Source: Lautropia sp. (GTDB lineage Bacteria; Pseudomonadota; Gammaproteobacteria; Burkholderiales; Burkholderiaceae_E). From it: a stretch of 64,000 bases of DNA. Location: NCBI GenBank assembly GCA_030527825.1, contig JAUNAC010000001.1, positions 62,001 to 126,000 of the forward strand. The letters are read 5' to 3'. The notes under the pieces were generated by a model. It was not told where the DNA came from and searched no databases. It worked only from the letters and a program-made list of their open reading frames with translations. Shown piece by piece: positions 1 to 64,000 of this stretch. The position numbers and the translations under genes are program-made. Position 1 is the stretch's first letter. Each line of letters starts with the position of its first letter.

Positions 1-298
1 CAAATAACCCGACCTGGCCTGACGGGAGTGCCCACCCTTCTTTTCATCCAGCAGGACAAAACACACAAATTTTGTTGCTTTTATTTAACAAATCGCCCAA
101 AACACCGTCTTGACAACCCCTTTTCTGCGTGAAGTGTCGCCTTGTCTCTCACCAGATACCGCCCATCATATGTTGTTTAACAACCAAAACGGCTGTCCGT
201 AGAGTGCTTCGCGCATATCACTTATGCGCACACCACAACGTCGACAGCCACTTCGGGGATCTGTCGGGCTTACCAACCATACGACCATCACCAGATTT
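1..298. other. gene-free upstream region of the first lipoprotein
   Basis: This stretch is AT-richer than the rest of the window. It contains a perfect -35-like hexamer TTGACA at 110-115, but no convincing -10 hexamer lies 16-18 bases downstream on the + strand. Short open frames cross it in several phases, and none has a ribosome binding site or recognisable product. It most likely holds the promoter and leader of the following lipoprotein gene. Confidence 0.4.
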
Positions 299-3247
299 AT
301 GGATAAGCAGCTTTTTATGCCAAGGATCGCAGACTCTCTTGCTCCTCCCGGCGCTCCCTCGACCTCATCACCCAAAGTACTTGCGGCGTTGTTCCTGAGC
401 GCCAGTCTGCTGGCAGCCTGTGGCGGCACTGACGCCCCCCCCGGCGACAGCCCGTCAGCCACCGGCGAAGGCGCCCAGACATCGGCTTCTCAACTGGCTG
501 CGGCATATCAGCCCGCCGCCGGCCTGACCATGCCGGACGAGCATTACACACCGCAATATCATGGCAGTAAACTGGCTAAGGCAGTCAAAGTGACGGCCAC
601 ACAGCCGGCCATTCTGAAAGCCCCCTCATTCGGCCCCATCGGCCAGGCTGTCCGCGTCGGTCGCGCCATCACCCGTGTCGTGGGCGAATACCGCAACGGC
701 GAACCGGTCGAAGGTCATCGTTTCTACGTTGGCGGGGGCGAAGTCGCCAACGGCCAGCAAGCCGCTTACACACCGACCGCCGCTGATCTCGGTAAGCAGA
801 TTGTCTACCGCGAACGCGTCGTCAACCCCCTGACCGGTGAAGAAACCTGGGCAGAAAGTGCCCCGGTCACCGTGGTCAGCAGCACCGCCCCTGTCATACG
901 CAAGGCCCCGGCCTTTGGGCCGGCTGGCCGGCAGATCCGTGTCGGCGAATCCGTCACGCGCGTTGTCGGCGACTATGATGGCGGCGAACCATTCGAAGGG
1001 TTCCGGCTGCGCAATGGTCAACCGGTCGAAAACGGCCAGCAGGCCGCTTATATCCCGGTTGCTGCGGACATCGGCCAGGTGCTGGTCTATGGGGAGCGGG
1101 TTCGCAATCCTAAAACCGGTGAAGTCATCACCGTCTACAGCCCAGAAGTCACGGTAGTCGGAGCCAACGGTCAGGTCACCGTCAGGCCAAGCAGCCCGCC
1201 ACCGGCCGCCAAGCCCAGCACCTCTACATCGGCAAGCGCCCCCCGCATGAGTGTAGCGCCCCGATTCGCCCCCCCTGGCCAGCCCCTGGTCGTCGGCGTA
1301 CCGGTAACCAGGGTCACCGGTGTCTACCAGAATGGGGTGGCATTCGAAGGATTCCGGCTGCGTAACGGAGAAGAAATCAGCAATGGCTACGCGGCCAGCT
1401 ATACGCCGGTGGCAGCCGATATCGGCCAAAAAATCATTTACGGTGAACGAGTTCGCAATCCGAAAACCGGTGAAATCAAAACCTTCTACAGCGCCGAGGT
1501 CACCGTTGTCGACGCCGCGTCACCCGCACAGCTCGTGGCGCCCAGAATTTCGGCTAGTGCCGAAGTCAAAGCCGGTACACGTCTGAATGCGGTTGCAGGC
1601 ACCTATCGGAATGGCCAGACCAGCTCCCGCCAATGGATGCGCAATGGCCAGCCCATCAGCGGCGCCACCCAGACAGCCTACACGGCCACGTCTGCAGACG
1701 TCGGCAAAAAACTAAGCTACGCCGAGCGCGTACGAAACCCGGCCAATGGCAAGAGCGCGACCTTCTACAGCGCCCCCGTCAGTGTCGTGGCCGACCACCA
1801 GTTGAGCGCCAGCACCCTGCCCCGCCTCACAACCGGCACCAAACCGGCCGTCGTGGGCCAAAAACTGGAACGGCAAATGGGCTCGTATCAGAATGGCCAT
1901 GTTCTGAATGCCATCTGGCGGGTGGATGGTATTGACAAGGGCTGGGGACCGGAATACACCCCGGCTCGTGAAGATATTGGCAAACACATCGTCTATACCG
2001 AGGAAGTGCGCGGCGACGATGGCAGCACGCAGGAATTCACTGCACCTGCCATCATCGTCACCAACTCAGTTGGCGCCCCGATTGGCGCGCCCGTCCAAGC
2101 CGCCCAGGTCAAGCCAGGCTATCCGGTTGCGAACACCATGCCGAGCATTTCCGCGACTGGCAGCGCCGTTGTCGGTCGGCAGCTCTCCCGTAACATGGGC
2201 AGCTACAGAAATGGGTACGTCATCAATGCCATCTGGAAGGTAAACGGGCAGGACAAGGGTTGGGGGCCGAACTATGTGCCTACTTCCGCCGATATCGGCA
2301 AAACGGTGGTCTACACCGAGGAAGTCCTGGGCCGCTCGGGTGACACCGTCAACTTCACGGCACCGGCTGTCACCGTCGTGGCAGAAGGCGTCAGCGCTGC
2401 CGACCGCACAAACGTCAGCACGCCTTCAAGCAACACTGCGCCGCACAACACCAGCGGGAAAGTGAACTCGGTACAGGAAATCATCAATGACATGAAACTG
2501 TACAACGAAGGCGAGCTTGCGGGTGTCGACAAAGGCATGGGCTGGGCTACGGGCCCGGGCTACGTCATCATGGGCAACATCCCGCGCGGAACCAATACGC
2601 CCAGCTACTGGCAGCCCAGTAACAGCAGTTTCAAAAGTAACGCTACCTGGAACGCAGTCATTCCATGGGTCGTCATCTTCGACGGCGTGGGCAATGCTGC
2701 AAACAATACCCGCGTCCAGCTGCGTAACATCAAGCTGTACATGAAGCGCAAATCCACCAATCGCTGGGAAATGATCGCTAACCAGGCCGTCTATGGCGAG
2801 AACTTTCCAAAATCCCTGCAAGGTGACAGCACAATCGCGGCCGACATCCGGCACGAGGCAGATGGTTCGCGCTCAATCAAGCCCAATGGTCGTGACCGGG
2901 TATTTCATGGCTGGGGCAGCCCGATCAATTTTGATGCCTGGGATGTGAAAGCACTGCTGACTACCCTTCAGGCCCGTCTGGTGGTGGATAACCCCCGCCG
3001 TCCGGATGACCGTGCACGTGCCAAGTTCCTGATTCACGTCGGCGCCGACTACTACCCTGAAACCCACACACGAGTAGGTGAAACCGCTCCGGCCTATTAC
3101 TTCCCGGGCGTCGGCGTCTCGCGTGCCAAGTTTGTCCGTAGTGACTGGCGAGCCTTCAACTTCTCGACCATCGACGCAGGCAGACCAGAACCAGGTGGTT
3201 CCATTTCAACACAGGAACTGATCAGCAACCCCCCACCCCTGGAGTGA
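299..3247 (+). CDS. large surface lipoprotein with six Ig-like repeats
   Basis: The product is predicted to be exported and lipid-anchored. About 30 residues after the start comes a hydrophobic stretch ending in the lipobox LLAAC followed by GGTDAPP. Six tandem repeats of about 85-95 residues follow. Their shared features are an 'RNG' or 'YRNG' turn, a 'YTP..ADIGK' segment and an 'ERVRNPKTGE' segment, which resembles bacterial Ig-like beta-sandwich domains. A distinct C-terminal domain of about 260 residues, rich in Trp, Tyr and Asn, begins near base 2461 and matches no family I recognise. ATG codons at 224, 299 and 317 are all in frame and none has a good Shine-Dalgarno. I chose 299 because 224 would put an unusually long tail before the signal peptide. 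The gene stands alone, ends at a strong terminator, and faces the polysaccharide genes, so a role in the cell surface or matrix is an inference. Confidence 0.8.
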   Translation: MDKQLFMPRIADSLAPPGAPSTSSPKVLAALFLSASLLAACGGTDAPPGDSPSATGEGAQTSASQLAAAYQPAAGLTMPDEHYTPQYHGSKLAKAVKVTATQPAILKAPSFGPIGQAVRVGRAITRVVGEYRNGEPVEGHRFYVGGGEVANGQQAAYTPTAADLGKQIVYRERVVNPLTGEETWAESAPVTVVSSTAPVIRKAPAFGPAGRQIRVGESVTRVVGDYDGGEPFEGFRLRNGQPVENGQQAAYIPVAADIGQVLVYGERVRNPKTGEVITVYSPEVTVVGANGQVTVRPSSPPPAAKPSTSTSASAPRMSVAPRFAPPGQPLVVGVPVTRVTGVYQNGVAFEGFRLRNGEEISNGYAASYTPVAADIGQKIIYGERVRNPKTGEIKTFYSAEVTVVDAASPAQLVAPRISASAEVKAGTRLNAVAGTYRNGQTSSRQWMRNGQPISGATQTAYTATSADVGKKLSYAERVRNPANGKSATFYSAPVSVVADHQLSASTLPRLTTGTKPAVVGQKLERQMGSYQNGHVLNAIWRVDGIDKGWGPEYTPAREDIGKHIVYTEEVRGDDGSTQEFTAPAIIVTNSVGAPIGAPVQAAQVKPGYPVANTMPSISATGSAVVGRQLSRNMGSYRNGYVINAIWKVNGQDKGWGPNYVPTSADIGKTVVYTEEVLGRSGDTVNFTAPAVTVVAEGVSAADRTNVSTPSSNTAPHNTSGKVNSVQEIINDMKLYNEGELAGVDKGMGWATGPGYVIMGNIPRGTNTPSYWQPSNSSFKSNATWNAVIPWVVIFDGVGNAANNTRVQLRNIKLYMKRKSTNRWEMIANQAVYGENFPKSLQGDSTIAADIRHEADGSRSIKPNGRDRVFHGWGSPINFDAWDVKALLTTLQARLVVDNPRRPDDRARAKFLIHVGADYYPETHTRVGETAPAYYFPGVGVSRAKFVRSDWRAFNFSTIDAGRPEPGGSISTQELISNPPPLE
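608..2390 (+). repeat. six tandem Ig-like repeat units inside the lipoprotein gene
   Basis: The units begin near 608, 893, 1247, 1532, 1816 and 2138. Units 2 and 3 are the closest pair, sharing 'EGFRLRNG' and 'YGERVRNPKTGE'. Units 5 and 6 form a second pair, sharing 'NAIW' and 'DKGWGP.Y'. This suggests two rounds of duplication from different ancestral units. Ser/Pro-rich linkers separate units 2 and 3. Confidence 0.85.
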
Positions 3248-3344
3248 GCCTCGCCACGAAACCTTCAACCCTGCTGATATAACGCAGTACCCGACAGGAC
3301 ATCTGCAGATAACCCCAACCCTTCTCGCAGATGCCTGTGACTCA

Positions 3345-3372
3345 GGGAGGCCCATCATGGCCTCCCTTTTTT
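3345..3372 (+). terminator. rho-independent terminator
   Basis: A perfect 8-bp stem GGGAGGCC/GGCCTCCC with a 6-base loop is followed by six T residues. It lies 98 bases after the lipoprotein stop codon and 7 bases before the convergent polymerase stop. There is no matching A-run on its left side, so it should work mainly on the + strand. Confidence 0.9.
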
Positions 3373-3379
3373 ATGGCAC

Positions 3380-6181
3380 TCAGCGACGGCGTGAGGTGTC
3401 GCGCGGGTCCAGCCAGCCAGAACCAGAGCGCGGCGCAAGACTGTTGGCCGGCTCATCATCATCCGCAAACATGGGTAAGGTGCGCGGCCCACCGGGATCA
3501 TCAATGACGGGCTCCCGCTTGGGATGGGGGTTGCGGCTATGGCCAGCGGAATCCGGCCATGAACCCTGACCGTTATCTACGCGTCCCCACGCAGATGGCT
3601 CAGCCAGATCAATATGCTGCGGACGGGGACCGAAATGACCGGTCTGCCGGGGGCGACGCGTCTGCGGCTGCAGACCTCCCCGAGCCATGGGGGGAAGCCC
3701 ATGGGGGACCGACGCAGCCGCTCCACCCGCGCCAGGCCGGCGTTCGACAGACCTGCCGGCCACAGTCTGGGGAAACGGGGAAGCAGGCCGGGATGGCGTA
3801 GCAGACCCGGAATCAGAATGACCTGCCGCAGAGGAGGGATATCGTTGACCGCGAGGCTGAGCAGACTCCCGACCCAGACTTGCTGCCGCAGGAGACTGCC
3901 ATCCGGTATGGGCAGGAAATGCGGAACGGGCTGTCGCGGGCGGCGCATCTTCGCGCAAGCCAGATCTTACCGGAGCAGCGGGCGGCAACGGTGGCACCTC
4001 ATCCACACCCACGTCCGGCTGGCCTGCCGGGCTTGACGCAGGGAAGTCAGCAACACGCGCGCGCCCCTCCTTCGGGGGAATCCCACGTGATGAGGGCACG
4101 CCCGCAGGAAAGGCCGAACGCGCCCCCTGCCCTGCCTGGGCGAGCCTGGCCAGGGCCGCCGCCCCTCTTGCCATCGTCGGATCTGCCGCATCACTGGCAG
4201 GTGCGCCCATCGGTGCAGCAGAAACATCCGGGGCCTTTGTCAGCCCGCTGCCCGTCTCGGTTCCAGGCGCACGGACAGGTGACGCTACAGCAGCGGCTGA
4301 AGCGTCATTCAACGGCGGATGCCCGCCTGACGGAGCGGGCCCGAACGCAGGCACAGCGTTGCCAGGTTCTACAAAGACCGCACGAACCCCCTGGCCAGCC
4401 GGCTCAGGGACACCTTCGCTTGATCCGGCGGCTGACCCAGACCCGTAGGCCGCACCGGCCGATGCAGAAGTCATATCTGGCGACGCAGCATCGTGTGCAG
4501 AATGATCCGCTACATCTGCGTTCCCTGAAGAGACCAGCAGACGCTGCTTCTGCCACGCCAGCTCTTGCGGCTGAAGCACGCCATCCGTGGGGAAAATAAC
4601 CTTGGCACCACCACCAAAATGTGGCCTGACACGGGATGCATTACCTGCCTGCAACAGGTCTGCCCGTGTAGGAGCCAGCGGACCATGCCGGTAACGCCAG
4701 GCAACCAGACCAAGTGTCAATGAAACGATGAACGCATGACTGACCAAGACCACCGCACTGTTCGAATACACGGCCATGAGCAGTGTCACAGCCAGGCTGG
4801 ACATCAGGATTCGGCACAGAACCCGGTCAAGTGCAGTATTAGCCTCCTTGAAACACGTTGCCACTGAGCGCATGGCCCCGAAAATAATCATGAAATACAG
4901 GATGAAGCCGACGATCCCGAAATCCCACAGCACCGTGGAGGTGGTGAGCAGGTCGATGTACATGCCAGGGTGCGCAAGGAACATGTGCCCGGGATCAGGC
5001 ACCAGTCCGTCCACGCCATAGGACGAACCGATTCCGGTGCCGAACAACGCCTTGATCGGATTGTTCCAGGATTGCGACTCAAACCAGTAAGGCACGGCCG
5101 TCAGCCGGTTCACACCGGTGGCGTAGTAGCCGCGGTTACCGAAGTTGTATTCGATCGTATCGCGCAGGTTTTCGTCGAACGACATGTTGGCAATATCGCC
5201 CGAGGTCTGCACCACGAAATAAAAATAACCAAGGATGGCGCCGAAAAACAGCGTCGCCACAACAATGCCGAGGAAGGCCAGCGGCCGCTTGGCCACCAGA
5301 TCAAAGTAGGCGGCAAACAGGACCACCGGCATCATGATCAGCACAACCTTGGTCTCCCCCAGGCCCAGCGGAATCAGCAGGGCAACTGCGAGCAGCAGCG
5401 ACCAGAAACCGCTGATCAGTTTCTCCCGCCACGCGCAGAAGACGGCGAACAGGATCATCACCTGCAACATCGCCATGATCGAGCTAGCGCCACCGCCCGT
5501 CATGGATCCCTCGAAAGTGCCCACGATGATGTCAAATGGCACAAAACCCGGCTTGTCGTAGCCCATCACCCCTGGCACCAGCGCAACCCGCTGATACAGC
5601 GTGAAGGGAAGCTGCATCAGCCCCACACCGATGATGAACAGCAGCCAGTTGCGAACCTGGCGCTCGGTGAACGGCACGACGGCCATCAGGAACATGACAC
5701 CCCAGAACTGGAAGTAGCGCTTGGCACCAGCTGCCACCTCGGTAATGGGGCCATCCGAAATCACCCCCGACACCACCGCCAGCACGATGAATGCCAGGCT
5801 GGTGTAGATGAAGGGGGGCAGTGGCCGCTGGAAGTGCTTGCTGCCAGCCACGGTATAGAGCATGGCCGCACCGGCCATGAAAATGCCCAGCAGAGAAAAC
5901 AGCCAGGAAATCTTGGCCATTCCGGGCGAGAAATACCCCACCGGGCCATTGATCAGCAGGACTCCGACCAGAATGAACCAGACGGCCACCGGCAAGGCAT
6001 TGAGCAGCAGGACGCCGGCTATCCCCCCAAGCACCAGGGCGATCAGAATCAGGTTTCCGGTCGCCACCACCAGGCCAACCAGGGCGCCGACCAGCAGGAA
6101 AAGCCCACCCAGCAGGAAAGGTACCCAGGATGCGTTTCCTGCCGGGCGCGTCAGACGGTTCAAGAAAGAAGGGACAGCCAT
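3380..6181 (-). CDS. O-antigen ligase/polymerase-like membrane protein with long disordered tail
   Basis: Roughly the first 520 of 933 residues form a polytopic membrane domain. It has about a dozen hydrophobic segments and a large loop carrying 'FGTGIGSSYGVDG' and 'DPGHMFLAHPGMYIDLL', which is typical of Wzy/WaaL-like proteins that polymerise or transfer polysaccharide repeat units in the inner membrane. The remaining 410 or so residues are Pro/Ala/Ser/Gly-rich, without hydrophobic segments or a recognisable fold, and end in 'DPRDTSRRR'. Such a tail is not a usual part of the family. The gene starts 9 bases after the Wzz-like gene ends, so the two are probably one transcript. The assignment to the ligase/polymerase superfamily rests on topology and genomic context; the exact substrate cannot be read from the sequence. 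Confidence 0.75.
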   Translation of the reverse strand: MAVPSFLNRLTRPAGNASWVPFLLGGLFLLVGALVGLVVATGNLILIALVLGGIAGVLLLNALPVAVWFILVGVLLINGPVGYFSPGMAKISWLFSLLGIFMAGAAMLYTVAGSKHFQRPLPPFIYTSLAFIVLAVVSGVISDGPITEVAAGAKRYFQFWGVMFLMAVVPFTERQVRNWLLFIIGVGLMQLPFTLYQRVALVPGVMGYDKPGFVPFDIIVGTFEGSMTGGGASSIMAMLQVMILFAVFCAWREKLISGFWSLLLAVALLIPLGLGETKVVLIMMPVVLFAAYFDLVAKRPLAFLGIVVATLFFGAILGYFYFVVQTSGDIANMSFDENLRDTIEYNFGNRGYYATGVNRLTAVPYWFESQSWNNPIKALFGTGIGSSYGVDGLVPDPGHMFLAHPGMYIDLLTTSTVLWDFGIVGFILYFMIIFGAMRSVATCFKEANTALDRVLCRILMSSLAVTLLMAVYSNSAVVLVSHAFIVSLTLGLVAWRYRHGPLAPTRADLLQAGNASRVRPHFGGGAKVIFPTDGVLQPQELAWQKQRLLVSSGNADVADHSAHDAASPDMTSASAGAAYGSGSAAGSSEGVPEPAGQGVRAVFVEPGNAVPAFGPAPSGGHPPLNDASAAAVASPVRAPGTETGSGLTKAPDVSAAPMGAPASDAADPTMARGAAALARLAQAGQGARSAFPAGVPSSRGIPPKEGRARVADFPASSPAGQPDVGVDEVPPLPPAAPVRSGLREDAPPATARSAFPAHTGWQSPAAASLGRESAQPRGQRYPSSAAGHSDSGSATPSRPASPFPQTVAGRSVERRPGAGGAAASVPHGLPPMARGGLQPQTRRPRQTGHFGPRPQHIDLAEPSAWGRVDNGQGSWPDSAGHSRNPHPKREPVIDDPGGPRTLPMFADDDEPANSLAPRSGSGWLDPRDTSRRR

Positions 6182-6190
6182 GCTGTACGC

Positions 6191-7615
6191 TTAGTTGCCA
6201 AGGCGCAGATTGGACGGAGCCACCGACGGACCTGTCCCGCCGATCAGGCGCTGTGCCCGCGTGGACTGCGACGGAGGCAGCACGGCCAGCACAGGTATGC
6301 CGGATGCCTGCAGCAGGTCATCGGCGCTGCGCAACGGTTTCTGGGCAGCTTCGAGGGTAAAGGCGGCCATCAGCCCCAGGAACAGTCCGAGGAAGATGCC
6401 CACGGCCACGTTCAGGATGATGTTGGGCCGGCTGGGCAGCAGCGGCACCACGGCTGGCGTGATGATGCTGATGTTGGACAGCCCGGCACTCATGGCCACG
6501 GTGGTTTCGGTCAGCCGACGCTCAACCAGGTCATAAGCTTTCTGGGCACTGGCCAGATCCTGCTGGAGAATCGCAATCTGGTCGCGCTTGCTACGCAGGG
6601 CCAGCACTTTCGCCTTCTGAGCCTCGACCGCAGCAGACAGCTCACGCTGACGCTGCAGGTTCACCGTATTTGCCGTCCGGATGCTGGACTTGACGCGGTT
6701 AACCTCGGTATTGAGTCGTGTCCGGAGCTCCTGAACCTCGGCCTGGGCCTGCAGACGCATCGGGTGATTGGCACCGTACTGGGCAGCCACCTGCCCCAGC
6801 TTGGCCTCAGCACGCCCCAGTTCGGATGTGAGCGTCTGGATCAGCTCATTGGCCACCACCTCGGGAATTGCCATATCGCCTCCGCGCCCCACAACATTGC
6901 TGCGCGAACGGCTCTCGGACAGGGCCGCCTCCACCTGTACCAGCTGGGTGGACAGCTCCTGCAGGCGCTGGTTCTCGACATCAATGCGTTCATCACTGGT
7001 GATGATGCCACTTTCACGCTGATAGCTCGTCAGCCGCGTCTGGGCAGCCTCAACCTTGGCCTTGTATTCCTTGACCTGCTCGGCAAAACGCTGGGCATAC
7101 TCCTGTGCGGGTTTGGTTTTCAGATCCAGCGCAGCAGCCTTGAAGGCGTTGGCAAAACCATTGGCGATCTCGGCGGCACGCTCGGCCGTAGACCACTCCG
7201 CACCGATGGCAATAGTGGTTCCGTCGGTAGAAGAGGTCACCTTGATCGACTTGAGCAAAACAGTCGAGAGCCAGTCGTCAATGCTGCCCCGCCCCTTGGT
7301 AGCTTTCTGCCAGTCAGCCTGGACATCGGCATCCTGAGCCAGTTTCAGATCCCGGATGACTCGGTCAACCACCTGGCTGCTCTGGATCAGCTCGGTCTGG
7401 CTGGCCAGCATGTTGCGAATGGTTTCCCGTGTAGGCGCCGCGTTGCCAGAAACCTGATCAACCGTGTTGGCATCGACATAAACCGTGGTGGCAGCGCTAT
7501 AGCGCTTGCTCATCAGCAGGCTGCCAGTAATAGCCATCAAGGTGGTGACGGCCACGATCGACGCAATCAGCCAGAAGCGCGATCTGAGAATCCCGAAAAG
7601 CAAGTCGAAACGCAT
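6191..7615 (-). CDS. Wzz/GNVR-type polysaccharide chain-length determinant
   Basis: This 474-residue polysaccharide co-polymerase would set the chain length of an exported polysaccharide. It has the family layout: an N-terminal membrane segment (about residues 12-33), a long periplasmic coiled coil with many Gln/Glu/Ala heptads, and a second membrane segment near residues 420-445 preceded by the Pro-rich motif 'LLPSRPNIILN'. There is no kinase domain; the matching BY-kinase is encoded separately at 8487. The start at 7615 is preceded by AGGTAG, and the longer frame upstream lacks a family match. It is first in a two-gene unit with the polymerase-like gene. Confidence 0.88.
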   Translation of the reverse strand: MRFDLLFGILRSRFWLIASIVAVTTLMAITGSLLMSKRYSAATTVYVDANTVDQVSGNAAPTRETIRNMLASQTELIQSSQVVDRVIRDLKLAQDADVQADWQKATKGRGSIDDWLSTVLLKSIKVTSSTDGTTIAIGAEWSTAERAAEIANGFANAFKAAALDLKTKPAQEYAQRFAEQVKEYKAKVEAAQTRLTSYQRESGIITSDERIDVENQRLQELSTQLVQVEAALSESRSRSNVVGRGGDMAIPEVVANELIQTLTSELGRAEAKLGQVAAQYGANHPMRLQAQAEVQELRTRLNTEVNRVKSSIRTANTVNLQRQRELSAAVEAQKAKVLALRSKRDQIAILQQDLASAQKAYDLVERRLTETTVAMSAGLSNISIITPAVVPLLPSRPNIILNVAVGIFLGLFLGLMAAFTLEAAQKPLRSADDLLQASGIPVLAVLPPSQSTRAQRLIGGTGPSVAPSNLRLGN

Positions 7616-8486
7616 AGAACTACCTGGAGTTGGCACGATAGTGCCGATTGTGAATGGAGTGACCGGACAGGGTGGTGAGAAACCGCACACCGAGACGAGG
7701 CAGCCCCCTGCAATCAAGGAGATTCCATGATTGCAGACCCGGCAGCGCCCCGGACTCAGCCGAAACAAGCCCGGCGAACGGCCCCGGAACCTCTTCCGGC
7801 CTGTCTGCCATTTCGTGCATTGTCCGGGCAATGAGCCTTGTGGACATGCGGACTCACCTGCGTGGCCCGACCATGCTCTGCACGATGCAGCGCCAGTCCA
7901 GACACATCACAACAGGCGCCGCACCCCCGCGGCCGCCACCAGATGGCAGCCCAGTGGAAAATGACCGACCCGTTATTATCGCAAGGATCGGTACGCAGGA
8001 ATATGAAATTTACAGCGCAATGATACAACCGCGTAGTCGGCACGTAATTGCCATGTAAAAACCCGGCAGGTTTCCGGCACGGCTGCCTCCGGTTTGCCGT
8101 TATCCTGCAGCTTATGCACCACATGCGGCAGATGCGGGTGGCTCTGTGCGGAAATGCCTCGCCCAACACCGGAGTACGGGGCAAGATCATAGGCGTGTTC
8201 TGCCAGTCCGGGCCCGCTCCAGCGGGTTCAGCCATGCTCCGCTCCGGCCTCGGTTACCAGTCTCTGGACGCCTGTCCGGCGCGAGGCGCTGATGCGTTTC
8301 CCCTGACCTGAACAGGCTGGAGGCTGCGCGACACGGCAGAATCAGGGACAATGCCCCTATGGCCGCTCAGGGGAGGTACCTTCGGGCAGCCCCCGGTTGG
8401 GGCCCGACCTGTGAAATGCAGGGCAGACCCTTACCGGGTTTCCCGGCTTCTGTTTCACCCGTTTCTTAAGACTCTCATTTGCCAAC
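7616..8486. other. 871-base divergent intergenic region of the polysaccharide genes
   Basis: No convincing gene was found between the chain-length gene (minus strand) and the BY-kinase gene (plus strand). Open frames of 128 and 159 codons cross it, but they look like GC-bias shadows without binding sites or recognisable motifs. The region holds one perfect dyad (7708-7736) and a short CCGGG/CCCGG palindrome near 8435. Its length suggests regulatory use. Confidence 0.5.
7708..7736. promoter_or_regulatory. perfect 9-bp dyad, candidate operator for the polysaccharide operon
   Basis: CTGCAATCA and its exact reverse complement TGATTGCAG are separated by 11 bases, so the half-site centres are 20 bases apart, about two helical turns on the same DNA face. 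It sits about 93 bases upstream of the chain-length gene start. No regulator can be named from the sequence. Confidence 0.4.
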
Positions 8487-9446
8487 ATGAACAACCCGAT
8501 CGACCGAGCGCCGGCAGGCTCTTCCTCGAACCCCCCTGGCACACACCAGTCACCCGGTGCAGCGCTGGTCCGGGATGATGGAGCCCGACTGCCCGACTTC
8601 AATCCGGCCAATCGCAAAACCCTGATGATGGGCGGTATTCTGGTGGCCAATGGCAAGCTACGCCCTGATCAGATCGACCTGGTTCTCAACGAACAGCGTG
8701 TCACCAATCTTCGCTTTGGTGAAACAGCCATCCGGATGCGACTGGTATCGCATGCCGATGTCGATGAAGCCCTGGCCATCCAGTTCGGCTATTCCTCATC
8801 GCGTGCATCGGCCCTGGCTCTACCGGACAAGGTAACCAGTGCCGTCAATCCCTATTCACCTTTTGCCGAGGCGTTGCGCGGCCTGCGCAGCCAGCTGATG
8901 ACACGCTGGTTCGATGGCCCCGGCCGCTCCACGCTGGCCATCACCAGCGTCGACCGTGGCGACGGCAAGAGCTTCGTCTGTGCCAACCTGGGGGTCGCCT
9001 TTTCGCAGATCGGGCAGCGCACGCTGGTCATTGACGGCGATCTGCGCCACCCCACCCAGCATCTGAACTTCGGTCTGCGCAACCAGATGGGCCTGTCGGG
9101 CATTCTCAGCGGTCGTGCCGGACTGGAAGAGGTGATGGAGTTTCCCACGTTACCCAACCTGGCGGTGCTGCCCTCCGGGCCGCAACCGCCCAATCCCCAG
9201 GAGCTGCTGGGCCGGGAAATCTTCATGGATCTGCTGCAGACACTGTCAGGACACTACGATGTGATCCTGATTGATACGCCGTCCGCCCAGGAAGCATCAG
9301 ATGCCATGGTCATCGGACAACGGGCCGGGGCATCGCTGATCGTCGGGCGCCGCAACCGCACCAAAGCCAGTGAAATCGCTCAACTGGCTTCCGTCATGGC
9401 CAGTTCAAATATTGTCCTGCTGGGCGCGTCCCTGAACGAGTACTGA
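8487..9446 (+). CDS. BY-kinase / EpsG-like polysaccharide tyrosine kinase
   Basis: This cytoplasmic 319-residue ATPase is of the CpsD/EpsG class that works with a Wzz-like partner to control polysaccharide assembly. A divergent Walker A ('DRGDGKS', about residue 155), Walker A' ('TLVIDGDLRHP') and Walker B ('VILIDTP') are visible. The first 110 or so residues form a separate domain with the pattern 'GGILVANGKLRPDQIDLVL' and 'FGETAIRMRLV', similar to MshEN/type II secretion N-terminal domains. The usual C-terminal tyrosine cluster is missing; only one Tyr ends the protein. No clear Shine-Dalgarno precedes the ATG. It is transcribed divergently from the chain-length and polymerase genes. Confidence 0.82.
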   Translation: MNNPIDRAPAGSSSNPPGTHQSPGAALVRDDGARLPDFNPANRKTLMMGGILVANGKLRPDQIDLVLNEQRVTNLRFGETAIRMRLVSHADVDEALAIQFGYSSSRASALALPDKVTSAVNPYSPFAEALRGLRSQLMTRWFDGPGRSTLAITSVDRGDGKSFVCANLGVAFSQIGQRTLVIDGDLRHPTQHLNFGLRNQMGLSGILSGRAGLEEVMEFPTLPNLAVLPSGPQPPNPQELLGREIFMDLLQTLSGHYDVILIDTPSAQEASDAMVIGQRAGASLIVGRRNRTKASEIAQLASVMASSNIVLLGASLNEY

Positions 9447-9462
9447 TCCTTCTTCTGGCGCT

Positions 9463-9485
9463 GGCAGCGGCTCCCCTCCGCTGCC
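9463..9485. terminator. 8-bp GC stem-loop without a T tract
   Basis: GGCAGCGG and CCGCTGCC pair perfectly around a 7-base loop, starting 16 bases after the BY-kinase stop. No T run follows, so this is only a possible transcript 3' end or pause site. Confidence 0.35.
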
Positions 9486-9562
9486 ACGCTGGCAGATAGC
9501 CCCCGGGCCACCTCGTCCATCAGTTTCTTGCTGCCCGACAAAATCAATTACCTGTATATTCA

Positions 9563-9592
9563 ATCAGACCTGAAATCGCCGATCTGTCTGAT
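9563..9592 (+). promoter_or_regulatory. hairpin immediately upstream of a start codon
   Basis: ATCAGAC and GTCTGAT pair as a perfect 7-bp stem around a 16-base loop and end 4 bases before the ATG at 9597. A TATATT hexamer at 9555-9560 could be a -10 element, but no -35 matches it. In the RNA the hairpin would occupy the ribosome binding region, where no Shine-Dalgarno is visible. Control of translation is inferred. Confidence 0.3.
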
Positions 9593-9596
9593 CTGA

Positions 9597-10658
9597 ATGC
9601 TGCCACTGCCCACTTTCCTGCCCATACTCAGCCTTCTGGCCACGGCACTGGCCGCCTTCATCATCATTCTGAAAGGGCTGGTGATCCCGGTTCTGCTGGC
9701 GCTGCTGGTCTATGCCTGGAGCTGTCTGCTTGCCGACCGCATCGTACAGATCCATCGGCCCGCAGCACTCTCCCTCGGCTATTATCCGAAGCGCTGGCCG
9801 GCGGTCATCAGCGGCATTGTCGTCACCGTCCTGGTCATCACGGCCTTCGTCTCTCTGTCCTACTGGACCATACACCTGGCCTCATCCGACGATCTGCGCA
9901 CATTCCTTGCACGCATCGAAGATTCTCTGGACGTGCTGCGTCAGGCACTGCCGGAGGCCATGGCCAAGCTGGTGCCTGAAAACTGGGCTGAACTCAAGGC
10001 GCAGCTGTTCAATTTTGTACGCAGCCGGGCAGCCGTGCTGAGTGGTGTGGGCGGTGCCGTCGTTCATGTCATTGCACAATCACTCTTTGCCATTCTTGTA
10101 GCCGCGCTAGCTGCCGTCTCGACCTGGCAGCCTCACCGGCTGCGTTCCGACCAGCTTTTCATCGCCCGCCTGCTGGTGGTACTGGAACGCGTGGCCATCG
10201 CCCAGACACGTATCGCACTGTTCAATACGACGATGACCATGCTTTATCTGTTTGTGCTGCTGCCCCTCTTTCATGTCCAGCTACCCTTCCGGGGACTGCT
10301 CTGCATGTTCACGTTGCTAACCGGCATCCTGCCGGTACTAGGCAATCTGATGGCCAACACGGTACTTTCCCTGATCTCCTTTGCTGTCTCACCCTGGGTT
10401 GCCGCTGGGTCACTAGTCTTTCTGGTGCTGATTCACAAGCTGGAATATGTGATCAATGCCCGCACCGTCGGCTCGAAAGTAGCCATGCATTCCTGGGAAA
10501 TCCTGGCTGCGATGCTGACCGGCGAGTCTCTGTTCGGGGTACCCGGTCTGGTGACCGCGCCACTGCTGTATCCATTCTTTAAGCGGGAGACAGGCCGGAT
10601 ATGGAACCGCTCCGGGAACGCAACAACACCGCCCGCCGGTTCTATCTCCCATCCCTGA
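9597..10658 (+). CDS. AI-2E family (PerM-like) membrane protein
   Basis: This 353-residue inner-membrane protein shows the AI-2E family layout: paired hydrophobic segments at the N-terminus, a soluble central segment (about residues 95-150), and a C-terminal cluster with 'LLTGILPVLGNLMANT' and 'ESLFGVPGLVTAPLLYPF', the most conserved part of the family. Members include putative autoinducer, Na+/H+ and general permeases, so the substrate is unknown. The start lacks a clear Shine-Dalgarno. The tail is convergent with uup, with about 100 bases between stops. Confidence 0.78.
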   Translation: MLPLPTFLPILSLLATALAAFIIILKGLVIPVLLALLVYAWSCLLADRIVQIHRPAALSLGYYPKRWPAVISGIVVTVLVITAFVSLSYWTIHLASSDDLRTFLARIEDSLDVLRQALPEAMAKLVPENWAELKAQLFNFVRSRAAVLSGVGGAVVHVIAQSLFAILVAALAAVSTWQPHRLRSDQLFIARLLVVLERVAIAQTRIALFNTTMTMLYLFVLLPLFHVQLPFRGLLCMFTLLTGILPVLGNLMANTVLSLISFAVSPWVAAGSLVFLVLIHKLEYVINARTVGSKVAMHSWEILAAMLTGESLFGVPGLVTAPLLYPFFKRETGRIWNRSGNATTPPAGSISHP

Positions 10659-10761
10659 ATCCTGGCACCTGTTCCGGTTCGCCCCCGGTTTGCGGAACGG
10701 CGGCCATACCGGGCTCTTCGCGCCCGCTGCAGCACTGGCTGACGCACCAGACGGCCAGATA

Positions 10762-12672
10762 TCAACGAGCCCGGCTGGCCTTGACCTCCGCCTCTCTGTC
10801 CAGCAACACCTCCCAGCGCGCCATCAGTTCGGACAGTCTCTGCTCCCGCCCGTCCAGGGCCGCCTGGCAGCTCCGGATATGCTCCGCTGGCTGGCGAAAG
10901 AAGGCCGGGTCGTTCATGGCGTCCTGATCACGGCGGATCTCGGCTTCCAGCGCCTCGATTTCAGCCGGCAGGCTGGCCAGCTCACGCACCTCCCGGTTAC
11001 TGAGACTGAGCCGGCCACCACTCCGGGCCGGTGCAGCATCCACAGCGTCCCGCCCGGCTGCCATTCCCGGGCTGTCCGAAGCCGTGGTGCCGATCGGCCG
11101 CCCAGCCGCGGCCGGCTCCGGCACTCCGTCCGGCTTAGCCTCACCTGTCCCCTGATGATCCTGTCGCCAGGCCAGCCAGTCGGAGTAGCCGCCCACCAGT
11201 TCCAGCCAGTTGCCGTTCCCCTGGGCAACCAGCACAGAGGTCACTACGTTGTCCAGAAAGCGCCGGTCGTGACTGACCAGCAGCAGTGTGCCCGCATAGG
11301 ACTGCAGCATGCTCTCCAGCAGATCGATCGATTCCAGATCAAGGTCATTGGTTGGTTCGTCCAGCACCAGCAGATTGGCCGGGCGGGCAAACAGCCGCGC
11401 CAGCAACAGACGGTTGCGTTCGCCCCCGGACAGGGTGCGCACCGGGGAACCGGCACGGTTGGACGGAAACAGGAAATCCTGCAGATAGCTGATGATGTGG
11501 CGGCGTTGGCCGTTGATCTCGACATAGTCGGAGCCGGGGCTGACCGTGTCAGCCACCGTACGCTCGGGGTCGAGCTGCTCACGCAACTGGTCGAAATAGG
11601 CGATCTGCAGGTTCGACCCCAGGCGAACCGTTCCGGTATCTGGGGGATATTCGCCCAGGATCAGCCGGAGCAAGGTGGATTTGCCCACGCCATTGGGGCC
11701 AATCAGTCCCATCCGATCCCCCCGCAGCACCGTGAGGTCAAGATCGCGCACCAGGCAGCGCCCCCCCAGGCTGATGCCCGCCCCGCGGGTCTCGCAGACC
11801 AGCCGTCCCGAGCGCTCCCCGGTATCCACTTCCAGGCGGATCTGGCCGGCGCGCTCACGCCGGGCCGCCCGAGCTTCGCGCAACGCCTCCAGGCGTCGCA
11901 CCCGGCCCTCGTTGCGGGTTCGACGCGCCTCGATGCCCTTGCGGATCCAGACCTCTTCCTGAGCCCAGAATTTATCGAATTTCCGGTTGGCGACCGCCTC
12001 GGCCTCCAGCTGCTCCCCCCGCAGCCGTTCATAGCTGGCGAAATTGCCCGGAAAACTGCGTATCAGGCCCCGATCCAGTTCGATGATGCGGGTGGCGACC
12101 TGATCGAGGAAGCGCCGGTCGTGTGTAATGATGATGGCGGCCGGTCCGGTATTGATGATGCCCTCCAGCGCCTCGATGGCCTCGATGTCCAGGTGGTTGG
12201 TCGGCTCATCCAGCAACAGCAGGTCGGGCTCCAGTGCAAAGGCCAGCGCCAGCGCGGCACGCTTGGTCTGCCCACCGGACAGTCCTTCCGATCCGGCATC
12301 CGGATCGATGCCGAAACGGTCCATTTCCGCACGCAGGCGGGCCTGAAAGGCCCAGTAATGCCGTTCGTCCCGTTCATCCACCAGACCGGCCGCTTCCCCG
12401 CGGGCCAGCAGGCTCGCGAACAGCGTATCGGCTGCCGGCAGCACCGGCTCCTGCTCTACTGCCACGATACGCAGACCGTCCCGTACGACCATGCGTCCAT
12501 CATCAAGCTGCAGCCGTCCGGCGATCACGTTCAGCAGACTGGATTTTCCAGTGCCGTTGCGGCCGATCAGGCCCAGCCGCTCACCCGCCGTGATGGTAAA
12601 GGCCGCTCCATCCAGCAGTGGATGGGCGCCGAAGGCCAGACCGGCATCAATCAAGCTCAAAAGGACACTCAC
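10762..12672 (-). CDS. uup: ABC-F ATPase Uup
   Basis: Uup is a cytoplasmic ABC-F protein linked to ribosome function and to precise excision of transposons. The two ATPase halves show Walker A 'GLIGRNGTGKSS' and 'GLIGPNGVGKST', signatures 'LSGGQTKRAALA' and 'LSGGERNRLLLA', and Walker B 'LLLDEPTNHLD' and 'LVLDEPTNDLD'. The C-terminal 80 or so residues are a charged coiled coil, the domain that separates Uup from the other ABC-F proteins. I chose the GTG at 12672, giving 636 residues, the usual Uup length; upstream residues in the longer frame do not resemble the family. An Ala/Gly/Pro linker precedes the coiled coil. The gene is divergent from the acetyltransferase gene. Confidence 0.92.
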   Translation of the reverse strand: MSVLLSLIDAGLAFGAHPLLDGAAFTITAGERLGLIGRNGTGKSSLLNVIAGRLQLDDGRMVVRDGLRIVAVEQEPVLPAADTLFASLLARGEAAGLVDERDERHYWAFQARLRAEMDRFGIDPDAGSEGLSGGQTKRAALALAFALEPDLLLLDEPTNHLDIEAIEALEGIINTGPAAIIITHDRRFLDQVATRIIELDRGLIRSFPGNFASYERLRGEQLEAEAVANRKFDKFWAQEEVWIRKGIEARRTRNEGRVRRLEALREARAARRERAGQIRLEVDTGERSGRLVCETRGAGISLGGRCLVRDLDLTVLRGDRMGLIGPNGVGKSTLLRLILGEYPPDTGTVRLGSNLQIAYFDQLREQLDPERTVADTVSPGSDYVEINGQRRHIISYLQDFLFPSNRAGSPVRTLSGGERNRLLLARLFARPANLLVLDEPTNDLDLESIDLLESMLQSYAGTLLLVSHDRRFLDNVVTSVLVAQGNGNWLELVGGYSDWLAWRQDHQGTGEAKPDGVPEPAAAGRPIGTTASDSPGMAAGRDAVDAAPARSGGRLSLSNREVRELASLPAEIEALEAEIRRDQDAMNDPAFFRQPAEHIRSCQAALDGREQRLSELMARWEVLLDREAEVKASRAR

Positions 12673-12859
12673 AGGAAATCTCGCCCCGGGCACCGCACCC
12701 GAAAAAGAAATAGCAGAGAAAGTCAGGATTCTAGAACCTTCCGGACAGCGAGAAATGCGGCTTGGCCGGTCACTGCATCTCGGCATCCGGGAAATCCAGA
12801 GCACAGATGACCAGGTGAAAGACGCCAGCATCGGGATGTTCTGGGGTACTCTGTAGGGT

Positions 12860-15664
12860 GTGAGCAGCCTGCCCCCTCTCCCCCAGAAAGTCACGCCAGC
12901 CACCGTGCCGGTCAGCACGCCGCGCCATCGGCTGCACGCCCTGTTCCGTCCGGAATCCATCGCGATTTTCGGTGCCTCCGAACAGCCCGGATCGACGGGC
13001 TGGCACATTTACGAAAGTCTGCTGCAGTCCAATTTCACCGGCCGGGTTCACGCCATCCATCCCGGGCTGAAGACAATTTTCGGCCACCCGTGCCTGCCGG
13101 ATCTCGGCGCACTGGACAAGCCGCCCGACCTGGCGGTGCTGGCGCTGCCCTGCGAACAGATTGAGGCACTGGTACCCAAACTGGCTGCAGCTGGCGTTCA
13201 CCATGCCATCTGGCTGCTGAACTTCCAGGGCGAAACGCCAGCAGCCACGGCAAGACGGGTAGCCGGACAGGCGCGTGCTCTGGGCATTACCCTGCTCGGG
13301 GCCGACAGCCTGGGGCTGGCGCACAGCGCCGTACGCATGAATCTGCTGGCATCCAATGCCCAGGTCATGGCAGGCGGGGTTGCGGTGCTGTCACAGTCCT
13401 CGGCCATTTGCTCGGCCCTGCTGGACTACGCCCAGGGCAATGGCATCGGTCTGTCCACCGCTGTCGACACCGGAACCGAAAGCGGTGTCGATCTGGCCGA
13501 TCTGCTGGATTATCTTGCCTTTGATGGCCATACCCGCAGCATCGCCCTGTTCATCGGCGATCTGCAGTCGCCCCGCCGTTTCCTGAGCGCGCTGCGGGCC
13601 GCTGCCCGGCTCAAACCGGTCGTGGTTCTGTGCAGTGGCCAGAGCAGATGCCGGCAGGCGACGACAGATACCCCGCGCACCCGGCTGACCCACGCCGAAA
13701 ACCTCGTGTCGCACCACAAGACCCTGCAAAGCGCCCTGGCGCGCTGTGGGGCAGTGATCGTACAGAGTTTCGGTGAACTGTTCGCCACACTGGAATGGCT
13801 GGGCGACAACCGGGGGGTACAGGGGAACCGTCTGGCCATCGTCAGCAATGGCGGGGGCCTGAACCAGCTGGCGGAAGACGCCTGCCAGCGCTACCGTGTC
13901 CAGATCGTTCGGCCTGCCGACGAAACGCTGGCCACCCTGCCCCGCCCCCCCTCATCCAGCGACTCGCTCTCCCCCGGCTCCCCCTGCATCAACCTCGGCA
14001 TGAGCTGCACACCCGCACAGGCCGCTGACACCCTTCGGCAGGTTGCGGCAGATCGGCAGGCGGATGCCGTTCTGGGCATCTTCCAGCCCACGCTGACATG
14101 CGATGCCAGCAGCCTGGCACGTGAAATCCTGGCCGGCCCGGCTCCCAATCCCGCGCTGCTGGCGCTGGTGGGTGACGCGGACGCCCGGCGCGGTGCCGAG
14201 CAGCTGACCAAAAATTTTAGCGTCTTCCGTACACCGGAAGACGCCGTGCAGGCGTTTGCCGTACTGGCTGAATATCAGCGCGGCCAGCAGCGACTGCTGG
14301 AAGCGCCCGGGCCTTCCTGGCATGCCACCCACTTTGATGAGGCACGCATTGGCGAGCTGCTCGCCCGTGCCATCCACAGCGGCGAATCAATGCTGAACCA
14401 GTTGACCAGCAACGACATCCTGGCCGCCTGTGGTATTCCGGTGCCGCGCACCCACATCGCGGCCAACATCGACGAAGCCGTCGCGCTGGCCCGCGATATC
14501 GGCTATCCGGTCGTACTGAAGGTGCAATCGCGTGAGATCGTGCACAAAAGTGATATCGGCGGCGTACGGCTTGATATCCGCAACGAGAATGAGCTGCGCA
14601 GCGCCGCCCGGGCCATCGAAGACCGGCTGGCCACCCTGTCGCCACCACCCCGACTGGAGGGGCTGCTGCTGCAGCCCATGATGCCCCGGCGCCACAGCCG
14701 TGAAGTCCTGGTCGGTGCCAGCCATGATCCCGCATTCGGTCCCGTCCTGCACTTCGGCAGTGGCGGGATCACGGTCGAACTGATCGATGACACAGCAGTC
14801 GAACTGCCTCCCCTGAGCCCGACCCTGGCCCGTGAACTGATTGACCGGACACGGGTTTCCCGGCTCCTGCACAGCCACCATGGCGAACCCCCGGCCGATA
14901 TCGACGCCCTGGTCGATGTGCTCCTGGCCATCTCGGCCCTGTTGACCCGCTTTCCCGCCGTCCAGGCCCTGGACATCAATCCGCTGCTGGTCGGCCCGCA
15001 GGGCGTGATCGCGCTGGATGCCCGCATCCGGCTGGATCTGCAGGCCCATCCACTGGACAGTCGCTACAGTCACCTCGCCATCCATCCCTATCCGGTCGAG
15101 GCGGAACGTCGCTTCACGCCCCGGTCGGAAGCAGAGACACCGGCACCCGAGCTGCTGATGCGTCCCATCCGGCCAGATGATGCGCCGCGGCTGGCGGCGT
15201 TCGTGGCCGATCTGAGCGATGAATCGCGTCTGTGGCGCTTCCTGCATCCCATCCGCGTCATGTCGCCACAGATGGTGTCACGTTTCACGCAGGTGGACTA
15301 CGACCGTGACATGGCCTTTGTCGTCGTGGAGGAGCAGCTGGGCCCCGAGGCGCCCATTCTGGGGGTCGCCCGCTATTTCCGGGAGCCAAGCGAATCGCGC
15401 TGCGAATTTGCCATCGTCGTGCTCGACAGCTGGCAAGGGCATGGCCTGGCCAAAGTGATGATGCAGCATCTCATCGACACGGCCCGCGCCAATGGCCTGG
15501 ACACCATGATCGGCCTCGTGCACGGCAACAACACCCGCATGCTGAATTTCATGCGCCGCCTCGGCTTCCGGATCAGCAAGGACCCGGATGAACCGGAACT
15601 GCGGCAGGTGACGCTCCACATGCCACAGGCAGACAGCGCCGCCTCGGCCCCGGAGCATCAGTAA
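12860..15664 (+). CDS. Pat/PatZ-type GNAT acetyltransferase fused to acyl-CoA ligase domains
   Basis: The 934-residue protein has the layout of Pat/YfiQ lysine acetyltransferases, which control acetyl-CoA synthetase and other enzymes. In order are a CoA-binding Rossmann domain ('ESIAIFGASEQPGSTG', residues about 30-130), a succinyl-CoA-ligase-like domain (about 150-300), an ATP-grasp domain ('GYPVVLKVQS..IVHKSDIGGV', about 490-720) and a C-terminal GNAT domain ('MRPIRPDD', 'GHGLAKVMMQHLI'). The ligase half resembles ADP-forming acyl-CoA synthetases. The segment that usually reads 'SHTG' in active ligases is altered here, so the ligase may be regulatory rather than catalytic. The GTG start at 12860 has no well-spaced Shine-Dalgarno and is uncertain. 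Confidence 0.88.
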   Translation: MSSLPPLPQKVTPATVPVSTPRHRLHALFRPESIAIFGASEQPGSTGWHIYESLLQSNFTGRVHAIHPGLKTIFGHPCLPDLGALDKPPDLAVLALPCEQIEALVPKLAAAGVHHAIWLLNFQGETPAATARRVAGQARALGITLLGADSLGLAHSAVRMNLLASNAQVMAGGVAVLSQSSAICSALLDYAQGNGIGLSTAVDTGTESGVDLADLLDYLAFDGHTRSIALFIGDLQSPRRFLSALRAAARLKPVVVLCSGQSRCRQATTDTPRTRLTHAENLVSHHKTLQSALARCGAVIVQSFGELFATLEWLGDNRGVQGNRLAIVSNGGGLNQLAEDACQRYRVQIVRPADETLATLPRPPSSSDSLSPGSPCINLGMSCTPAQAADTLRQVAADRQADAVLGIFQPTLTCDASSLAREILAGPAPNPALLALVGDADARRGAEQLTKNFSVFRTPEDAVQAFAVLAEYQRGQQRLLEAPGPSWHATHFDEARIGELLARAIHSGESMLNQLTSNDILAACGIPVPRTHIAANIDEAVALARDIGYPVVLKVQSREIVHKSDIGGVRLDIRNENELRSAARAIEDRLATLSPPPRLEGLLLQPMMPRRHSREVLVGASHDPAFGPVLHFGSGGITVELIDDTAVELPPLSPTLARELIDRTRVSRLLHSHHGEPPADIDALVDVLLAISALLTRFPAVQALDINPLLVGPQGVIALDARIRLDLQAHPLDSRYSHLAIHPYPVEAERRFTPRSEAETPAPELLMRPIRPDDAPRLAAFVADLSDESRLWRFLHPIRVMSPQMVSRFTQVDYDRDMAFVVVEEQLGPEAPILGVARYFREPSESRCEFAIVVLDSWQGHGLAKVMMQHLIDTARANGLDTMIGLVHGNNTRMLNFMRRLGFRISKDPDEPELRQVTLHMPQADSAASAPEHQ

Positions 15665-15689
15665 ACACCCCGGAGCGGTCTGGTGGATT

Positions 15690-17510
15690 TCAGATCGCCG
15701 CGGTGCGGGTCTCCAGCCATTGCCGTGCCGCACCGTCGACACGTGGCGACAGCCGCTCGCGCACCATCGCATGATAGGCGTTCACCCACTGGATTTCGCT
15801 CGCGGTCATCAGGCTCCTGTCCATCAGGCGGGTGTCGATCGGACAAAGCGTCAGCGCCTCGAAATACAGGAACTTGCCGAATTCGGTTTCGGCCGGATGG
15901 GCAACCGGCTGGTTGGCCACCAGGTTCTCGATGCGGATCCCCCACTGCCCCGGACGGTACAGCCCCGGTTCGATGGAGGTGATCATCCCTTCCTTCAGGG
16001 CACTCTGCGACCGCACCGGCGCACGATAGGAAATGACCTGCGGCCCCTCATGGACGTTCATGAAATAGCCGATGCCGTGGCCGGTGCCATGCCCATAATC
16101 GCACTGATGCTGCCACATCGGCTTGCGGCAGATGGCGTCCAGCATCGGCCCGGGGATGTTGTCGGGGAAAACCGTCTCGGCCAGGGCGATATGCGCCTTC
16201 AGCACCATCGTGTAGTCCCGCTTCTGGGCAGCGGACGGATGGCCCACCGGCACCACCCGGGTAATGTCGGTGGTGCCATTGAGATACTGTGCCCCGGAGT
16301 CGATCAGCAGCATGCCATCGCCCCGGATCTCGCTGTGCTGCTCGGGTGTGGCAGAGTAATGCGGCAGCGCGGCATTGGCATTGAAACCGGCAATCGTGTC
16401 GAAGCTGGGCGAGACGAAATGAGCCCGCTTGCTGCGAAACTCCAGCAGCAGCCGATCAATGTCCAGCTCGGTCAGCCGCTCGCTCCGGGCCAGCCGTGCT
16501 TCGAAATCGGCGAAGAAATGGCAGAGCGCCGCACCATCCTCGGCCATGGCTTCGCGGACGTGGGCCAGATCCTGGGGCGATTTGATCGACTTGAACAGCG
16601 CACTGGGATTGACAGCCTCCACCACCTGAATGTCCGCCGGCAGCGCCTGCAGCGTGCTGACGGCCACCTCGGCCGGATCCAGCAGCAGCCCCTGGGTCAG
16701 GCCGGCAATGTCCTGCTGCACCCGCTCATAGGGCGCGATCGAAATGCCGGCAGCCTTCAGCGCTGCCTGCGCCGGCCCGGACAGGCGCTCAGCCGCGACA
16801 TACAGCGTCGCCTCGTGCTGACCGATCAGCAGATGCGAAAGAAACACCGGATTGAACGACACATCATTGCCGCGCAGATTGGTGAGCCAGGCGACATCAT
16901 CCAGCGAGGACACCAGATGGTGGGCCACGCCCTTTTCCTGCATGACGGCCCGCACCCGGGCAAGCTTCTCGGCAGTGGTCTCCGAGACGAATGCTTCCGC
17001 ATGAACGACAACCGGTTCGGCCGGCAGCCCCGGTCGGTCAGTCCAGATGCCATCCAGCAGATCCGTATCAGCCCGCAGCACAATGCCCCGTGCCGACAGA
17101 CCCTGCTGCAGCTGCCCTTGTTCCGCCCGCGACAGCATGTCCGGTGCCACGCCAACCACGGCCCCCTGGCCGAGCGATGTCGCCAGCGCCTCGGTATAGC
17201 CCGGGTCGACACCCAGCTTCTGCAGCTGGATGCCACTGCCCGCCAGCTGGGCCGTGGCCTGTTCCCAGTAGCGGCTGTCGGTCCAGAGACCGGCCGTGCC
17301 GGCCGTCACCACCAGGGTACCAAATGAGCCGGTGAAACCCGATACCCAGCGCCGGCCCTGCCAGTGCTCAGGCAGGTATTCCGACAGGTGCGGATCGGCT
17401 GACGGAATGATCCATGCGTCGAAACCGTGTTTTTGCATAGCCTGGCGCAACGCCGCCAGACGTTGGGCGGGTTTCTGCAGGCCAGAAGAAGAGCTGGCGG
17501 TCGTCGTCAT
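15690..17510 (-). CDS. Xaa-Pro aminopeptidase (M24B, long form)
   Basis: This predicted cytosolic 606-residue metallopeptidase removes an N-terminal residue before proline. It is of the long form, with two creatinase-like N-terminal domains and a pita-bread catalytic domain. Metal ligands are visible in 'DSGAQYLNGTTDITR' (two Asp), 'GHGTGHGIGY' (His), 'SIEPG' (Glu) and 'GIRIEN' (Glu). The ATG at 17510 was chosen because the protein then begins shortly before 'PAQRLAALRQAM', as expected for the family; AAGGAT lies upstream. It follows a peptide transporter gene on the same strand by 135 bases, which suggests uptake and then breakdown of proline-containing peptides. Confidence 0.92.
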   Translation of the reverse strand: MTTTASSSSGLQKPAQRLAALRQAMQKHGFDAWIIPSADPHLSEYLPEHWQGRRWVSGFTGSFGTLVVTAGTAGLWTDSRYWEQATAQLAGSGIQLQKLGVDPGYTEALATSLGQGAVVGVAPDMLSRAEQGQLQQGLSARGIVLRADTDLLDGIWTDRPGLPAEPVVVHAEAFVSETTAEKLARVRAVMQEKGVAHHLVSSLDDVAWLTNLRGNDVSFNPVFLSHLLIGQHEATLYVAAERLSGPAQAALKAAGISIAPYERVQQDIAGLTQGLLLDPAEVAVSTLQALPADIQVVEAVNPSALFKSIKSPQDLAHVREAMAEDGAALCHFFADFEARLARSERLTELDIDRLLLEFRSKRAHFVSPSFDTIAGFNANAALPHYSATPEQHSEIRGDGMLLIDSGAQYLNGTTDITRVVPVGHPSAAQKRDYTMVLKAHIALAETVFPDNIPGPMLDAICRKPMWQHQCDYGHGTGHGIGYFMNVHEGPQVISYRAPVRSQSALKEGMITSIEPGLYRPGQWGIRIENLVANQPVAHPAETEFGKFLYFEALTLCPIDTRLMDRSLMTASEIQWVNAYHAMVRERLSPRVDGAARQWLETRTAAI

Positions 17511-17645
17511 GCTGATAGATCCTTGAAAGATGAAAGACAGGCCCTTGTCCAGGACGCGGCCCGGACAGGGGCGCCATGGATGTTTCCCCAGACGACTGCT
17601 GACCGCCCGCGCCACGGGCGGCGGCCACTGCGCGCCGGGATGGCA

Positions 17646-19097
17646 TCACTCCACGTCGTGCAGCATCCGGTTCAGCAAAGGCACCAGCAGCAGCAACGCG
17701 ACCGCCCCGACAACGGCAATCGTCACCAGGAGCAGATAGAAGTCGGCTGCGCTTTCTTTGTGGTAGCCAAGCTCGAACAATTGTCCGCCCACTACGCTGC
17801 CCAGCGAAATGGCCAGGAAGTTCAGGGCCACCATCTGCGCCTTGCAGGACGCCGGGGCAATCTTGGTGGAGAACGACAGCGCAACGGGCGAAAGCAGCAG
17901 CTCCGATATCGTGACCAGCAGCAACGGCAGCCCCATGTAGACCGGCAGCGGCATGGCCGTCTCGTGCTGCAGGAAAGGGACGAAGGAATAATAGGCCAGA
18001 GCCAGCACGAGCAGCGACAGGCTGAATTTCATGGGCGTGCGCGGCTGGCGGGGGCCCATTTTCGTCCACAGGGCCGCTAGCACGCCGGACAGCAGAATGA
18101 CCCAGAAACTCTGCGCCGAGCTGGCCCAGGCCACCGGAACGGTAAAGCTGCCATATACGCGGTCAACCGTTTCATCGAAATAGATGGTGACGGAGGTGAA
18201 GACCTGTTCCCACAGCGCCCAGAACGCGCAACTCACCAGAAAGAGCGGCAGGTAGGCAGCGATATGCCGTTTCTCGGTACGGCTGCAGGCGCTACCCAGC
18301 AGAAAGCGGGAGAAATAGCCCACCAGGACGATGATGCCCGCCCACAGGAAGATATTGGAATAATTATGGGCATTGATCCAGCCAAAGATCACGGCCATCA
18401 GGATCACGATCACCCCGGCCAGGCCAACCAGGGCGGCCACGGTCAGCTGCCGGCCATGCAGCGGATTCACCGGGGCCATCCTGGGCAATATCTTGCGACC
18501 CCGGGAATACCACAGCAACCCGCCGGCCATGCCGAGAGCAGCCAGGCCGAAACCATAGTGAAAGCCCATGTTGGTCTGCAGCAGCCCCGTCAGCAGCGGC
18601 CCGAAGAATCCGCCGATGTTCACCGAAATGTAGAAAATCGAAAAACCGGCATCACGCAGCGGCCGCAGATCGTCCCTTTCATATAGGGAGCCCACCATCG
18701 CGCTGGCCGATGACTTGACCCCGCCACTGCCCAGGGCGGTCAGCACCAGCCCCACCACCAGCCCTTGCAGACCCGGCAGCAGCGCCAGCATGATGTGGCC
18801 CAGCATGACCACCCAGCCAGAATAGAACAGGGTGCGTTCGGCCCCCAGTACGCGGTCGGCAATCCAGCCCCCCAGAATCGCAGACAGATAGATGAAGGCG
18901 CTGTAGGCCCCCACAATGCCCCCCGCCAGGCCCTGGTCAATGCCCAGCCCGCCATCCTTGACAGCGTAATACAGATAGATCAGCAGAATGCTCTGCATGC
19001 CGTAGAAGGAAAACCGCTCCCACAGCTCGATGTGAAAAATGCTCGACAGCTGGAAGGGATGACCAAAAAACCGTTTCTCCGGCGAGGTCGACGGCAT
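17646..19097 (-). CDS. POT/PTR family proton-dependent oligopeptide symporter
   Basis: This 483-residue inner-membrane major-facilitator protein takes up di- and tripeptides with protons. The family motif ExxERF appears as 'ELWERFSFYG' in the first helix, and the second PTR signature as 'FYISVNIGGFFGPLLTG'. About 14 hydrophobic segments are present, as in bacterial Dtp proteins. The ATG is preceded by AAGGAG with 7-base spacing. It lies directly upstream of an Xaa-Pro aminopeptidase gene, consistent with peptide scavenging. Confidence 0.92.
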   Translation of the reverse strand: MPSTSPEKRFFGHPFQLSSIFHIELWERFSFYGMQSILLIYLYYAVKDGGLGIDQGLAGGIVGAYSAFIYLSAILGGWIADRVLGAERTLFYSGWVVMLGHIMLALLPGLQGLVVGLVLTALGSGGVKSSASAMVGSLYERDDLRPLRDAGFSIFYISVNIGGFFGPLLTGLLQTNMGFHYGFGLAALGMAGGLLWYSRGRKILPRMAPVNPLHGRQLTVAALVGLAGVIVILMAVIFGWINAHNYSNIFLWAGIIVLVGYFSRFLLGSACSRTEKRHIAAYLPLFLVSCAFWALWEQVFTSVTIYFDETVDRVYGSFTVPVAWASSAQSFWVILLSGVLAALWTKMGPRQPRTPMKFSLSLLVLALAYYSFVPFLQHETAMPLPVYMGLPLLLVTISELLLSPVALSFSTKIAPASCKAQMVALNFLAISLGSVVGGQLFELGYHKESAADFYLLLVTIAVVGAVALLLLVPLLNRMLHDVE

Positions 19098-19381
19098 GGT
19101 GTGCTCCTTGCATTTACAAATAGTCTGGCAAATTTACTACGGATTCGTGAATCTACCGACCTCGCCACCCTGTGCCTTTCCCACAGACGCGGGTCAGCAC
19201 AGGCAACCGCTTATCATGGATGACCTTTTATATAACCGTTTCCCCGCATGGGCTGAGCAGACGATTGCCCGCCGGTTTTTATAAGATAGGCGTAAGTGCT
19301 ACGAATCCGGCCCGCCGGGGCTGGTTCGACGTACAATCGTCCGCCCGCCTGGGAGGCGCGTTTACCTACAGGATATTTTCA

Positions 19382-19909
19382 ATGAGCAAGTGGTTCACCA
19401 ACCCCGCCAACCGCCGTTATGGTGCTGCCCTGTGGGCAGGTTTCTGGGGGGGCAATATTTCCAGTTTCGTCAAATGGGGATCTGAAAACCCCTTCCCGCC
19501 CCGTACCCCGGATCGCGGCATTCCGCCGCTGGAAATGCTGAAGGACATGGGCTTCAATGCTGCCGACATGACCTATCACTTCTCGGAAAAAGTGATCAAC
19601 TGGGGCGTAGCCGGTGTCCACCATCTCTTCTCGATATTCTTTGCTTTGCTGTATAGCGTGATCGCCGAGATCTTTCCCGGCATCAAGCTCTGGCAGGGCC
19701 TGGCCTTCGGACTGGTCGTCACCATTGTCTTTCATGCCATCTTGCTGCCGATGTTCCATTGGGGCCCCCCACTGTCCCAGCTGCCCGGCAACGAGATTTT
19801 CTCGGAACTGTTTGGACACGCAGCCTGGATGTGGACCATCGAGATCTTCCGCCGCGACATCCGCAACCGCATTACCGGGCAACCGGATGCGGAATTCATG
19901 AAGGGATGA
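19382..19909 (+). CDS. yagU: YagU family inner-membrane protein
   Basis: The 175-residue protein resembles YagU (DUF1440), which has been linked to acid tolerance in enterobacteria. Features include the N-terminal 'RRYGAALWAGFWGGNISSFVKWG', the segment 'NPFPPRTPDR', two or three hydrophobic segments and a C-terminal 'HAAWMWTIEIFRRDIRNR'. The ATG at 19382 is preceded by AGGATA; the longer open frame upstream has no family match. It is a single-gene unit followed by a long stem-loop. Confidence 0.85.
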   Translation: MSKWFTNPANRRYGAALWAGFWGGNISSFVKWGSENPFPPRTPDRGIPPLEMLKDMGFNAADMTYHFSEKVINWGVAGVHHLFSIFFALLYSVIAEIFPGIKLWQGLAFGLVVTIVFHAILLPMFHWGPPLSQLPGNEIFSELFGHAAWMWTIEIFRRDIRNRITGQPDAEFMKG

Positions 19910-19916
19910 TCCATCG

Positions 19917-19950
19917 CCGGTGCCCTGGCCAGCACGTGCCAGGGCGCCGG
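19917..19950. terminator. long GC stem-loop between convergent genes
   Basis: CCGG-T-GCCCTGGC pairs with GCCAGGGC-G-CCGG, giving 13 pairs including one G-U, around an 8-base loop. It sits 7 bases after the yagU stop and about 50 bases from the metE stop. No T run follows in either direction, so it is a T-less or processing-type 3' structure. Confidence 0.5.
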
Positions 19951-19999
19951 ACAATCCGCACGGCCGGGACGGATGCGGCAGCCGGGCCGCACCCGCCTG

Positions 20000-22447
20000 T
20001 TATCCGGACGGACTGAAGCCGTTGCCGGCCCGCAGCGTATGCGCAGCGGCCACCATGTTGCGCAATGCCGGTTTCACCTCTGCCCACTGCCGTGTCTTCA
20101 GGCCGCAGTCCGGGTTGACCCAGAGACGCTCGGCCGGGATGCGTCTCGCAGCCTCCGTCATCAGCGCCACCATCTGCCCCTGGGTGGGGATGTTGGGCGA
20201 ATGGATGTCATACACGCCCGGCCCGATGTCATTGGGATACTGAAAGTGTTCAAAGGCATCCAGCAGCGCCATGTCGGAGCGGGATGTCTCGATGGTGATC
20301 ACATCCGCATCCATGGCGGCAATGGCCGGCATGATGTCGTTGAATGACGAATAGCACATATGGGTGTGGATCTGCGTGTCATCCGCCACACCGCTGGCCG
20401 TGATGCGAAACGCCCCGACTGCCCAGTCCAGATAGGATTGCCACTGGCTGCGCCGCAAGGGCAGCCCCTCCCGCAGCGCCGCCTCATCAATCTGGATGAT
20501 GCCAATGCCCGCCTTCTCCAGATCCCGCACCTCTTCACGCAGCGCCAGCGCCAGTTGCCGGCAGGTGAGCGCGCGCGGCTGATCGTCCCGCACGAATGAC
20601 CAGTTCAGCATCGTGACCGGACCGGTCAACATCCCCTTCATGGGCCGGGCAGTCAGCGACTGGGCGTAGCGCGCCCACTCCACCGTCATCGGCCGGGGGC
20701 GACTGATATCTCCGTACAGGATGGGCGGCTTCACGCAGCGGGAACCATAGGATTGCACCCAGCCCGCCTGGCTGAAGGCATACCCCTGCAGCTGCTCGCC
20801 AAAATATTCAACCATGTCGTTGCGTTCGGGCTCACCATGCACCAGCACGTCCAGCCCCAGCGCCTCCTGCTCTCTGACACAATGGGCAATTTCAGCCTGC
20901 ATGGCCTCTTCGTAGGCCGCAGCGCTCAACTGCCCCAGCCGGAACTGCCGGCGCAGCTGGCGAATCTGTGCAGTCTGCGGAAAGGAACCGATGGTCGTGG
21001 TCGGAAACAGGGGCAACTGCAGGCGCGCCCGTTGGCCAACCGAACGCACCCGATACGGGCTCGCCCGACGATCCGGCGGCACAGCCGATGTCAGGCTCCG
21101 GTCACAATCGGCCAGTGCGGCCTGCACGGCGGCATCATGAACGCGGGGCGAATGCCGGCGGGACGTGACGGCCCACTGATTTTCGTCCAGCCCATGCTGC
21201 ACGGCCTGCGTCCCCTCATTGAGGGCACGGGCCAGTAACTGCAGCTCCTCCAGCTTCTGACAGGCAAAAGCTAGCCAGGAACGCAGCTCGGGATCAAGCG
21301 CCGTCTCGCTGTTCAGATCAACCGGCACATGCAGCAAGGAACAGGAAGGGGCGAGCCATAGCCGCTCTCCGAGCCGTTCGGCCACGGGCCGCAACCATGT
21401 CAACGTGGCATTCAGGTCGGTTTTCCAGATATTGCGGCCATCAATGACGCCAAGTGACAGTACCTTGTGTTCTGGCAACAGATTCAGCAGTGGCTGCACG
21501 TCCTCCCGGCCCCGCACGGCATCCAGATGCAGAGCCGCCACCGGCAGATTGGCCGCCAGCCAGGCATTCTCCTTGAGCGGCCCGAAATACGTCGTCAGCA
21601 GCAGCTTGACCGGCACACTTTTCAGGTGGTGATAGGCCAGGTTCAGTGCGTGCTGCCAGGCCGGCGTCAGCTCGGTGACCAGGATGGGCTCATCCATCTG
21701 CACCCAGGCCACCCCTTCATCGGCCAGGCGCTGCAATAGTTCGGCATACACCGGCAGCAGGCGGGGCAGCAGTGTCAGTCGACCCATCGTCCCTTCCTGA
21801 CCAACATCCCGGGCCGACGAACCGGCACGTTCATCCCCATCCCGCAGCCTGCCCAGCGCCAGATAACTGACCGGCCCGATCAGCACGGGCCGTGCCGATA
21901 CGCCCTGCGCACGGGCCTCCGCCAGCTGCTGCAACAAGGACGACATATCCAGCCGGAACTGCGTATCGATGCTGAATTCCGGCACGATGTAGTGGTAATT
22001 GGTATCGAACCATTTGGTCATTTCCGCAGCCGCGACCGCTTCGGCATCTTGTGTGGCGCTGTCGGCCAGACCGGTACCACCTGCATGGGCCGGACAGCAG
22101 CGCTCGCCCTCGGCGACCGACATCCCCCCTTTTGCCGATGAGGGCACCGAGCGGCCGCGTGCAGCGCGAAAATAATCGTCCAGACTGTTTCCCCCTCGCC
22201 CGAGCACCCGTTCCGGCAGATTTCCCAGCAGGGCGCTCATATCCAGCACCTGGTCATAGAACGAAAAATCCCCCACCGGCACCCAGTCCAGCCCCGCCTG
22301 CAACTGCCAGTGGCGACGACGCAATTCAGCGCCAACCTGCTGCAACGCAGCCTGGGATGACTCGCCGCGCCAGTAGGACTCCAGTGCAAATTTCAGCTCC
22401 CGCTGAGCGCCCATGCGCGGAAACCCCAGTGAATGTGTGCAGACCAT
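20000..22447 (-). CDS. metE: cobalamin-independent methionine synthase MetE
   Basis: MetE transfers a methyl group from 5-methyltetrahydropteroyl-triglutamate to homocysteine, the last step of methionine synthesis. Zinc and substrate motifs are present: 'HTHMCYSSF' (His and Cys), 'ITIETSRS' (Glu) and 'NPDCGLKTR' (Cys), with '[10 protein letters not shown]' opening the C-terminal barrel. The protein has 815 residues against the usual 750-770. The extra length is mostly a Ser/Gly/Ala-rich insert of about 40 residues near residue 100, just before '[12 protein letters not shown]', plus a smaller insert near residue 225. The start at 22447 has a purine-rich AAGGGGAC upstream. The gene is divergent from metR. 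Confidence 0.96.
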
Positions 22448-22495
22448 CGCCTGTCCCCTTCCCTCAAATGAACAGGTTTGCATGGTAGAAAGCTA

Positions 22496-22547
22496 TATTC
22501 ATGAATAAAAATGGTATTCTTTCATCCATCCATTCAATTTATTCATG
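22496..22547. promoter_or_regulatory. metE-metR divergent control region with repeated TATTCATG
   Basis: TATTCATGAATA at 22496-22507 is a perfect 12-bp palindrome. Its half TATTCATG recurs at 22540-22547, 44 bases later. This pattern suits two binding sites for a LysR-type regulator such as MetR acting on both genes. An exact TGAA-N5-TTCA enterobacterial MetR box is not present. Confidence 0.5.
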
Positions 22548-22557
22548 GACTTATGCT

Positions 22558-23466
22558 GTGTCCCACCTGCTGGAGCGCATCCATCTGGAGATACTGCTGG
22601 CGGTGGATCAGCATGGCTCGCTCACTGCCGCTGCGTCCCGTCTTCATCTGACGCAGCCTGCGCTCAGCCACTGCATCCGGAAACTGGAAGACCAGGTGGG
22701 CACACCGTTGTGGCACCGGGAAGGCCGACGGTTGCGCCCCACCCAGGCGGGCCAGTACCTGCTGGGCGTGGCGCACCGCCTGCTGCCCCAGATTCATCAT
22801 GCGGAAAACCAGTTGCGCGCCTTTGCCCAGGGCCGGCGGGGCACGCTACGCATCGGCATGGAGTGCCACCCCTGCTACCAGTGGCTGCTGAAGGTGGTGG
22901 CCCCTTATCTGACAGCCTGGCCCGCGGTTGATGTCGATGTCCGGCAGAAGTTCCTGTTTGGCGGCATTGGGGCACTCTTCAATGACGAAATCGACCTGCT
23001 GGTCACGCCCGATCCGCTATACCGTCCCGGGCTGTCCTACACCGCGGTCTTCGACTACGAACAGGTGCTGGTCGTCGCCGCCGGGCATCCGCTGTCCACC
23101 CAGCCAGACGTGCAGCCAGCGCAACTGGCCAGCGAGACACTGATCACGTACCCGGTGAACATCGAACGGCTCGACATCTTCACCCAGTTCCTGGTGCCCG
23201 CCGGCATCACGCCACGACGCCATCTGCAGATCGAGACCACAGACATCATGCTGCAGATGGTCGCCTGCGGCCGGGGCGTCAGTGCTCTGCCGCGCTGGCT
23301 CGTGCTGGAAAACCGCCCACGTTTCAACATCGTACCGTTGCGACTGGGCAAAGCGGGCGTCGCCAAACAGATTTTCCTCGGCTATCGTGAGCAGGACAGG
23401 CAGATCGACTATCTCCGCGACTTCATCCACCTGGCCAAGACCGGTCTGACCGCGGACAGCGCCTGA
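22558..23466 (+). CDS. metR: MetR-like LysR family regulator of methionine genes
   Basis: The N-terminal winged helix-turn-helix ('GSLTAAASRLHLTQPALSH') and the C-terminal effector domain are those of a LysR regulator. 'ECHPCYQWL', 'AGHPLS' and 'SETLITYPV' correspond to conserved MetR segments, and the gene is divergent from metE as in the classical metE-metR pair, where homocysteine is the co-effector. I chose the GTG at 22558 (302 residues). An upstream ATG at 22501 would add 19 residues that lie before the normal MetR start and would swallow the palindromic control sites. Confidence 0.88.
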   Translation: MSHLLERIHLEILLAVDQHGSLTAAASRLHLTQPALSHCIRKLEDQVGTPLWHREGRRLRPTQAGQYLLGVAHRLLPQIHHAENQLRAFAQGRRGTLRIGMECHPCYQWLLKVVAPYLTAWPAVDVDVRQKFLFGGIGALFNDEIDLLVTPDPLYRPGLSYTAVFDYEQVLVVAAGHPLSTQPDVQPAQLASETLITYPVNIERLDIFTQFLVPAGITPRRHLQIETTDIMLQMVACGRGVSALPRWLVLENRPRFNIVPLRLGKAGVAKQIFLGYREQDRQIDYLRDFIHLAKTGLTADSA

Positions 23467-23522
23467 CCCGCCAGCCGGCATCCGCTGCATCGGCTGGCAT
23501 ATTTTGCTTCCCCCATCACCCT

Positions 23523-24644
23523 ATGCCTACACCACCTCCTCGTGACCCCTTTCTGCTTCTGATCGGCACTGGCGGCACCATTGCCGGCGTAGCCCCAGGC
23601 GCCGGCGACACTACCGGATATCAGGCTGGCGCACTTTCCCTGCAGCAGGTGCTCGCCACCGTGCCCGGACTCGATGCCCTGCTCCCAGGCGGCACGATCG
23701 TGACCGAACAGTATTTCTCCATTCCCAGCGAGGAGATGACCGGCCAGCACTGGCTGCTGCTGGCCCACCAGCTGCGGCAGTGGCTTCAGCCGCCCGCCGA
23801 TGGCGGCCATGGGGCGCGACCTGTACCACAGGCCATCGTCATCACCCATGGTACGGACACACTGGAGGAAACCTCCTTTTTTCTGTCACTGGTGCTGCCG
23901 CAGGAGCGCCCGGTGCTGCTCACTGGCGCCATGCGGCCCGCCAGCGCCCTGAGTGCCGACGGGCCCGCCAACCTGTACGACAGCTGCCGACTGGCGCTGG
24001 CGGCTCATCGCGCCGGCGTCAAGGGCACCTTCGTCTGTATGGGCGGCCAGGCATTGCGTGCCGACGCTGTCTACAAGCGGCACGCCAATCAGGTTCAGGC
24101 ATTTGGACAACGCTTCGGCCAGCCCGCCGGCTGGCTGCAGGCAGACCACCCGGACTGGCAGCAGCCGCCGAGCGAACAGGCGCTGCAAGGGGCGTTCGCC
24201 CATCTGCCCTTACCCGCGGCACGCATCCGGGGCGGTGATGATGGCGCACCGGAATCCTCCCCGCCCGCCGCACTCCCCAAAGTCGCCCTGGTGCAACAGC
24301 ATGTCGATACCGACCCCGCCATCATCGGCTGGCTGCTGACTCAGGGGTACCGGGGCCTGATACTGGCCGGCACCGGGGCGGGAACCCTGCCGTCCCCGAT
24401 GCGGGCGGCTCTGGCCCGTGCCCGGCAGCAGGGATGTCTGGTGGTTCGTGCCAGCCGTCTGCCAGAAGGCTATATTGGCCGCAATACGGACGCAAATCCG
24501 GCAGACCGCGACGATGCGCTGGATTTCATCGCCAGCGGCTGGCTGGATGCCAGCAAATCACGGATCCTGCTGCAGCTGTGCCTGATGGCAGACCTGTCGA
24601 ATACCCAGACGATTCAGGCCCTGTTCGATCGCTGCCGGCCTTAA
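23523..24644 (+). CDS. L-asparaginase
   Basis: Asparaginase hydrolyses L-asparagine to aspartate and ammonia. The two catalytic threonine motifs are present: 'GTGGTIAG' (Thr19) and 'HGTDTLEET'. 'TGAMRPASALSADGPANLYDS' is also a strong family segment. No signal peptide is visible, so the 373-residue protein is probably cytoplasmic. An Ala/Pro-rich insert near residues 230-250 interrupts the linker between the two lobes. The stop codon overlaps the convergent ubiJ stop by 4 bases (TTAA). Confidence 0.92.
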   Translation: MPTPPPRDPFLLLIGTGGTIAGVAPGAGDTTGYQAGALSLQQVLATVPGLDALLPGGTIVTEQYFSIPSEEMTGQHWLLLAHQLRQWLQPPADGGHGARPVPQAIVITHGTDTLEETSFFLSLVLPQERPVLLTGAMRPASALSADGPANLYDSCRLALAAHRAGVKGTFVCMGGQALRADAVYKRHANQVQAFGQRFGQPAGWLQADHPDWQQPPSEQALQGAFAHLPLPAARIRGGDDGAPESSPPAALPKVALVQQHVDTDPAIIGWLLTQGYRGLILAGTGAGTLPSPMRAALARARQQGCLVVRASRLPEGYIGRNTDANPADRDDALDFIASGWLDASKSRILLQLCLMADLSNTQTIQALFDRCRP

Positions 24645-25366
24645 CGGCCGCCATCCAGCCTGTCCAGACGTTCAGCGAGGCTGTTCACCTCTGCCGACCA
24701 CATCTCGAATTCGGCACGTGAGATCAGGACACCGGTGGTCGATGTCAGATGGTCAGTCAGGACATCCTGAAACCGGTCGTGCATATCGGCGGTCTGGGCA
24801 CGGGCATGGCGCCACAGGCTGCCGGCCCGATGGGCAGCCACATCACCGACGAGCCGGCTGAGATCTTCTTCCACATCCCAGTGCAACGTCCGGGCGACTT
24901 CGCCCAGCGCCTGGGCCAGCATCACATCCCCCTCGATCCGCAAGGAGGCCCCCAGCGCCAGCGGACCTTCCCGCAGCACCCGAAATAGCGCATCCACACT
25001 GGGGCACACCGTCAGTACAACCGCCGGCTCCTCACCAGACACGGCGGTCAGGGTGCCATCCACTCCCACCCGGGCATCCAGTTGCGCCAGAGGCCGTGCC
25101 GGCGACACGCCCGCGGCGGTCATCCCGGGCCGGAAGGGCGGCATCTGCCGTGCAGCAGGACGGGGAGACGGCGCCATCCGCGCAGCAGAAGCGGCGGCCG
25201 GGCGGCCGGCTGGCTGCGGCTGTCTGCCCCCCGGCGATACCGCCAGAATACGTACGATAGCCCCCGCGTGGCTGGCCAGGCGCTCACGCAGCATGGGCTG
25301 CTGGGCCATGACGTGGTTGATGGCTGACAGCAGCAGCTGTGTCATGGGCAGCGGAATGCGCAGCAT
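24641..25366 (-). CDS. ubiJ: ubiquinone biosynthesis accessory factor UbiJ
   Basis: UbiJ binds ubiquinone intermediates through an SCP2-like lipid domain and organises the soluble Ubi complex. The 241-residue product has the SCP2-type segment 'SLRIEGDVMLAQALGEVAR' and the family C-terminus with 'DDLTDHLTSTTG'-like pattern (here 'VLTDHLTSTTGVLISR'), ending in a short coiled coil. A Pro/Ala/Arg-rich stretch of about 50 residues near the N-terminus is longer than usual. It is downstream of ubiE and a Tim44-like gene on the same strand, as in other Betaproteobacteria. The usual next gene, ubiB, is not here. Confidence 0.85.
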   Translation of the reverse strand: MLRIPLPMTQLLLSAINHVMAQQPMLRERLASHAGAIVRILAVSPGGRQPQPAGRPAAASAARMAPSPRPAARQMPPFRPGMTAAGVSPARPLAQLDARVGVDGTLTAVSGEEPAVVLTVCPSVDALFRVLREGPLALGASLRIEGDVMLAQALGEVARTLHWDVEEDLSRLVGDVAAHRAGSLWRHARAQTADMHDRFQDVLTDHLTSTTGVLISRAEFEMWSAEVNSLAERLDRLDGGR

Positions 25367-25390
25367 GGCCCGGAACCCTCGTACGGATGG

Positions 25391-26362
25391 TCAGTCTGTC
25401 TGCTGGATGCCAGCCAGCACCCAGCCGGACGCGCCCGAAGCCGGGCGGGTAAAGTTCCATATCTCGGCAAAGGGCTGCGCCATGCCCTCGGCCGATTCAC
25501 GGATCAGACCACTGAAATGGACGCTGGCCACCAGAATCGGCCCCTCCTGATGCATCCCCATCAGCTCGCCATTGAGCTCTACCACCTCGGTCGTCTGTGG
25601 TTCGTTCCCCCGCTGCATCATGTCGAGATTCAGCTCGCCGAACATCTCGGGGGAAGTGAATTCGCGCAGGTCGTCCGCATTGCGGGCATCAAAGGCAGCC
25701 TGCAGACGGATGAACTGCACCTTGGCCTGGCGGACAAAGGCTTCCGTGTCGAAGCCACCCGGCACCTGCATGGCGGCGGTATAGCCCCCCACGGCGGAGG
25801 CCGCATCCACTGCGGCCTGGCCATTGCCGGCCTGACGGCCATGCGCATCATGACTGAACGGCACGCCGGTACCATCCGGATGCTGGCGAACGAAGATCGT
25901 CCCCGGGCCATTCAGCTGATCATCCCCGGCGCCGAAACCCTGACGTGTCGTCCCCGTGGCGGTGGCCCCCAGCGCTTCTTGCTGCTGCGCCCGCCGGCCT
26001 GTCATGCGAAAGGCAATAAACGCCAGGCCCCCCAGCAGCAGCACCATCAGCATCACGCCCGAACCTTCCCCCAGGCCAAAGGCCGAAGCCAGCGCACTCA
26101 GCCCCAGGCCGGCAGCCAGACCGCCCAGCAACCCCATGCCAAAGCCCGGTCTGCGGTTGTTGTAGCCCTGCTGGCCGGCATTCTGCTGCCGGCCATTGGC
26201 CGCAGCGGCATTGTTCTGCCGGGCCGGGTACACCCGCTGTACCGTGCTGTTCTGGCGGCCAATGCTGCGCCCCCCGCCCAGCCGCGCTGCCTCCGCGTGA
26301 TCCGCAGCAAACAGGAATGAGCTGGTCAGTACGACCATCAGCATCATCAGCAAATTTTTCAT
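25391..26362 (-). CDS. Tim44-like domain membrane protein
   Basis: The 323-residue protein has an N-terminal signal or anchor ('MKNLLMMLMVVLTSSFLFA'), a Gly/Asn/Gln-rich segment, a hydrophobic helix near residues 115-150, and a C-terminal Tim44-like domain ('ALQAAFDARNADDLREFTSPEMFGEL' region). Tim44-like proteins in bacteria are of uncertain role; this one is common between ubiE and ubiJ in Burkholderiales. The ATG at 26362 has GAGGA upstream with 6-base spacing; the longer frame is unlikely. Confidence 0.87.
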   Translation of the reverse strand: MKNLLMMLMVVLTSSFLFAADHAEAARLGGGRSIGRQNSTVQRVYPARQNNAAAANGRQQNAGQQGYNNRRPGFGMGLLGGLAAGLGLSALASAFGLGEGSGVMLMVLLLGGLAFIAFRMTGRRAQQQEALGATATGTTRQGFGAGDDQLNGPGTIFVRQHPDGTGVPFSHDAHGRQAGNGQAAVDAASAVGGYTAAMQVPGGFDTEAFVRQAKVQFIRLQAAFDARNADDLREFTSPEMFGELNLDMMQRGNEPQTTEVVELNGELMGMHQEGPILVASVHFSGLIRESAEGMAQPFAEIWNFTRPASGASGWVLAGIQQTD

Positions 26363-26503
26363 CGTGTTCCTCTGTCCAAACGGTAGAGTGTGTTGGGCAA
26401 TGGGGAAACCATTGGCCGGCTGCATCAGCCAATCTATAGGCAAACGGCGAAAATACAACAGGATCGGCAAAGCCACAATGACCGGTCCGTACCGCGCGCG
26501 AAT

Positions 26504-27244
26504 TCAGTCCAGCCGGACACCCTGATGCAGGGCAACCACGCCAGCCGTCATATTGAAGTAGCGCACCTGGCCAAAGCCTGCTTCGCGGAACATCTCCGCC
26601 AGCGTTTCCTGATCCGGATGCATCCGGATGGACTCGGCCAGATAGCGATAGCTTTCCGAGTCATGGGCAACGATCCTGCCGATCAGCGGCAGCACGCCGA
26701 AAGAAAAAGCGTCATAAGGCCGTTTCAGCGGCTCCCAGACGCGCGAAAACTCCAGCACCAGCGCCCGTCCACCGGACTTGAGCACACGATGGATTTCTTT
26801 CAGTGCCAGGTCCTTGCGCGTCATATTGCGCAGACCAAAGGCCAGCGTCACCCGGTCAAAGCTCTTGTCCGGAAACGGCAGCCGCTCGGCATCACACTGC
26901 ACCGTGGGCAGGCTCAGCCCGTCATCCAGCGCCCGATCGCGTCCCACGGCCAGCATGGCCGCATTGATGTCGGTCATCCAGACCTCCACCCCCGGCCGTC
27001 GCGCCATGGCGCGCGCCAGGTCGCCACTGCCAGTTGCCAGATCCAGCACCCGCATGCCCGGGCGCAGTGCCGCCTGCCCGACCGTGAAATGTTTCCAGAC
27101 CCGATGCAACCCGCCAGACATCAGGTCATTCATCAGGTCATAGCGACTGGCCACCGAATCGAAGACGCCGCGCACACGGCCCGCCTTCTCGGCGGCATCG
27201 ACCTGCTGATAGCCGAAATGGGTTTTTTCCTGGGAATCAGACAC
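26504..27244 (-). CDS. ubiE: ubiquinone/menaquinone C-methyltransferase UbiE
   Basis: UbiE methylates the quinone ring using S-adenosylmethionine. The SAM site '[12 protein letters not shown]', the segment '[25 protein letters not shown]' and the C-terminal '[20 protein letters not shown]' are all diagnostic. I chose the GTG at 27244 (246 residues) because AGGAG sits 7 bases before it and it gives the normal family start ahead of 'THFGYQQV'. It is second in the DUF971-ubiE-Tim44-ubiJ unit. Confidence 0.95.
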
Positions 27245-27300
27245 GGGCACACTCCTGCAAACAGCAAAAAAGGTTGAAATGCACTTGTACCAACCGACGG

Positions 27301-27744
27301 TCAGCCCCCGCAGCCACACCCGCCGCCCCCGCAGCCCGAACGGCGCGCAGGCGCAGGCGGCGGCTCGGCACCACCGTCACGGCTCAGCCCCCGGGCCTCC
27401 AGCTTCGCCAGGTAGTCTCGCCAGAGCGTGTCCTGCTCCTGACCCAGCCGGTACAGATAGTCCCAGGAATAAATGCCGGAGCCATGCCCGTCACTGAACG
27501 AGGGACGGATGGCATAGTGGCCGACCGGCTCGATGTCGAGCACGGTGACCTCACGCTTGCCGTACTGCAGCACTGCCTGATCCGGCGAATGCCCTTGCAC
27601 TTCCGCCGATGGCGAGTGGACCCGCAGAAACTCGAAACTGAAACGGAATGATGCGCCATCGTCGAAATCCACACCCAGCTCACGTGTGCGCTGATGGACG
27701 ACAATGCTGGTGGGAAGAGGTGTGTTCTGTGCCAGACCGGCCAT
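27301..27744 (-). CDS. DUF971 domain protein with Cys/Gly tail
   Basis: The 147-residue protein has the DUF971 fold also found at the N-terminus of gamma-butyrobetaine hydroxylases ('[23 protein letters not shown]', '[28 protein letters not shown]'). It ends with '[14 protein letters not shown]', with three Cys in the last eight or so residues, which suggests metal or Fe-S binding. It sits directly upstream of ubiE, with 56 bases between, as in many Betaproteobacteria; a role in quinone or Fe-S metabolism is only inferred. No strong Shine-Dalgarno is visible. Confidence 0.85.
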
Positions 27745-28038
27745 GATGATGACGGAATTGCAACATCGCGTTGTCGGACAGAGCCTGCCGGGCAGACTCT
27801 GATAATCTTCAGGCGTACCGCTCGACTGCCGGCGCCGTTACCCGGATGGTACCCGATTGGCGACCGCCGGTACGTTCCAGACCGTCGGCGGTCGGTTGCT
27901 GGCCGTCGGACGTTGCCACCCGCTGACCGGCCCGGTATCGTGACCGGTGATGCGCATGGCAGGTCATGCGGCCGCGCCCATGGCGTCATTTTTCCTTGTT
28001 CCTGTTAGCCAGCGCTTGTCATAAGGAGTTGTTTGTCC

Positions 28039-28605
28039 ATGTCGAAACCAACCATCCACAACGGGCATCACAAATCCGCCCTGTCCCGTCTGCCACTGCG
28101 GGCAGCCACCGTGCTGGCCGGGCTGGCGCTGGCCGCCTGCGCCCAGATGCCTGCAGGTCATGACACCCCCCCGGCCGCCGGACACGCCGACGCATCCATG
28201 GCCCAGAGCGCCCAGACGAAGCAGGCCGATGCACCGGCCAGCAGCACCACCAATCTGGACGTGACGGCCACCATGACCATGAGCTGTGTGCCCACCAAGG
28301 AAGCCCAGGCACTGGGACTGGTGAGAACCGAGGAGGTTCAGGCCGTCTATCAGGTACCCCATGACAACGAGGCCGGCAACGCCGTCGTCACCCTGAAATT
28401 CGGCAACAAATCCTATACGTTGCAGGAAGCACCGTCGGCATCGGGCGAACGCTATACCACCGCAGACGCACTGTCTCCCCGCCACAGCGGCTTTTCCTGG
28501 CACAGCAAACGCAATGAAGCCATCATCTCCAGCCTGATGCCCGCATCCGGCGTCAACGAAGTGGTGGATGGCCCGCTGCTCTATCGCTGCCAGGGCGTGA
28601 ACTGA
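28039..28605 (+). CDS. MliC-like lipoprotein (lysozyme inhibitor family)
   Basis: A signal peptide with lipobox 'LALAAC' is followed by an Ala/Ser/Gln linker and a small C-terminal domain. The pattern of paired Cys ('MSCVPTK' and 'LYRCQGVN'), 'SASGERYTTAD' and 'GFSWHSKRNEAIISS' resembles the MliC/PliC domain, which inhibits C-type lysozymes in the outer membrane or periplasm. The ATG at 28039 was chosen, with AAGGAG 10 bases upstream; a TTG 6 bases earlier is possible. It is convergent with the HIT gene, with one base between stop codons. Confidence 0.75.
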   Translation: MSKPTIHNGHHKSALSRLPLRAATVLAGLALAACAQMPAGHDTPPAAGHADASMAQSAQTKQADAPASSTTNLDVTATMTMSCVPTKEAQALGLVRTEEVQAVYQVPHDNEAGNAVVTLKFGNKSYTLQEAPSASGERYTTADALSPRHSGFSWHSKRNEAIISSLMPASGVNEVVDGPLLYRCQGVN

Positions 28606-28606
28606 A

Positions 28607-29062
28607 CTACCCCGCCAGATTCGCTGCCAGCCAGCGTACGTAGGCCGGCAGCGCTTCATGCACCCGGGCCATCACGGCCCGGTGTTCGGGTGAATCGGCC
28701 GGACGCTGCACAGCAGACCAGACAGATCCCGGAAACTGCGGATCAGAGGGCCAGCGGCCAATGACATGCCAGTGCAGGTGGGGAACCTGATTGCCCAGAC
28801 TGGCCAGATTGACCTTGAGCGGCTGGAAATGTTCACGCACCCCCTCCTCCAGAACGTTCAGCGTCTGCCACAGGTAATGGCGGTCATCGGCCGACAGATC
28901 ACTCATTTCTGACTGATGCTGCTGCCAGATCAGCCGGAAATAGGCCGGCAGGCCCGGCTCCTGTGACACATGGATCACACGCAGGCGCGGCCCCTGCCAC
29001 AGCACGGTTTCACCCTGCGGATGACAGAGCGGGCAGGATGGTACGCGCAGGGCCGCAGTCAT
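28607..29062 (-). CDS. HIT domain protein
   Basis: This 151-residue histidine-triad nucleotide-binding protein probably hydrolyses a nucleotide conjugate. The triad is visible as 'HLHWHVIGRW', and two Cys in 'CPLCHP' near the N-terminus may bind zinc. Its start overlaps the stop of the upstream propeller lipoprotein by 4 bases (ATGA), so the two are translationally coupled. A second HIT gene (hinT) is at 62734; the two differ in sequence, so this is not a recent duplication. Confidence 0.88.
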   Translation of the reverse strand: MTAALRVPSCPLCHPQGETVLWQGPRLRVIHVSQEPGLPAYFRLIWQQHQSEMSDLSADDRHYLWQTLNVLEEGVREHFQPLKVNLASLGNQVPHLHWHVIGRWPSDPQFPGSVWSAVQRPADSPEHRAVMARVHEALPAYVRWLAANLAG

Positions 29063-30687
29063 GCGCCCCCCTCCCGGGGGGCTGATGCAGGCGCGCCTGT
29101 CCTGGCCGGGCCAGGCTTGCTGACAGGGGCGGCGCCGGAACCTTTCATACCGGCAGCGCTGCCGGCGCCATCGGCATTCAGCGCCCCGCCCGGCAATACC
29201 ACCATGTAGTTGTCAATGTCGGTATCGCTGCGCGATCCCCAGTTGGAGTTAAACAGCACGCGGGTGAAGTCCGGGTTGACGGTCGCCTGTGGCTCCGTCC
29301 AGTAGCCATTGTAAGCCGTGTGGTGATAGGCCAGTCCCTTGATCTGCGGGTGGGCCGACAGGCTGACGGCCATCAGTTTTTCATGCAGCCATTCGCGCTT
29401 GCCATCGGCCGCATAAGTCGACACCAGCACCCAGCCCGGCTGGCGGAAGGCCCGGCCAGAGAAGTGCATGGCCGTGGAGCTATGGTCCAGATACGTTTTG
29501 AACAGCGGCGTGCGTTTGCCTGTCTCCAGATCGGTCATGAAGACATCACCTCCGGGACTCTGGTAGTCAATCGACACATAGACATCCCGCCCCTGTGCAT
29601 CGACAGCCAGATCCGAATGCTCTGACTTGTGGTGCAGTGTGGTGTAGGAACTGAAATCCCGGGTCCAGGCGCGGGTCCCCACACCTTCCGTGTCACCGGA
29701 GACGACACAGCGCCGGCCACCAGGACTCATGCTCACATGATCAGGACGATCGCCATGCGTATCCATCCGCCCCAGAATACGGTCTTCCTTCATGTCCCAG
29801 GCAAAGACTCCCAGCGACTGCCAGGCGCTGTCATCCACCATGAAGCACCAGTAGCGACCATCGGCAGAAGGCGCCCCCTCCGCCTTGGTCCATGCAGCAG
29901 CAGCGCCGGGCCAGATAGCCCGCAGACGGTCGGTGAAATCCGCCACCTCACGCACATTACCATTGCGCACGTTCAGCGCATACAGCTTCATGCCCAGACC
30001 ATTAGCGGGCTGGAAATACAGTACATCCGGATCCGTTGGGTGCCAATGCAGTTCGGCATCTCCAGCCGGGCCATGGAGCTTTTCCAGATACTTGAACGTG
30101 CGGCCGTCGTACAGGTGCCATGTCCCGTCATTGGAGCCGATCAGAATCCGGCTGCCATCCGCATTGAAAGCCTGGCGGCGGGAATAATCATGCCGGGCAA
30201 AACCGACAGGAGGCTCCGCTGCATGGTCAGTCACCCGCACGACGCAATTGCCATATACCGGATCAGCGGCCGCCACGCCCTTGCCCGGCCGGGGAAGATC
30301 GGGAACACCGGCGCGCTCCTCTGCCTTCGGATTAATGGACTTGAGCGTATGGCCAACCTGCTTGGCCAGCATCGCGGTGCAACTCTTCACGCTGACCGGT
30401 GACCTGATGATCTGCACCCCCCCTTCGGGGGTAGCTGACGCTCCCCCCTCAACCGTCGAGGCATCACCACTCCCGGCTGCGGAACAACCCAGCAGTAGCG
30501 CCAGCATCGACAGGCCCAGCCAGCCGCTGCGGCGGTACGGATGTCCAGCCGCCGGAGACGCGATAGCCCCTGTCACAGCGCCATGACGCGCCGATCGGCC
30601 ATCAAACGGCAACCCGGACAGGGATCCCGCCTGCGGACACTGCTCGGAGGGAAGAGCGGTACGGAATGAAGATGGGATGTCTGACAT
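29059..30687 (-). CDS. beta-propeller-like lipoprotein
   Basis: The product has a hydrophobic segment ending in 'LLGCSAAG', a likely lipobox. The remaining 480 or so residues carry repeated beta-propeller-like blades: 'FNADGSRILIGSNDGTWHLYDG', 'WHPTDPDVLYFQ', 'SMSPGGRRCVVSGDTEG' and 'VNPDFTRVLFNSNWGS'. The blade pattern resembles TolB/oligogalacturonate-lyase-like propellers, but I cannot name a substrate. A long N-terminal tail of about 55 residues precedes the signal if the ATG at 30687 is used; an internal GTG would give a shorter signal but lacks a ribosome site. It is coupled to the HIT gene. Confidence 0.75.
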   Translation of the reverse strand: MSDIPSSFRTALPSEQCPQAGSLSGLPFDGRSARHGAVTGAIASPAAGHPYRRSGWLGLSMLALLLGCSAAGSGDASTVEGGASATPEGGVQIIRSPVSVKSCTAMLAKQVGHTLKSINPKAEERAGVPDLPRPGKGVAAADPVYGNCVVRVTDHAAEPPVGFARHDYSRRQAFNADGSRILIGSNDGTWHLYDGRTFKYLEKLHGPAGDAELHWHPTDPDVLYFQPANGLGMKLYALNVRNGNVREVADFTDRLRAIWPGAAAAWTKAEGAPSADGRYWCFMVDDSAWQSLGVFAWDMKEDRILGRMDTHGDRPDHVSMSPGGRRCVVSGDTEGVGTRAWTRDFSSYTTLHHKSEHSDLAVDAQGRDVYVSIDYQSPGGDVFMTDLETGKRTPLFKTYLDHSSTAMHFSGRAFRQPGWVLVSTYAADGKREWLHEKLMAVSLSAHPQIKGLAYHHTAYNGYWTEPQATVNPDFTRVLFNSNWGSRSDTDIDNYMVVLPGGALNADGAGSAAGMKGSGAAPVSKPGPARTGAPASAPREGGA

Positions 30688-30839
30688 GATGCAGCAGCGT
30701 GGATTCAATGCACGTCCGTACATTTTTCCACAAAAACGTTGCTCACATACCGCATCTGCCCCTGCAAAAACACAAAAGGCGTGACAGATATAAGAAGAGT
30801 GTGTCAGACAGCGTGGAGGTTTCCCCCCGCCCCCCGGAC

Positions 30840-31160
30840 TCAGTCTTCCCAGTCAATACGTGCCAGACGCTTGACCAGTCTGACCCAGACGGTCAGCATG
30901 GCGGCCACCAGCACCAGAACGCCGATGCTCCCCCCTACCAGCCTCAGATTCATACCTGACCAGACATCGCCGGGCGCGGTCTGAACTGCCTCCAGCGACG
31001 TGAACCAGGTGCTCACGACCATCAGAAGTGCAACGGCGAGCGCTGTCATGACGGCCATGAGCTTGATGATGGCCAGACGTTCAGCAGAATACTCGGAGGT
31101 TGAGGGGGACTGAACCACAACTGCGGGGGCAGACAGCGTGGCCGGCGTGGTGGGGGGCAT
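30840..31160 (-). CDS. small two-helix membrane protein, unknown function
   Basis: The 106-residue product has two clear hydrophobic segments (residues about 33-52 and 74-95) and a charged C-terminus 'RLVKRLARIDWED'. The ATG at 31160 has CAGGAG 9 bases upstream, which supports this start over the longer frame. No family is recognised. It lies alone between the propeller lipoprotein and a YqaA-like gene on the same strand. Confidence 0.65.
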   Translation of the reverse strand: MPPTTPATLSAPAVVVQSPSTSEYSAERLAIIKLMAVMTALAVALLMVVSTWFTSLEAVQTAPGDVWSGMNLRLVGGSIGVLVLVAAMLTVWVRLVKRLARIDWED

Positions 31161-31478
31161 TGCCAGAAACTCCTGAAACAGGCTAAAAAAGAGAATTCGG
31201 GATAAGAATGCTGTATCACCCTGACAACGACAACCCCCTGTTAGCAATAACAGGTATTCATATAAAAAATAATCCTGAACCACACGGCAGCAACCGCCCA
31301 GGGTCTGGCAAAAAACATCAAAAACGTTGTTATTTCAGCGTTATACACGCCTTTGATCGGTTATTTCCGACCCCTGATCGGCCCGCCCTGGTCAACCTGG
31401 AACCCCCACCGCCCGTATCAATCTATACCGCCTGTCGGATAAACGACACAGAACGCCCAGCGACAGCATGGCCCTCAT
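31161..31478. other. 318-base gene-free region
   Basis: I see nothing coding here. The first half is AT-richer than its surroundings, and no clear terminator for the downstream YqaA-like gene or paired promoter hexamers stand out. It may contain the promoter of the small membrane protein gene. Confidence 0.3.
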
Positions 31479-31967
31479 CTAGAACAGGGATTTCAGGTGC
31501 ACCCACCAGTCCTGTGGCACCCAGGCCAACATCCCGGTCACCAGTACATAGCGGAGAAACTTGCCCACCGCCATCCAGAATGTCGCCGCGCCCAATGGCA
31601 GGCGTAGCCAACCGGCCACTGCGCAGAGCGGATCCCCCACTACAGGCAGGAACGAAAAGACAAGGGCCCGCGGCCCCAGCTGCTCGAACCAGCGCAGATA
31701 ACGACTCTGCCGTCCGGGTGCCATCACCTGCTTGGCCCCCCGGCCAATCCAGTAATTGATCACACCCCCCAGTGTATTGCCCACCGTGGCAACCACCACA
31801 GCCACCCAGAACAGATCGGGACGCATGGCCACATAGGCAAATACCGCTGGCTCAGACCCCAGCGGCAACAGCGTGGCAGATATCAGCGCCACCAGAAAAA
31901 CCGTCACCAGTCCGTTGCGGGGCAGAGCGAACCAGGTCAGCAGCTGATCAAGCAAGGTTTCAAGCAT
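31479..31967 (-). CDS. yqaA: YqaA family (VTT/DedA-like) membrane protein
   Basis: This 162-residue inner-membrane protein resembles YqaA, a small relative of the DedA/VTT scramblase-like family. The typical segments 'FLVALISATLLPLGSEPAVF', 'VATVGNTLGGVINYWIGR' and 'SFLPVVGDPLCAVAGWLR' are present. The molecular role in this branch is not established. It is divergent from ilvA. Confidence 0.87.
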   Translation of the reverse strand: MLETLLDQLLTWFALPRNGLVTVFLVALISATLLPLGSEPAVFAYVAMRPDLFWVAVVVATVGNTLGGVINYWIGRGAKQVMAPGRQSRYLRWFEQLGPRALVFSFLPVVGDPLCAVAGWLRLPLGAATFWMAVGKFLRYVLVTGMLAWVPQDWWVHLKSLF

Positions 31968-32080
31968 CGGGTGCGGAACAGAAAACAGGCGGCCGTTATT
32001 ATAGGGGTCCGCCTGCGTTCAACCACGCAGACCGGCATCACCCCCCCCCGAGCCCTGCCGCTTCCCTCATGTTCCATTCC

Positions 32081-33595
32081 ATGCCCATCGACTATCTGAA
32101 ACGGATCCTGAACGCCCGCGTCTATGACGTGGCCACAGAGACTGCCCTGGATCCGGTACCGGCCCTGTCCACGCGGATGGGTAACCGCATTCTGCTCAAG
32201 CGCGAGGACATGCAGCCCGTGTTCTCATTCAAATTACGCGGCGCGTACAACAAAATGGCCAACCTGAGTCCCCAGGAACGGGCGCGTGGCGTCATCTGCG
32301 CGTCGGCCGGCAATCACGCCCAGGGAGTCGCACTGGCGGCTCACCGGCTGGGCTGCCGGGCCGTCATCGTGATGCCGGTGACCACGCCGCTGCTGAAGGT
32401 CAATGCCGTGCGCGCCCTGCAGGGAGACGTGGTGTTGCAGGGCGATTCCTTCAACGAAGCCTATCAGCATGCCTGCCGGCTGCAGGCCGAACAGGGACTG
32501 ACCTTTGTCCATCCCTTTGACGACCCGGATGTGATTGCCGGACAGGGCACCGTCGGGATGGAGATCCTGCGTCAGCATCCGGCGCCCATCAACGCCATTT
32601 TTGTCCCCATTGGCGGTGGCGGGCTGATCGCAGGCGTGGCTACGTATGTCAAAGCAGTCCGCCCAGAAATCCGGGTGATCGGCGTGGAAACCCACGATGC
32701 TGACACCATGTTCCAGGCACTGGCGGCCGGCAGCCCCCAGACCCTGTCCGATGTGGGACTCTTTGCGGATGGCACGGCGGTCAAGCGGGCCGGAGATGAA
32801 ACCTTTGCCCTGTGCCGGCAATACGTGGATGACATCATTCGGGTCGACACTGACCAGATCTGCGCCGCCATCAAGGATGCCTTCGAGAATACGCGGGCCA
32901 TTCTGGAACCCTCCGGCGCACTGGCCCTGGCCGGTCTGAAAGCCTGGGTGCAGCGCGAACAGTGCCGCGACCAGACTCTGGTGGCCATTGCCAGTGGTGC
33001 CAACATGAATTTCGACCGGCTGCGCTTTGTCTCCGAGCGCGCCGAGATCGGCGAGGCCCGGGAAGCCGTGTTCGCCGTCACCATTCCCGAGCAGCCGGGC
33101 AGCTTCCTGCAGTTCTGCCGGCTGGTGGGCACCCATAACGTCACGGAATTCAACTATCGAATTGCCGATGCCAGCCGGGCACATGTTTACGTGGGCATCC
33201 AGATCGAGGGCCGCGCCGAGGCCCAGCAGATCGCCGGGCGCCTGCGACAGGCCGGCTTCGAAACCCTGGATCTTACGGATGACGATCTGGCCAAATCGCA
33301 TCTGCGGCATCTGGTGGGCGGCCGCTCTCCCCTGGCCCGGGACGAGGTTCTCTACCGCTTTGAATTCCCCGAACGACCCGGGGCCCTACTCCGTTTTCTG
33401 GAGGCGTTACCCCGTGGCTGGAACATCTCGCTGTTTCACTATCGCAACCATGGCTCCGATTTCGGCCGCACCCTGGTGGGCATTCAGGTCCCCCCCCCAA
33501 GCCGTCCCCAATATGAGCAGGTTCTCCGCTCAATCGGTTACCCCTACTGCAATGAATCCGAACATCCTGCTTACCGGCTGTTCTTGACAGCCTGA
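32081..33595 (+). CDS. ilvA: threonine deaminase IlvA (biosynthetic)
   Basis: This PLP enzyme converts threonine to 2-oxobutanoate, the first step of isoleucine synthesis. The PLP lysine is in 'FSFKLRGAYN' (Lys51 from this start), and the phosphate-binding loop in 'GGGGLIAG'. The C-terminal 180 or so residues contain two ACT-like regulatory domains ('TIPEQPGSFLQFCRLVG' and 'EFPERPGALLRFLEAL'), the arrangement of isoleucine-inhibited enzymes. Both ATG 32069 and ATG 32081 are possible; neither has a good Shine-Dalgarno. The 504-residue length fits the family. It is not next to other ilv genes. Confidence 0.95.
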   Translation: MPIDYLKRILNARVYDVATETALDPVPALSTRMGNRILLKREDMQPVFSFKLRGAYNKMANLSPQERARGVICASAGNHAQGVALAAHRLGCRAVIVMPVTTPLLKVNAVRALQGDVVLQGDSFNEAYQHACRLQAEQGLTFVHPFDDPDVIAGQGTVGMEILRQHPAPINAIFVPIGGGGLIAGVATYVKAVRPEIRVIGVETHDADTMFQALAAGSPQTLSDVGLFADGTAVKRAGDETFALCRQYVDDIIRVDTDQICAAIKDAFENTRAILEPSGALALAGLKAWVQREQCRDQTLVAIASGANMNFDRLRFVSERAEIGEAREAVFAVTIPEQPGSFLQFCRLVGTHNVTEFNYRIADASRAHVYVGIQIEGRAEAQQIAGRLRQAGFETLDLTDDDLAKSHLRHLVGGRSPLARDEVLYRFEFPERPGALLRFLEALPRGWNISLFHYRNHGSDFGRTLVGIQVPPPSRPQYEQVLRSIGYPYCNESEHPAYRLFLTA

Positions 33596-33631
33596 AACAA
33601 CCTGACCGAAACTGCCAGAACATCAGGGCAA

Positions 33632-33707
33632 TTGTTTAAACAAAATACGTCCCCGGCATAACGCGGCCTATCTCTGGCGCCAAGGGCCACAGGGCGTGCG
33701 ATAGAAT
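33632..33707 (+). promoter_or_regulatory. palindrome and -10 element before the response regulator gene
   Basis: TTGTTTAAACAA at 33632-33643 is a perfect 12-bp palindrome, a possible operator. A TAGAAT hexamer at 33702-33707 could be a -10 element; the ATG begins 7 bases later, so the transcript may start at or next to the start codon (leaderless). No good -35 hexamer is visible 16-18 bases upstream, so activation by a regulator is possible. Confidence 0.4.
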
Positions 33708-33713
33708 ACGCTG

Positions 33714-34445
33714 ATGAGAATTGCGATCATTGAAGATGACAAGGCGCTGGCCTCGCAACTGGTTCATACATTAGGCGCAGAAGGGGACACCTGCCATCTG
33801 TACAGCGAAGCGGCATCCTTTCTGTCGGCATTGCCCCGGGAAAGTTTTGATGCCTGTATCGTCGATCTGATGCTGCCTGGCATGGATGGCAAGGCGCTGG
33901 TTCGCCTGCTGCGCGAGCGCAAGAACCCGCTGCCCGTCCTGGTGCTGACTTCACAGGACTCCGAGGCCGAGGTCATCAGCGCCCTGGACGCCGGTGCCGA
34001 CGATTTCCTGGTCAAGCCCGCCCGTGCTGGCGAGCTGCGGGCCCGGCTCAAGGCGCTGGTCCGGCGGGCTGGCCCTGGGAATCTGCGAGGCACCATTTTT
34101 GAATATGACCGTTTCCGCTTCGATCTCCAGCGCCAGATGGCTCAGGACAACGGCCGGGTCGTCGAGCTGACCCAGAAGGAATTCCAGCTTGCCCTGCTGT
34201 TTCTGAACAACATTGGCAAGCCGCTGTCGCGCGGACACATCCGTGAAGCCGTCTGGGGACGCGATTCGGAAGTCCCTTCGCGTACCATGGACACTCACGT
34301 CTCGCGCGTACGCAGCAAGCTGTCGCTGCGTCCGGACAGCGGCTATCTGCTGGCGCCGGTGTACAGCTATGGCTACCGGCTCGAACGCCTGCGCGATGAC
34401 GGTGAGGACACTCCAGGTCAGGCGCCATCATCCGATAACGCGTGA
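33714..34445 (+). CDS. OmpR-family response regulator
   Basis: The 243-residue protein has a receiver domain with the phospho-acceptor Asp51 ('CIVDLMLPGMDG'), a Thr/Ser switch region ('VLTSQDSEAE') and the Lys of 'FLVKPAR'. A C-terminal winged-helix DNA-binding domain follows ('RGHIREAVWG' and 'HVSRVRSKL'). It is the first gene of a unit with a LysM/FecR protein (24 bases later) and a CHASE2 histidine kinase, so it is probably the kinase's partner. No Shine-Dalgarno precedes the ATG. Confidence 0.93.
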   Translation: MRIAIIEDDKALASQLVHTLGAEGDTCHLYSEAASFLSALPRESFDACIVDLMLPGMDGKALVRLLRERKNPLPVLVLTSQDSEAEVISALDAGADDFLVKPARAGELRARLKALVRRAGPGNLRGTIFEYDRFRFDLQRQMAQDNGRVVELTQKEFQLALLFLNNIGKPLSRGHIREAVWGRDSEVPSRTMDTHVSRVRSKLSLRPDSGYLLAPVYSYGYRLERLRDDGEDTPGQAPSSDNA

Positions 34446-34469
34446 CCGACAGAGAAAGGATCCGGCGCA

Positions 34470-35921
34470 ATGACGAAGGAACGGTGGCTTGCCTGGGAAA
34501 GGATTCCACCCGCCCTGCCTGTGGTCAGCGTCATGACACTGGCCATCATCACCGCACTGACCAGCCTGTCCTCTGCGCAGGCAGCTGACCAGCCCGTCAG
34601 CAAAAACATGACCTATCGGGTTCAGCGCGGCGACACCCTCCTGGGGCTGTCTCGCAGCAAACTTGATACCCCGGGACGCTGGCGCGATGTGCAACGGCTC
34701 AACCATATCCGCAACCCCCGTCACCTCAGGCCCGGCAGTACGCTGCGGCTGCTGCCCGGCTGGCTCAAGCCGGTTGCTGTCCAGGCATCGCTGGTGACCG
34801 TTTCCAACCAGGTGAAACTGGACGGTCAGCCCGCCCGGAGTGGAAGCACCCTGCCTGAGGGGAGCACCATCCAGACCGGCCCCGACAGCGCTGCCGTCAT
34901 CACGCTGCCCGACGGCACCCATCTGCGCATACCCTCCGCCACCGAAGTCCGCCTGGAACGTTTACGCGCCTATCATGGTGAGCGTGACCTTGACGCAGGG
35001 TTCTTGCTGCGCCACGGCAGCATCGAGCCGGACTCGCCTGGCAAGCGGTCGCGCCCGCTCAACATCCGCACCCCTTCTGGCAATGCTGCCGTACGTGGCA
35101 CGCATTTCCGTGTCCATGCCGCCGACGGACGCAGTACAGTCGAAGTGCTGCGGGGCAAGGTCGCCACCGGCAACCGCCAGGCCAGCACCGACGTTCCTGC
35201 CGGCCAGGGCGCCTGGTTCACTGCAACTCGCCGTCCGGTCGTTGCGCCGCTGCCCCCCGCCCCCGATCTTGGAGAACTCCAGAGCAAAAGCTACACACAA
35301 ACGGCCCCACGCCTGTCTCTGCCGCCATTGGGGCGCGGGACGGCCTCCTATCATATCGAAGTGGCAACCTGCCCGGACTTCAGTACCATGCTGCTTGATA
35401 CTGAAGTCCATGAGCCAGTCTTTGTGCTGAACTCCCGGCAGGACGGGCCGCACTACCTGCGCATCAGCCAGCTGTCTCGCAGCGGCATCGAAGGATACGG
35501 TGCCACCGCCACCATCGACATTGCGGCCCGACCACCTGCGCCCCGGATGCTGCCTCTCCCTGCCACGATACGGGCCGGGCAGCCCGTTTCCTTCCAGTGG
35601 CAGGACGCAGCTCTCACCGGACATGCCTATCGGCTGCAGATTGCCAGCGGCGCGGCATTTGCTCATATCATCCAGGAAGCCCACAGCAGTCAACGCGCCA
35701 TGACACTACAGCCCGTAGCGGCGCAGCCGCTCACCCGCTGGTGGCGGATCGCCACGCTGGAGAACGGCCACCAGGGCCCCTGGAGCAATGCCCAGCCCTT
35801 CACCCTGCTGGTCGGTGCCCCGATCGTCGAAGCCCGGCCACGACCTGTAGTGCGCTCGGGAGATGGCAAGCCCGTGCACACTGGCAGCGGCGAAGATGTC
35901 CTGCTGCTGCGCGCCCACTGA
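34470..35921 (+). CDS. exported LysM-FecR domain protein
   Basis: The 483-residue protein has a signal peptide (hydrophobic residues about 15-35, ending 'SSAQAAD'), then a LysM domain ('YRVQRGDTLLGLSRSKL', about residues 49-95), a FecR domain ('AVRGTHFRVHAADGRSTVEVLRGKV', about 115-250) and C-terminal Ig-like segments. It would sit in the periplasm and may bind peptidoglycan. A good AAAGGA precedes the ATG. Its place between a response regulator and a CHASE2 kinase suggests that it senses or scaffolds an envelope signal; this is an inference. Confidence 0.88.
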   Translation: MTKERWLAWERIPPALPVVSVMTLAIITALTSLSSAQAADQPVSKNMTYRVQRGDTLLGLSRSKLDTPGRWRDVQRLNHIRNPRHLRPGSTLRLLPGWLKPVAVQASLVTVSNQVKLDGQPARSGSTLPEGSTIQTGPDSAAVITLPDGTHLRIPSATEVRLERLRAYHGERDLDAGFLLRHGSIEPDSPGKRSRPLNIRTPSGNAAVRGTHFRVHAADGRSTVEVLRGKVATGNRQASTDVPAGQGAWFTATRRPVVAPLPPAPDLGELQSKSYTQTAPRLSLPPLGRGTASYHIEVATCPDFSTMLLDTEVHEPVFVLNSRQDGPHYLRISQLSRSGIEGYGATATIDIAARPPAPRMLPLPATIRAGQPVSFQWQDAALTGHAYRLQIASGAAFAHIIQEAHSSQRAMTLQPVAAQPLTRWWRIATLENGHQGPWSNAQPFTLLVGAPIVEARPRPVVRSGDGKPVHTGSGEDVLLLRAH

Positions 35922-35935
35922 GCAGTCAGGCCATC

Positions 35936-38296
35936 GTGACCCTATCCTTCAAGCGACTGCTGGGCAAAATGGCCAGATCCGCCCCCCGGGACCGGCCCCT
36001 GCTCGAATGGAGCCTGCTCACCGCCGCGCTGCTGATCCTGACCATCTGGTTCGGCCCCTGGCTGCAACACCTCACCGACCACCAGCGTATTCCCGATCCA
36101 ACAAACGGGACTGGTCACGCCTCACCCGTCGATTATCTGAATCTGCGCCTGTACGATCTGGCGCTGAGCGGCGATGCCCGACAGCCCTCCGGCAAGGTTG
36201 TGCTGGTGGACATTGACGACATCAGCATGCTGCAGATCGGTCGCTGGCCCTGGCCCCGTCCCGTCATCACCGCGCTGATCAACCGGATCGCAGAAGGGCG
36301 CCCGGAAGCGCTGGCCATCGACATCCTGTTCGCCGAGCTCTCCCCCCGGCCGCAGGAAGACCAGCTCCTGCGCACAGCCCTCCAGAATGCCGCCCGGCAG
36401 GGGACACGGATCATTCTGGCCGTCGGCAAGGAAGAAGGCACCAACAACTACCTGCCACTCTATCCACTGGACCTGATCGCCGCAGGCAACACCCTCGGCC
36501 ACATCACCTTCCATACCGGCCGGGATGGCCTGGTGCGAGGACTGTATCTGGAAGAAGGTCACCTGCCGGCGATGTCGTGGGCCCTGGTCAATCGCCTTGC
36601 CCAGACCAATCGCAACAAGACCCTGGACATGCTGCTTGACCGGCGCTGGGATGTGCAGCAGGCCCTGCTACCCGGTGCCCTGGAAGAGCTGCCCCCTCGC
36701 ATTTCCGCCGCGGCGCTGCTGCGTGGCGACATCTCGCCCGCCCAGCTCCAGGGGCGCAAAGTCCTGCTGGGCAGCACCGCCATTGGTTCTGGTGACTTTT
36801 TCGTCAGCCCCTTGCAGGGGCAGGAACCCAGGCGCATTTCCGGTCTGGAGCTGCACGCGATCAGCGCAGAGGCGATGATCACGCACCACGTCAAACATCC
36901 CCTGCCCGCCAGCCTGCAGGGCAGCATCGACATATTGCTGGTACTGCTCACCATGCTGCTGCTCTACCGAACCAGTCCGTTCCTGGGTCTGGTCATCGTG
37001 GCTGTGGCCAGCAGCGTGTTGCTCCTGGTCAGCTGGCTCGCCTTCCACGCCGGCTGGTGGCTGGCCCCAGGCGGCGCGCTGGCAGCGATCTGCCTTGGCT
37101 ACCCCCTCTGGAACTGGCGCCGTCTCTCGGTTGCCTCCGCTGGCCTGCTGCGCCAGGCACGCTCACTGGAGCTGTTCAGTGGCGTGTTCGATGCACAAAA
37201 CACCGACTCCACCTCCCACGAGCCCATCTCTGCCCAGCTCGCCCGGGTTCATATGGCGGCCCAACAGGTCGCCAGGCTCAACCGCTTCCTGTCCGACAGC
37301 CTGCAGAGCCTGCCCCACCCTGTCCTGGTGGCCGATCATAAACAGAAGCCGCTGCTTCGCAATCAGCGTTTCATCAATGCCTTTGGCAACGTTGGCGAAC
37401 ACTGCGCCAACCTGTCGGAATGCTTCCGGAGAATCTTCGGCGAGATGCCTGCCGAATCCACCCAGGAGCCCTGCCAGCTTGCAGGCGAGCACCAGGATCT
37501 GCAGGGGCGCCACTGGCGTGTGGATGTTGCCGCCACAGGCGCCAGCGCCGATGAACGCCGCTGGATGATCCAGTTTGTCGACCTGACGGCCCGGCGGCTG
37601 GCCGACCGTGAACGGGAAGAAACGCTCTCGTTCCTGTCCCATGATCTGCGCTCGCCGCAGGCAACCTCTCTGGCCATCATCGAAGCGCTACGACACACCA
37701 CCGACAGCCAGGAACGGGACGCCGGTCTTGATGAACTGGCCCGCCAGTCCCGTCGGGCGCTGGATCTGACCGACGGTTTTCTGGCGTATACTCGCGCCGA
37801 AATCAAGCCCATCCAGCCCGAGCCCCATGATCTCAACGACCTGATCACCGAAGTGATCGATCTGGCATGGTTTGCTGCCAATGCCAAGAAAATCCGTCTG
37901 GACTTCACCCCTGTCGAACCAGCCATCCTCCGCTGCGACGCCGATCTGATGCGCCGCGCCCTGTCCAATTTAGTGGAAAATGCCGTTCGCCACAGTCCAC
38001 TGGACAGTAACATCGAAATCGGGCTCGACAACACCAGCACCCGCTTCCTCATCACCGTCCGCGATCATGGCCCCGGCGTCCCTCCTGACCGTCAGGCTCT
38101 GATCTTCAAGCCATTCTGGCAGTCCAGCGGTGGGGAAACTGTCGGGAAAAAGTCGCCACAGGGCAGCGCTGGCCTGGGACTTGCGATGGTTCACAAAGCC
38201 ATTGCCCGTCATGGGGGTACCATTCGGGTATACAACCATCCCTCCGGGGGAGCCTGCTTTGAAATCTGTCTGCCACAAGGCATGCAGACGCTCTAG
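35936..38296 (+). CDS. CHASE2-domain sensor histidine kinase
   Basis: The protein has one N-terminal membrane helix, a large periplasmic CHASE2 domain (about residues 50-330, with 'VVLVDIDDISMLQIGRWPWPR' and 'KVLLGSTAIGSGD'), three further membrane helices, a possible PAS-like linker, and a kinase core. The phospho-acceptor is His569 in 'SFLSHDLRSP'; the N box ('LSNLVENAVRHS') and the G boxes ('VRDHGPGVP' and 'SAGLGLAMVHKAI') are intact. The GTG at 35936 was chosen because CAGG lies upstream with correct spacing and the previous gene ends 14 bases before. It is followed after 12 bases by hemA. Confidence 0.9.
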   Translation: MTLSFKRLLGKMARSAPRDRPLLEWSLLTAALLILTIWFGPWLQHLTDHQRIPDPTNGTGHASPVDYLNLRLYDLALSGDARQPSGKVVLVDIDDISMLQIGRWPWPRPVITALINRIAEGRPEALAIDILFAELSPRPQEDQLLRTALQNAARQGTRIILAVGKEEGTNNYLPLYPLDLIAAGNTLGHITFHTGRDGLVRGLYLEEGHLPAMSWALVNRLAQTNRNKTLDMLLDRRWDVQQALLPGALEELPPRISAAALLRGDISPAQLQGRKVLLGSTAIGSGDFFVSPLQGQEPRRISGLELHAISAEAMITHHVKHPLPASLQGSIDILLVLLTMLLLYRTSPFLGLVIVAVASSVLLLVSWLAFHAGWWLAPGGALAAICLGYPLWNWRRLSVASAGLLRQARSLELFSGVFDAQNTDSTSHEPISAQLARVHMAAQQVARLNRFLSDSLQSLPHPVLVADHKQKPLLRNQRFINAFGNVGEHCANLSECFRRIFGEMPAESTQEPCQLAGEHQDLQGRHWRVDVAATGASADERRWMIQFVDLTARRLADREREETLSFLSHDLRSPQATSLAIIEALRHTTDSQERDAGLDELARQSRRALDLTDGFLAYTRAEIKPIQPEPHDLNDLITEVIDLAWFAANAKKIRLDFTPVEPAILRCDADLMRRALSNLVENAVRHSPLDSNIEIGLDNTSTRFLITVRDHGPGVPPDRQALIFKPFWQSSGGETVGKKSPQGSAGLGLAMVHKAIARHGGTIRVYNHPSGGACFEICLPQGMQTL

Positions 38297-38308
38297 CCCC
38301 TATCCAAC

Positions 38309-39589
38309 ATGGCGCTGCTGACGCTCGGCCTCAATCACCATACCGCACCTGTGGCGCTGCGTGAGAAAATTGCCTTCCCCACCCGGGAGGCTGTCAGCGC
38401 TGCCTTGACCGATCTGCGCCACCAGCTCAAATCACTTGCGCCCGAAGCCGCCATCCTGTCCACCTGCAACCGCACCGAAATCTACTGCAAGACCGATGCG
38501 CCCGATGAAGCCGGCCAGGCACTGACACACTGGATCGAACAGCACAAAGGCGTTGGCAGCGACGGGAAACTCGCCGATCACCTGTACCTGTTGCCCAACC
38601 AGGGGGCCGTCCGCCATGCCTTCCGGGTCGCCAGCGGGCTGGACTCCATGGTGCTGGGCGAGCCCCAGATCCTCGGCCAGATGAAGGCGGCCGTACGTGT
38701 GGCCCAGGACTCCAACATGCTGGGCAGCCATTTGCACCAGCTGTTCCAGCGCTCGTTCTCGGTGGCCAAGGAAGTCCGTACCCAGACGGCCATCGGGGCA
38801 CAATCCGTCTCCATGTCCGCAGCCAGTGTGCGGCTGGGCGAACAGCTCTTCGAAAACCTGGCCGACTGCTCGGTACTGCTGATCGGCGCCGGTGAAATGA
38901 TCGAGCTCTGCGCGGCCCACTGGGCCCCCCACCCCAAGCGGATGGTCATCGCCAATCGTACCCAGGAACGTGCCCGCCCCCTGGCCCAGCGCTTCGGGGC
39001 AAGCATCATGACCCTGGCCGAGCTGCCGCAGCAGCTGGAAAACTTTGACGTCGTCATCTCCTGCACCGCCAGCACCCTGCCCATCATCGGCCTGGGCATG
39101 GTCGAGCGCAGCATCCGCCAGCGCCGCCACCGCCCGGTATTGATGATCGACCTGGCCGTACCACGCGATATCGAAGACGAGGTCTCCCGACTTGATGATG
39201 TCTTTCTCTATACCGTCGACGACCTGCGTGAAGTCGTCGACGCCGGTCTGGAAGGCCGCCGGCTCGCCGTAGCCGAGGCCGAGAGCATCATCGACACCCA
39301 GGTCAGTGCCTTCATGACCTGGCTGGACCGGCGACAGGCCGTGCCCCTCATCCAGGATCTGCATGCACGCGGCGACGCCGTACGGCGCCAGGAGCTTGAA
39401 CGCGCCCGCAAAATGCTCGCCCGGGGCGACGACCCCGCCGTCGTGCTGGAGGCCATGTCGCGCGCCCTCACTGCAAAATTCATGCACGGCCCCACGACGC
39501 TGCTGCACCGGCACGGGGGCAACAGCGCTGAGATGGGCAATCTGCTGAACACCCTGTTTCCCTCCCCCCGGGGAAACCGGAACAGCTAG
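38309..39589 (+). CDS. hemA: glutamyl-tRNA reductase HemA
   Basis: HemA reduces glutamyl-tRNA to glutamate-1-semialdehyde, the first committed step of heme synthesis. The catalytic cysteine is Cys53 in 'STCNRTEIY'; the signature '[24 protein letters not shown]' region and the NADPH-binding '[11 protein letters not shown]' are present. At 426 residues it has full length. It begins 12 bases after the CHASE2 kinase gene, so heme synthesis may be co-transcribed with a signalling unit. The hemA-prfA-prmC order is conserved. Confidence 0.97.
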
Positions 39590-39686
39590 GCGGCCTGCTC
39601 CCGGTCCGCCGCCGTCTGCTTTCCACGCGCGGTTGCCACGCTCTAAAATGCCTGCCTGCGCATTCCCATACCCCGGCCCACCATTC

Positions 39687-40760
39687 ATGAAAAACACCCT
39701 GCGGGACAAGCTTCATCACATGCAGGACCGGCTTGACGAGCTCAATGCCCGGCTGGCCAGCGAAGACGTCGCCCGCGACATCGGTCTGTTGAAAAAACTC
39801 AATCAGGAGCACACGGAAATCACCGAGGTGCTGGATCACTATGCCTGCTGGCAGCAGGCTGGCGCCGATCTGGCCGCAGCCCGCCAGATGCGCGACGATC
39901 CGGAACTGCGCGAATTCGCCGACGAGGAAGCAGCCAGCGCCGAAGCGCGCCAGAATGCCGCCCTGGAGCGCATCGAATATCTGCTGCTGCCCCGTGATCC
40001 CGACGATGCACGCAACGCCATCCTCGAAATCCGCGCCGGCACCGGGGGTGATGAAAGCGCGCTGTTTTCCGGCGATCTGCTGCGCATGTACCTACGCTAC
40101 GCCGAACGCTGCGGCTGGCAGACAGAGATCCTCTCGGCCAGCGAATCCGAACTTGGCGGCTACCGCGAAGTCATCGTCCAGGTCACTGGCCAGCAGGTCT
40201 TTGGCCGTCTGCGCTTCGAATCCGGCGCCCACCGGGTCCAGCGGGTCCCGGTCACCGAATCCCAGGGGCGGATCCACACATCGGCCTGTACCGTTGCCGT
40301 GATGGCTGAAGCTGAACCCAGCGGCGACATCGACATCAGCCCGGATGAGCTGCGTATCGACGTCTACCGGGCCTCGGGCGCTGGCGGCCAGCACGTCAAC
40401 AAGACCGAATCCGCCGTCCGCATCACCCACCTGCCGACCGGCATCGTGGCCGAATGTCAGGATGACCGCTCCCAGCACCGCAACAAGGACAAGGCCATGA
40501 CCGTGCTGCTGACCCGCCTGCGCGATGCCCGCGAGCAAACCCGTCAGGCCGAGACCTCGGCCCATCGCAAGAGCCTGGTCGGCTCGGGCGACCGTTCCGA
40601 ACGTATCCGCACCTACAACTTCCCGCAGGGCCGAGTCACGGATCACCGGATCAACCTCACCCTCTACCGGCTGCAGGCCATCCTGGATGGCGATCTGGAT
40701 GAACTGACCGGCGCGCTCATGAAAGCACGTCTGTCCGAACTGACCGACGACCAGCGCTGA
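39687..40760 (+). CDS. prfA: peptide chain release factor 1
   Basis: RF1 reads UAA and UAG and releases the finished peptide on the ribosome. The GGQ motif is at residues 233-235 ('SGAGGQHVN'), and '[20 protein letters not shown]' is typical of RF1. The ATG at 39687 gives 357 residues, the normal length; the upstream ATG at 39633 does not match the family. It follows hemA by about 97 bases. Confidence 0.97.
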
Positions 40761-40823
40761 ACGATCCCACCTCATCGTCGCCTGCCCTGATACGCCCTCC
40801 CTGCGGCCATTCCCCTGTCCGAA

Positions 40824-41741
40824 ATGGCACCCTCTCCCACCTTCGACACCTTGATCCAGCACAGCGGTCTGTCCCGCGCCGAGGCTCGCCGCCTGCTTGC
40901 CCTGATCATCCGCCGGCCACTCACCTGGCTCATCGCGCACGGCGACGCCCCTGTCCCCCCTGACATCATCGGACGTTTTCAAGATCTGGCCGCCCGCCGG
41001 CACGCTGGTGAACCCCTGGCCTACCTGCTGGGCCAGCAGGCGTTCTACGGCCGCGACTATGCCGTGTCCCCCGCCGTCCTCATCCCCCGTGCCGATACCG
41101 AAACCCTGATCGAACAGGCGCTGCAATGCCTGCGCCCGCTCGCCTCCCCCCAGGCAGCCCGATCCCCCGATGTGCTGGAACTGGGAACCGGCAGCGGCAT
41201 CATCGCCATCACCCTGGCGCTGGAATGCCCCACCATCCAGATGCACGCCCTGGAACAATCAGGCGCCGCACTGGCCGTTGCACAGCGCAACGCCGCCACC
41301 TGGCAGGCAAAGAACATCCACTGGTACCAGGGCAACTGGTGGCAGGCCCTGGCCAACCCTCTGCTGCCCGCCAGCGCAGCCACCGGACAGCGCTTTGCGC
41401 TGATCGTGGCTAACCCCCCCTACATCGCGGCCCATGATCCCCATCTTGAGCAGGGCGACCTGCGCTTTGAACCCGCCCAGGCACTGGTGGGCGGCCCCGA
41501 TGGGCTGGATGACCTGCGCACCATCATCCAGGGCGCTCCCGGGCATCTGCATCCAGACGGATGGCTGCTGCTAGAACATGGCTACGATCAGGCCGATGCC
41601 GTACAAGCCCTGCTGCACACCGCCGGCTTCACCCGGATCTTCACCCAGCCGGATCTCGGCGGACAGCCCCGCGTCAGCGGTGGACAATACCGGCCCGGCC
41701 CTCCGCAGCCACCGATGGCCGCGCCCGGCAACACTCCGTGA
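40824..41741 (+). CDS. prmC: release factor glutamine methyltransferase PrmC
   Basis: PrmC methylates the Gln of the GGQ motif in release factors, so its place after prfA is functional. The SAM motif 'VLELGTGSGIIAITLAL', the active-site 'NPPYI' and the substrate-positioning 'AFYGRDYAVSPAVLIPRADTE' segment are visible. The Pro-rich C-terminal tail of about 15 residues is unusual. The stop is 4 bases from that of the convergent flavin oxidoreductase gene. Confidence 0.95.
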   Translation: MAPSPTFDTLIQHSGLSRAEARRLLALIIRRPLTWLIAHGDAPVPPDIIGRFQDLAARRHAGEPLAYLLGQQAFYGRDYAVSPAVLIPRADTETLIEQALQCLRPLASPQAARSPDVLELGTGSGIIAITLALECPTIQMHALEQSGAALAVAQRNAATWQAKNIHWYQGNWWQALANPLLPASAATGQRFALIVANPPYIAAHDPHLEQGDLRFEPAQALVGGPDGLDDLRTIIQGAPGHLHPDGWLLLEHGYDQADAVQALLHTAGFTRIFTQPDLGGQPRVSGGQYRPGPPQPPMAAPGNTP

Positions 41742-41745
41742 AGAC

Positions 41746-42897
41746 TTACGCCTGCGCTTTCTTCATCAGAGGCGGGAGCCAGTCCTGCTCAAGCAGACAA
41801 AGCCGCCACAACAGCTCGGGCAACCCATAACGATCGGCCCGGGCAGGATCCAGTGCCATCACCATCTCCTGTTCCCGGCCACTCGCCACCAGCGACACCA
41901 GATCAGGATTAAGCATCACCGCCTTGCCCAGCGCAATAAACTCGGCCCAGCCAGACTGGTAAGCGGCCAGTATCTGTTCAGCACCCAGCAGGCCCCCCAC
42001 CCCAATCAGTGGCAAGCGGCCCGCCAGATACTCATGCAGCACTCGGATCCGCGGCAGCGCCGGATCCGCCCCGCGTCGTACCTTGCGATAAAAATCGACC
42101 ATCGACAGGTGCAGATACTGCAATGGCGCCTGTGCCAGCGCATCGACCAGCTGCAGCGTATCTGTCATGGTCAGGCCCCGCTCGCCGGATTCCTCCGGTG
42201 AAAAGCGGTAGCCGACGATGAAATCAGGACGTGACCAACGTGCCCTGGCGGCACACACCGCCTCTACCACCGCCAACGGGAAACGCATGCGCGCCTGCAG
42301 ACTGCCTCCCCAGCGATCCGTCCGGCGATTGGTCCTGGCCGAAAAGAACTGCTGCAGCAGATAGCCATTGGCCCCGTGGATCTCCACCCCATCGAATCCC
42401 GCCTGAATCGCCAGCTCCGCTGCGCGCGCAAAAGCAGCCACCAGCGCCTGAATTTCCGCCTCGCTGGCCGCCCGGGCCCCGGTGGACGGATCATCACCCG
42501 GGGCCAGACGACACATGCCAGCCGGAATCACCGGTGCATCCAGCACCCCGGCCACCTGCGCAACGGCAGCGCCACCGTGATGCAGCTGCAAAATGGCCAG
42601 GGCCCCCTGGGCCTGGATCAGGCGGGCCACTGCCCGCAGACTGGGCAGGTCATGGGCGCCCAGCGCATGCGGTTCGCCCAGAAAGGACCTCCCCTCCGCC
42701 GACACCAGGGTCGATGCCGTGATGAACATCCCGAACCCCTGGGCACGATTCCCCAGGAACAGACGCTCGGCTTCGCTCAGGCGGCCATCGGCATGAGACG
42801 CATAGTGAGTCATCGGTGCCACGACGAACCGGTTCTTGACCGTCACCCCGTTATTCAGCTGATACGGCCGAAAGAGCGGGCGATACTGTGAATGCAT
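41746..42897 (-). CDS. Old Yellow Enzyme family NADH:flavin oxidoreductase
   Basis: This 383-residue FMN-binding TIM-barrel ene-reductase probably reduces activated double bonds. Motifs include 'NRFVVAPMTHYASHADG', 'LQLHHGGA', 'FDGVEIHGANGYLLQQFFS' with the downstream 'NRRTDRWGGSLQARMRF', and 'IGVGGLLG'. The start has a strong GGAGG with 6-base spacing. It is encoded against the hemA-prfA-prmC direction, in a segment not present in the usual hemA-prfA-prmC-grxD order. The substrate is unknown. Confidence 0.9.
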   Translation of the reverse strand: MHSQYRPLFRPYQLNNGVTVKNRFVVAPMTHYASHADGRLSEAERLFLGNRAQGFGMFITASTLVSAEGRSFLGEPHALGAHDLPSLRAVARLIQAQGALAILQLHHGGAAVAQVAGVLDAPVIPAGMCRLAPGDDPSTGARAASEAEIQALVAAFARAAELAIQAGFDGVEIHGANGYLLQQFFSARTNRRTDRWGGSLQARMRFPLAVVEAVCAARARWSRPDFIVGYRFSPEESGERGLTMTDTLQLVDALAQAPLQYLHLSMVDFYRKVRRGADPALPRIRVLHEYLAGRLPLIGVGGLLGAEQILAAYQSGWAEFIALGKAVMLNPDLVSLVASGREQEMVMALDPARADRYGLPELLWRLCLLEQDWLPPLMKKAQA

Positions 42898-43056
42898 GGT
42901 TAGCCTCCAGTTGCCAGGATCCGCAAAACGAACACCCCATCCGCACCACGTCCATAGACGTGGTGTCCAGGTCAAAGGTCGGCCAGAGCATGGTACCGCC
43001 GCATTCGGCTAAATTGGTGGCCACAGTCGCAGCGCTGCCTGCCGTGGCCACGCCTC

Positions 43057-45489
43057 TCAGCGCACCTGCGCCCGGAAAACAGCGCGCGCCGAGGTATTGC
43101 CCGCGCGGTCAACTGCCTCGACTGAGTAGGTATAGTGACCGGTGGCCCGCGCGCCCGTATCCGTAAACCGTTCGGTCTGCAGCAGCGACTGGCTCAGCAC
43201 GATCGGCCCCCGGCGCAGCCGGTAGCCGGCCAGCCCGGCACCACCCGCATCCACGGATTTCTCCCAGCTCAGCTGGATGGCACCATTGGGCTGCACCTGC
43301 GCCACCAGATTCCGGGGCACCGAAGGCGCCTGGGTGTCCTTGACCGCAGCCGTCTGCGCAGAAGCCAGCGCCGGCACATAAAAACTGTCTCCTGACAGAT
43401 ACCAGCCCGCTCCAGGCGCAGCGCCCGTCGTGTAGTACGTATAGGTACCGCCGTGGTACTGCCGGTACTCATGTACCGCTACGCGTCCCTCGCCCGCCCC
43501 GGCATAAGCGTAAAAGGCAATACCGATCCGCGTCCAGCCGTTTTCCTTCAGCGATGCCTGCGTGCTGTACAGATAGCGCGCCTTGCCATCGGTGATGGCC
43601 TGATAACGGTACACCGGCACCATGCCGGCCCGCTGGGTGGCATGCGCCGCAAATGCCACGCCCTGCCGCTTCCAGGCACCGCCCAGATCCGGATTTACGC
43701 TGTAGAGAAAACGCTCACCGTCCGCCGCATAACGGTAGACCTGACGGACATCATCCGTAGCACTGGCCTGCTGGGCCACATTCACCCGCACAATCCGTGC
43801 CTGCGATGGTGTCCCGGCCTGATTCAGCACAAACACCATGTAATAGCCCGGCGGCGTCTCATAGGCATTGTCAGGTAACTTGGCCACCAGGCGGTTTCCT
43901 TCCCGACTGAATGTCAGCTCCAGAAAGCGCTGGTTCATATTGAACGAATGCGTCACCGATCCGGTCGCCACCAGCGTCACCCGCTGGATCGACCCCGCAT
44001 CTGGTGTTGTCAACGTCAGATTGCCTCCCGGGTTCACCGTGGCCGGAGCGGCACTGATCACCGGCCGGCTGGCCGGAGACCCATCCCGGTTATACAGATA
44101 AGGGGGGTAGTAGATCTCGGCATTCAGGTTACTTTCCGGACCGGCAGCGCCGCCCCCGCCCGTGAACAGGGAAGCGTCTGGCAGCAGAATCGCGGTGGAA
44201 TGATAAAGCCGCATCCGTTTCTGCGATGGCCCCTGATGCCACTCCCCGGTTTTGGGGTTCCACAGATCAACCTGATAGACAGGATTGCGGGCTGTCGCTT
44301 TCTTGAAATCGAAAAATTCTGCACCGCCGGTAATGGCCACACTGCCATCGGCCAGCACCGTACTGTTATGCCACATCCGGGTATTGCTCATCCGGCCAGC
44401 ATCTGTCACAAGCGGACGGTCCTGGCGGATATCAATGATGGCTGCCCGCGGACCTGATGCCTCCGTCAGCAGAATACGACCAGGCTGGAACATCACGGCC
44501 GAACCTTCCCAATGCGACTTGTAGGCCAGCTCACCCACATCACGGCGCGCGCCTTTGCCTTGCACATTCAGCCTGTACATCTGAGTGGCGGAAAAACCGA
44601 ATACCCCCCCATCGGGCGCGACCCAGTTACGGGGGTAATAATGAAAGAGATCCTGGGAGGCAATCCCTTCGAGCAACTCCGTATGGCCATCATTGTGGCG
44701 GATCTCGGGATGCTGCTCACCCCCCAACCCGCCCTGAATATAAACGCTGCCATCCGGCAGCGTGGTGGCCGTCGCGTACCAGCGTGGCAACTTCATCTGC
44801 TCGCCCTTCTCGATACTGTTGCTGCCAGGCCGGAACAGTGTCGTATCGCTGTTGGGGCGGTTGGTGCTGCGGCCGCGGGCATCGCTGAAGACATCGCCGC
44901 CAGCAATGAACAGATCTCCAGTCAGGGGCAATACCACCTGGGCCGAACAGAAAATGTCGACCTGGGTCGTATTGGGCAGAGTCATATGGGCCTCATCACC
45001 CAGCCCCTGGGCCGGATCCCAAACATCATAGAAAAATTTTCCGCCCTGCTGGCCATTACTGAGCGACCCATACGTCATGACCCGCCCATCGGGCAGCACC
45101 ACAGCGTGGATCGGAATGAAAGGCCACTTGGCCTGCGCCCCCCAGACGCCATCAACGGCGGCCCGGGGTGCAGCCGGCAGTGCCTTGCCCACCCGGGCGG
45201 CCGCGCGGTGTCCCGCGGTCGCGACGGGAATGGTGCCAGGCGCCTGCTGATGCTCTGCCGAGAAGTCGATACCGGCATTGGGCTCAGGAATATTTCCAGT
45301 CCCATCCTGAAACACCTCGCGCACATGATCCTTCTGCGCCGCGGCGGTCGATGTAGCGCCGCCCGCATCGGCAGCATCCAGATCTTTTCCGCCGCAGGCC
45401 GCCAGTGACAGCAGAACCATCGAGGCAAGCGCCAGGCGGCCAAAGGGGACCTGGCGCACAGGGAATGGAATATATCGAGGTGTGAACAT
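43057..45489 (-). CDS. lipoprotein copper-radical oxidase (galactose oxidase-like)
   Basis: The 810-residue product starts with a signal peptide and lipobox 'SLAACGG', so it should be lipid-anchored. A seven-bladed Kelch-like propeller follows, then a DUF1929-type Ig domain ('YYPPYLYNRDGSPASRP'), a DUF5648-like repeat region ('VYRYAADGERFLYSV'), and a C-terminal fibronectin type III domain. Every copper and cofactor residue of galactose oxidase has a match: Cys181 ('IFCSAQ', thioether partner), Tyr238 ('RWYATAT', cross-link), Tyr429-His430 ('LYHSTAI') and His514 ('VTHSFN'). It would therefore oxidise an alcohol or aldehyde to the next level and make hydrogen peroxide. The substrate is unknown. 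AAAGG precedes the ATG at 45489. Confidence 0.87.
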   Translation of the reverse strand: MFTPRYIPFPVRQVPFGRLALASMVLLSLAACGGKDLDAADAGGATSTAAAQKDHVREVFQDGTGNIPEPNAGIDFSAEHQQAPGTIPVATAGHRAAARVGKALPAAPRAAVDGVWGAQAKWPFIPIHAVVLPDGRVMTYGSLSNGQQGGKFFYDVWDPAQGLGDEAHMTLPNTTQVDIFCSAQVVLPLTGDLFIAGGDVFSDARGRSTNRPNSDTTLFRPGSNSIEKGEQMKLPRWYATATTLPDGSVYIQGGLGGEQHPEIRHNDGHTELLEGIASQDLFHYYPRNWVAPDGGVFGFSATQMYRLNVQGKGARRDVGELAYKSHWEGSAVMFQPGRILLTEASGPRAAIIDIRQDRPLVTDAGRMSNTRMWHNSTVLADGSVAITGGAEFFDFKKATARNPVYQVDLWNPKTGEWHQGPSQKRMRLYHSTAILLPDASLFTGGGGAAGPESNLNAEIYYPPYLYNRDGSPASRPVISAAPATVNPGGNLTLTTPDAGSIQRVTLVATGSVTHSFNMNQRFLELTFSREGNRLVAKLPDNAYETPPGYYMVFVLNQAGTPSQARIVRVNVAQQASATDDVRQVYRYAADGERFLYSVNPDLGGAWKRQGVAFAAHATQRAGMVPVYRYQAITDGKARYLYSTQASLKENGWTRIGIAFYAYAGAGEGRVAVHEYRQYHGGTYTYYTTGAAPGAGWYLSGDSFYVPALASAQTAAVKDTQAPSVPRNLVAQVQPNGAIQLSWEKSVDAGGAGLAGYRLRRGPIVLSQSLLQTERFTDTGARATGHYTYSVEAVDRAGNTSARAVFRAQVR

Positions 45490-45764
45490 ATACCTTTGAA
45501 TCAAGGAGAAGGGGGGCATATTCTCAGGCCGAATACCTGTTTTTTTTGATACAGCCTCTCGCGTACCGCCGAAAATTCTCCTGATTATTTGCAACAGAAT
45601 CGTGCATTTGTTAACTGGCACTGATACACAGGCAATGACCTGCCTGCGTACCGCACAGCGCTCGCCGACGCACAAACATCTGGCGGACTTGCTACTATGC
45701 GAATCCTGTGGCCATACGGCGAAAACCGGGCCGGCCACCCCCTTTCCCAACACAGAGGTTCACC

Positions 45765-46088
45765 ATGGATGCCCAGGAGTTCATTCGCACTACCGTCACC
45801 GAACACCCCGTCGTACTGTTCATGAAAGGCACAGCACAGTTCCCCCAATGTGGCTTCTCGGGCAAGGCCATCCAGATCCTGAAAAAGGCTGGCATCAAGC
45901 AACTGGTGACCATCAACGTGCTGGAAGATGACGATGTCCGCCAGGGCATCAAGACCTATTCCAACTGGCCGACCATCCCGCAGCTCTATATCAACGGGGA
46001 ATTCATCGGTGGCGTGGACATCATGGCCGAGATGCTGGATTCCGGCGAACTGCAGGCACTGATTCCCGAAGCCAGCAAAACGGCCTGA
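45765..46088 (+). CDS. grxD: monothiol glutaredoxin Grx4
   Basis: This 107-residue monothiol glutaredoxin carries the 'CGFS' active site (Cys29) and the segment 'TYSNWPTIPQLYINGEFIGG'. With glutathione it binds a [2Fe-2S] cluster and delivers it to target proteins. AGAGG precedes the ATG. In relatives it often follows prmC directly; here it is 4 kb away, past two opposite-strand genes. Confidence 0.97.
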   Translation: MDAQEFIRTTVTEHPVVLFMKGTAQFPQCGFSGKAIQILKKAGIKQLVTINVLEDDDVRQGIKTYSNWPTIPQLYINGEFIGGVDIMAEMLDSGELQALIPEASKTA

Positions 46089-46106
46089 CGCAGGTCGGCG
46101 GGGCCG

Positions 46107-47090
46107 TCAGGCGGGCAATCCTTCGCACTCATCCAGACCCAGATGGATGTTCATCGCCTGAATGGCCGCACCGCTCGCCCCCTTGCCCAGGTTGTCGATA
46201 CGTGACATGACCAGGCACTGGTCATCATGGCCGAAGACAAACAGGTCGGCCCGATTCGTGCCTCGCGCGCCCTCCACATCGAAGAACCCTTCCGCCGGCG
46301 CGGCGGCCAGCGGCGCAACGCGCACAAAATGCTCCTGAGCATAGCGGGCCGATAGCGCCGCATGGATAGCCTCCCGGCTGACATCCCGACTCCCGAGCGC
46401 CCGCAGATGGGCCAGATCCAGCGCGAGGCTGACGGTTAGCCCCTGATAGAACGGCCCCACCACCGGCATGAACACCGGCGCCCTGTTCAACCGGGCATAG
46501 CGGGTCATCTCCGGCAAGTGCTTGTGCGTCAGCCCCAGGGCATAAGGCCGCGGTGCCAGCAGCGCAGGCGGCGAACCGGTCTGACCATCCCGTGCAGCCT
46601 GGTACTGGCGGATCATCTGCTTGCCCCCTCCGGAGTAGCCGGTGTGCGAGACAGCCGACAACGGATAATCTGGTGGCAACAGACCGGCATCCACCAAAGG
46701 CCGGATGGCCAGGATGAACGCGGTCGCATGGCAGCCCGGATTGGTAATCCGCTTGCTGGCCACCATACGCTCCCGCTGCCCGCTCTCCAGCTCGGGCAGT
46801 CCGTACACCCAGTCAGGATCCACCCGATGGGCCGTGCTGGTATCAATAACGCACGTCGCCGGATTACCGATCAGGCCGGCCGATTCGCGCGCAGCGGCAT
46901 CCGGCAGGCACAGAAAGGCCACATCGGCCGAATTCAGCAACCGTGCCCGCTCCACTGGATCCTTGCGCAGGGCCGGATCAATGCGCAATACCGAAATGTC
47001 CCGACGGTTCCGCAGATAGTCGTCGATCTGCAACCCGGTTGTCCCTTCCTGACCATCTACAAATACAGAATAAATATTCATATCTTTCAT
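46107..47090 (-). CDS. argC: N-acetyl-gamma-glutamyl-phosphate reductase (type 2 ArgC)
   Basis: ArgC reduces N-acetylglutamyl phosphate in arginine synthesis. 'VFVDGQEGTTGLQI' (NADPH site) and the catalytic cysteine in 'ITNPGCHATAF' identify it; 'HTGYSGGGK' is also conserved. The 327-residue length matches the short type 2 form. Two Met codons, at 47090 and 47081, are possible starts. It lies between grxD and ubiX on the opposite strand. Confidence 0.93.
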   Translation of the reverse strand: MKDMNIYSVFVDGQEGTTGLQIDDYLRNRRDISVLRIDPALRKDPVERARLLNSADVAFLCLPDAAARESAGLIGNPATCVIDTSTAHRVDPDWVYGLPELESGQRERMVASKRITNPGCHATAFILAIRPLVDAGLLPPDYPLSAVSHTGYSGGGKQMIRQYQAARDGQTGSPPALLAPRPYALGLTHKHLPEMTRYARLNRAPVFMPVVGPFYQGLTVSLALDLAHLRALGSRDVSREAIHAALSARYAQEHFVRVAPLAAAPAEGFFDVEGARGTNRADLFVFGHDDQCLVMSRIDNLGKGASGAAIQAMNIHLGLDECEGLPA

Positions 47091-47278
47091 CCAGGGATAG
47101 CGTGCGCCACCCGCGTGATTCTGGCCGCAAATCCTGTCTGGCGATCTCATTGTCCCCGGGCCGGGTAGTGAGATCGCCGGACATCATCCCTGGCAAACGA
47201 TTTGCATCCATACGCGCAGCATTGCAAACTATCAGCCCTCCCTCCTGCCTGCCCGAAGCACCTTTTCTGCCACCCGCC

Positions 47279-47869
47279 ATGCCCCGTCGTCTCATCCTAG
47301 CCATTACCGGTGCCAGCGGTGCCATCCTGGGCGTGCGCCTGCTGGAATATCTGCGCCTTCTGCCAGACATCGAAACTCACCTGCTGGTATCCGCTGCAGG
47401 CTGGCAGACGATTGCCATGGAAATGGACCGCAGCCGTCCCGAGATAGAGGCGCTGGCCGACCTGGTACATCCCGTCAAGGACATCGGCGCCAACATCGCC
47501 TCCGGCTCCTTCCGTACGGACGGCATGATAATCGCCCCCTGTTCCATGCGCACTCTCGCAGCCATCGCCATGGGGCTGTCCGACAACCTCATCAGCCGCG
47601 CGGCAGACGTTACCCTGAAAGAGCGCCGCAGACTCGTGCTGCTGACCCGGGAAACCCCCCTGAATCTGGCCCACCTGCGCAACATGACTGCTGTCACCGA
47701 AATGGGCGGCATCATCTGGCCCCCTGTCCCGGCCTTCTATCAGCGTCCGGCCGATCTGAACGCCATGGTCGATCACATGGTCGGCCGCGTCCTGGATCTG
47801 TTCGACATCGATCAAAAGCTCGCACCAGCATGGGATCCAGTCCGCGGCAGCCGTGCCCGGACAGTCTAA
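47279..47869 (+). CDS. ubiX: flavin prenyltransferase UbiX
   Basis: UbiX makes prenylated FMN, the cofactor of the UbiD decarboxylase in ubiquinone synthesis. The N-terminal 'LILAITGASGAILGVRLLEYL' and the FMN/substrate segment 'IIAPCSMRTLAAIAMGLSDNLI' are diagnostic, as is 'RRLVLLTRETPLN'. The ATG at 47279 gives 196 residues, the normal length. No strong Shine-Dalgarno is visible. Confidence 0.95.
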   Translation: MPRRLILAITGASGAILGVRLLEYLRLLPDIETHLLVSAAGWQTIAMEMDRSRPEIEALADLVHPVKDIGANIASGSFRTDGMIIAPCSMRTLAAIAMGLSDNLISRAADVTLKERRRLVLLTRETPLNLAHLRNMTAVTEMGGIIWPPVPAFYQRPADLNAMVDHMVGRVLDLFDIDQKLAPAWDPVRGSRARTV

Positions 47870-48012
47870 GCTCCTCCGGCAATCCTTACTGTTTCGCCAC
47901 CGCAACGAAGCCATAGCCCCGGCGCAACGCGAGCAGATACTGCCAGCACGCGACTGCTGCCGTTCGTCATACCAGTGATATGCTGGCCAGCGTGCTGTAA
48001 ACCCGCCTAGCC

Positions 48013-48087
48013 TATAGTGCGTTTCAGTTGGCAGGACAAGAGGGGGATCCCTTGATCAGACGCCATATCCCCGTTGTCGTTGTCCTG
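48013..48087 (+). promoter_or_regulatory. candidate promoter and stem-forming leader of the opacity-like porin gene
   Basis: A -10-like TATAGT is at 48013-48018, without a clear -35. Downstream, CAGGACAA (48032-48039) and TTGTCCTG (48080-48087) are perfect 8-base complements separated by 40 bases, so the leader could fold into a long stem-loop that ends 12 bases before the AAGGAA ribosome site. Post-transcriptional control of outer-membrane protein mRNAs is common, which makes this plausible. Confidence 0.4.
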
Positions 48088-48113
48088 TCATTTCAAGACA
48101 AGGAAGAAAGACC

Positions 48114-48740
48114 ATGAAAAAACAAGCGCAAACACTCCTCATCGCGCTGACCACCCTGGGCGCGCTGGCCTGTTCGAGCGCCGCAGTTGCCCGGGACGGT
48201 CTCTATATCCAGGGCGACATCGGCCTGGGCCACCTGAAGGTCGATGACAGCGAAAAACTGCGCATCAGCAACGTCGGCAGCAAAATCAAGGACTCATACA
48301 AAGAGTCCGGTTTCATGCCGCGCATCTCGATTGGCTCCGAGCTGGGCGATGGTCTGCGCGTTGCGGCGGACTTCACTCACTACAAGGACATGAAAAACAG
48401 CTACACCACCGCCACACAGGCCATTCAGACATCCAGTGTCAAGGCCAATGGCTTCGGTGTCTCAGCGATCTATGATTACGACACAGGGACGGAGTTCACG
48501 CCCTACGTGGGTGGCCGGCTGTCTGCCAACAAACTGAAGTACGCTGCCGGTTATACCGCAACCGGCGAGCGCCTCTCTTCCAGCACCAGCAAGACCAAGT
48601 TTGGTTATGGTCTGCTGCTGGGAGTTGCCTACCGGCTGGATGACATGATGACCCTGGATGCCGGGTACCGCTATAACCACCTGGACAGCAAACTGAACGC
48701 GCACGAATTCTCTGTGGGTGTTCGCTACTACTTCAACTGA
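48114..48740 (+). CDS. opacity-family outer-membrane beta-barrel protein
   Basis: The 208-residue protein has a signal peptide ('LLIALTTLGALACSSAAVARD') and the alternating beta-strand pattern of an 8-stranded barrel. It ends in 'GVRYYFN', and features 'YIQGDIGLGHLKV' and 'FTPYVGGRLSANKLKY' like Opa/NspA and related porins. It is predicted to lie in the outer membrane; the ligand is unknown. A good AAGGAA precedes the ATG. Single gene with its own leader. Confidence 0.85.
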   Translation: MKKQAQTLLIALTTLGALACSSAAVARDGLYIQGDIGLGHLKVDDSEKLRISNVGSKIKDSYKESGFMPRISIGSELGDGLRVAADFTHYKDMKNSYTTATQAIQTSSVKANGFGVSAIYDYDTGTEFTPYVGGRLSANKLKYAAGYTATGERLSSSTSKTKFGYGLLLGVAYRLDDMMTLDAGYRYNHLDSKLNAHEFSVGVRYYFN

Positions 48741-48758
48741 GCCTCCTCAGCCCCATCG

Positions 48759-48791
48759 CCCACCGACCGGATGCAGACTCTGGCCGGTGGG
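48759..48791 (+). terminator. stem-loop after the outer-membrane protein gene
   Basis: CCCACCGACC pairs with GGCCGGTGGG, 10 positions with one mismatch, around a 13-base loop, 19 bases after the stop codon. No T tract follows; probable transcript end or stabilising structure. Confidence 0.45.
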
Positions 48792-48941
48792 CCATGGTAA
48801 CCGGGCTCCGTCACGCGGGCCCCCCATTTTCTGGCCTGCTATTGGGTCGCATCGCAGGCACCAGGAATAGATGCCGCATTCCCGGGCACGCTATCATGGA
48901 TGGAGACTGTTCGACAGACCCCTGCTCCGGAGAAACAAGCA

Positions 48942-49301
48942 ATGCGACTGCTCCTGGTATGGCTCATCAATGCTGCCGCCATTTTCCTGCTGCCCTACGT
49001 GCTGGCCGCCGTACATATCAAGGACTTTGGGACAGCCATGCTGGTGGCCCTGGTCATCGGCCTACTCAATACCTTCATCCGGCCCGTACTGTTTGTCCTG
49101 ACGCTGCCCGTCAATATCCTGACCATGGGCCTGTTTTCTCTCGTACTGAATGGCCTGATGTTCTGGGTCAGCGCACGCCTGATTGATAACTTTAGCATCA
49201 CGGGGTTCTGGTGGGCCGTGCTCGCTGCCATCATCTACAGCTTCATCAGCAGCCTGATCAGCCACGTCCTGCTCAGCGAACAGCAGATTCCTCCTGCCTA
49301 A
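48942..49301 (+). CDS. YvlD/phage holin family 4 membrane protein
   Basis: The 119-residue protein has four hydrophobic segments and the family motif 'LNTFIRPVLFVLTLPVNILTMG' followed by 'LFSLVLNGLMFW'. Such proteins are found in many bacteria outside prophages; their function is not established. The ATG at 48942 is preceded by GGAGAA; the longer frame from 48900 has no match. No phage genes are nearby. Confidence 0.82.
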   Translation: MRLLLVWLINAAAIFLLPYVLAAVHIKDFGTAMLVALVIGLLNTFIRPVLFVLTLPVNILTMGLFSLVLNGLMFWVSARLIDNFSITGFWWAVLAAIIYSFISSLISHVLLSEQQIPPA

Positions 49302-49317
49302 CCAGACTGCCCTGTAT

Positions 49318-50079
49318 TCAACGCGATGTCCCCAGCGCCATGGTCCAGTATGAGGCGTACTGGCTGCCGGATCCGCCGGGAATGACCGCCAGGCCGACCT
49401 CACGAATATCGGCACGCATGAGCGCCTTGCAATGCGAAGGGCTTGCAATCCAGGCCCGCATGGCTTCATCCAGCGTCCGAAAACCAGCGGCGATGTTCTC
49501 ATCGGCCTGCGCCCAGTTGTACTGGACCATCTCGAAACGGTTCCAGACATATTTGCCATCTTCCCAACCGTGGCTGAACTGGTTGGTTCTGCGCATCCAT
49601 TCAGATTCCAGCAGCGCCGCATACGCCACCTGCGGATTCCAGCGCAGCGGCCCTGCTGCCGGCATGGGCAGAGTGCCGCAGGTACGCGCCTCGGCCCGTG
49701 CCGCATTCACGGCCGCCACGACCTGCTGGGCCAGCCTGTGATATGCCCGCTCTCCCTGACCCGGTTGCCCGGATGGCGTCACCAAGCCTGCATTCACCTG
49801 ATCCTGCCGGAGCGGAGCCTGCGACGGTACGGGCGCGGCGCTTTCGGCTGCCGCTTCCTTCGTCACCCCGGCATCACCACTGACCAGTGGCAGACCCAGC
49901 GCCAGATATTCAGCACGGACCTGAGCGGCATTACCCTGGCCCAGGGCGGGCTCCAGCCCCATCTCGGCGCCACCGCCGCCACCGCAGGCGCCTACTGCCC
50001 CCAGCAGGCCCGAAGCCAGGATCAGGGAAATCCCATGGCCTCCAGTTTTGATACCCTGCACGATCCTGCCCCCACACAT
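49318..50079 (-). CDS. CAP (SCP/PR-1) domain lipoprotein
   Basis: The 253-residue product has a signal peptide ending in 'VGACGGGGG', a likely lipobox, then an Ala/Glu/Pro linker and a CAP domain. CAP features are 'VNAARAEARTCG', 'FSHGWEDG', 'ENIAAGFRTLDEAMRAWIASPSHCKALM' and 'EVGLAV'. Bacterial CAP lipoproteins are exported and of largely unknown function. It is convergent with the YvlD-like gene. Confidence 0.85.
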   Translation of the reverse strand: MCGGRIVQGIKTGGHGISLILASGLLGAVGACGGGGGAEMGLEPALGQGNAAQVRAEYLALGLPLVSGDAGVTKEAAAESAAPVPSQAPLRQDQVNAGLVTPSGQPGQGERAYHRLAQQVVAAVNAARAEARTCGTLPMPAAGPLRWNPQVAYAALLESEWMRRTNQFSHGWEDGKYVWNRFEMVQYNWAQADENIAAGFRTLDEAMRAWIASPSHCKALMRADIREVGLAVIPGGSGSQYASYWTMALGTSR

Positions 50080-50215
50080 GGTTTCCAGTGGGGCGGATTG
50101 TCATTTAGCAACGATTCTGTGTCTTTGAGGATACGTTCTGACGGTTAGCGGCAACATCCCGGTGGTATTGGGAGGATCGAAAGTGGCGCTCGGCCCGGCT
50201 GGCCGGTACGGCGTC

Positions 50216-51733
50216 TCATTCCTGGGGATCGAACTTCATATCCTGATAGCGGATGAAGCGCGATCCACGAACCAGCCGGTAGACCAGCCAGATTCCCAGG
50301 AAAATGGGCAGACCGATATAGGTGGCCACCACCCCGGCCCAGTCAATTCTCTCTTCCATGAACGCCTGATAATTCTGGCCCAGTGTAATGACCAGACACA
50401 ACGCAAAGGCGAATAGCGGACCAAAAGGAAAACAGGAAGCCCGATAGGGCAAATCGGCCAAGCGCCTACCCTGCGCAAGATACCCCTTGCGAAAGCGATA
50501 ATGGCTGATGGCGATCCCCAGCCAGGCGATGAAACCGGTCATGCCGGACAGATTCAGCAGCCAGATGTAGATGGTTTCGGCACTGGCCAGATAGCTGGCA
50601 AAGCACAGGGCGGCCACCAGTGTCGTCGCCAGCAGTGCATAGACGGGCACACCCCGCGCTGAAACCCGCGCAAAGATCCGGGGCGCCATACCCCGGCAGG
50701 CCAGGGTGTACAGCATGCGCGTGGAAGCATACATGCCGGAATTCCCTGCCGAGAGCACGGAGGTCAGAACCACGGCATTCATCACCGCCGCGGCCGACAG
50801 CAGACCGGCCCGCTCAAAAACCAAGGTAAAGGGACTGACGCTCACATCTCCGACATCATTGCGCAACAGCCGCGGATCGGTATAGGGGATGAGCAGGCTG
50901 ATTACCAGAATCGCCAGAATGTAAAACAGCAGGATCCGCCAGAAGACCTGCCGCACCGCGCGGGGGATGTTTTTGCCCGGATCGGCTGATTCACCAGCGG
51001 CAATGCCGATCAGTTCGGTGCCCTGAAAAGAAAAGCCAACGATCATGGCCACCCCGATCAGCGCAGCGAAACCGCCCGCAAAGGGCGCATCTCCGGTGAA
51101 CCAGTTGGCCAGATGGGAGGAAAAGGTCTCCGCGCGACCGTCGCCGTGCAGAATGCCCACCACCATGAGCAGGCCGACGGCAATGAAAATGATCACGGTC
51201 GTCACCTTGATGGCGGCAAACCAGTATTCCGCCTCTCCGAAGCCCTTGACCGAGATGGCATTGAGCAGAAACATGATGCCCAGAAAAACGGCGCTCCAGA
51301 ACACACCGGGCACGTCGGGGAACCAGTAGCCCATGACCATCTGCGCCGCCACCAGATCGACCGCAATGGTGATGGCCCAGTTGTACCAATAATTCCAGCC
51401 CAGCGCGAAGCCAAAGCCTTCGTCGACGTAACGGGCTCCGTAGGTAGCAAAAGAACCGGAAACCGGCATATGGGCCGCCAGTTCGCCCAGACTGGTCATC
51501 AGGAAATAAACCATCAACCCGATGAGCCCATAGGCCAGCAGAGCCCCGCCAGGGCCGGCCTGCGAGATGGTGGCGCCCGAGGCCACAAACAGCCCGGTAC
51601 CAATAGAACCACCGATGGCGATCATCGAGAGATGCCTGGCTTTCAGCGAACGGCGAAGCCCTCCCCCACCAGCAGACGTTTTGTCGTCGGACAGGCCAGG
51701 GGCATGGGATGATGGGGCTGTGTCGGTCTTCAT
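50216..51733 (-). CDS. lysP: lysine-specific permease LysP
   Basis: This 505-residue amino-acid permease has 12 expected membrane helices. Its sequence closely follows E. coli LysP over long stretches, e.g. 'HLSMIAIGGSIGTGLFVASG', 'GWNYWYNWAITIAVDLVAAQ' and 'TELIGIAAGESADPGKNIPR', so lysine import is likely. In E. coli LysP also controls CadC; no cad genes are in view. The N-terminal 25 residues are a Ser/Gly tail. It lies 112 bases downstream of a tRNA gene on the same strand. Confidence 0.93.
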   Translation of the reverse strand: MKTDTAPSSHAPGLSDDKTSAGGGGLRRSLKARHLSMIAIGGSIGTGLFVASGATISQAGPGGALLAYGLIGLMVYFLMTSLGELAAHMPVSGSFATYGARYVDEGFGFALGWNYWYNWAITIAVDLVAAQMVMGYWFPDVPGVFWSAVFLGIMFLLNAISVKGFGEAEYWFAAIKVTTVIIFIAVGLLMVVGILHGDGRAETFSSHLANWFTGDAPFAGGFAALIGVAMIVGFSFQGTELIGIAAGESADPGKNIPRAVRQVFWRILLFYILAILVISLLIPYTDPRLLRNDVGDVSVSPFTLVFERAGLLSAAAVMNAVVLTSVLSAGNSGMYASTRMLYTLACRGMAPRIFARVSARGVPVYALLATTLVAALCFASYLASAETIYIWLLNLSGMTGFIAWLGIAISHYRFRKGYLAQGRRLADLPYRASCFPFGPLFAFALCLVITLGQNYQAFMEERIDWAGVVATYIGLPIFLGIWLVYRLVRGSRFIRYQDMKFDPQE

Positions 51734-51845
51734 CGGGGCAGTGCGCGGACATGAATGTCCGGAACACCACAGAATACGCTGCTCGGACCGCGTCCTGCCC
51801 GACTGAAAAAGCGCTGGCTGCGCTGCCCGGAACTAGATGGGAAGA

Positions 51846-51921
51846 TGGTGCCGCTTGTCGGATTCGAACTGACGACCTACCGCTTACAAGGCGGTTGCTC
51901 TACCAACTGAGCTAAAGCGGC
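51846..51921 (-). tRNA. tRNA-Thr (anticodon UGU)
   Basis: A 76-base cloverleaf with encoded CCA. The acceptor GCCGCTT pairs with AAGCGGC, the D-arm is GCTC-AGTTGGTA-GAGC, and the anticodon stem ACCGC/GCGGT holds the loop CTTGTAA with anticodon TGT. The T-arm GTCAG/CCGAC has one A-C mismatch, which is also present in E. coli tRNA-Thr and does not indicate a pseudogene. A TAGAAT -10-like hexamer lies upstream at 51963-51968. Confidence 0.97.
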
Positions 51922-52054
51922 CACGATAACCGTGACATGCACACGCAAGAGCATGCGCGGCGATTCTATCAGGCAATGCGGCAATCAGGCATCCGCAACG
52001 ATAAGTACTGCCAGACCGACATGTTAGCGCATCTTTCCCCGGTCTGGCCAAAAC

Positions 52055-52933
52055 TTATTTGACGCGCACCAGCCGGGGGCGACCGCCGGTCGGCACGGGA
52101 GGCGGCTCGGGCGGAGGGCCATCGTCCGCGGCAGGCGATGCAGGCGCCGGCGCTCCGGACGGTATCGGCTCACTGCCCGGCGGCTGAGCACTCTCCTCCT
52201 CTGCCTTGCTCCGTGCCTTGCCGCTTCCCTTGGCGCGCACCGTCTTCTCCTTGGCCGCGCCTGCCGCCGTGGCAGACGGGGTGCGGCGGGCAGAGGCACT
52301 GCGTCCGGCAGCCGGCTTGCGGCGGTTGCGGGCAGGCGTTCCGGCGGTATCTGCACCATCATCCCTCCCGACAGGTGCTGATCCGTCTGCGGGTAGCGCC
52401 GCTGCATCATCGATGCCGCCCTGGGCGCCGGCAGGGCTGGAAGCCGGGGGGGCAGGCGGGTCCGTCCGGGTGTCCGGGACTGACCGAAGTGTCGGCCGGG
52501 CAGCACGGGCGGAGCGTAAGTCCACCACATCGCCGCCGGCCGCGTGATCTGGTACGCGCTCTGCACCCGACGGCGTTTCAGCCACCGGGGCCTCATCCGC
52601 CCCTTCTGCCGGCGTCTCGCCACCCTCCAGGCCGAAAGGCACAATAAAGCCGGTCTCCCGGGCAAAAATGGCCATCACATGACTAACAGGTACAACTATG
52701 TATTCCGCCACACCACCGAAGCGCGCCTGAAATTCAATCTGCTCATTACCCATCTCCAGACCATGTGTGGCGCTGGCCGATACATTAAGGATAATTTCGC
52801 CATTGCGGACATACTGCTGCGGTACCCGGACATGGCGGCCGGCGCGCACAACCAGATGAGGGGTGTAGCCGTTGTCACAGCACCATTCGTAAATAGCGCG
52901 GATCAGATAGGGTTTGGTGGAAATTTCGGCCAT
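52055..52933 (-). CDS. sspB: ClpXP specificity factor SspB with very long linker
   Basis: SspB delivers ssrA-tagged and other substrates to ClpXP. Residues about 1-105 form the substrate-binding domain ('TKPYLIRAIYEWCCDNGYTPHL', 'NVSASATHGLEM', 'ARFGGVAEYIVVP'). The last residues 'GGRPRLVRVK' are the ClpX-docking tail. Between them is a low-complexity linker of about 175 residues, rich in Ala, Pro, Ser, Arg and Glu, far longer than the 40-50 residues in E. coli. It lies 22 bases downstream of sspA on the same strand. Confidence 0.95.
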   Translation of the reverse strand: MAEISTKPYLIRAIYEWCCDNGYTPHLVVRAGRHVRVPQQYVRNGEIILNVSASATHGLEMGNEQIEFQARFGGVAEYIVVPVSHVMAIFARETGFIVPFGLEGGETPAEGADEAPVAETPSGAERVPDHAAGGDVVDLRSARAARPTLRSVPDTRTDPPAPPASSPAGAQGGIDDAAALPADGSAPVGRDDGADTAGTPARNRRKPAAGRSASARRTPSATAAGAAKEKTVRAKGSGKARSKAEEESAQPPGSEPIPSGAPAPASPAADDGPPPEPPPVPTGGRPRLVRVK

Positions 52934-52955
52934 CAGACATCCATCTTAGGTGAAA

Positions 52956-53570
52956 TCAGCGACGCATGACCTTCTCAGACGGCGTGAGCGCCTCGATGTA
53001 GGCCGGCCGCGAGAAAATCCGCTCTGCATACTTCATCAATGGTGCGGCTGTCTTGGGCATTTCGATGGAATAGTGATCCAGCCGCCACAGCAGCGGCGCC
53101 ATGGTCACGTCCAGCATCGAGAAATCATCGCCCAGCATGAAACGGTTTTTCACGAAAATTGGGGCCAGCTGGGTCAGACGTTCCCGGATCTGCGTACGGG
53201 CACGCTCCATCGTCCGCGCAGTTTCCTTGTCATGGTCACGGCGCTCCAGCGTCTGCACGTGCACAAACAGTTCGCGTTCAAAATTGAACAGGAACAGCCG
53301 CGTACGGGCACGCATGACGGGATCGGCCGGCATGAGCTGCGGATGGGGGAAACGCTCGTCGATATATTCGTTGATAATGTTCGACTCGTAGAGAATCAGA
53401 TCCCGCTCGACCAGTACCGGAACCTGCCCATAGGGGTTCATGATCGAAATGTCTTCGGGTTTGTTGTAGAGATCCACATCCCGAATCTCGAAATCCATGC
53501 CTTTCTCGAACAGCACGAAGCGACAACGCTGACTGAATGGACAGGTCGTGCCGGAATAAAGCACCATCAT
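52956..53570 (-). CDS. sspA: stringent starvation protein A
   Basis: SspA is an RNA-polymerase-associated glutathione-S-transferase fold protein. It shows the thioredoxin-like N-terminal domain ('SGTTCPFSQRCRFVLFEKGM', 'NPYGQVPVLVERDLILYES') and the all-helical C-terminal domain. ATG codons at 53570 and 53567 are adjacent; AGGAG lies about 10 bases upstream. It is directly upstream of sspB and downstream of petC, as in other Betaproteobacteria. Confidence 0.95.
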   Translation of the reverse strand: MMVLYSGTTCPFSQRCRFVLFEKGMDFEIRDVDLYNKPEDISIMNPYGQVPVLVERDLILYESNIINEYIDERFPHPQLMPADPVMRARTRLFLFNFERELFVHVQTLERRDHDKETARTMERARTQIRERLTQLAPIFVKNRFMLGDDFSMLDVTMAPLLWRLDHYSIEMPKTAAPLMKYAERIFSRPAYIEALTPSEKVMRR

Positions 53571-53702
53571 GGGGAGAAATCTCCTGAGAACAATGAGGCC
53601 AGAGGCTGATATCTGGCCCAGCAAGATAGCACGCCGCGCGTCAAAAGCCCAGAATATTTCCTATCATGAAAATCACAGGGATGCCCTGGCCAGACGACCC
53701 GT

Positions 53703-54584
53703 TCACTTGATGTCTTTCCAGTATTCGCGGTTCAGCCAGCGGGCGCAAAGTACAAACACGGCAATGAACAGCAGTACCCAGATTCCCAGGCGGCTGCGCG
53801 TGGCGGCGGTGGGATCGGACATGAAGGTCATGAAAGCGACCAGATTGGCGACCCGGTCATCGAATTCGGCCTGAGAAAGCGCACCGCCTTCGGCCTGGCC
53901 CAATGTCATGCGGCTCTCTTCCCGCAGGCCCGCATCATGAAGGGTGTTGATTTTTTCGGTACGGGTACCGTCGCGGCCATAGGTCACCGTGGTGCGTGTC
54001 CAGCCATTCTCCCTGCCGGTGGCAGGATCCGTCGCCGGTGCGAGCCGTTCCTCGGAGGCGCCCCGCATCCCCTGCCAGTGCCACAGGACGTTAGGCATAC
54101 CCACGTTGGGGAAAACGGCGTTGTTCCATCCCGTTTCACGGCTGGCATCGCGGTAATAACTGCGCAGATAGGTATAGATCCAGTCTGCGCCACTGCCGGA
54201 TCCAGAAGCGCGTGCACGCGCCTCGACCGACAGATCAGGCGGAGCGGCACCGAACCACGCCTTGGCGTCTTCCGGGCGCAGGGCCACCTTCATCAGATCA
54301 CCTACCCGTCCACCGGTGAACTGCAGGCTGGCACTGATCTGTTCATCACTCAGGCCGATGTCCTTCAGGCGGTTGAAGCGCATCATCGACGCGGAATGAC
54401 AGCTCAGACAGTAATTGACGAAGGTTCGCGCACCATCCTGCAGGGCTGCCTTGCTCTGCAGCTTTTCAACAGGGAACCTGTCAAGATGAACGCTTTCGGA
54501 AGCCAGGACGGTCGCAGGCGCGATACAGGCCAGTGCAATCGCACAGCGGCCAAGGCGGCGACGGATATCAACGGTGATGTTCAT
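53703..54584 (-). CDS. petC: cytochrome c1 of the bc1 complex
   Basis: This heme c protein passes electrons from the Rieske protein to soluble cytochrome c. The heme site is 'CLSCHSASMMRFNRL'; the distal Met region is 'NVGMPNVLW', and a single C-terminal membrane anchor ('IWVLLFIAVFVLCARWLNREYWKDI') holds it in the inner membrane. A signal peptide precedes the mature protein. I chose the ATG at 54584, which gives a clean signal peptide; an ATG at 54605 is also possible. It is the third gene of petABC. Confidence 0.93.
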   Translation of the reverse strand: MNITVDIRRRLGRCAIALACIAPATVLASESVHLDRFPVEKLQSKAALQDGARTFVNYCLSCHSASMMRFNRLKDIGLSDEQISASLQFTGGRVGDLMKVALRPEDAKAWFGAAPPDLSVEARARASGSGSGADWIYTYLRSYYRDASRETGWNNAVFPNVGMPNVLWHWQGMRGASEERLAPATDPATGRENGWTRTTVTYGRDGTRTEKINTLHDAGLREESRMTLGQAEGGALSQAEFDDRVANLVAFMTFMSDPTAATRSRLGIWVLLFIAVFVLCARWLNREYWKDIK

Positions 54585-54606
54585 GCGGATCTCGCTGCCT
54601 GCCATG

Positions 54607-55995
54607 TCAGTGATGGGGCCGGAAGTTGACGCGCTCGGGCGGCTGCCGGAAGGTTCCCGCCTGCGACCACCACGGCATGAACAGGAAAAATCCGAAATAC
54701 AGCAGTGTGCACACCTGCGACAGGCGCTCGGCGACGGGCGACGGCGGCTGGACGCCGAAGTAGCCCAACACCAGAAACACTACAACGAACACGGCATAGA
54801 AAAGCTTGTGCCACAGGGGACGATAGCGAATGGACTTGACCGGGCTCTGGTCGATCCAGGGCAGCGCAAAGAAGATCAGTGTGGAGGCCCCCATCGCCAC
54901 GACCCCCCAGAACTTGGCATCCAGCAGAAAGAAGCCGCCACACATGCCCAGGATGACCACAACGCCGGTCAGGCGGGCTGCACGAAACCGTGCCGACCTG
55001 AGGATGAAGGCGAGCAGCACCAGCAGAAAGGGCAGCATGCCATAGGTCACAAATTCAGTGGTTGTGGCCCGCAGGATGGAATAGAACGGAGTGAAATACC
55101 AGACGGGCGCAATGTGGGGAGGCGTCTTGAGCGGATCGGCCGGTATGAAGTTGTTGTACTCCAGAAAGTAGCCCCCCATTTCCGGGCTGAAGAAAATGAC
55201 CGCCGAGAACACGAACAGGAAGATGGCCACGCCATAAATATCGTGCACGCTGTAATACGGATGGAAGGGGATGCCATCAAGCGGAATGCCATCGGCCCCT
55301 TTCTTGGCCTTGATCTCGATGCCATCGGGGTTGTTGGAGCCCACCTCATGCAGGGCGATGATGTGGGCCACCGCCAGACCCAGCAGAACCAGCGGGATGG
55401 CGATCACGTGAAAGGAGAAGAAGCGATTGAGCGTCGCATCCCCCACCACATAGTCGCCCCGTATCCAGATGGAGAGATCCTCGCCGACGACCGGAATGGC
55501 CGAGAACAGATTGACGATCACCTGGGCGCCCCAGTAGGACATCTGCCCCCAGGGCAGCAGGTAGCCAAAGAATGCTTCGGCCATCAGGGCCATGAAGATC
55601 ATGCAGCCGAACAGCCAGACCAGTTCGCGCGGTTTGCGATAGGAGCCATAGAGCAGGCCGCGGAACATGTGCAGGTACACCACGATGAAAAAGGCCGAGG
55701 CACCGGTGGAGTGCATGTAGCGCACCAGCCAGCCCCAGGGGACGTCCCGCATGATGTACTCGACCGATGCAAACGCCTTCTCGGCATCCGGCTTGTAATG
55801 CATGACCAGGAAAATGCCGGTCACGATCTGAATCACCAGAACCAGCATCGCCAGCGAGCCAAAGATGTACCAGAAGTTGAAGTTCTTGGGCGCGTAATAC
55901 TCGGCGACATCGCGCTTCCAGAGGACGGTGGCTGGAAAACGGTGGTCAATCCACCCGAGAAGCCCCGTTGTATCGACCTTTTTCTCTGCTGCCAT
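54607..55995 (-). CDS. petB: cytochrome b of the bc1 complex
   Basis: This 462-residue integral membrane subunit carries two b hemes and the quinol oxidation and reduction sites. The heme histidine regions '[15 protein letters not shown]' and '[22 protein letters not shown]' and the Qo-site 'PEMGG' (a variant of PEWY-type motifs, here near '[14 protein letters not shown]') are visible, with the full set of membrane helices. Middle gene of petABC. Confidence 0.96.
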
Positions 55996-56054
55996 GAAAC
56001 TATCCTGCGTTCGGTTCGGATTTCGTGTGTGTCTGTACGGTCACCCGCAGCGGC

Positions 56055-56669
56055 TCAGCCTGTGGTGTCGTCGGCACCGATCAGCAACGAAGTCTCCGAC
56101 AGGTATTTGTGAGGGGGAACATCCAGATTGGCGTTGGCTGGCTTGTTCTTGAAAACCCGACCGGCCATGTCGAAGGTGGAACCATGGCAGGGACATAGAA
56201 AACCTCCCGCCCAGTTGTCCGGCAGTGACGGCTGGGCGCCCGGCGTGAATTTCTCCCCCGGCGAGCAGCCCAGATGCGAGCAGATACCGACGACCACCAG
56301 ATATTCCGGCTTGATGGAGCGATGCTGGTTCTTCGCATAATCCGGCGTGGGTAACTGGTAGTAATGCTCCGAATCCGGGTCAAGTACCTGGGTTTGCGTT
56401 TCATTCAGCGAAGCCAGCATGGCGGGCGTGCGGCGGATCAGCCAGACCGGTTTGCCCCGCCATTCCACCCGCCGAAGTTCACCAGGAGCCATACCGGAAA
56501 TGTCCGCTTCGACAGGAGCACCAGCGGCTTTGGCGCGCTCGGAAGGCTGAAAGGTACTCACCAGGGGAATGGCCACCCCCGCGACCCCTACCCCTCCGAC
56601 CACGCAGGTGGAGATCAGCGCAGCACGCCGGGAGGGATCCATGCTTGTCTTGGGCAGCGTATCGGCCAT
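56055..56669 (-). CDS. petA: Rieske iron-sulfur subunit of the bc1 complex
   Basis: The 204-residue protein has a twin-arginine signal-anchor ('PSRRAALISTCVVGG') and the Rieske cluster ligands 'CSHLGC' and 'CPCHGS'. It accepts electrons from quinol at the periplasmic face. The ATG at 56669 has GAGG 8 bases upstream. It leads the petA-petB-petC operon; export by Tat fits the tatABC genes encoded 5 kb away. Confidence 0.96.
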   Translation of the reverse strand: MADTLPKTSMDPSRRAALISTCVVGGVGVAGVAIPLVSTFQPSERAKAAGAPVEADISGMAPGELRRVEWRGKPVWLIRRTPAMLASLNETQTQVLDPDSEHYYQLPTPDYAKNQHRSIKPEYLVVVGICSHLGCSPGEKFTPGAQPSLPDNWAGGFLCPCHGSTFDMAGRVFKNKPANANLDVPPHKYLSETSLLIGADDTTG

Positions 56670-57132
56670 CTGAAAGACCTCGTGTCGAACGTCGGACAGA
56701 CAGGCACCTGCTGGTGCCCGGTGCATGCGCCCCATCCTTGCCAGGGCGTATGTCTTTGGCCCAGTATAGGCAGCCGCCTCAAACAGGTTTTGATCAAAAT
56801 CAGAAAGGCCGCGGATACCCTGCTCATCGCGAAGTCAACGGCTTGAAGCAGGGGACAGCAGGTTTACTGTTGACGCATTGCAACAATAGATGACCATCCT
56901 TAAAGCTATTTCTGTGGCCAGCAGGACGATCCCGGCCAGTTGTGGCGCCAGTGTCTTGCGCCGCCTCCCCTGGAGCAGGGATAATGTCGGGCATGGCTGG
57001 CATCCGGCGCCGCTCTTGGTTAAGCCCGGCTGGCCATGCCGTCGGCACAACGTGCCATCCGGCCATATTGCCGGCCTACCATGTCCGCCCCCTCTTATCA
57101 AAAGCCTTCCAAGCGCCTCAGGAGAAATCATT
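56670..57132. other. 463-base divergent region between petA and mscL
   Basis: No gene is supported here. For petA, on the minus strand, it holds a GGCACC/GGTGCC hairpin (56703-56718) in the leader, a -10-like TATACT (56763-56768) and the palindrome TTTTGATCAAAA (56788-56799). For mscL, on the plus strand, TTGCGC (56956-56961) and GATAAT (56980-56985) are 18 bases apart and could be a weak promoter. Confidence 0.45.
56763..56799 (-). promoter_or_regulatory. candidate petABC promoter with upstream palindrome
   Basis: On the minus strand a -10 hexamer TATACT (56763-56768) lies about 95 bases before petA. The perfect 12-bp palindrome TTTTGATCAAAA (56788-56799) is centred near -38 relative to the expected start. 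No -35 hexamer is present, which is a pattern seen at activator-dependent promoters. It does not match the FNR consensus (TTGAT-N4-ATCAA) because the spacer is missing. Confidence 0.4.
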
Positions 57133-57573
57133 ATGTCCATGATGTCTGAATTCAGAGACTTTGCCCTCAAGGGCAACGTCGTCGACCTCGCCGTCGGTGT
57201 GATCATCGGCGGTGCCTTCGGCAAGATCGTCGACTCGATGGTCAAGGACATCATCATGCCGATCGTCGGTGCGATCTTCGGTGGCCTGGACTTCTCCAGC
57301 TACTTCATCCCGCTGACCACCAAGGTGCCCGAGGGCCTGCCCCACACCTATGATGCCTACAACAAGGCAGGCGTGGCCATTCTGGCCTACGGCAACTTCA
57401 TCACCATCTTCCTGAACTTCCTGATCCTGGCCTTCATCATCTTCCAGATGGTGCGCGTGTTCAACAAAGCCAAGGACGCCCTGGTCAAACAGGAAGCCGC
57501 CGCACCGGCAGCACCGGCCGAAGACGTCGTGCTGCTGCGCGAGATCCGCGACGAACTGAAAAAAGGTCGCTGA
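57133..57573 (+). CDS. mscL: large-conductance mechanosensitive channel MscL
   Basis: MscL opens under membrane tension to release solutes in hypo-osmotic shock. The 146-residue protein has the family N-terminus '[28 protein letters not shown]', two membrane helices and a C-terminal helical bundle ending '[13 protein letters not shown]'. AGGAG precedes the ATG with 9-base spacing. It ends in a terminator and interrupts the usual petA-nif3 neighbourhood. Confidence 0.97.
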
Positions 57574-57662
57574 TTCGCAGACCCTGTCCCCAGGAAGGGG
57601 CTGCGACCCCTTCCCGGCAGGTAGCCGCAGGCGTTCCGACGCGTTGCAGCCACCTGCTTTCC

Positions 57663-57714
57663 AAGCCGGCTCCGCTCCCCAGGCTCAACCTGGGCAGCCA
57701 GGCCGGCTTCTTTT
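57663..57714 (+). terminator. mscL terminator
   Basis: AAGCCGGC (57663-57670) pairs with GCCGGCTT (57702-57709). Inside, CCCAGG and CCTGGG form a second stem around CTCAA. CTTTT follows. It lies about 90 bases after the mscL stop. Confidence 0.75.
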
Positions 57715-57765
57715 ATGGGCGGACGACCTGTGGCGCGGCAGGACGCGGAGGCACATCGAACAGGC

Positions 57766-57792
57766 AAAAAAAGACCCGCCTTGCGGCGGGTC
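57766..57792 (-). terminator. rho-independent terminator of the small RNA
   Basis: On the minus strand GACCCGCC/GGCGGGTC forms a perfect 8-bp stem with a 4-base loop, followed by seven T residues. No protein gene on the minus strand ends here, so it must end a short non-coding transcript. Confidence 0.88.
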
Positions 57793-57849
57793 CCTGATCG
57801 CTATCTACGGGGGGGAGCGCACTTGCGCTCGCGTGTCCCATAGCATACG
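57766..57849 (-). ncRNA. candidate small RNA with C-rich single-stranded stretch
   Basis: A strong promoter (TTGACA, 17 bases, TATATT) and a strong terminator bracket about 84 bases without a plausible reading frame. The RNA would fold as a first hairpin with stem GAGCGC/GCGCTC and a 4-base loop, then an exposed run of seven C residues ending in G, a short spacer, and the terminator hairpin. A C-run in the open could pair with Shine-Dalgarno sequences, as in known trans-acting RNAs. It is divergent from, and 29 bases away from, the Abi-like gene. It does not resemble 6S, 4.5S, tmRNA or RNase P RNA. The start is inferred from promoter spacing. Confidence 0.7.
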
Positions 57850-57855
57850 GGTATT

Positions 57856-57884
57856 AATATAAAGAACTGAGAACTCCATGTCAA
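57856..57884 (-). promoter_or_regulatory. consensus sigma-70 promoter of the small RNA
   Basis: On the minus strand the -35 is TTGACA (57879-57884), the spacer is exactly 17 bases, and the -10 is TATATT (57856-57861), one base from consensus. It is the best promoter in the window. Its -35 overlaps the first codons of the Abi-like gene on the other strand, so the two genes share control DNA. Confidence 0.8.
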
Positions 57885-58543
57885 CCGGATACCCTGCCAC
57901 TCGGCCCATTCGCCAGACGCTTTCAGCACCTCGGCTAGGGACTTATGAATCAGCGATGGCCACACAGGGCCAAGTCGATCCCAAGGCAGCACTCGAACTA
58001 TATGCCTGGAATGCCGAGATTTCCGGTGCGTTGCTGTTCCCGCTGCATGTCTGTGAAGTTGCCATCCGCAACGCAGTCGCGGAGGTACTCGAAACAATTC
58101 ATGGAGAACACTGGCCCAGGGAACAAGCATTCAAACGCTTGCTCCATAAAAAGATGCGGGACGACCTACAGACGGCCGCAAACAAGGCAGGAAACACCAC
58201 TTCGAAGGTCATCCCTGAGCTGACATTCAGCTTCTGGCAACACATGTTCACCAGTCGCTACGATTCTCGAATCTGGAACAAGTACCTACATGATGTCCTG
58301 CCAAATCTCCCCCCCGGTCAAAGCATCAGCGAACCACGCGCAAAAATAAATGACCATCTAGAACGCGTTCGAATCCTGAGAAACCGGATCGCCCACCACG
58401 AACCCATTTTCAAGCGCAACCTGCAGGACGACTACGACACCATCCTAAGGCTGGTCGGCTGGCGCTGTCAGTTCACCGCCGATTGGATGGATGAACACCA
58501 ACGTGTCAGGCACATCCTGGGAAAAAGCCCGCTGCTGCGCTGA
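57878..58543 (+). CDS. Abi-like protein with HEPN RNase motif
   Basis: The 221-residue protein matches the Abi-like (abortive infection) family: an N-terminal 'LSAPRLGTYESAM', then 'ALELYAWNAEISGALLFPLHVCEVAIRNAV' and 'LTFSFWQHMFTSRYD', and the C-terminal 'RVRILRNRIAHHEPIF'. The last contains the Rx4-6H motif (RNxxxH) of HEPN ribonucleases. Such proteins cut RNA or stop growth in response to phage or stress, but this one is not characterised. GAGAA precedes the ATG weakly. Its codons use more A and T than the neighbours (e.g. cta, aaa, ata), and it stands between mscL and nif3 in an otherwise conserved block, which suggests acquisition. It is divergent from the small RNA. Confidence 0.82.
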   Translation: MSTGYPATRPIRQTLSAPRLGTYESAMATQGQVDPKAALELYAWNAEISGALLFPLHVCEVAIRNAVAEVLETIHGEHWPREQAFKRLLHKKMRDDLQTAANKAGNTTSKVIPELTFSFWQHMFTSRYDSRIWNKYLHDVLPNLPPGQSISEPRAKINDHLERVRILRNRIAHHEPIFKRNLQDDYDTILRLVGWRCQFTADWMDEHQRVRHILGKSPLLR

Positions 58544-58639
58544 TGCCTGAGCGCTCACCATGGCCCTGCGCCCGGAAGAAATCCTTGCCTCTTCCTGCCA
58601 CTCAGCCCATGCCGTCAATCAGGCAGGGCAGCCCCCGGA

Positions 58640-59419
58640 TCAGACCGGATTCGGATCGTCGACGAAGCGCACGTCAATGCCGTAGGTGTCCGCCAGGTGC
58701 CGCCCCAGGGCCTGCACACCACAGCGCTCGGTGGCATGGTGGCCGGCCGCCGCATAGATGACACCGGATTCGCGGGCCAGATGGGTGGTGCGCTCGGAAA
58801 TCTCACCACTGATATAGCAGTCTGCCCCCAGATCAATTGCATCCTGCAAAAAATCCTGTGCCCCCCCCGTGCACCAGGCAACGGTGTGGACAGGACGGGA
58901 CAGGTCGCCGACCAGCAACGGCTCACGGTGCAGGCGCTCCTGCAGGTGCGTGGCCAGGGCGCTGCTGTCCATGGATGCGTCCAGCCTGTGCCAGGCGATC
59001 AGCCCCCGGTCTCCCATCAGCTCGCCACCCCAGCCCTGGGCGGGCCAGCCGAGCAGCTCGCCGAGCTGGACGTTGTTGCCATAAACGGGATGAATGTCCA
59101 GCGGCAGATGATAGGCTAGCAGATTGATATCCGCCGCCAGCAGGCTGCCCAGACGCCGCCGCCGGATGCCCAGAACGCGGGGATCCTCCCCTTTCCAGAA
59201 GTAACCATGGTGCACCAGCAGCGCATCCGCCCCTTCCGCCACGGCTACGTCGATCACGTTCTGCGTGGCGGTCACTGCGCAAATGATCCGGGAAATCATG
59301 GTCTTGCCTTCCACCTGCAGCCCGTTTGGTGAATAATCCCTGATAGCGGACGGACGCAGCAGGTCGTCAAGATGCGCCAGCAGTTCCCGCCTGGGAACTG
59401 TTCCCGGTACATGCGCCAT
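58640..59419 (-). CDS. NIF3-like dinuclear metal protein
   Basis: This 259-residue member of the NIF3/YbgI family has the metal-binding histidines 'LLVHHGYFWKG', 'AYHLPLDIHP' and 'AAGHHATER', with the Glu. Members form hexameric rings with two metal ions per subunit; the cellular role is not settled. It is divergent from the Do-like protease gene, the order seen in related genomes. There is no strong Shine-Dalgarno. Confidence 0.92.
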   Translation of the reverse strand: MAHVPGTVPRRELLAHLDDLLRPSAIRDYSPNGLQVEGKTMISRIICAVTATQNVIDVAVAEGADALLVHHGYFWKGEDPRVLGIRRRRLGSLLAADINLLAYHLPLDIHPVYGNNVQLGELLGWPAQGWGGELMGDRGLIAWHRLDASMDSSALATHLQERLHREPLLVGDLSRPVHTVAWCTGGAQDFLQDAIDLGADCYISGEISERTTHLARESGVIYAAAGHHATERCGVQALGRHLADTYGIDVRFVDDPNPV

Positions 59420-59498
59420 TCAGTTCACTCCCATATGCCATACAGGCTTGCTATCGGTCTTCATATGCCGCCCCATCATAGCAGAAGGGTCAGATGAC

Positions 59499-60923
59499 AT
59501 GTTGAAACGTATCTGGCTGCTGTTCGCTCAATGCGTGACCGTATTCGTGGCGTTCGTTTTCACCATCAGCACCTTCCGGCCCGACTGGATCCCCTCGGCT
59601 CAGCCGCCAACCCCCTCCTCATCCGGCAGCCCATCAGTCCTGACCGGGGAAGCGACTGATCCGACTCTGCCGCCCGGACCATCCCTGCAGATTCAACCGT
59701 CCCTGCCCCCCGGCCAGGCAGCCGCGGCGGCCGCGCCTTCTGCCCGGCCGCTGTCCCATGATGCACCGGTGGCAGACAACCCATCCCGGGTTCCCGGGCC
59801 ACAGGGGAATTCATCAACGGCCAGTGCAGCCCCCCCGGCGCCCGTGCTGTCATATGCCGAGGCCGCACGACGCGCCACACCAGCCGTAGTCAGCATCGCT
59901 GCCCACAACGATGGCACCGCCATCAGCGCCGATGACAATGTGGGTGACGCACCATCGGCCAGCCATCGCCGGCGCCCCCGGGGCTATGGGGATGAGGAAG
60001 ATGAAGAAAACAACGGTGACGACAACATGGGCTCAGGCGTCATTGCCACCCATGATGGCTATATCCTCACCAACCATCATGTACTGGGTGACGGCACGCA
60101 GATCGAGGTCATTCTGGCTAGCGGCGAGCGGCTCAAGGCCCGGCTGGTGGGCAGTGATCCGGACACCGATCTGGCCGTTCTGAAAGTCGAACATCAGAAC
60201 CTGCCCACGCTGGAGTTCTCGACCCGCAGCAATATTGAAGTGGGCGATGTGGTGCTGGCCATCGGCAATCCGTTTGGGGTGGGTCAAACGGTGACGATGG
60301 GCATTGTTTCCGCACTTGGTCGCACCCAGCTCGGCATCAACACCTTCGAAAATTTCATCCAGACAGACGCCGCCATCAATCCCGGCAACTCGGGCGGCGC
60401 CCTGGTGGATGCCCGCGGACAGCTGCTGGGCATCAACACGGCCATTTACTCCCGCAGCGGCGGATCCCTGGGGATCGGGTTTGCCATTCCCATTTCCATC
60501 GTGCAGGAAGTGATGCAGCAGATCATCCGCAAGGGCCGCGTGATCCGTGGCTATATTGGCGTAGAACCTCAGGATCTGACCCCGGAGCTGAGCGAGGCGC
60601 TGCAACTGCCCATCCAGCAGAAGGGTGCCATCATTGCCGGCGTGATGCGCCATGGGCCGGCAGAAAAGGCGGGCGTGCACACCGGCGATGTGCTGGTGCG
60701 GATCGACGACACGCCCGTGGCGGATACCACGCAGGTTCTCAACACCATTGCCCGCCTGACGCCGGGTTCCACCGCGCGCTTTCAGTTCCTGCGTAACGGC
60801 GAGCTGATTGCCCTGCCGATTGGCATTGACACCCGCCCCGATCTGACAGTTTCCTCCCGCCCCGCCGAACGTAGCCGCCACCCGTCTGCGCCCGCGGGAC
60901 AACGGGATCCGGCCCGGCACTGA
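59499..60923 (+). CDS. Do-like (DegS/AlgW-type) membrane-anchored serine protease
   Basis: The 474-residue protein has an N-terminal membrane anchor (residues about 8-28), a Pro/Ser/Ala-rich linker of about 95 residues, a trypsin-like domain and one PDZ domain. The triad is His194 ('TNHHV'), Asp224 ('TDLAVLKV') and Ser298 ('GNSGGAL'). One PDZ and an anchor place it with periplasmic stress sensors such as DegS and AlgW rather than DegP. An acidic insert ('GDEEDEENNGDDN') lies in the protease N-terminal part. It is next to tatC, and the substrate (for example an anti-sigma factor) is not in view. Confidence 0.92.
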   Translation: MLKRIWLLFAQCVTVFVAFVFTISTFRPDWIPSAQPPTPSSSGSPSVLTGEATDPTLPPGPSLQIQPSLPPGQAAAAAAPSARPLSHDAPVADNPSRVPGPQGNSSTASAAPPAPVLSYAEAARRATPAVVSIAAHNDGTAISADDNVGDAPSASHRRRPRGYGDEEDEENNGDDNMGSGVIATHDGYILTNHHVLGDGTQIEVILASGERLKARLVGSDPDTDLAVLKVEHQNLPTLEFSTRSNIEVGDVVLAIGNPFGVGQTVTMGIVSALGRTQLGINTFENFIQTDAAINPGNSGGALVDARGQLLGINTAIYSRSGGSLGIGFAIPISIVQEVMQQIIRKGRVIRGYIGVEPQDLTPELSEALQLPIQQKGAIIAGVMRHGPAEKAGVHTGDVLVRIDDTPVADTTQVLNTIARLTPGSTARFQFLRNGELIALPIGIDTRPDLTVSSRPAERSRHPSAPAGQRDPARH

Positions 60924-61012
60924 TCCGCTCGACCCTCCCAGACGCCTGCAACGCGGGGAGCCAGCGTCCGCGCAGGGATGCAGACTGATCTCGCTGTCGC
61001 GATCCGGACGGT

Positions 61013-61849
61013 CTACGCGCCGCCGTTGCGGTCAGCGCTGGTCAGCCGCTGCGGCACGTTTTCATCGGCTGGATCATCAGGCAGATCATCAGGTGCCTGG
61101 CTGCGCGCCGACAGAAAGCCTCCCAGGAAAATGCCCAGCTCGTAGAGCAGCATCAGCGGGATGGCCAGCATGAACTGGGACAGGACATCCGGTGGCGTCA
61201 GCACGGCGGCCACGATGAAGGCACCGACCAGCACGTAGCGGCGGGCCTGGCGCAGATCCTGCACCGATACCATGCCCAGCTTGATCATCAGCATCTCGAC
61301 CACGGGCACCTGGAAGGCCAGGCCAAAGCCGAAGAAGATGGACAGCGTGAAATCCCAGTAGCGCTGTAGGTCCTGCATGACGCCAGCGCCCGTTTTTTCT
61401 GCGAACGAAAAGAAGAAACGGTAGGCCACCGGCAGGACGAAGCCGTAGGCGAAGGCGATCCCCAGAACCAGAAAAAGTACCGACAGGACGATCAGCGGCC
61501 CGACAAAGCGCCGCTCATGCGCATACAACCCCGGTGCAATGAAGGCCCATGCCTGGTAAAGCACCCAGGGCAGTGACAGCAACACGGCGGTGAGCAACGC
61601 CATCTTGGTCAGGGTAAAGAAGGCCCCCTCGCCCGCGATGAAAACGGCCTGCGCCCCTTTGGGCAGCGCCTGCTGCAGCGGCTGGGCGAGAAACTTCATC
61701 AGCTCGGGGGCCACGTAGAAGCAGAGCCCGAAGAGCACCAGAATGACCAGCAGCGAGCGGATGATGCGATCACGCAGCTCGGTGAGATGGGAGATAAAGT
61801 TCTCGTCGTCGGGCGCGGTTGCCGCTTTCTTCTTGCCGAACCAGGCCAT
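61013..61849 (-). CDS. tatC: Sec-independent protein translocase TatC
   Basis: TatC recognises twin-arginine signal peptides in the inner membrane. The 278-residue protein has six membrane helices, 'HLTELRDRIIRSLLVIL' at the N-terminus and 'PGLYAHERRFVGPLIVLS' in the central region. The ATG at 61849 overlaps the tatB stop codon (TGATG). The C-terminal tail is acidic and longer than usual. It ends the tatABC unit. Confidence 0.96.
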   Translation of the reverse strand: MAWFGKKKAATAPDDENFISHLTELRDRIIRSLLVILVLFGLCFYVAPELMKFLAQPLQQALPKGAQAVFIAGEGAFFTLTKMALLTAVLLSLPWVLYQAWAFIAPGLYAHERRFVGPLIVLSVLFLVLGIAFAYGFVLPVAYRFFFSFAEKTGAGVMQDLQRYWDFTLSIFFGFGLAFQVPVVEMLMIKLGMVSVQDLRQARRYVLVGAFIVAAVLTPPDVLSQFMLAIPLMLLYELGIFLGGFLSARSQAPDDLPDDPADENVPQRLTSADRNGGA

Positions 61850-62349
61850 CAACGCTCCATACGGAAACGGGGGCGTTTGAAGCCACGCGCCAGCTCACGT
61901 TCAATTCTCATGTCGCGCAGGCGCTGCCGGGTGCGACGATCTTCAAAGACCTTGTCCCAGTCGGTAGGCGGCAATCGGGTTGCCGCAGGATCACCCGCAT
62001 GGCCAGCGTCAGGATCAGCATCGGAGGGGCTTTCATAGGCCCAGGCGTCCTCGTCAGCACCGTCGGCGGCATGGGCCAGCGGGGCAGGCGATGAGTCAAA
62101 TGTCGTGCCAACATCCTGCAGATCGCGCGAAATGCTTCGGGCGGAATCCTCGACTTCGGCCTTGATGTTTTTCAGCTCGGCCAGATCCATCTGCCGGCCA
62201 AAATCCGATTTGACGTCCTCGATGTAGCGACGCATGCGCGCCATCCACTGCCCGGCCTGGCGGGCGACCGTAGGCAGCCGCTCCGGGCCGAGCACCACCA
62301 GGGCGGCAATGGCCACGATCAGCATTTCCATGAAGCTGATGTCAAACAT
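61849..62349 (-). CDS. tatB: Sec-independent translocase subunit TatB
   Basis: The 166-residue protein has one membrane helix ('FMEMLIVAIAALVVLGPERLP'), the Glu-Pro hinge typical of TatB, an amphipathic helix and a disordered, acidic tail. It works with TatC in signal-peptide binding. It begins 66 bases after tatA, and its stop is shared with the tatC start. Confidence 0.95.
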   Translation of the reverse strand: MFDISFMEMLIVAIAALVVLGPERLPTVARQAGQWMARMRRYIEDVKSDFGRQMDLAELKNIKAEVEDSARSISRDLQDVGTTFDSSPAPLAHAADGADEDAWAYESPSDADPDAGHAGDPAATRLPPTDWDKVFEDRRTRQRLRDMRIERELARGFKRPRFRMER

Positions 62350-62415
62350 CGGTCATCTCAGGATGATGAGGGGTCGAAGACAGGCGAAAAGCAGCAGCCG
62401 CCACGGCGGCAGACA

Positions 62416-62673
62416 TCAGTGCCGCTGGCGGGCCTCGACGTCGATGGTGTCGGGGTCTGCCTGAGCCGATGCGTTGCTGGTCACGCCAGGCGGACGGGCT
62501 CCCGGTGCCATGCCCGCTTCGGGTTCGTCGGCACTCCCTTCACGCACACCTTCCTTGAAGCCTTTGATGGCCGCGCCAAGATCAGTGCCGATATTCTTGA
62601 TCTTCTTGGTGCCGAACAGCAGCATGACGATGATCAGCACGATCAGCCAGTGCCAGATGCTCATGGAACCCAT
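62416..62673 (-). CDS. tatA: Sec-independent translocase subunit TatA
   Basis: The 85-residue pore-forming subunit has the family N-terminus ('[21 protein letters not shown]'), the amphipathic helix '[15 protein letters not shown]' and a short charged tail. AGGAG lies 8 bases before the ATG. First gene of the tat unit, downstream of hinT. Confidence 0.96.
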
Positions 62674-62733
62674 GGGTTTGACTCCTGAAGAGGGAACAGC
62701 GGGCCAGGGCCCGTCGCTGGAACGGAGGAAGCT

Positions 62734-63099
62734 TCAGCCTGCCTGGACGGGCCGGCTCCCGACGCCCCCCATGACATGGATATGCAGATGATACACCTCC
62801 TGCCCCCCCTTCGGCCCGTTATGAATCTGCACCTTGAACCCGTCCTCAAGTCCTTGGGCACGGGCCAGCGGACCACACAGGGACATCAGGTGCCCCAGGA
62901 GAGCAGGATGGGCCGTGCCATCGTACAGGTTCACGACATGCTGTTTGGGAATGATGAGAAAGTGCACGGGGGCGGCGGGGTTGATGTCATGAAAGACAAT
63001 GGCCTGCTCGTCTTCATGGATCTTGCGGGCAGGCAGATCGCCATCGGCGATACGACAGAAAATGCACTGGCTGCGCTCGGCAGCAACCGGGTTCGACAT
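62734..63099 (-). CDS. hinT: HIT family purine nucleoside phosphoramidase HinT
   Basis: The 121-residue protein has the C-terminal histidine triad ('VYHLHIHVMGG') and N-terminal 'CIFCRIADGDLPARKIHED', which are typical of HinT. It hydrolyses aminoacyl- and other nucleoside phosphoramidates. The ATG at 63099 has GGAGG with 5-base spacing. It sits between hisE and tatA, as in related bacteria. Confidence 0.95.
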   Translation of the reverse strand: MSNPVAAERSQCIFCRIADGDLPARKIHEDEQAIVFHDINPAAPVHFLIIPKQHVVNLYDGTAHPALLGHLMSLCGPLARAQGLEDGFKVQIHNGPKGGQEVYHLHIHVMGGVGSRPVQAG

Positions 63100-63158
63100 G
63101 ACAGCCTCCATCATTCAGAATGACATAATGCAACGACGGCAATGCACAGACGTTCAGC

Positions 63159-63515
63159 TCAGCAGTTACCGGGGCGCTGGGCTTTCTCGTCGATGCCCGA
63201 CAGCCCTTCCCGCCGGCGCAGCTCCGCCAGGACGTCATCAGGCCGTAATTCATGATGCACCAGCATGACCAGGGTATGGAACCACAGGTCGGCCGTTTCG
63301 GCCACCACACGGCTCTTTTCACCATCCATGGCAGCGATGACAACCTCGGTTGCCTCCTCGCCGACTTTCTTGAGGATACGTTCATCTCCCCCTGCCAGCA
63401 GGCTCGCTACATAACTGCGGCCAGGATCTGCCCCCCGACGGCCTGCGATGACCTCGGCCAGACGCCGGAGCGTATCGTCGGACGATGATGGCGAAACAGA
63501 AGATTGGTCAGTCAC
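63159..63515 (-). CDS. hisE: phosphoribosyl-ATP diphosphatase HisE
   Basis: This 118-residue histidine-synthesis enzyme cuts diphosphate from phosphoribosyl-ATP. '[32 protein letters not shown]' and '[14 protein letters not shown]' are diagnostic, with the Glu/Asp metal ligands intact. The GTG at 63515 has AGGGAG with 5-base spacing. It lies downstream of hisI as a separate gene; in some bacteria the two are fused. Confidence 0.95.
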
Positions 63516-63574
63516 GAGAACTCCCTGCCGTACGGCAATGATCTTGGAGGAACCGAGCGGATGATCGCATGACC

Positions 63575-64000
63575 TCAGCCATGCCCTTTCTCATTGCCCG
63601 GACCATACACCTGGGCCGGATCGACGAGCACCGGATCCACCACCGCCCAGTGCAGGGTGGACTTTCCCCCAGCCGAGGTGGTTTCTGCCGTCAGACGGCG
63701 GAAAAAACAGGACTCGCGGCCCGTGTGACAGGCAACGCCACCGATCTGTTCGACGGAAAGCAGAATAACGTCGGCGTCGCAATCGGTACGGATCTCGTAC
63801 ACCCGTTGCCGGTGGCCGGATGTTTCCCCCTTGTGCCAGAGACGCTGGCGCGACCGCGACCAGTAGACCCCATAGCCGGTACGCAGGGTTTCGGCCAGCG
63901 CCTCACGATTCATCCAGGCCATCATCAGCACCCGCTGGCTGCGGGCGTCCTGGGCGATGGCCGGCACCAGACCATGGTCATCCCAGCGGATCGTATCCAG
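63575..64000 (-). CDS. hisI: phosphoribosyl-AMP cyclohydrolase HisI (cut by window end)
   Basis: HisI opens the adenine ring of phosphoribosyl-AMP. The visible 141 codons show '[32 protein letters not shown]' and the zinc cysteines in '[10 protein letters not shown]', '[12 protein letters not shown]'. The frame stays open to the window edge ('[18 protein letters not shown]' precedes the next segment, as in complete HisI proteins), so the true start is beyond base 64000. Confidence 0.95.

Follow-up and report, generated by a model that had tools for sequence, protein, structure and literature searches.

An Abi_2 (AbiD/AbiF-type) HEPN gene and a predicted small RNA gene lie back to back between mscL and nif3 in the window, by which we mean the whole stretch of 64 000 nucleotides that was analysed; the RNA is read from the minus strand and the protein from the plus strand (Table 1). 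The protein matches the Pfam family Abi_2 (PF07751; 28.9 bits against a cut-off of 25.6, E = 1.7e-6) and the PADLOC models PD-T4-5 (6.7e-16) and AbiD (9.2e-8). All 34 aligned sequences share four residues of its catalytic motif, R168, N169, R170 and H173. Structure prediction gave a confident all-helical model that has an AbiF-like fold and is closest to PbAbiF (PDB entry 8vz6; sequence identity 12-14%), while a PDB search with the protein sequence returned no relevant match. Homologues are found in 1029 plasmid records at E<=1e-5, most of them distant, and in seven phage-collection records; the viral_contigs scan returned no relative. A term search of the available part of PMC6970203 returned no expression evidence for the Zymomonas homologue (plasmid L092).

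Table 1. Features of the RNA-Abi locus, in window coordinates.
Feature	Position	Strand	Remarks
Small RNA gene	57766..57849	-	Predicted length about 84 nt; -10 box used to estimate the start
-35 box, TTGACA	57879..57884	-	Overlaps the first Abi gene codons; conserved among homologues
-10 box, TATATT	57856..57861	-	17 nt spacer; conserved among homologues
Intrinsic terminator	57766..57795	-	11-pair stem, 57795-57770; seven Ts, 57772-57766
P1 stem, 5' strand (CUAUGGG)	57837..57843	-	
P1 stem, 3' strand (CCCGUAG)	57805..57811	-	
P2 hairpin	57815..57830	-	Six pairs, 4-nt loop
Asymmetric internal loop, 5' side (ACACGC)	57831..57836	-	From alignment A4
Internal loop, 3' side	57812..57814	-	Three Cs of the C-run; from alignment columns
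P1-terminator linker	57796..57804	-	Where relatives have the consensus stretch ACAUACGAUAG
Abi_2 (AbiD/AbiF-type) HEPN gene	57878..58543	+	221 residues
HEPN catalytic motif, RNRIAH	58379..58396	+	Residues 168-173; RNxxxH type
Inserted RNA core and Abi segment	57796..58625	.	Approximate extent between mscL and nif3; right edge uncertain

The initial annotation had described a promoter-to-terminator RNA at this position, and its control signals are borne out. The near-consensus minus-strand promoter agrees with the consensus at 11 of 12 positions, its -35 box does overlap the first codons of the Abi gene, and the terminator is strong, with its 11 pairs followed by seven Ts. In an 8-kb scan promoter-like sites occur at the chance count (two found versus 1.9 expected) and terminator-like sites little above it (ten found versus 6.2 expected, s.d. 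2.8); the promoter and terminator of the RNA stand out by their quality, mutual spacing and conservation and not by the number of such sites. The description of the RNA as free of open frames has to be amended, as two ATG frames of 13 and 42 codons begin inside it, the longer one extending beyond the terminator. Nothing favours coding by the RNA, since its first ATG is present in only one of 30 aligned RNAs, namely that of the window. Behind mscL, at 57637-57713, a plus-strand hairpin followed by a T-run (with a sub-threshold Rfam match to Scr3202) is probably the mscL terminator.

The stretch from 57845 to 57766 folds with a predicted energy of -40.3 kcal/mol (z = -4.19), and none of 200 shuffled sequences folded as well. 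The first hairpin of the earlier description does fold, but it is not a single hairpin: stem P1 (57843-57837 paired with 57811-57805) is built around hairpin P2 (57830-57825 paired with 57820-57815), which in the window RNA is two pairs longer than the four-pair family consensus. Likewise, the run of seven Cs that had been taken as exposed is so only in part, with three Cs unpaired in the family model or two in the minimum-energy fold, whereas three others pair in P1 and one in P2. No columns of the RNA are better conserved than the three Cs that form the 3' side of the internal loop (29 of 30, 30 of 30 and 25 of 27 sequences have C there).

For homologous Abi genes from genome contigs, plasmids and other genomes, the upstream DNA was read, and in most cases it contains the same divergent RNA pattern. 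A model (R1) built from the RNAs of 23 relatives, with the window excluded, ranks the window RNA first in the 64 kb (57766-57854, 51.3 bits, E = 2.6e-12; the next match has 12.2 bits). The 42 sources examined comprise the window and 41 loci, of which L008 and L010 coincide. An R1 match of at least 43 bits on the strand opposite to abi was found in 31 sources, the window and 30 other loci; 23 of the 31 are members of the model, and the other eight include four near copies of members (L089, L091, L093 and L097) and L016, which is close to one member. No convincing R1 match was obtained at L008/L010, L009, L022-L026 and L107. The matches at L103 and L106 (29-31 bits) are at background level and unreported by R3, the second model described below, and were not counted as found, although both loci are rows of alignment A4. 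By eye, divergent hairpins lie upstream of the weaker Abi homologues at L023, L024, L140 and L141; in the first three a T-run follows the outer stem, so that this stem may itself be the terminator. At the actinobacterial loci L025 and L026, the hairpin upstream of the Abi gene is on the same strand as the gene; by eye its stem, internal loop and inner hairpin are similar to those described here.

The second model (R3) omits the terminator and was built from 22 RNAs, again with the window excluded. Its top match is the window core (57843-57804; 23.3 bits, E = 8.4e-5), ahead of one with 12.1 bits, and it gives one core match per RNA in the window and its relatives, tandem repeats being absent. 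Counts with R1 over 369 genomes of the class (73 genomes matched) were discarded in favour of R3 because the four matches below 41 bits that were inspected (L110, L111, L113 and L115) are all terminators by eye, one of them behind a tRNA. A nucleotide search with the whole RNA in 101 genomes gave, besides the window's own, only matches of 27-40 nt to the terminator end of the query, in four genomes, and is too insensitive for judging conservation. Rfam 15 reports no family for this RNA.

The structure was assessed in a MAFFT alignment of 30 cores, 29 of them distinct. P1 and P2 are paired in 83.5% of cells, compared with 71.7% after shuffling, and ten of the 11 P1/P2 pairs show change on both sides compared with 5.6 after shuffling. 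The covariation score is 0.446 versus 0.211 for shuffled alignments, a control that ignores the relatedness of rows, some of which are close relatives, and versus 0.034-0.250 for columns slid by one to three positions, a control that leans towards P1 because P1 was set by hand (RNAalifold on alignment A2 missed P1, which was drawn from single-sequence folds). A subset of 22 cores, without the window and seven others, gave nine of 11 pairs and a covariation score of 0.409 versus 0.205. No outer stem is claimed, because the candidate P0 (ACUA/UAGU) is formed in just 54% of cells. Anchored on the RNA core, the promoter scores at least 9 of 12 in 26 of 30 loci, with a mean of 9.67 compared with 6.42 for mononucleotide shuffles; the score is below 9 at L012, L018, L020 and L108, and p exceeds 0.05 at these four and at L013 and L015. 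The refuting condition of the initial annotation that conservation would be lacking does not hold: relatives with the Abi gene keep both the promoter and the hairpins.

The RNA and the Abi gene also occur together. Seven of 369 genomes of the class have an Abi homologue at E<=1e-5, and the RNA is present in three of them (G000, G514 and G422). The sole genome among the 369 with an R3 match at E<=0.001 is G514, where the RNA lies about 40 nt from the divergent Abi homologue; the four genomes with weaker homologues (G241, G342, G379 and G432) gave no R3 match. A divergent hairpin can be seen by eye in G342 and G379. At the level of the phylum, ten of 249 genomes have an Abi homologue at E<=1e-10, and R3 reports five places in four genomes. 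One place each in G514, G640, G633 and G613 is divergent beside an Abi homologue. Around the fifth (L149, around 1501-1556, also in G640) there is no Abi-like frame within 1.5 kb on each side; lying in a genome that also carries an RNA-Abi pair, it looks like a relic. All six genomes with an Abi identity of at least 42% have the RNA, which in two of the six, G422 and the window, was found only by R1 or by R3 in small searches, and the four Abi-positive phylum genomes with an identity of 36% or less gave no R3 match at E<=0.001. In one of the latter (G563, L153) a similar divergent hairpin is seen by eye. Every genome matched by R3 at E<=0.001 thus has an Abi homologue, four of the five phylum places adjoin it, and the RNA is not widespread without the gene (one of 369 class genomes and four of 249 phylum genomes matched). 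An ncRNA gene stands stably beside the abi gene, except that the models find none beside homologues at about 36% identity or less.

Plasmids show the same arrangement. The Burkholderia RNA matches 45 plasmid records, and in all 31 that were compared with Abi positions, including a Rhodococcus plasmid, RNA and gene are adjacent and divergent; overall, the RNA adjoins Abi homologues in Alpha-, Beta- and Gammaproteobacteria and on the Rhodococcus plasmid. The L101 RNA is matched in 37 of 5426 E. coli genomes, in one of them over at least 80% of its length. The match that was inspected, on a 4593-bp E. coli plasmid (NZ_CP030332.1, L161, about 1451-1570), is a truncated RNA, without promoter and 5' end, beside the C-terminal part of an Abi gene, and this locus is a relic. 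On a Marinobacter plasmid a PtaRNA1 antitoxin RNA (L094, 291-363) lies about 1 kb from an Abi homologue and its RNA. The earlier suggestion that the RNA and the HEPN protein form a unit is strengthened by these data, as the RNA is conserved beside Abi genes and rare elsewhere.

In all nine genomes of the genus that were examined, mscL and nif3 are convergent neighbours. An Abi homologue is present only in the window's genome and is absent from the mscL-nif3 site in the eight relatives. One of the Abi-free relatives, G007, has the same terminator behind nif3 (28 nt identical), which probably means that the terminator predates the insertion. Most simply read, the Abi gene and the RNA core would have been inserted between nif3 and the nif3 terminator, which the RNA now uses; loss from G007 is a possible alternative. 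Across 42 loci of the window's genome and its relatives at mscL, nif3 or the terminator, R1 exceeds 21.1 bits only at L001, the window itself. Between mscL and nif3 in G006 (L031, 1975-2798) there is a pair of nucleotidyltransferase and substrate-binding genes of MNT/HEPN type (NTase_sub_bind 1.8e-34, Polbeta 9.4e-12), and the spot may therefore be a small hotspot for such units.

We consider it likely that the divergent RNA is an antitoxin and that, with the HEPN gene, it makes up a two-part AbiF/AbiD-type unit for toxin-antitoxin control or phage defence. The initial annotation had offered an RNA antitoxin or a regulator of an RNA-cutting toxin; the antitoxin fits better because the nearest solved fold is that of an AbiF with its ncRNA, and it is also the most likely function for a conserved, structured RNA that adjoins the gene of a HEPN-motif protein with an AbiF-like predicted fold. 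From the computed evidence (RNA anatomy, covarying structure, promoter conservation, Abi co-occurrence, HEPN motif and AbiF-like predicted fold) we infer transcription, RNA-protein binding, inhibition, toxicity, dimerization, promoter interference and a trigger at this locus. The HEPN protein would be a ribonuclease, probably dimeric, that stops growth when free, and the RNA, with its P1 stem, asymmetric internal loop and P2 hairpin, would bind it and keep the nuclease inactive. By analogy, the conserved internal loop with its unpaired Cs is a putative site of protein contact. Given the strong promoter with its -35 box on the toxin codons, we propose that the RNA is made in excess over the toxin and that polymerase at the RNA promoter would also hinder transcription of the toxin gene. 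The nuclease would then be freed when the RNA level falls, on phage infection or when the locus is lost.

It is unlikely that the RNA instead acts as a type I-like antisense regulator, pairing with the Abi mRNA leader and blocking expression without binding the protein. The two genes are divergent and abutting, and an Abi transcript from upstream of 57849 would indeed be complementary to the RNA. However, the RNA stops short of the Abi coding region, the fold relative 8vz6 was solved with a bound ncRNA, and the RNA structure shows covariation among distant hosts that perfect antisense complementarity would not call for. The toxin of type I systems is a small hydrophobic protein, whereas that of the window is a 221-residue HEPN protein with an all-helical model. 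Action through the promoter alone, with divergent transcription occluding the toxin promoter and the RNA as a by-product, would account for the overlap of the -35 box with the first codons of the toxin in the window and for the conservation of the promoter in relatives. We regard it as very unlikely, because a by-product would not keep P1/P2 through compensatory change and the almost invariant unpaired C triplet would be unexpected in it. Even less probable is a guide function, in which the RNA would direct the HEPN nuclease to particular targets in the manner of crRNA and Cas13: AbiF/AbiD proteins are proposed ancestors of Cas13 in the available parts of PMC12373285, PMC12165695 and PMC12737573, but a variable, spacer-like segment is not seen in the aligned cores, and AbiF lacks RNA-targeting specificity according to the available part of PMC12948488. 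Last and least probable is an unrelated sRNA that would act in trans on host mRNAs by way of its C-rich unpaired stretch and neighbour Abi by chance. Against it stand the presence of the RNA beside Abi homologues in so many hosts and the failure to match it in 41 relatives' loci at mscL, nif3 or the terminator (best 21.1 versus 51.3 bits).

With an RNA antitoxin as the preferred reading, the earlier term 'undescribed system' is too strong, since RNA-antitoxin control of AbiF proteins is already published (PMC12373285, in the part available), and the locus is a variant, most likely a rearranged AbiF-type unit, and not a new category. What does appear new is the RNA family itself and its arrangement, divergent from the toxin gene and equipped with its own promoter and terminator; our literature search, which covered few subscription papers, found no description of a divergent RNA beside an Abi gene. 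The RF03085 abiF motif has no match at E<=10 in window 57500-58200 or in the window's genome (six of 14 control genomes have below-cut-off matches) and none at the gathering score in 20 homologue loci; as a yardstick, RF03085 was also not found upstream of three lactococcal Abi genes and one from Leisingera. The RNA family thus appears new relative to Rfam 15, although the Cell 2025 AbiF RNA models might already cover it; AbiF covariance models AbiF5_iter3 and diverse_rna_xinsi are named in the available part of PMC12804078.

We tentatively propose that AbiF-type toxins divergent from structured RNA antitoxins, with overlapping control regions, could form a distinct, widespread branch in which dosage is set by promoter competition and not by terminator read-through, and whose RNA family is separate from RF03085. 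Hairpins seen by eye on the same strand as the gene, in relatives from actinobacteria and lactococci, suggest that the RNA unit switched strands while the protein family leading to Cas13 evolved. A second RNA partner family in another gene layout, present on plasmids and chromosomes of Proteobacteria, would show which RNA features are needed to hold a HEPN nuclease of the proposed Cas13-ancestor type. Many genes annotated as 'hypothetical protein' or 'Abi family protein' would become candidate toxin-antitoxin units, and there may be a pointer to the missing antitoxin of PD-T4-5-like proteins.

Among known systems, PbAbiF-AbiFr (PDB entry 8vz6, reportedly from Zilberzwige-Tal et al., Cell 2025) is the best structural match of the window protein and, by its title, a dimer with bound ncRNA; the two proteins differ in sequence, at 12-14% identity, and the likeness described here is one of proteins. 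The lactococcal loci, namely plasmid pIL105 (L157), which we take to be the AbiD1 plasmid, L158 and L159, likewise encode Abi family proteins. At L158 and L159 a promoter and a hairpin-terminator RNA are seen by eye within about 100 nt upstream of the Abi gene, but this RNA is on the same strand as the gene, has no separate terminator and does not match RF03085. The PADLOC model of PD-T4-5 is matched by 34 of 34 aligned sequences; PD-T4-5 is similarly plasmid-borne, toxin-antitoxin-like and an Abi defence and has been called a distant AbiF/D relative, but the available part of its description does not treat it as multi-component and mentions no RNA partner (PMC9519451). The type III systems ToxIN, TenpIN and CptIN also set an RNA antitoxin against an RNase toxin, and differ in toxin and RNA structure, in tandem RNA repeats and in a same-strand layout (PMC12373285, in the part available). 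Another close system is AbiF-RCd22 of the Clostridioides difficile phi027 prophage. As described in the available part of the same report, its AbiF is toxic and is neutralized when the adjacent ncRNA, RCd22, binds it directly; both systems have an Abi_2-family HEPN protein with an RNxxxH motif and a promoter-to-terminator ncRNA beside the gene, that of the RCd22 system being about 100 nt long (PMC12373285). RCd22 contains two RF03085 motifs, while the window RNA has one P1/P2 core and no RF03085 match, and RCd22 lies upstream on the same strand and is co-transcribed with its toxin, whereas the window RNA is divergent and has its own promoter (PMC12373285).
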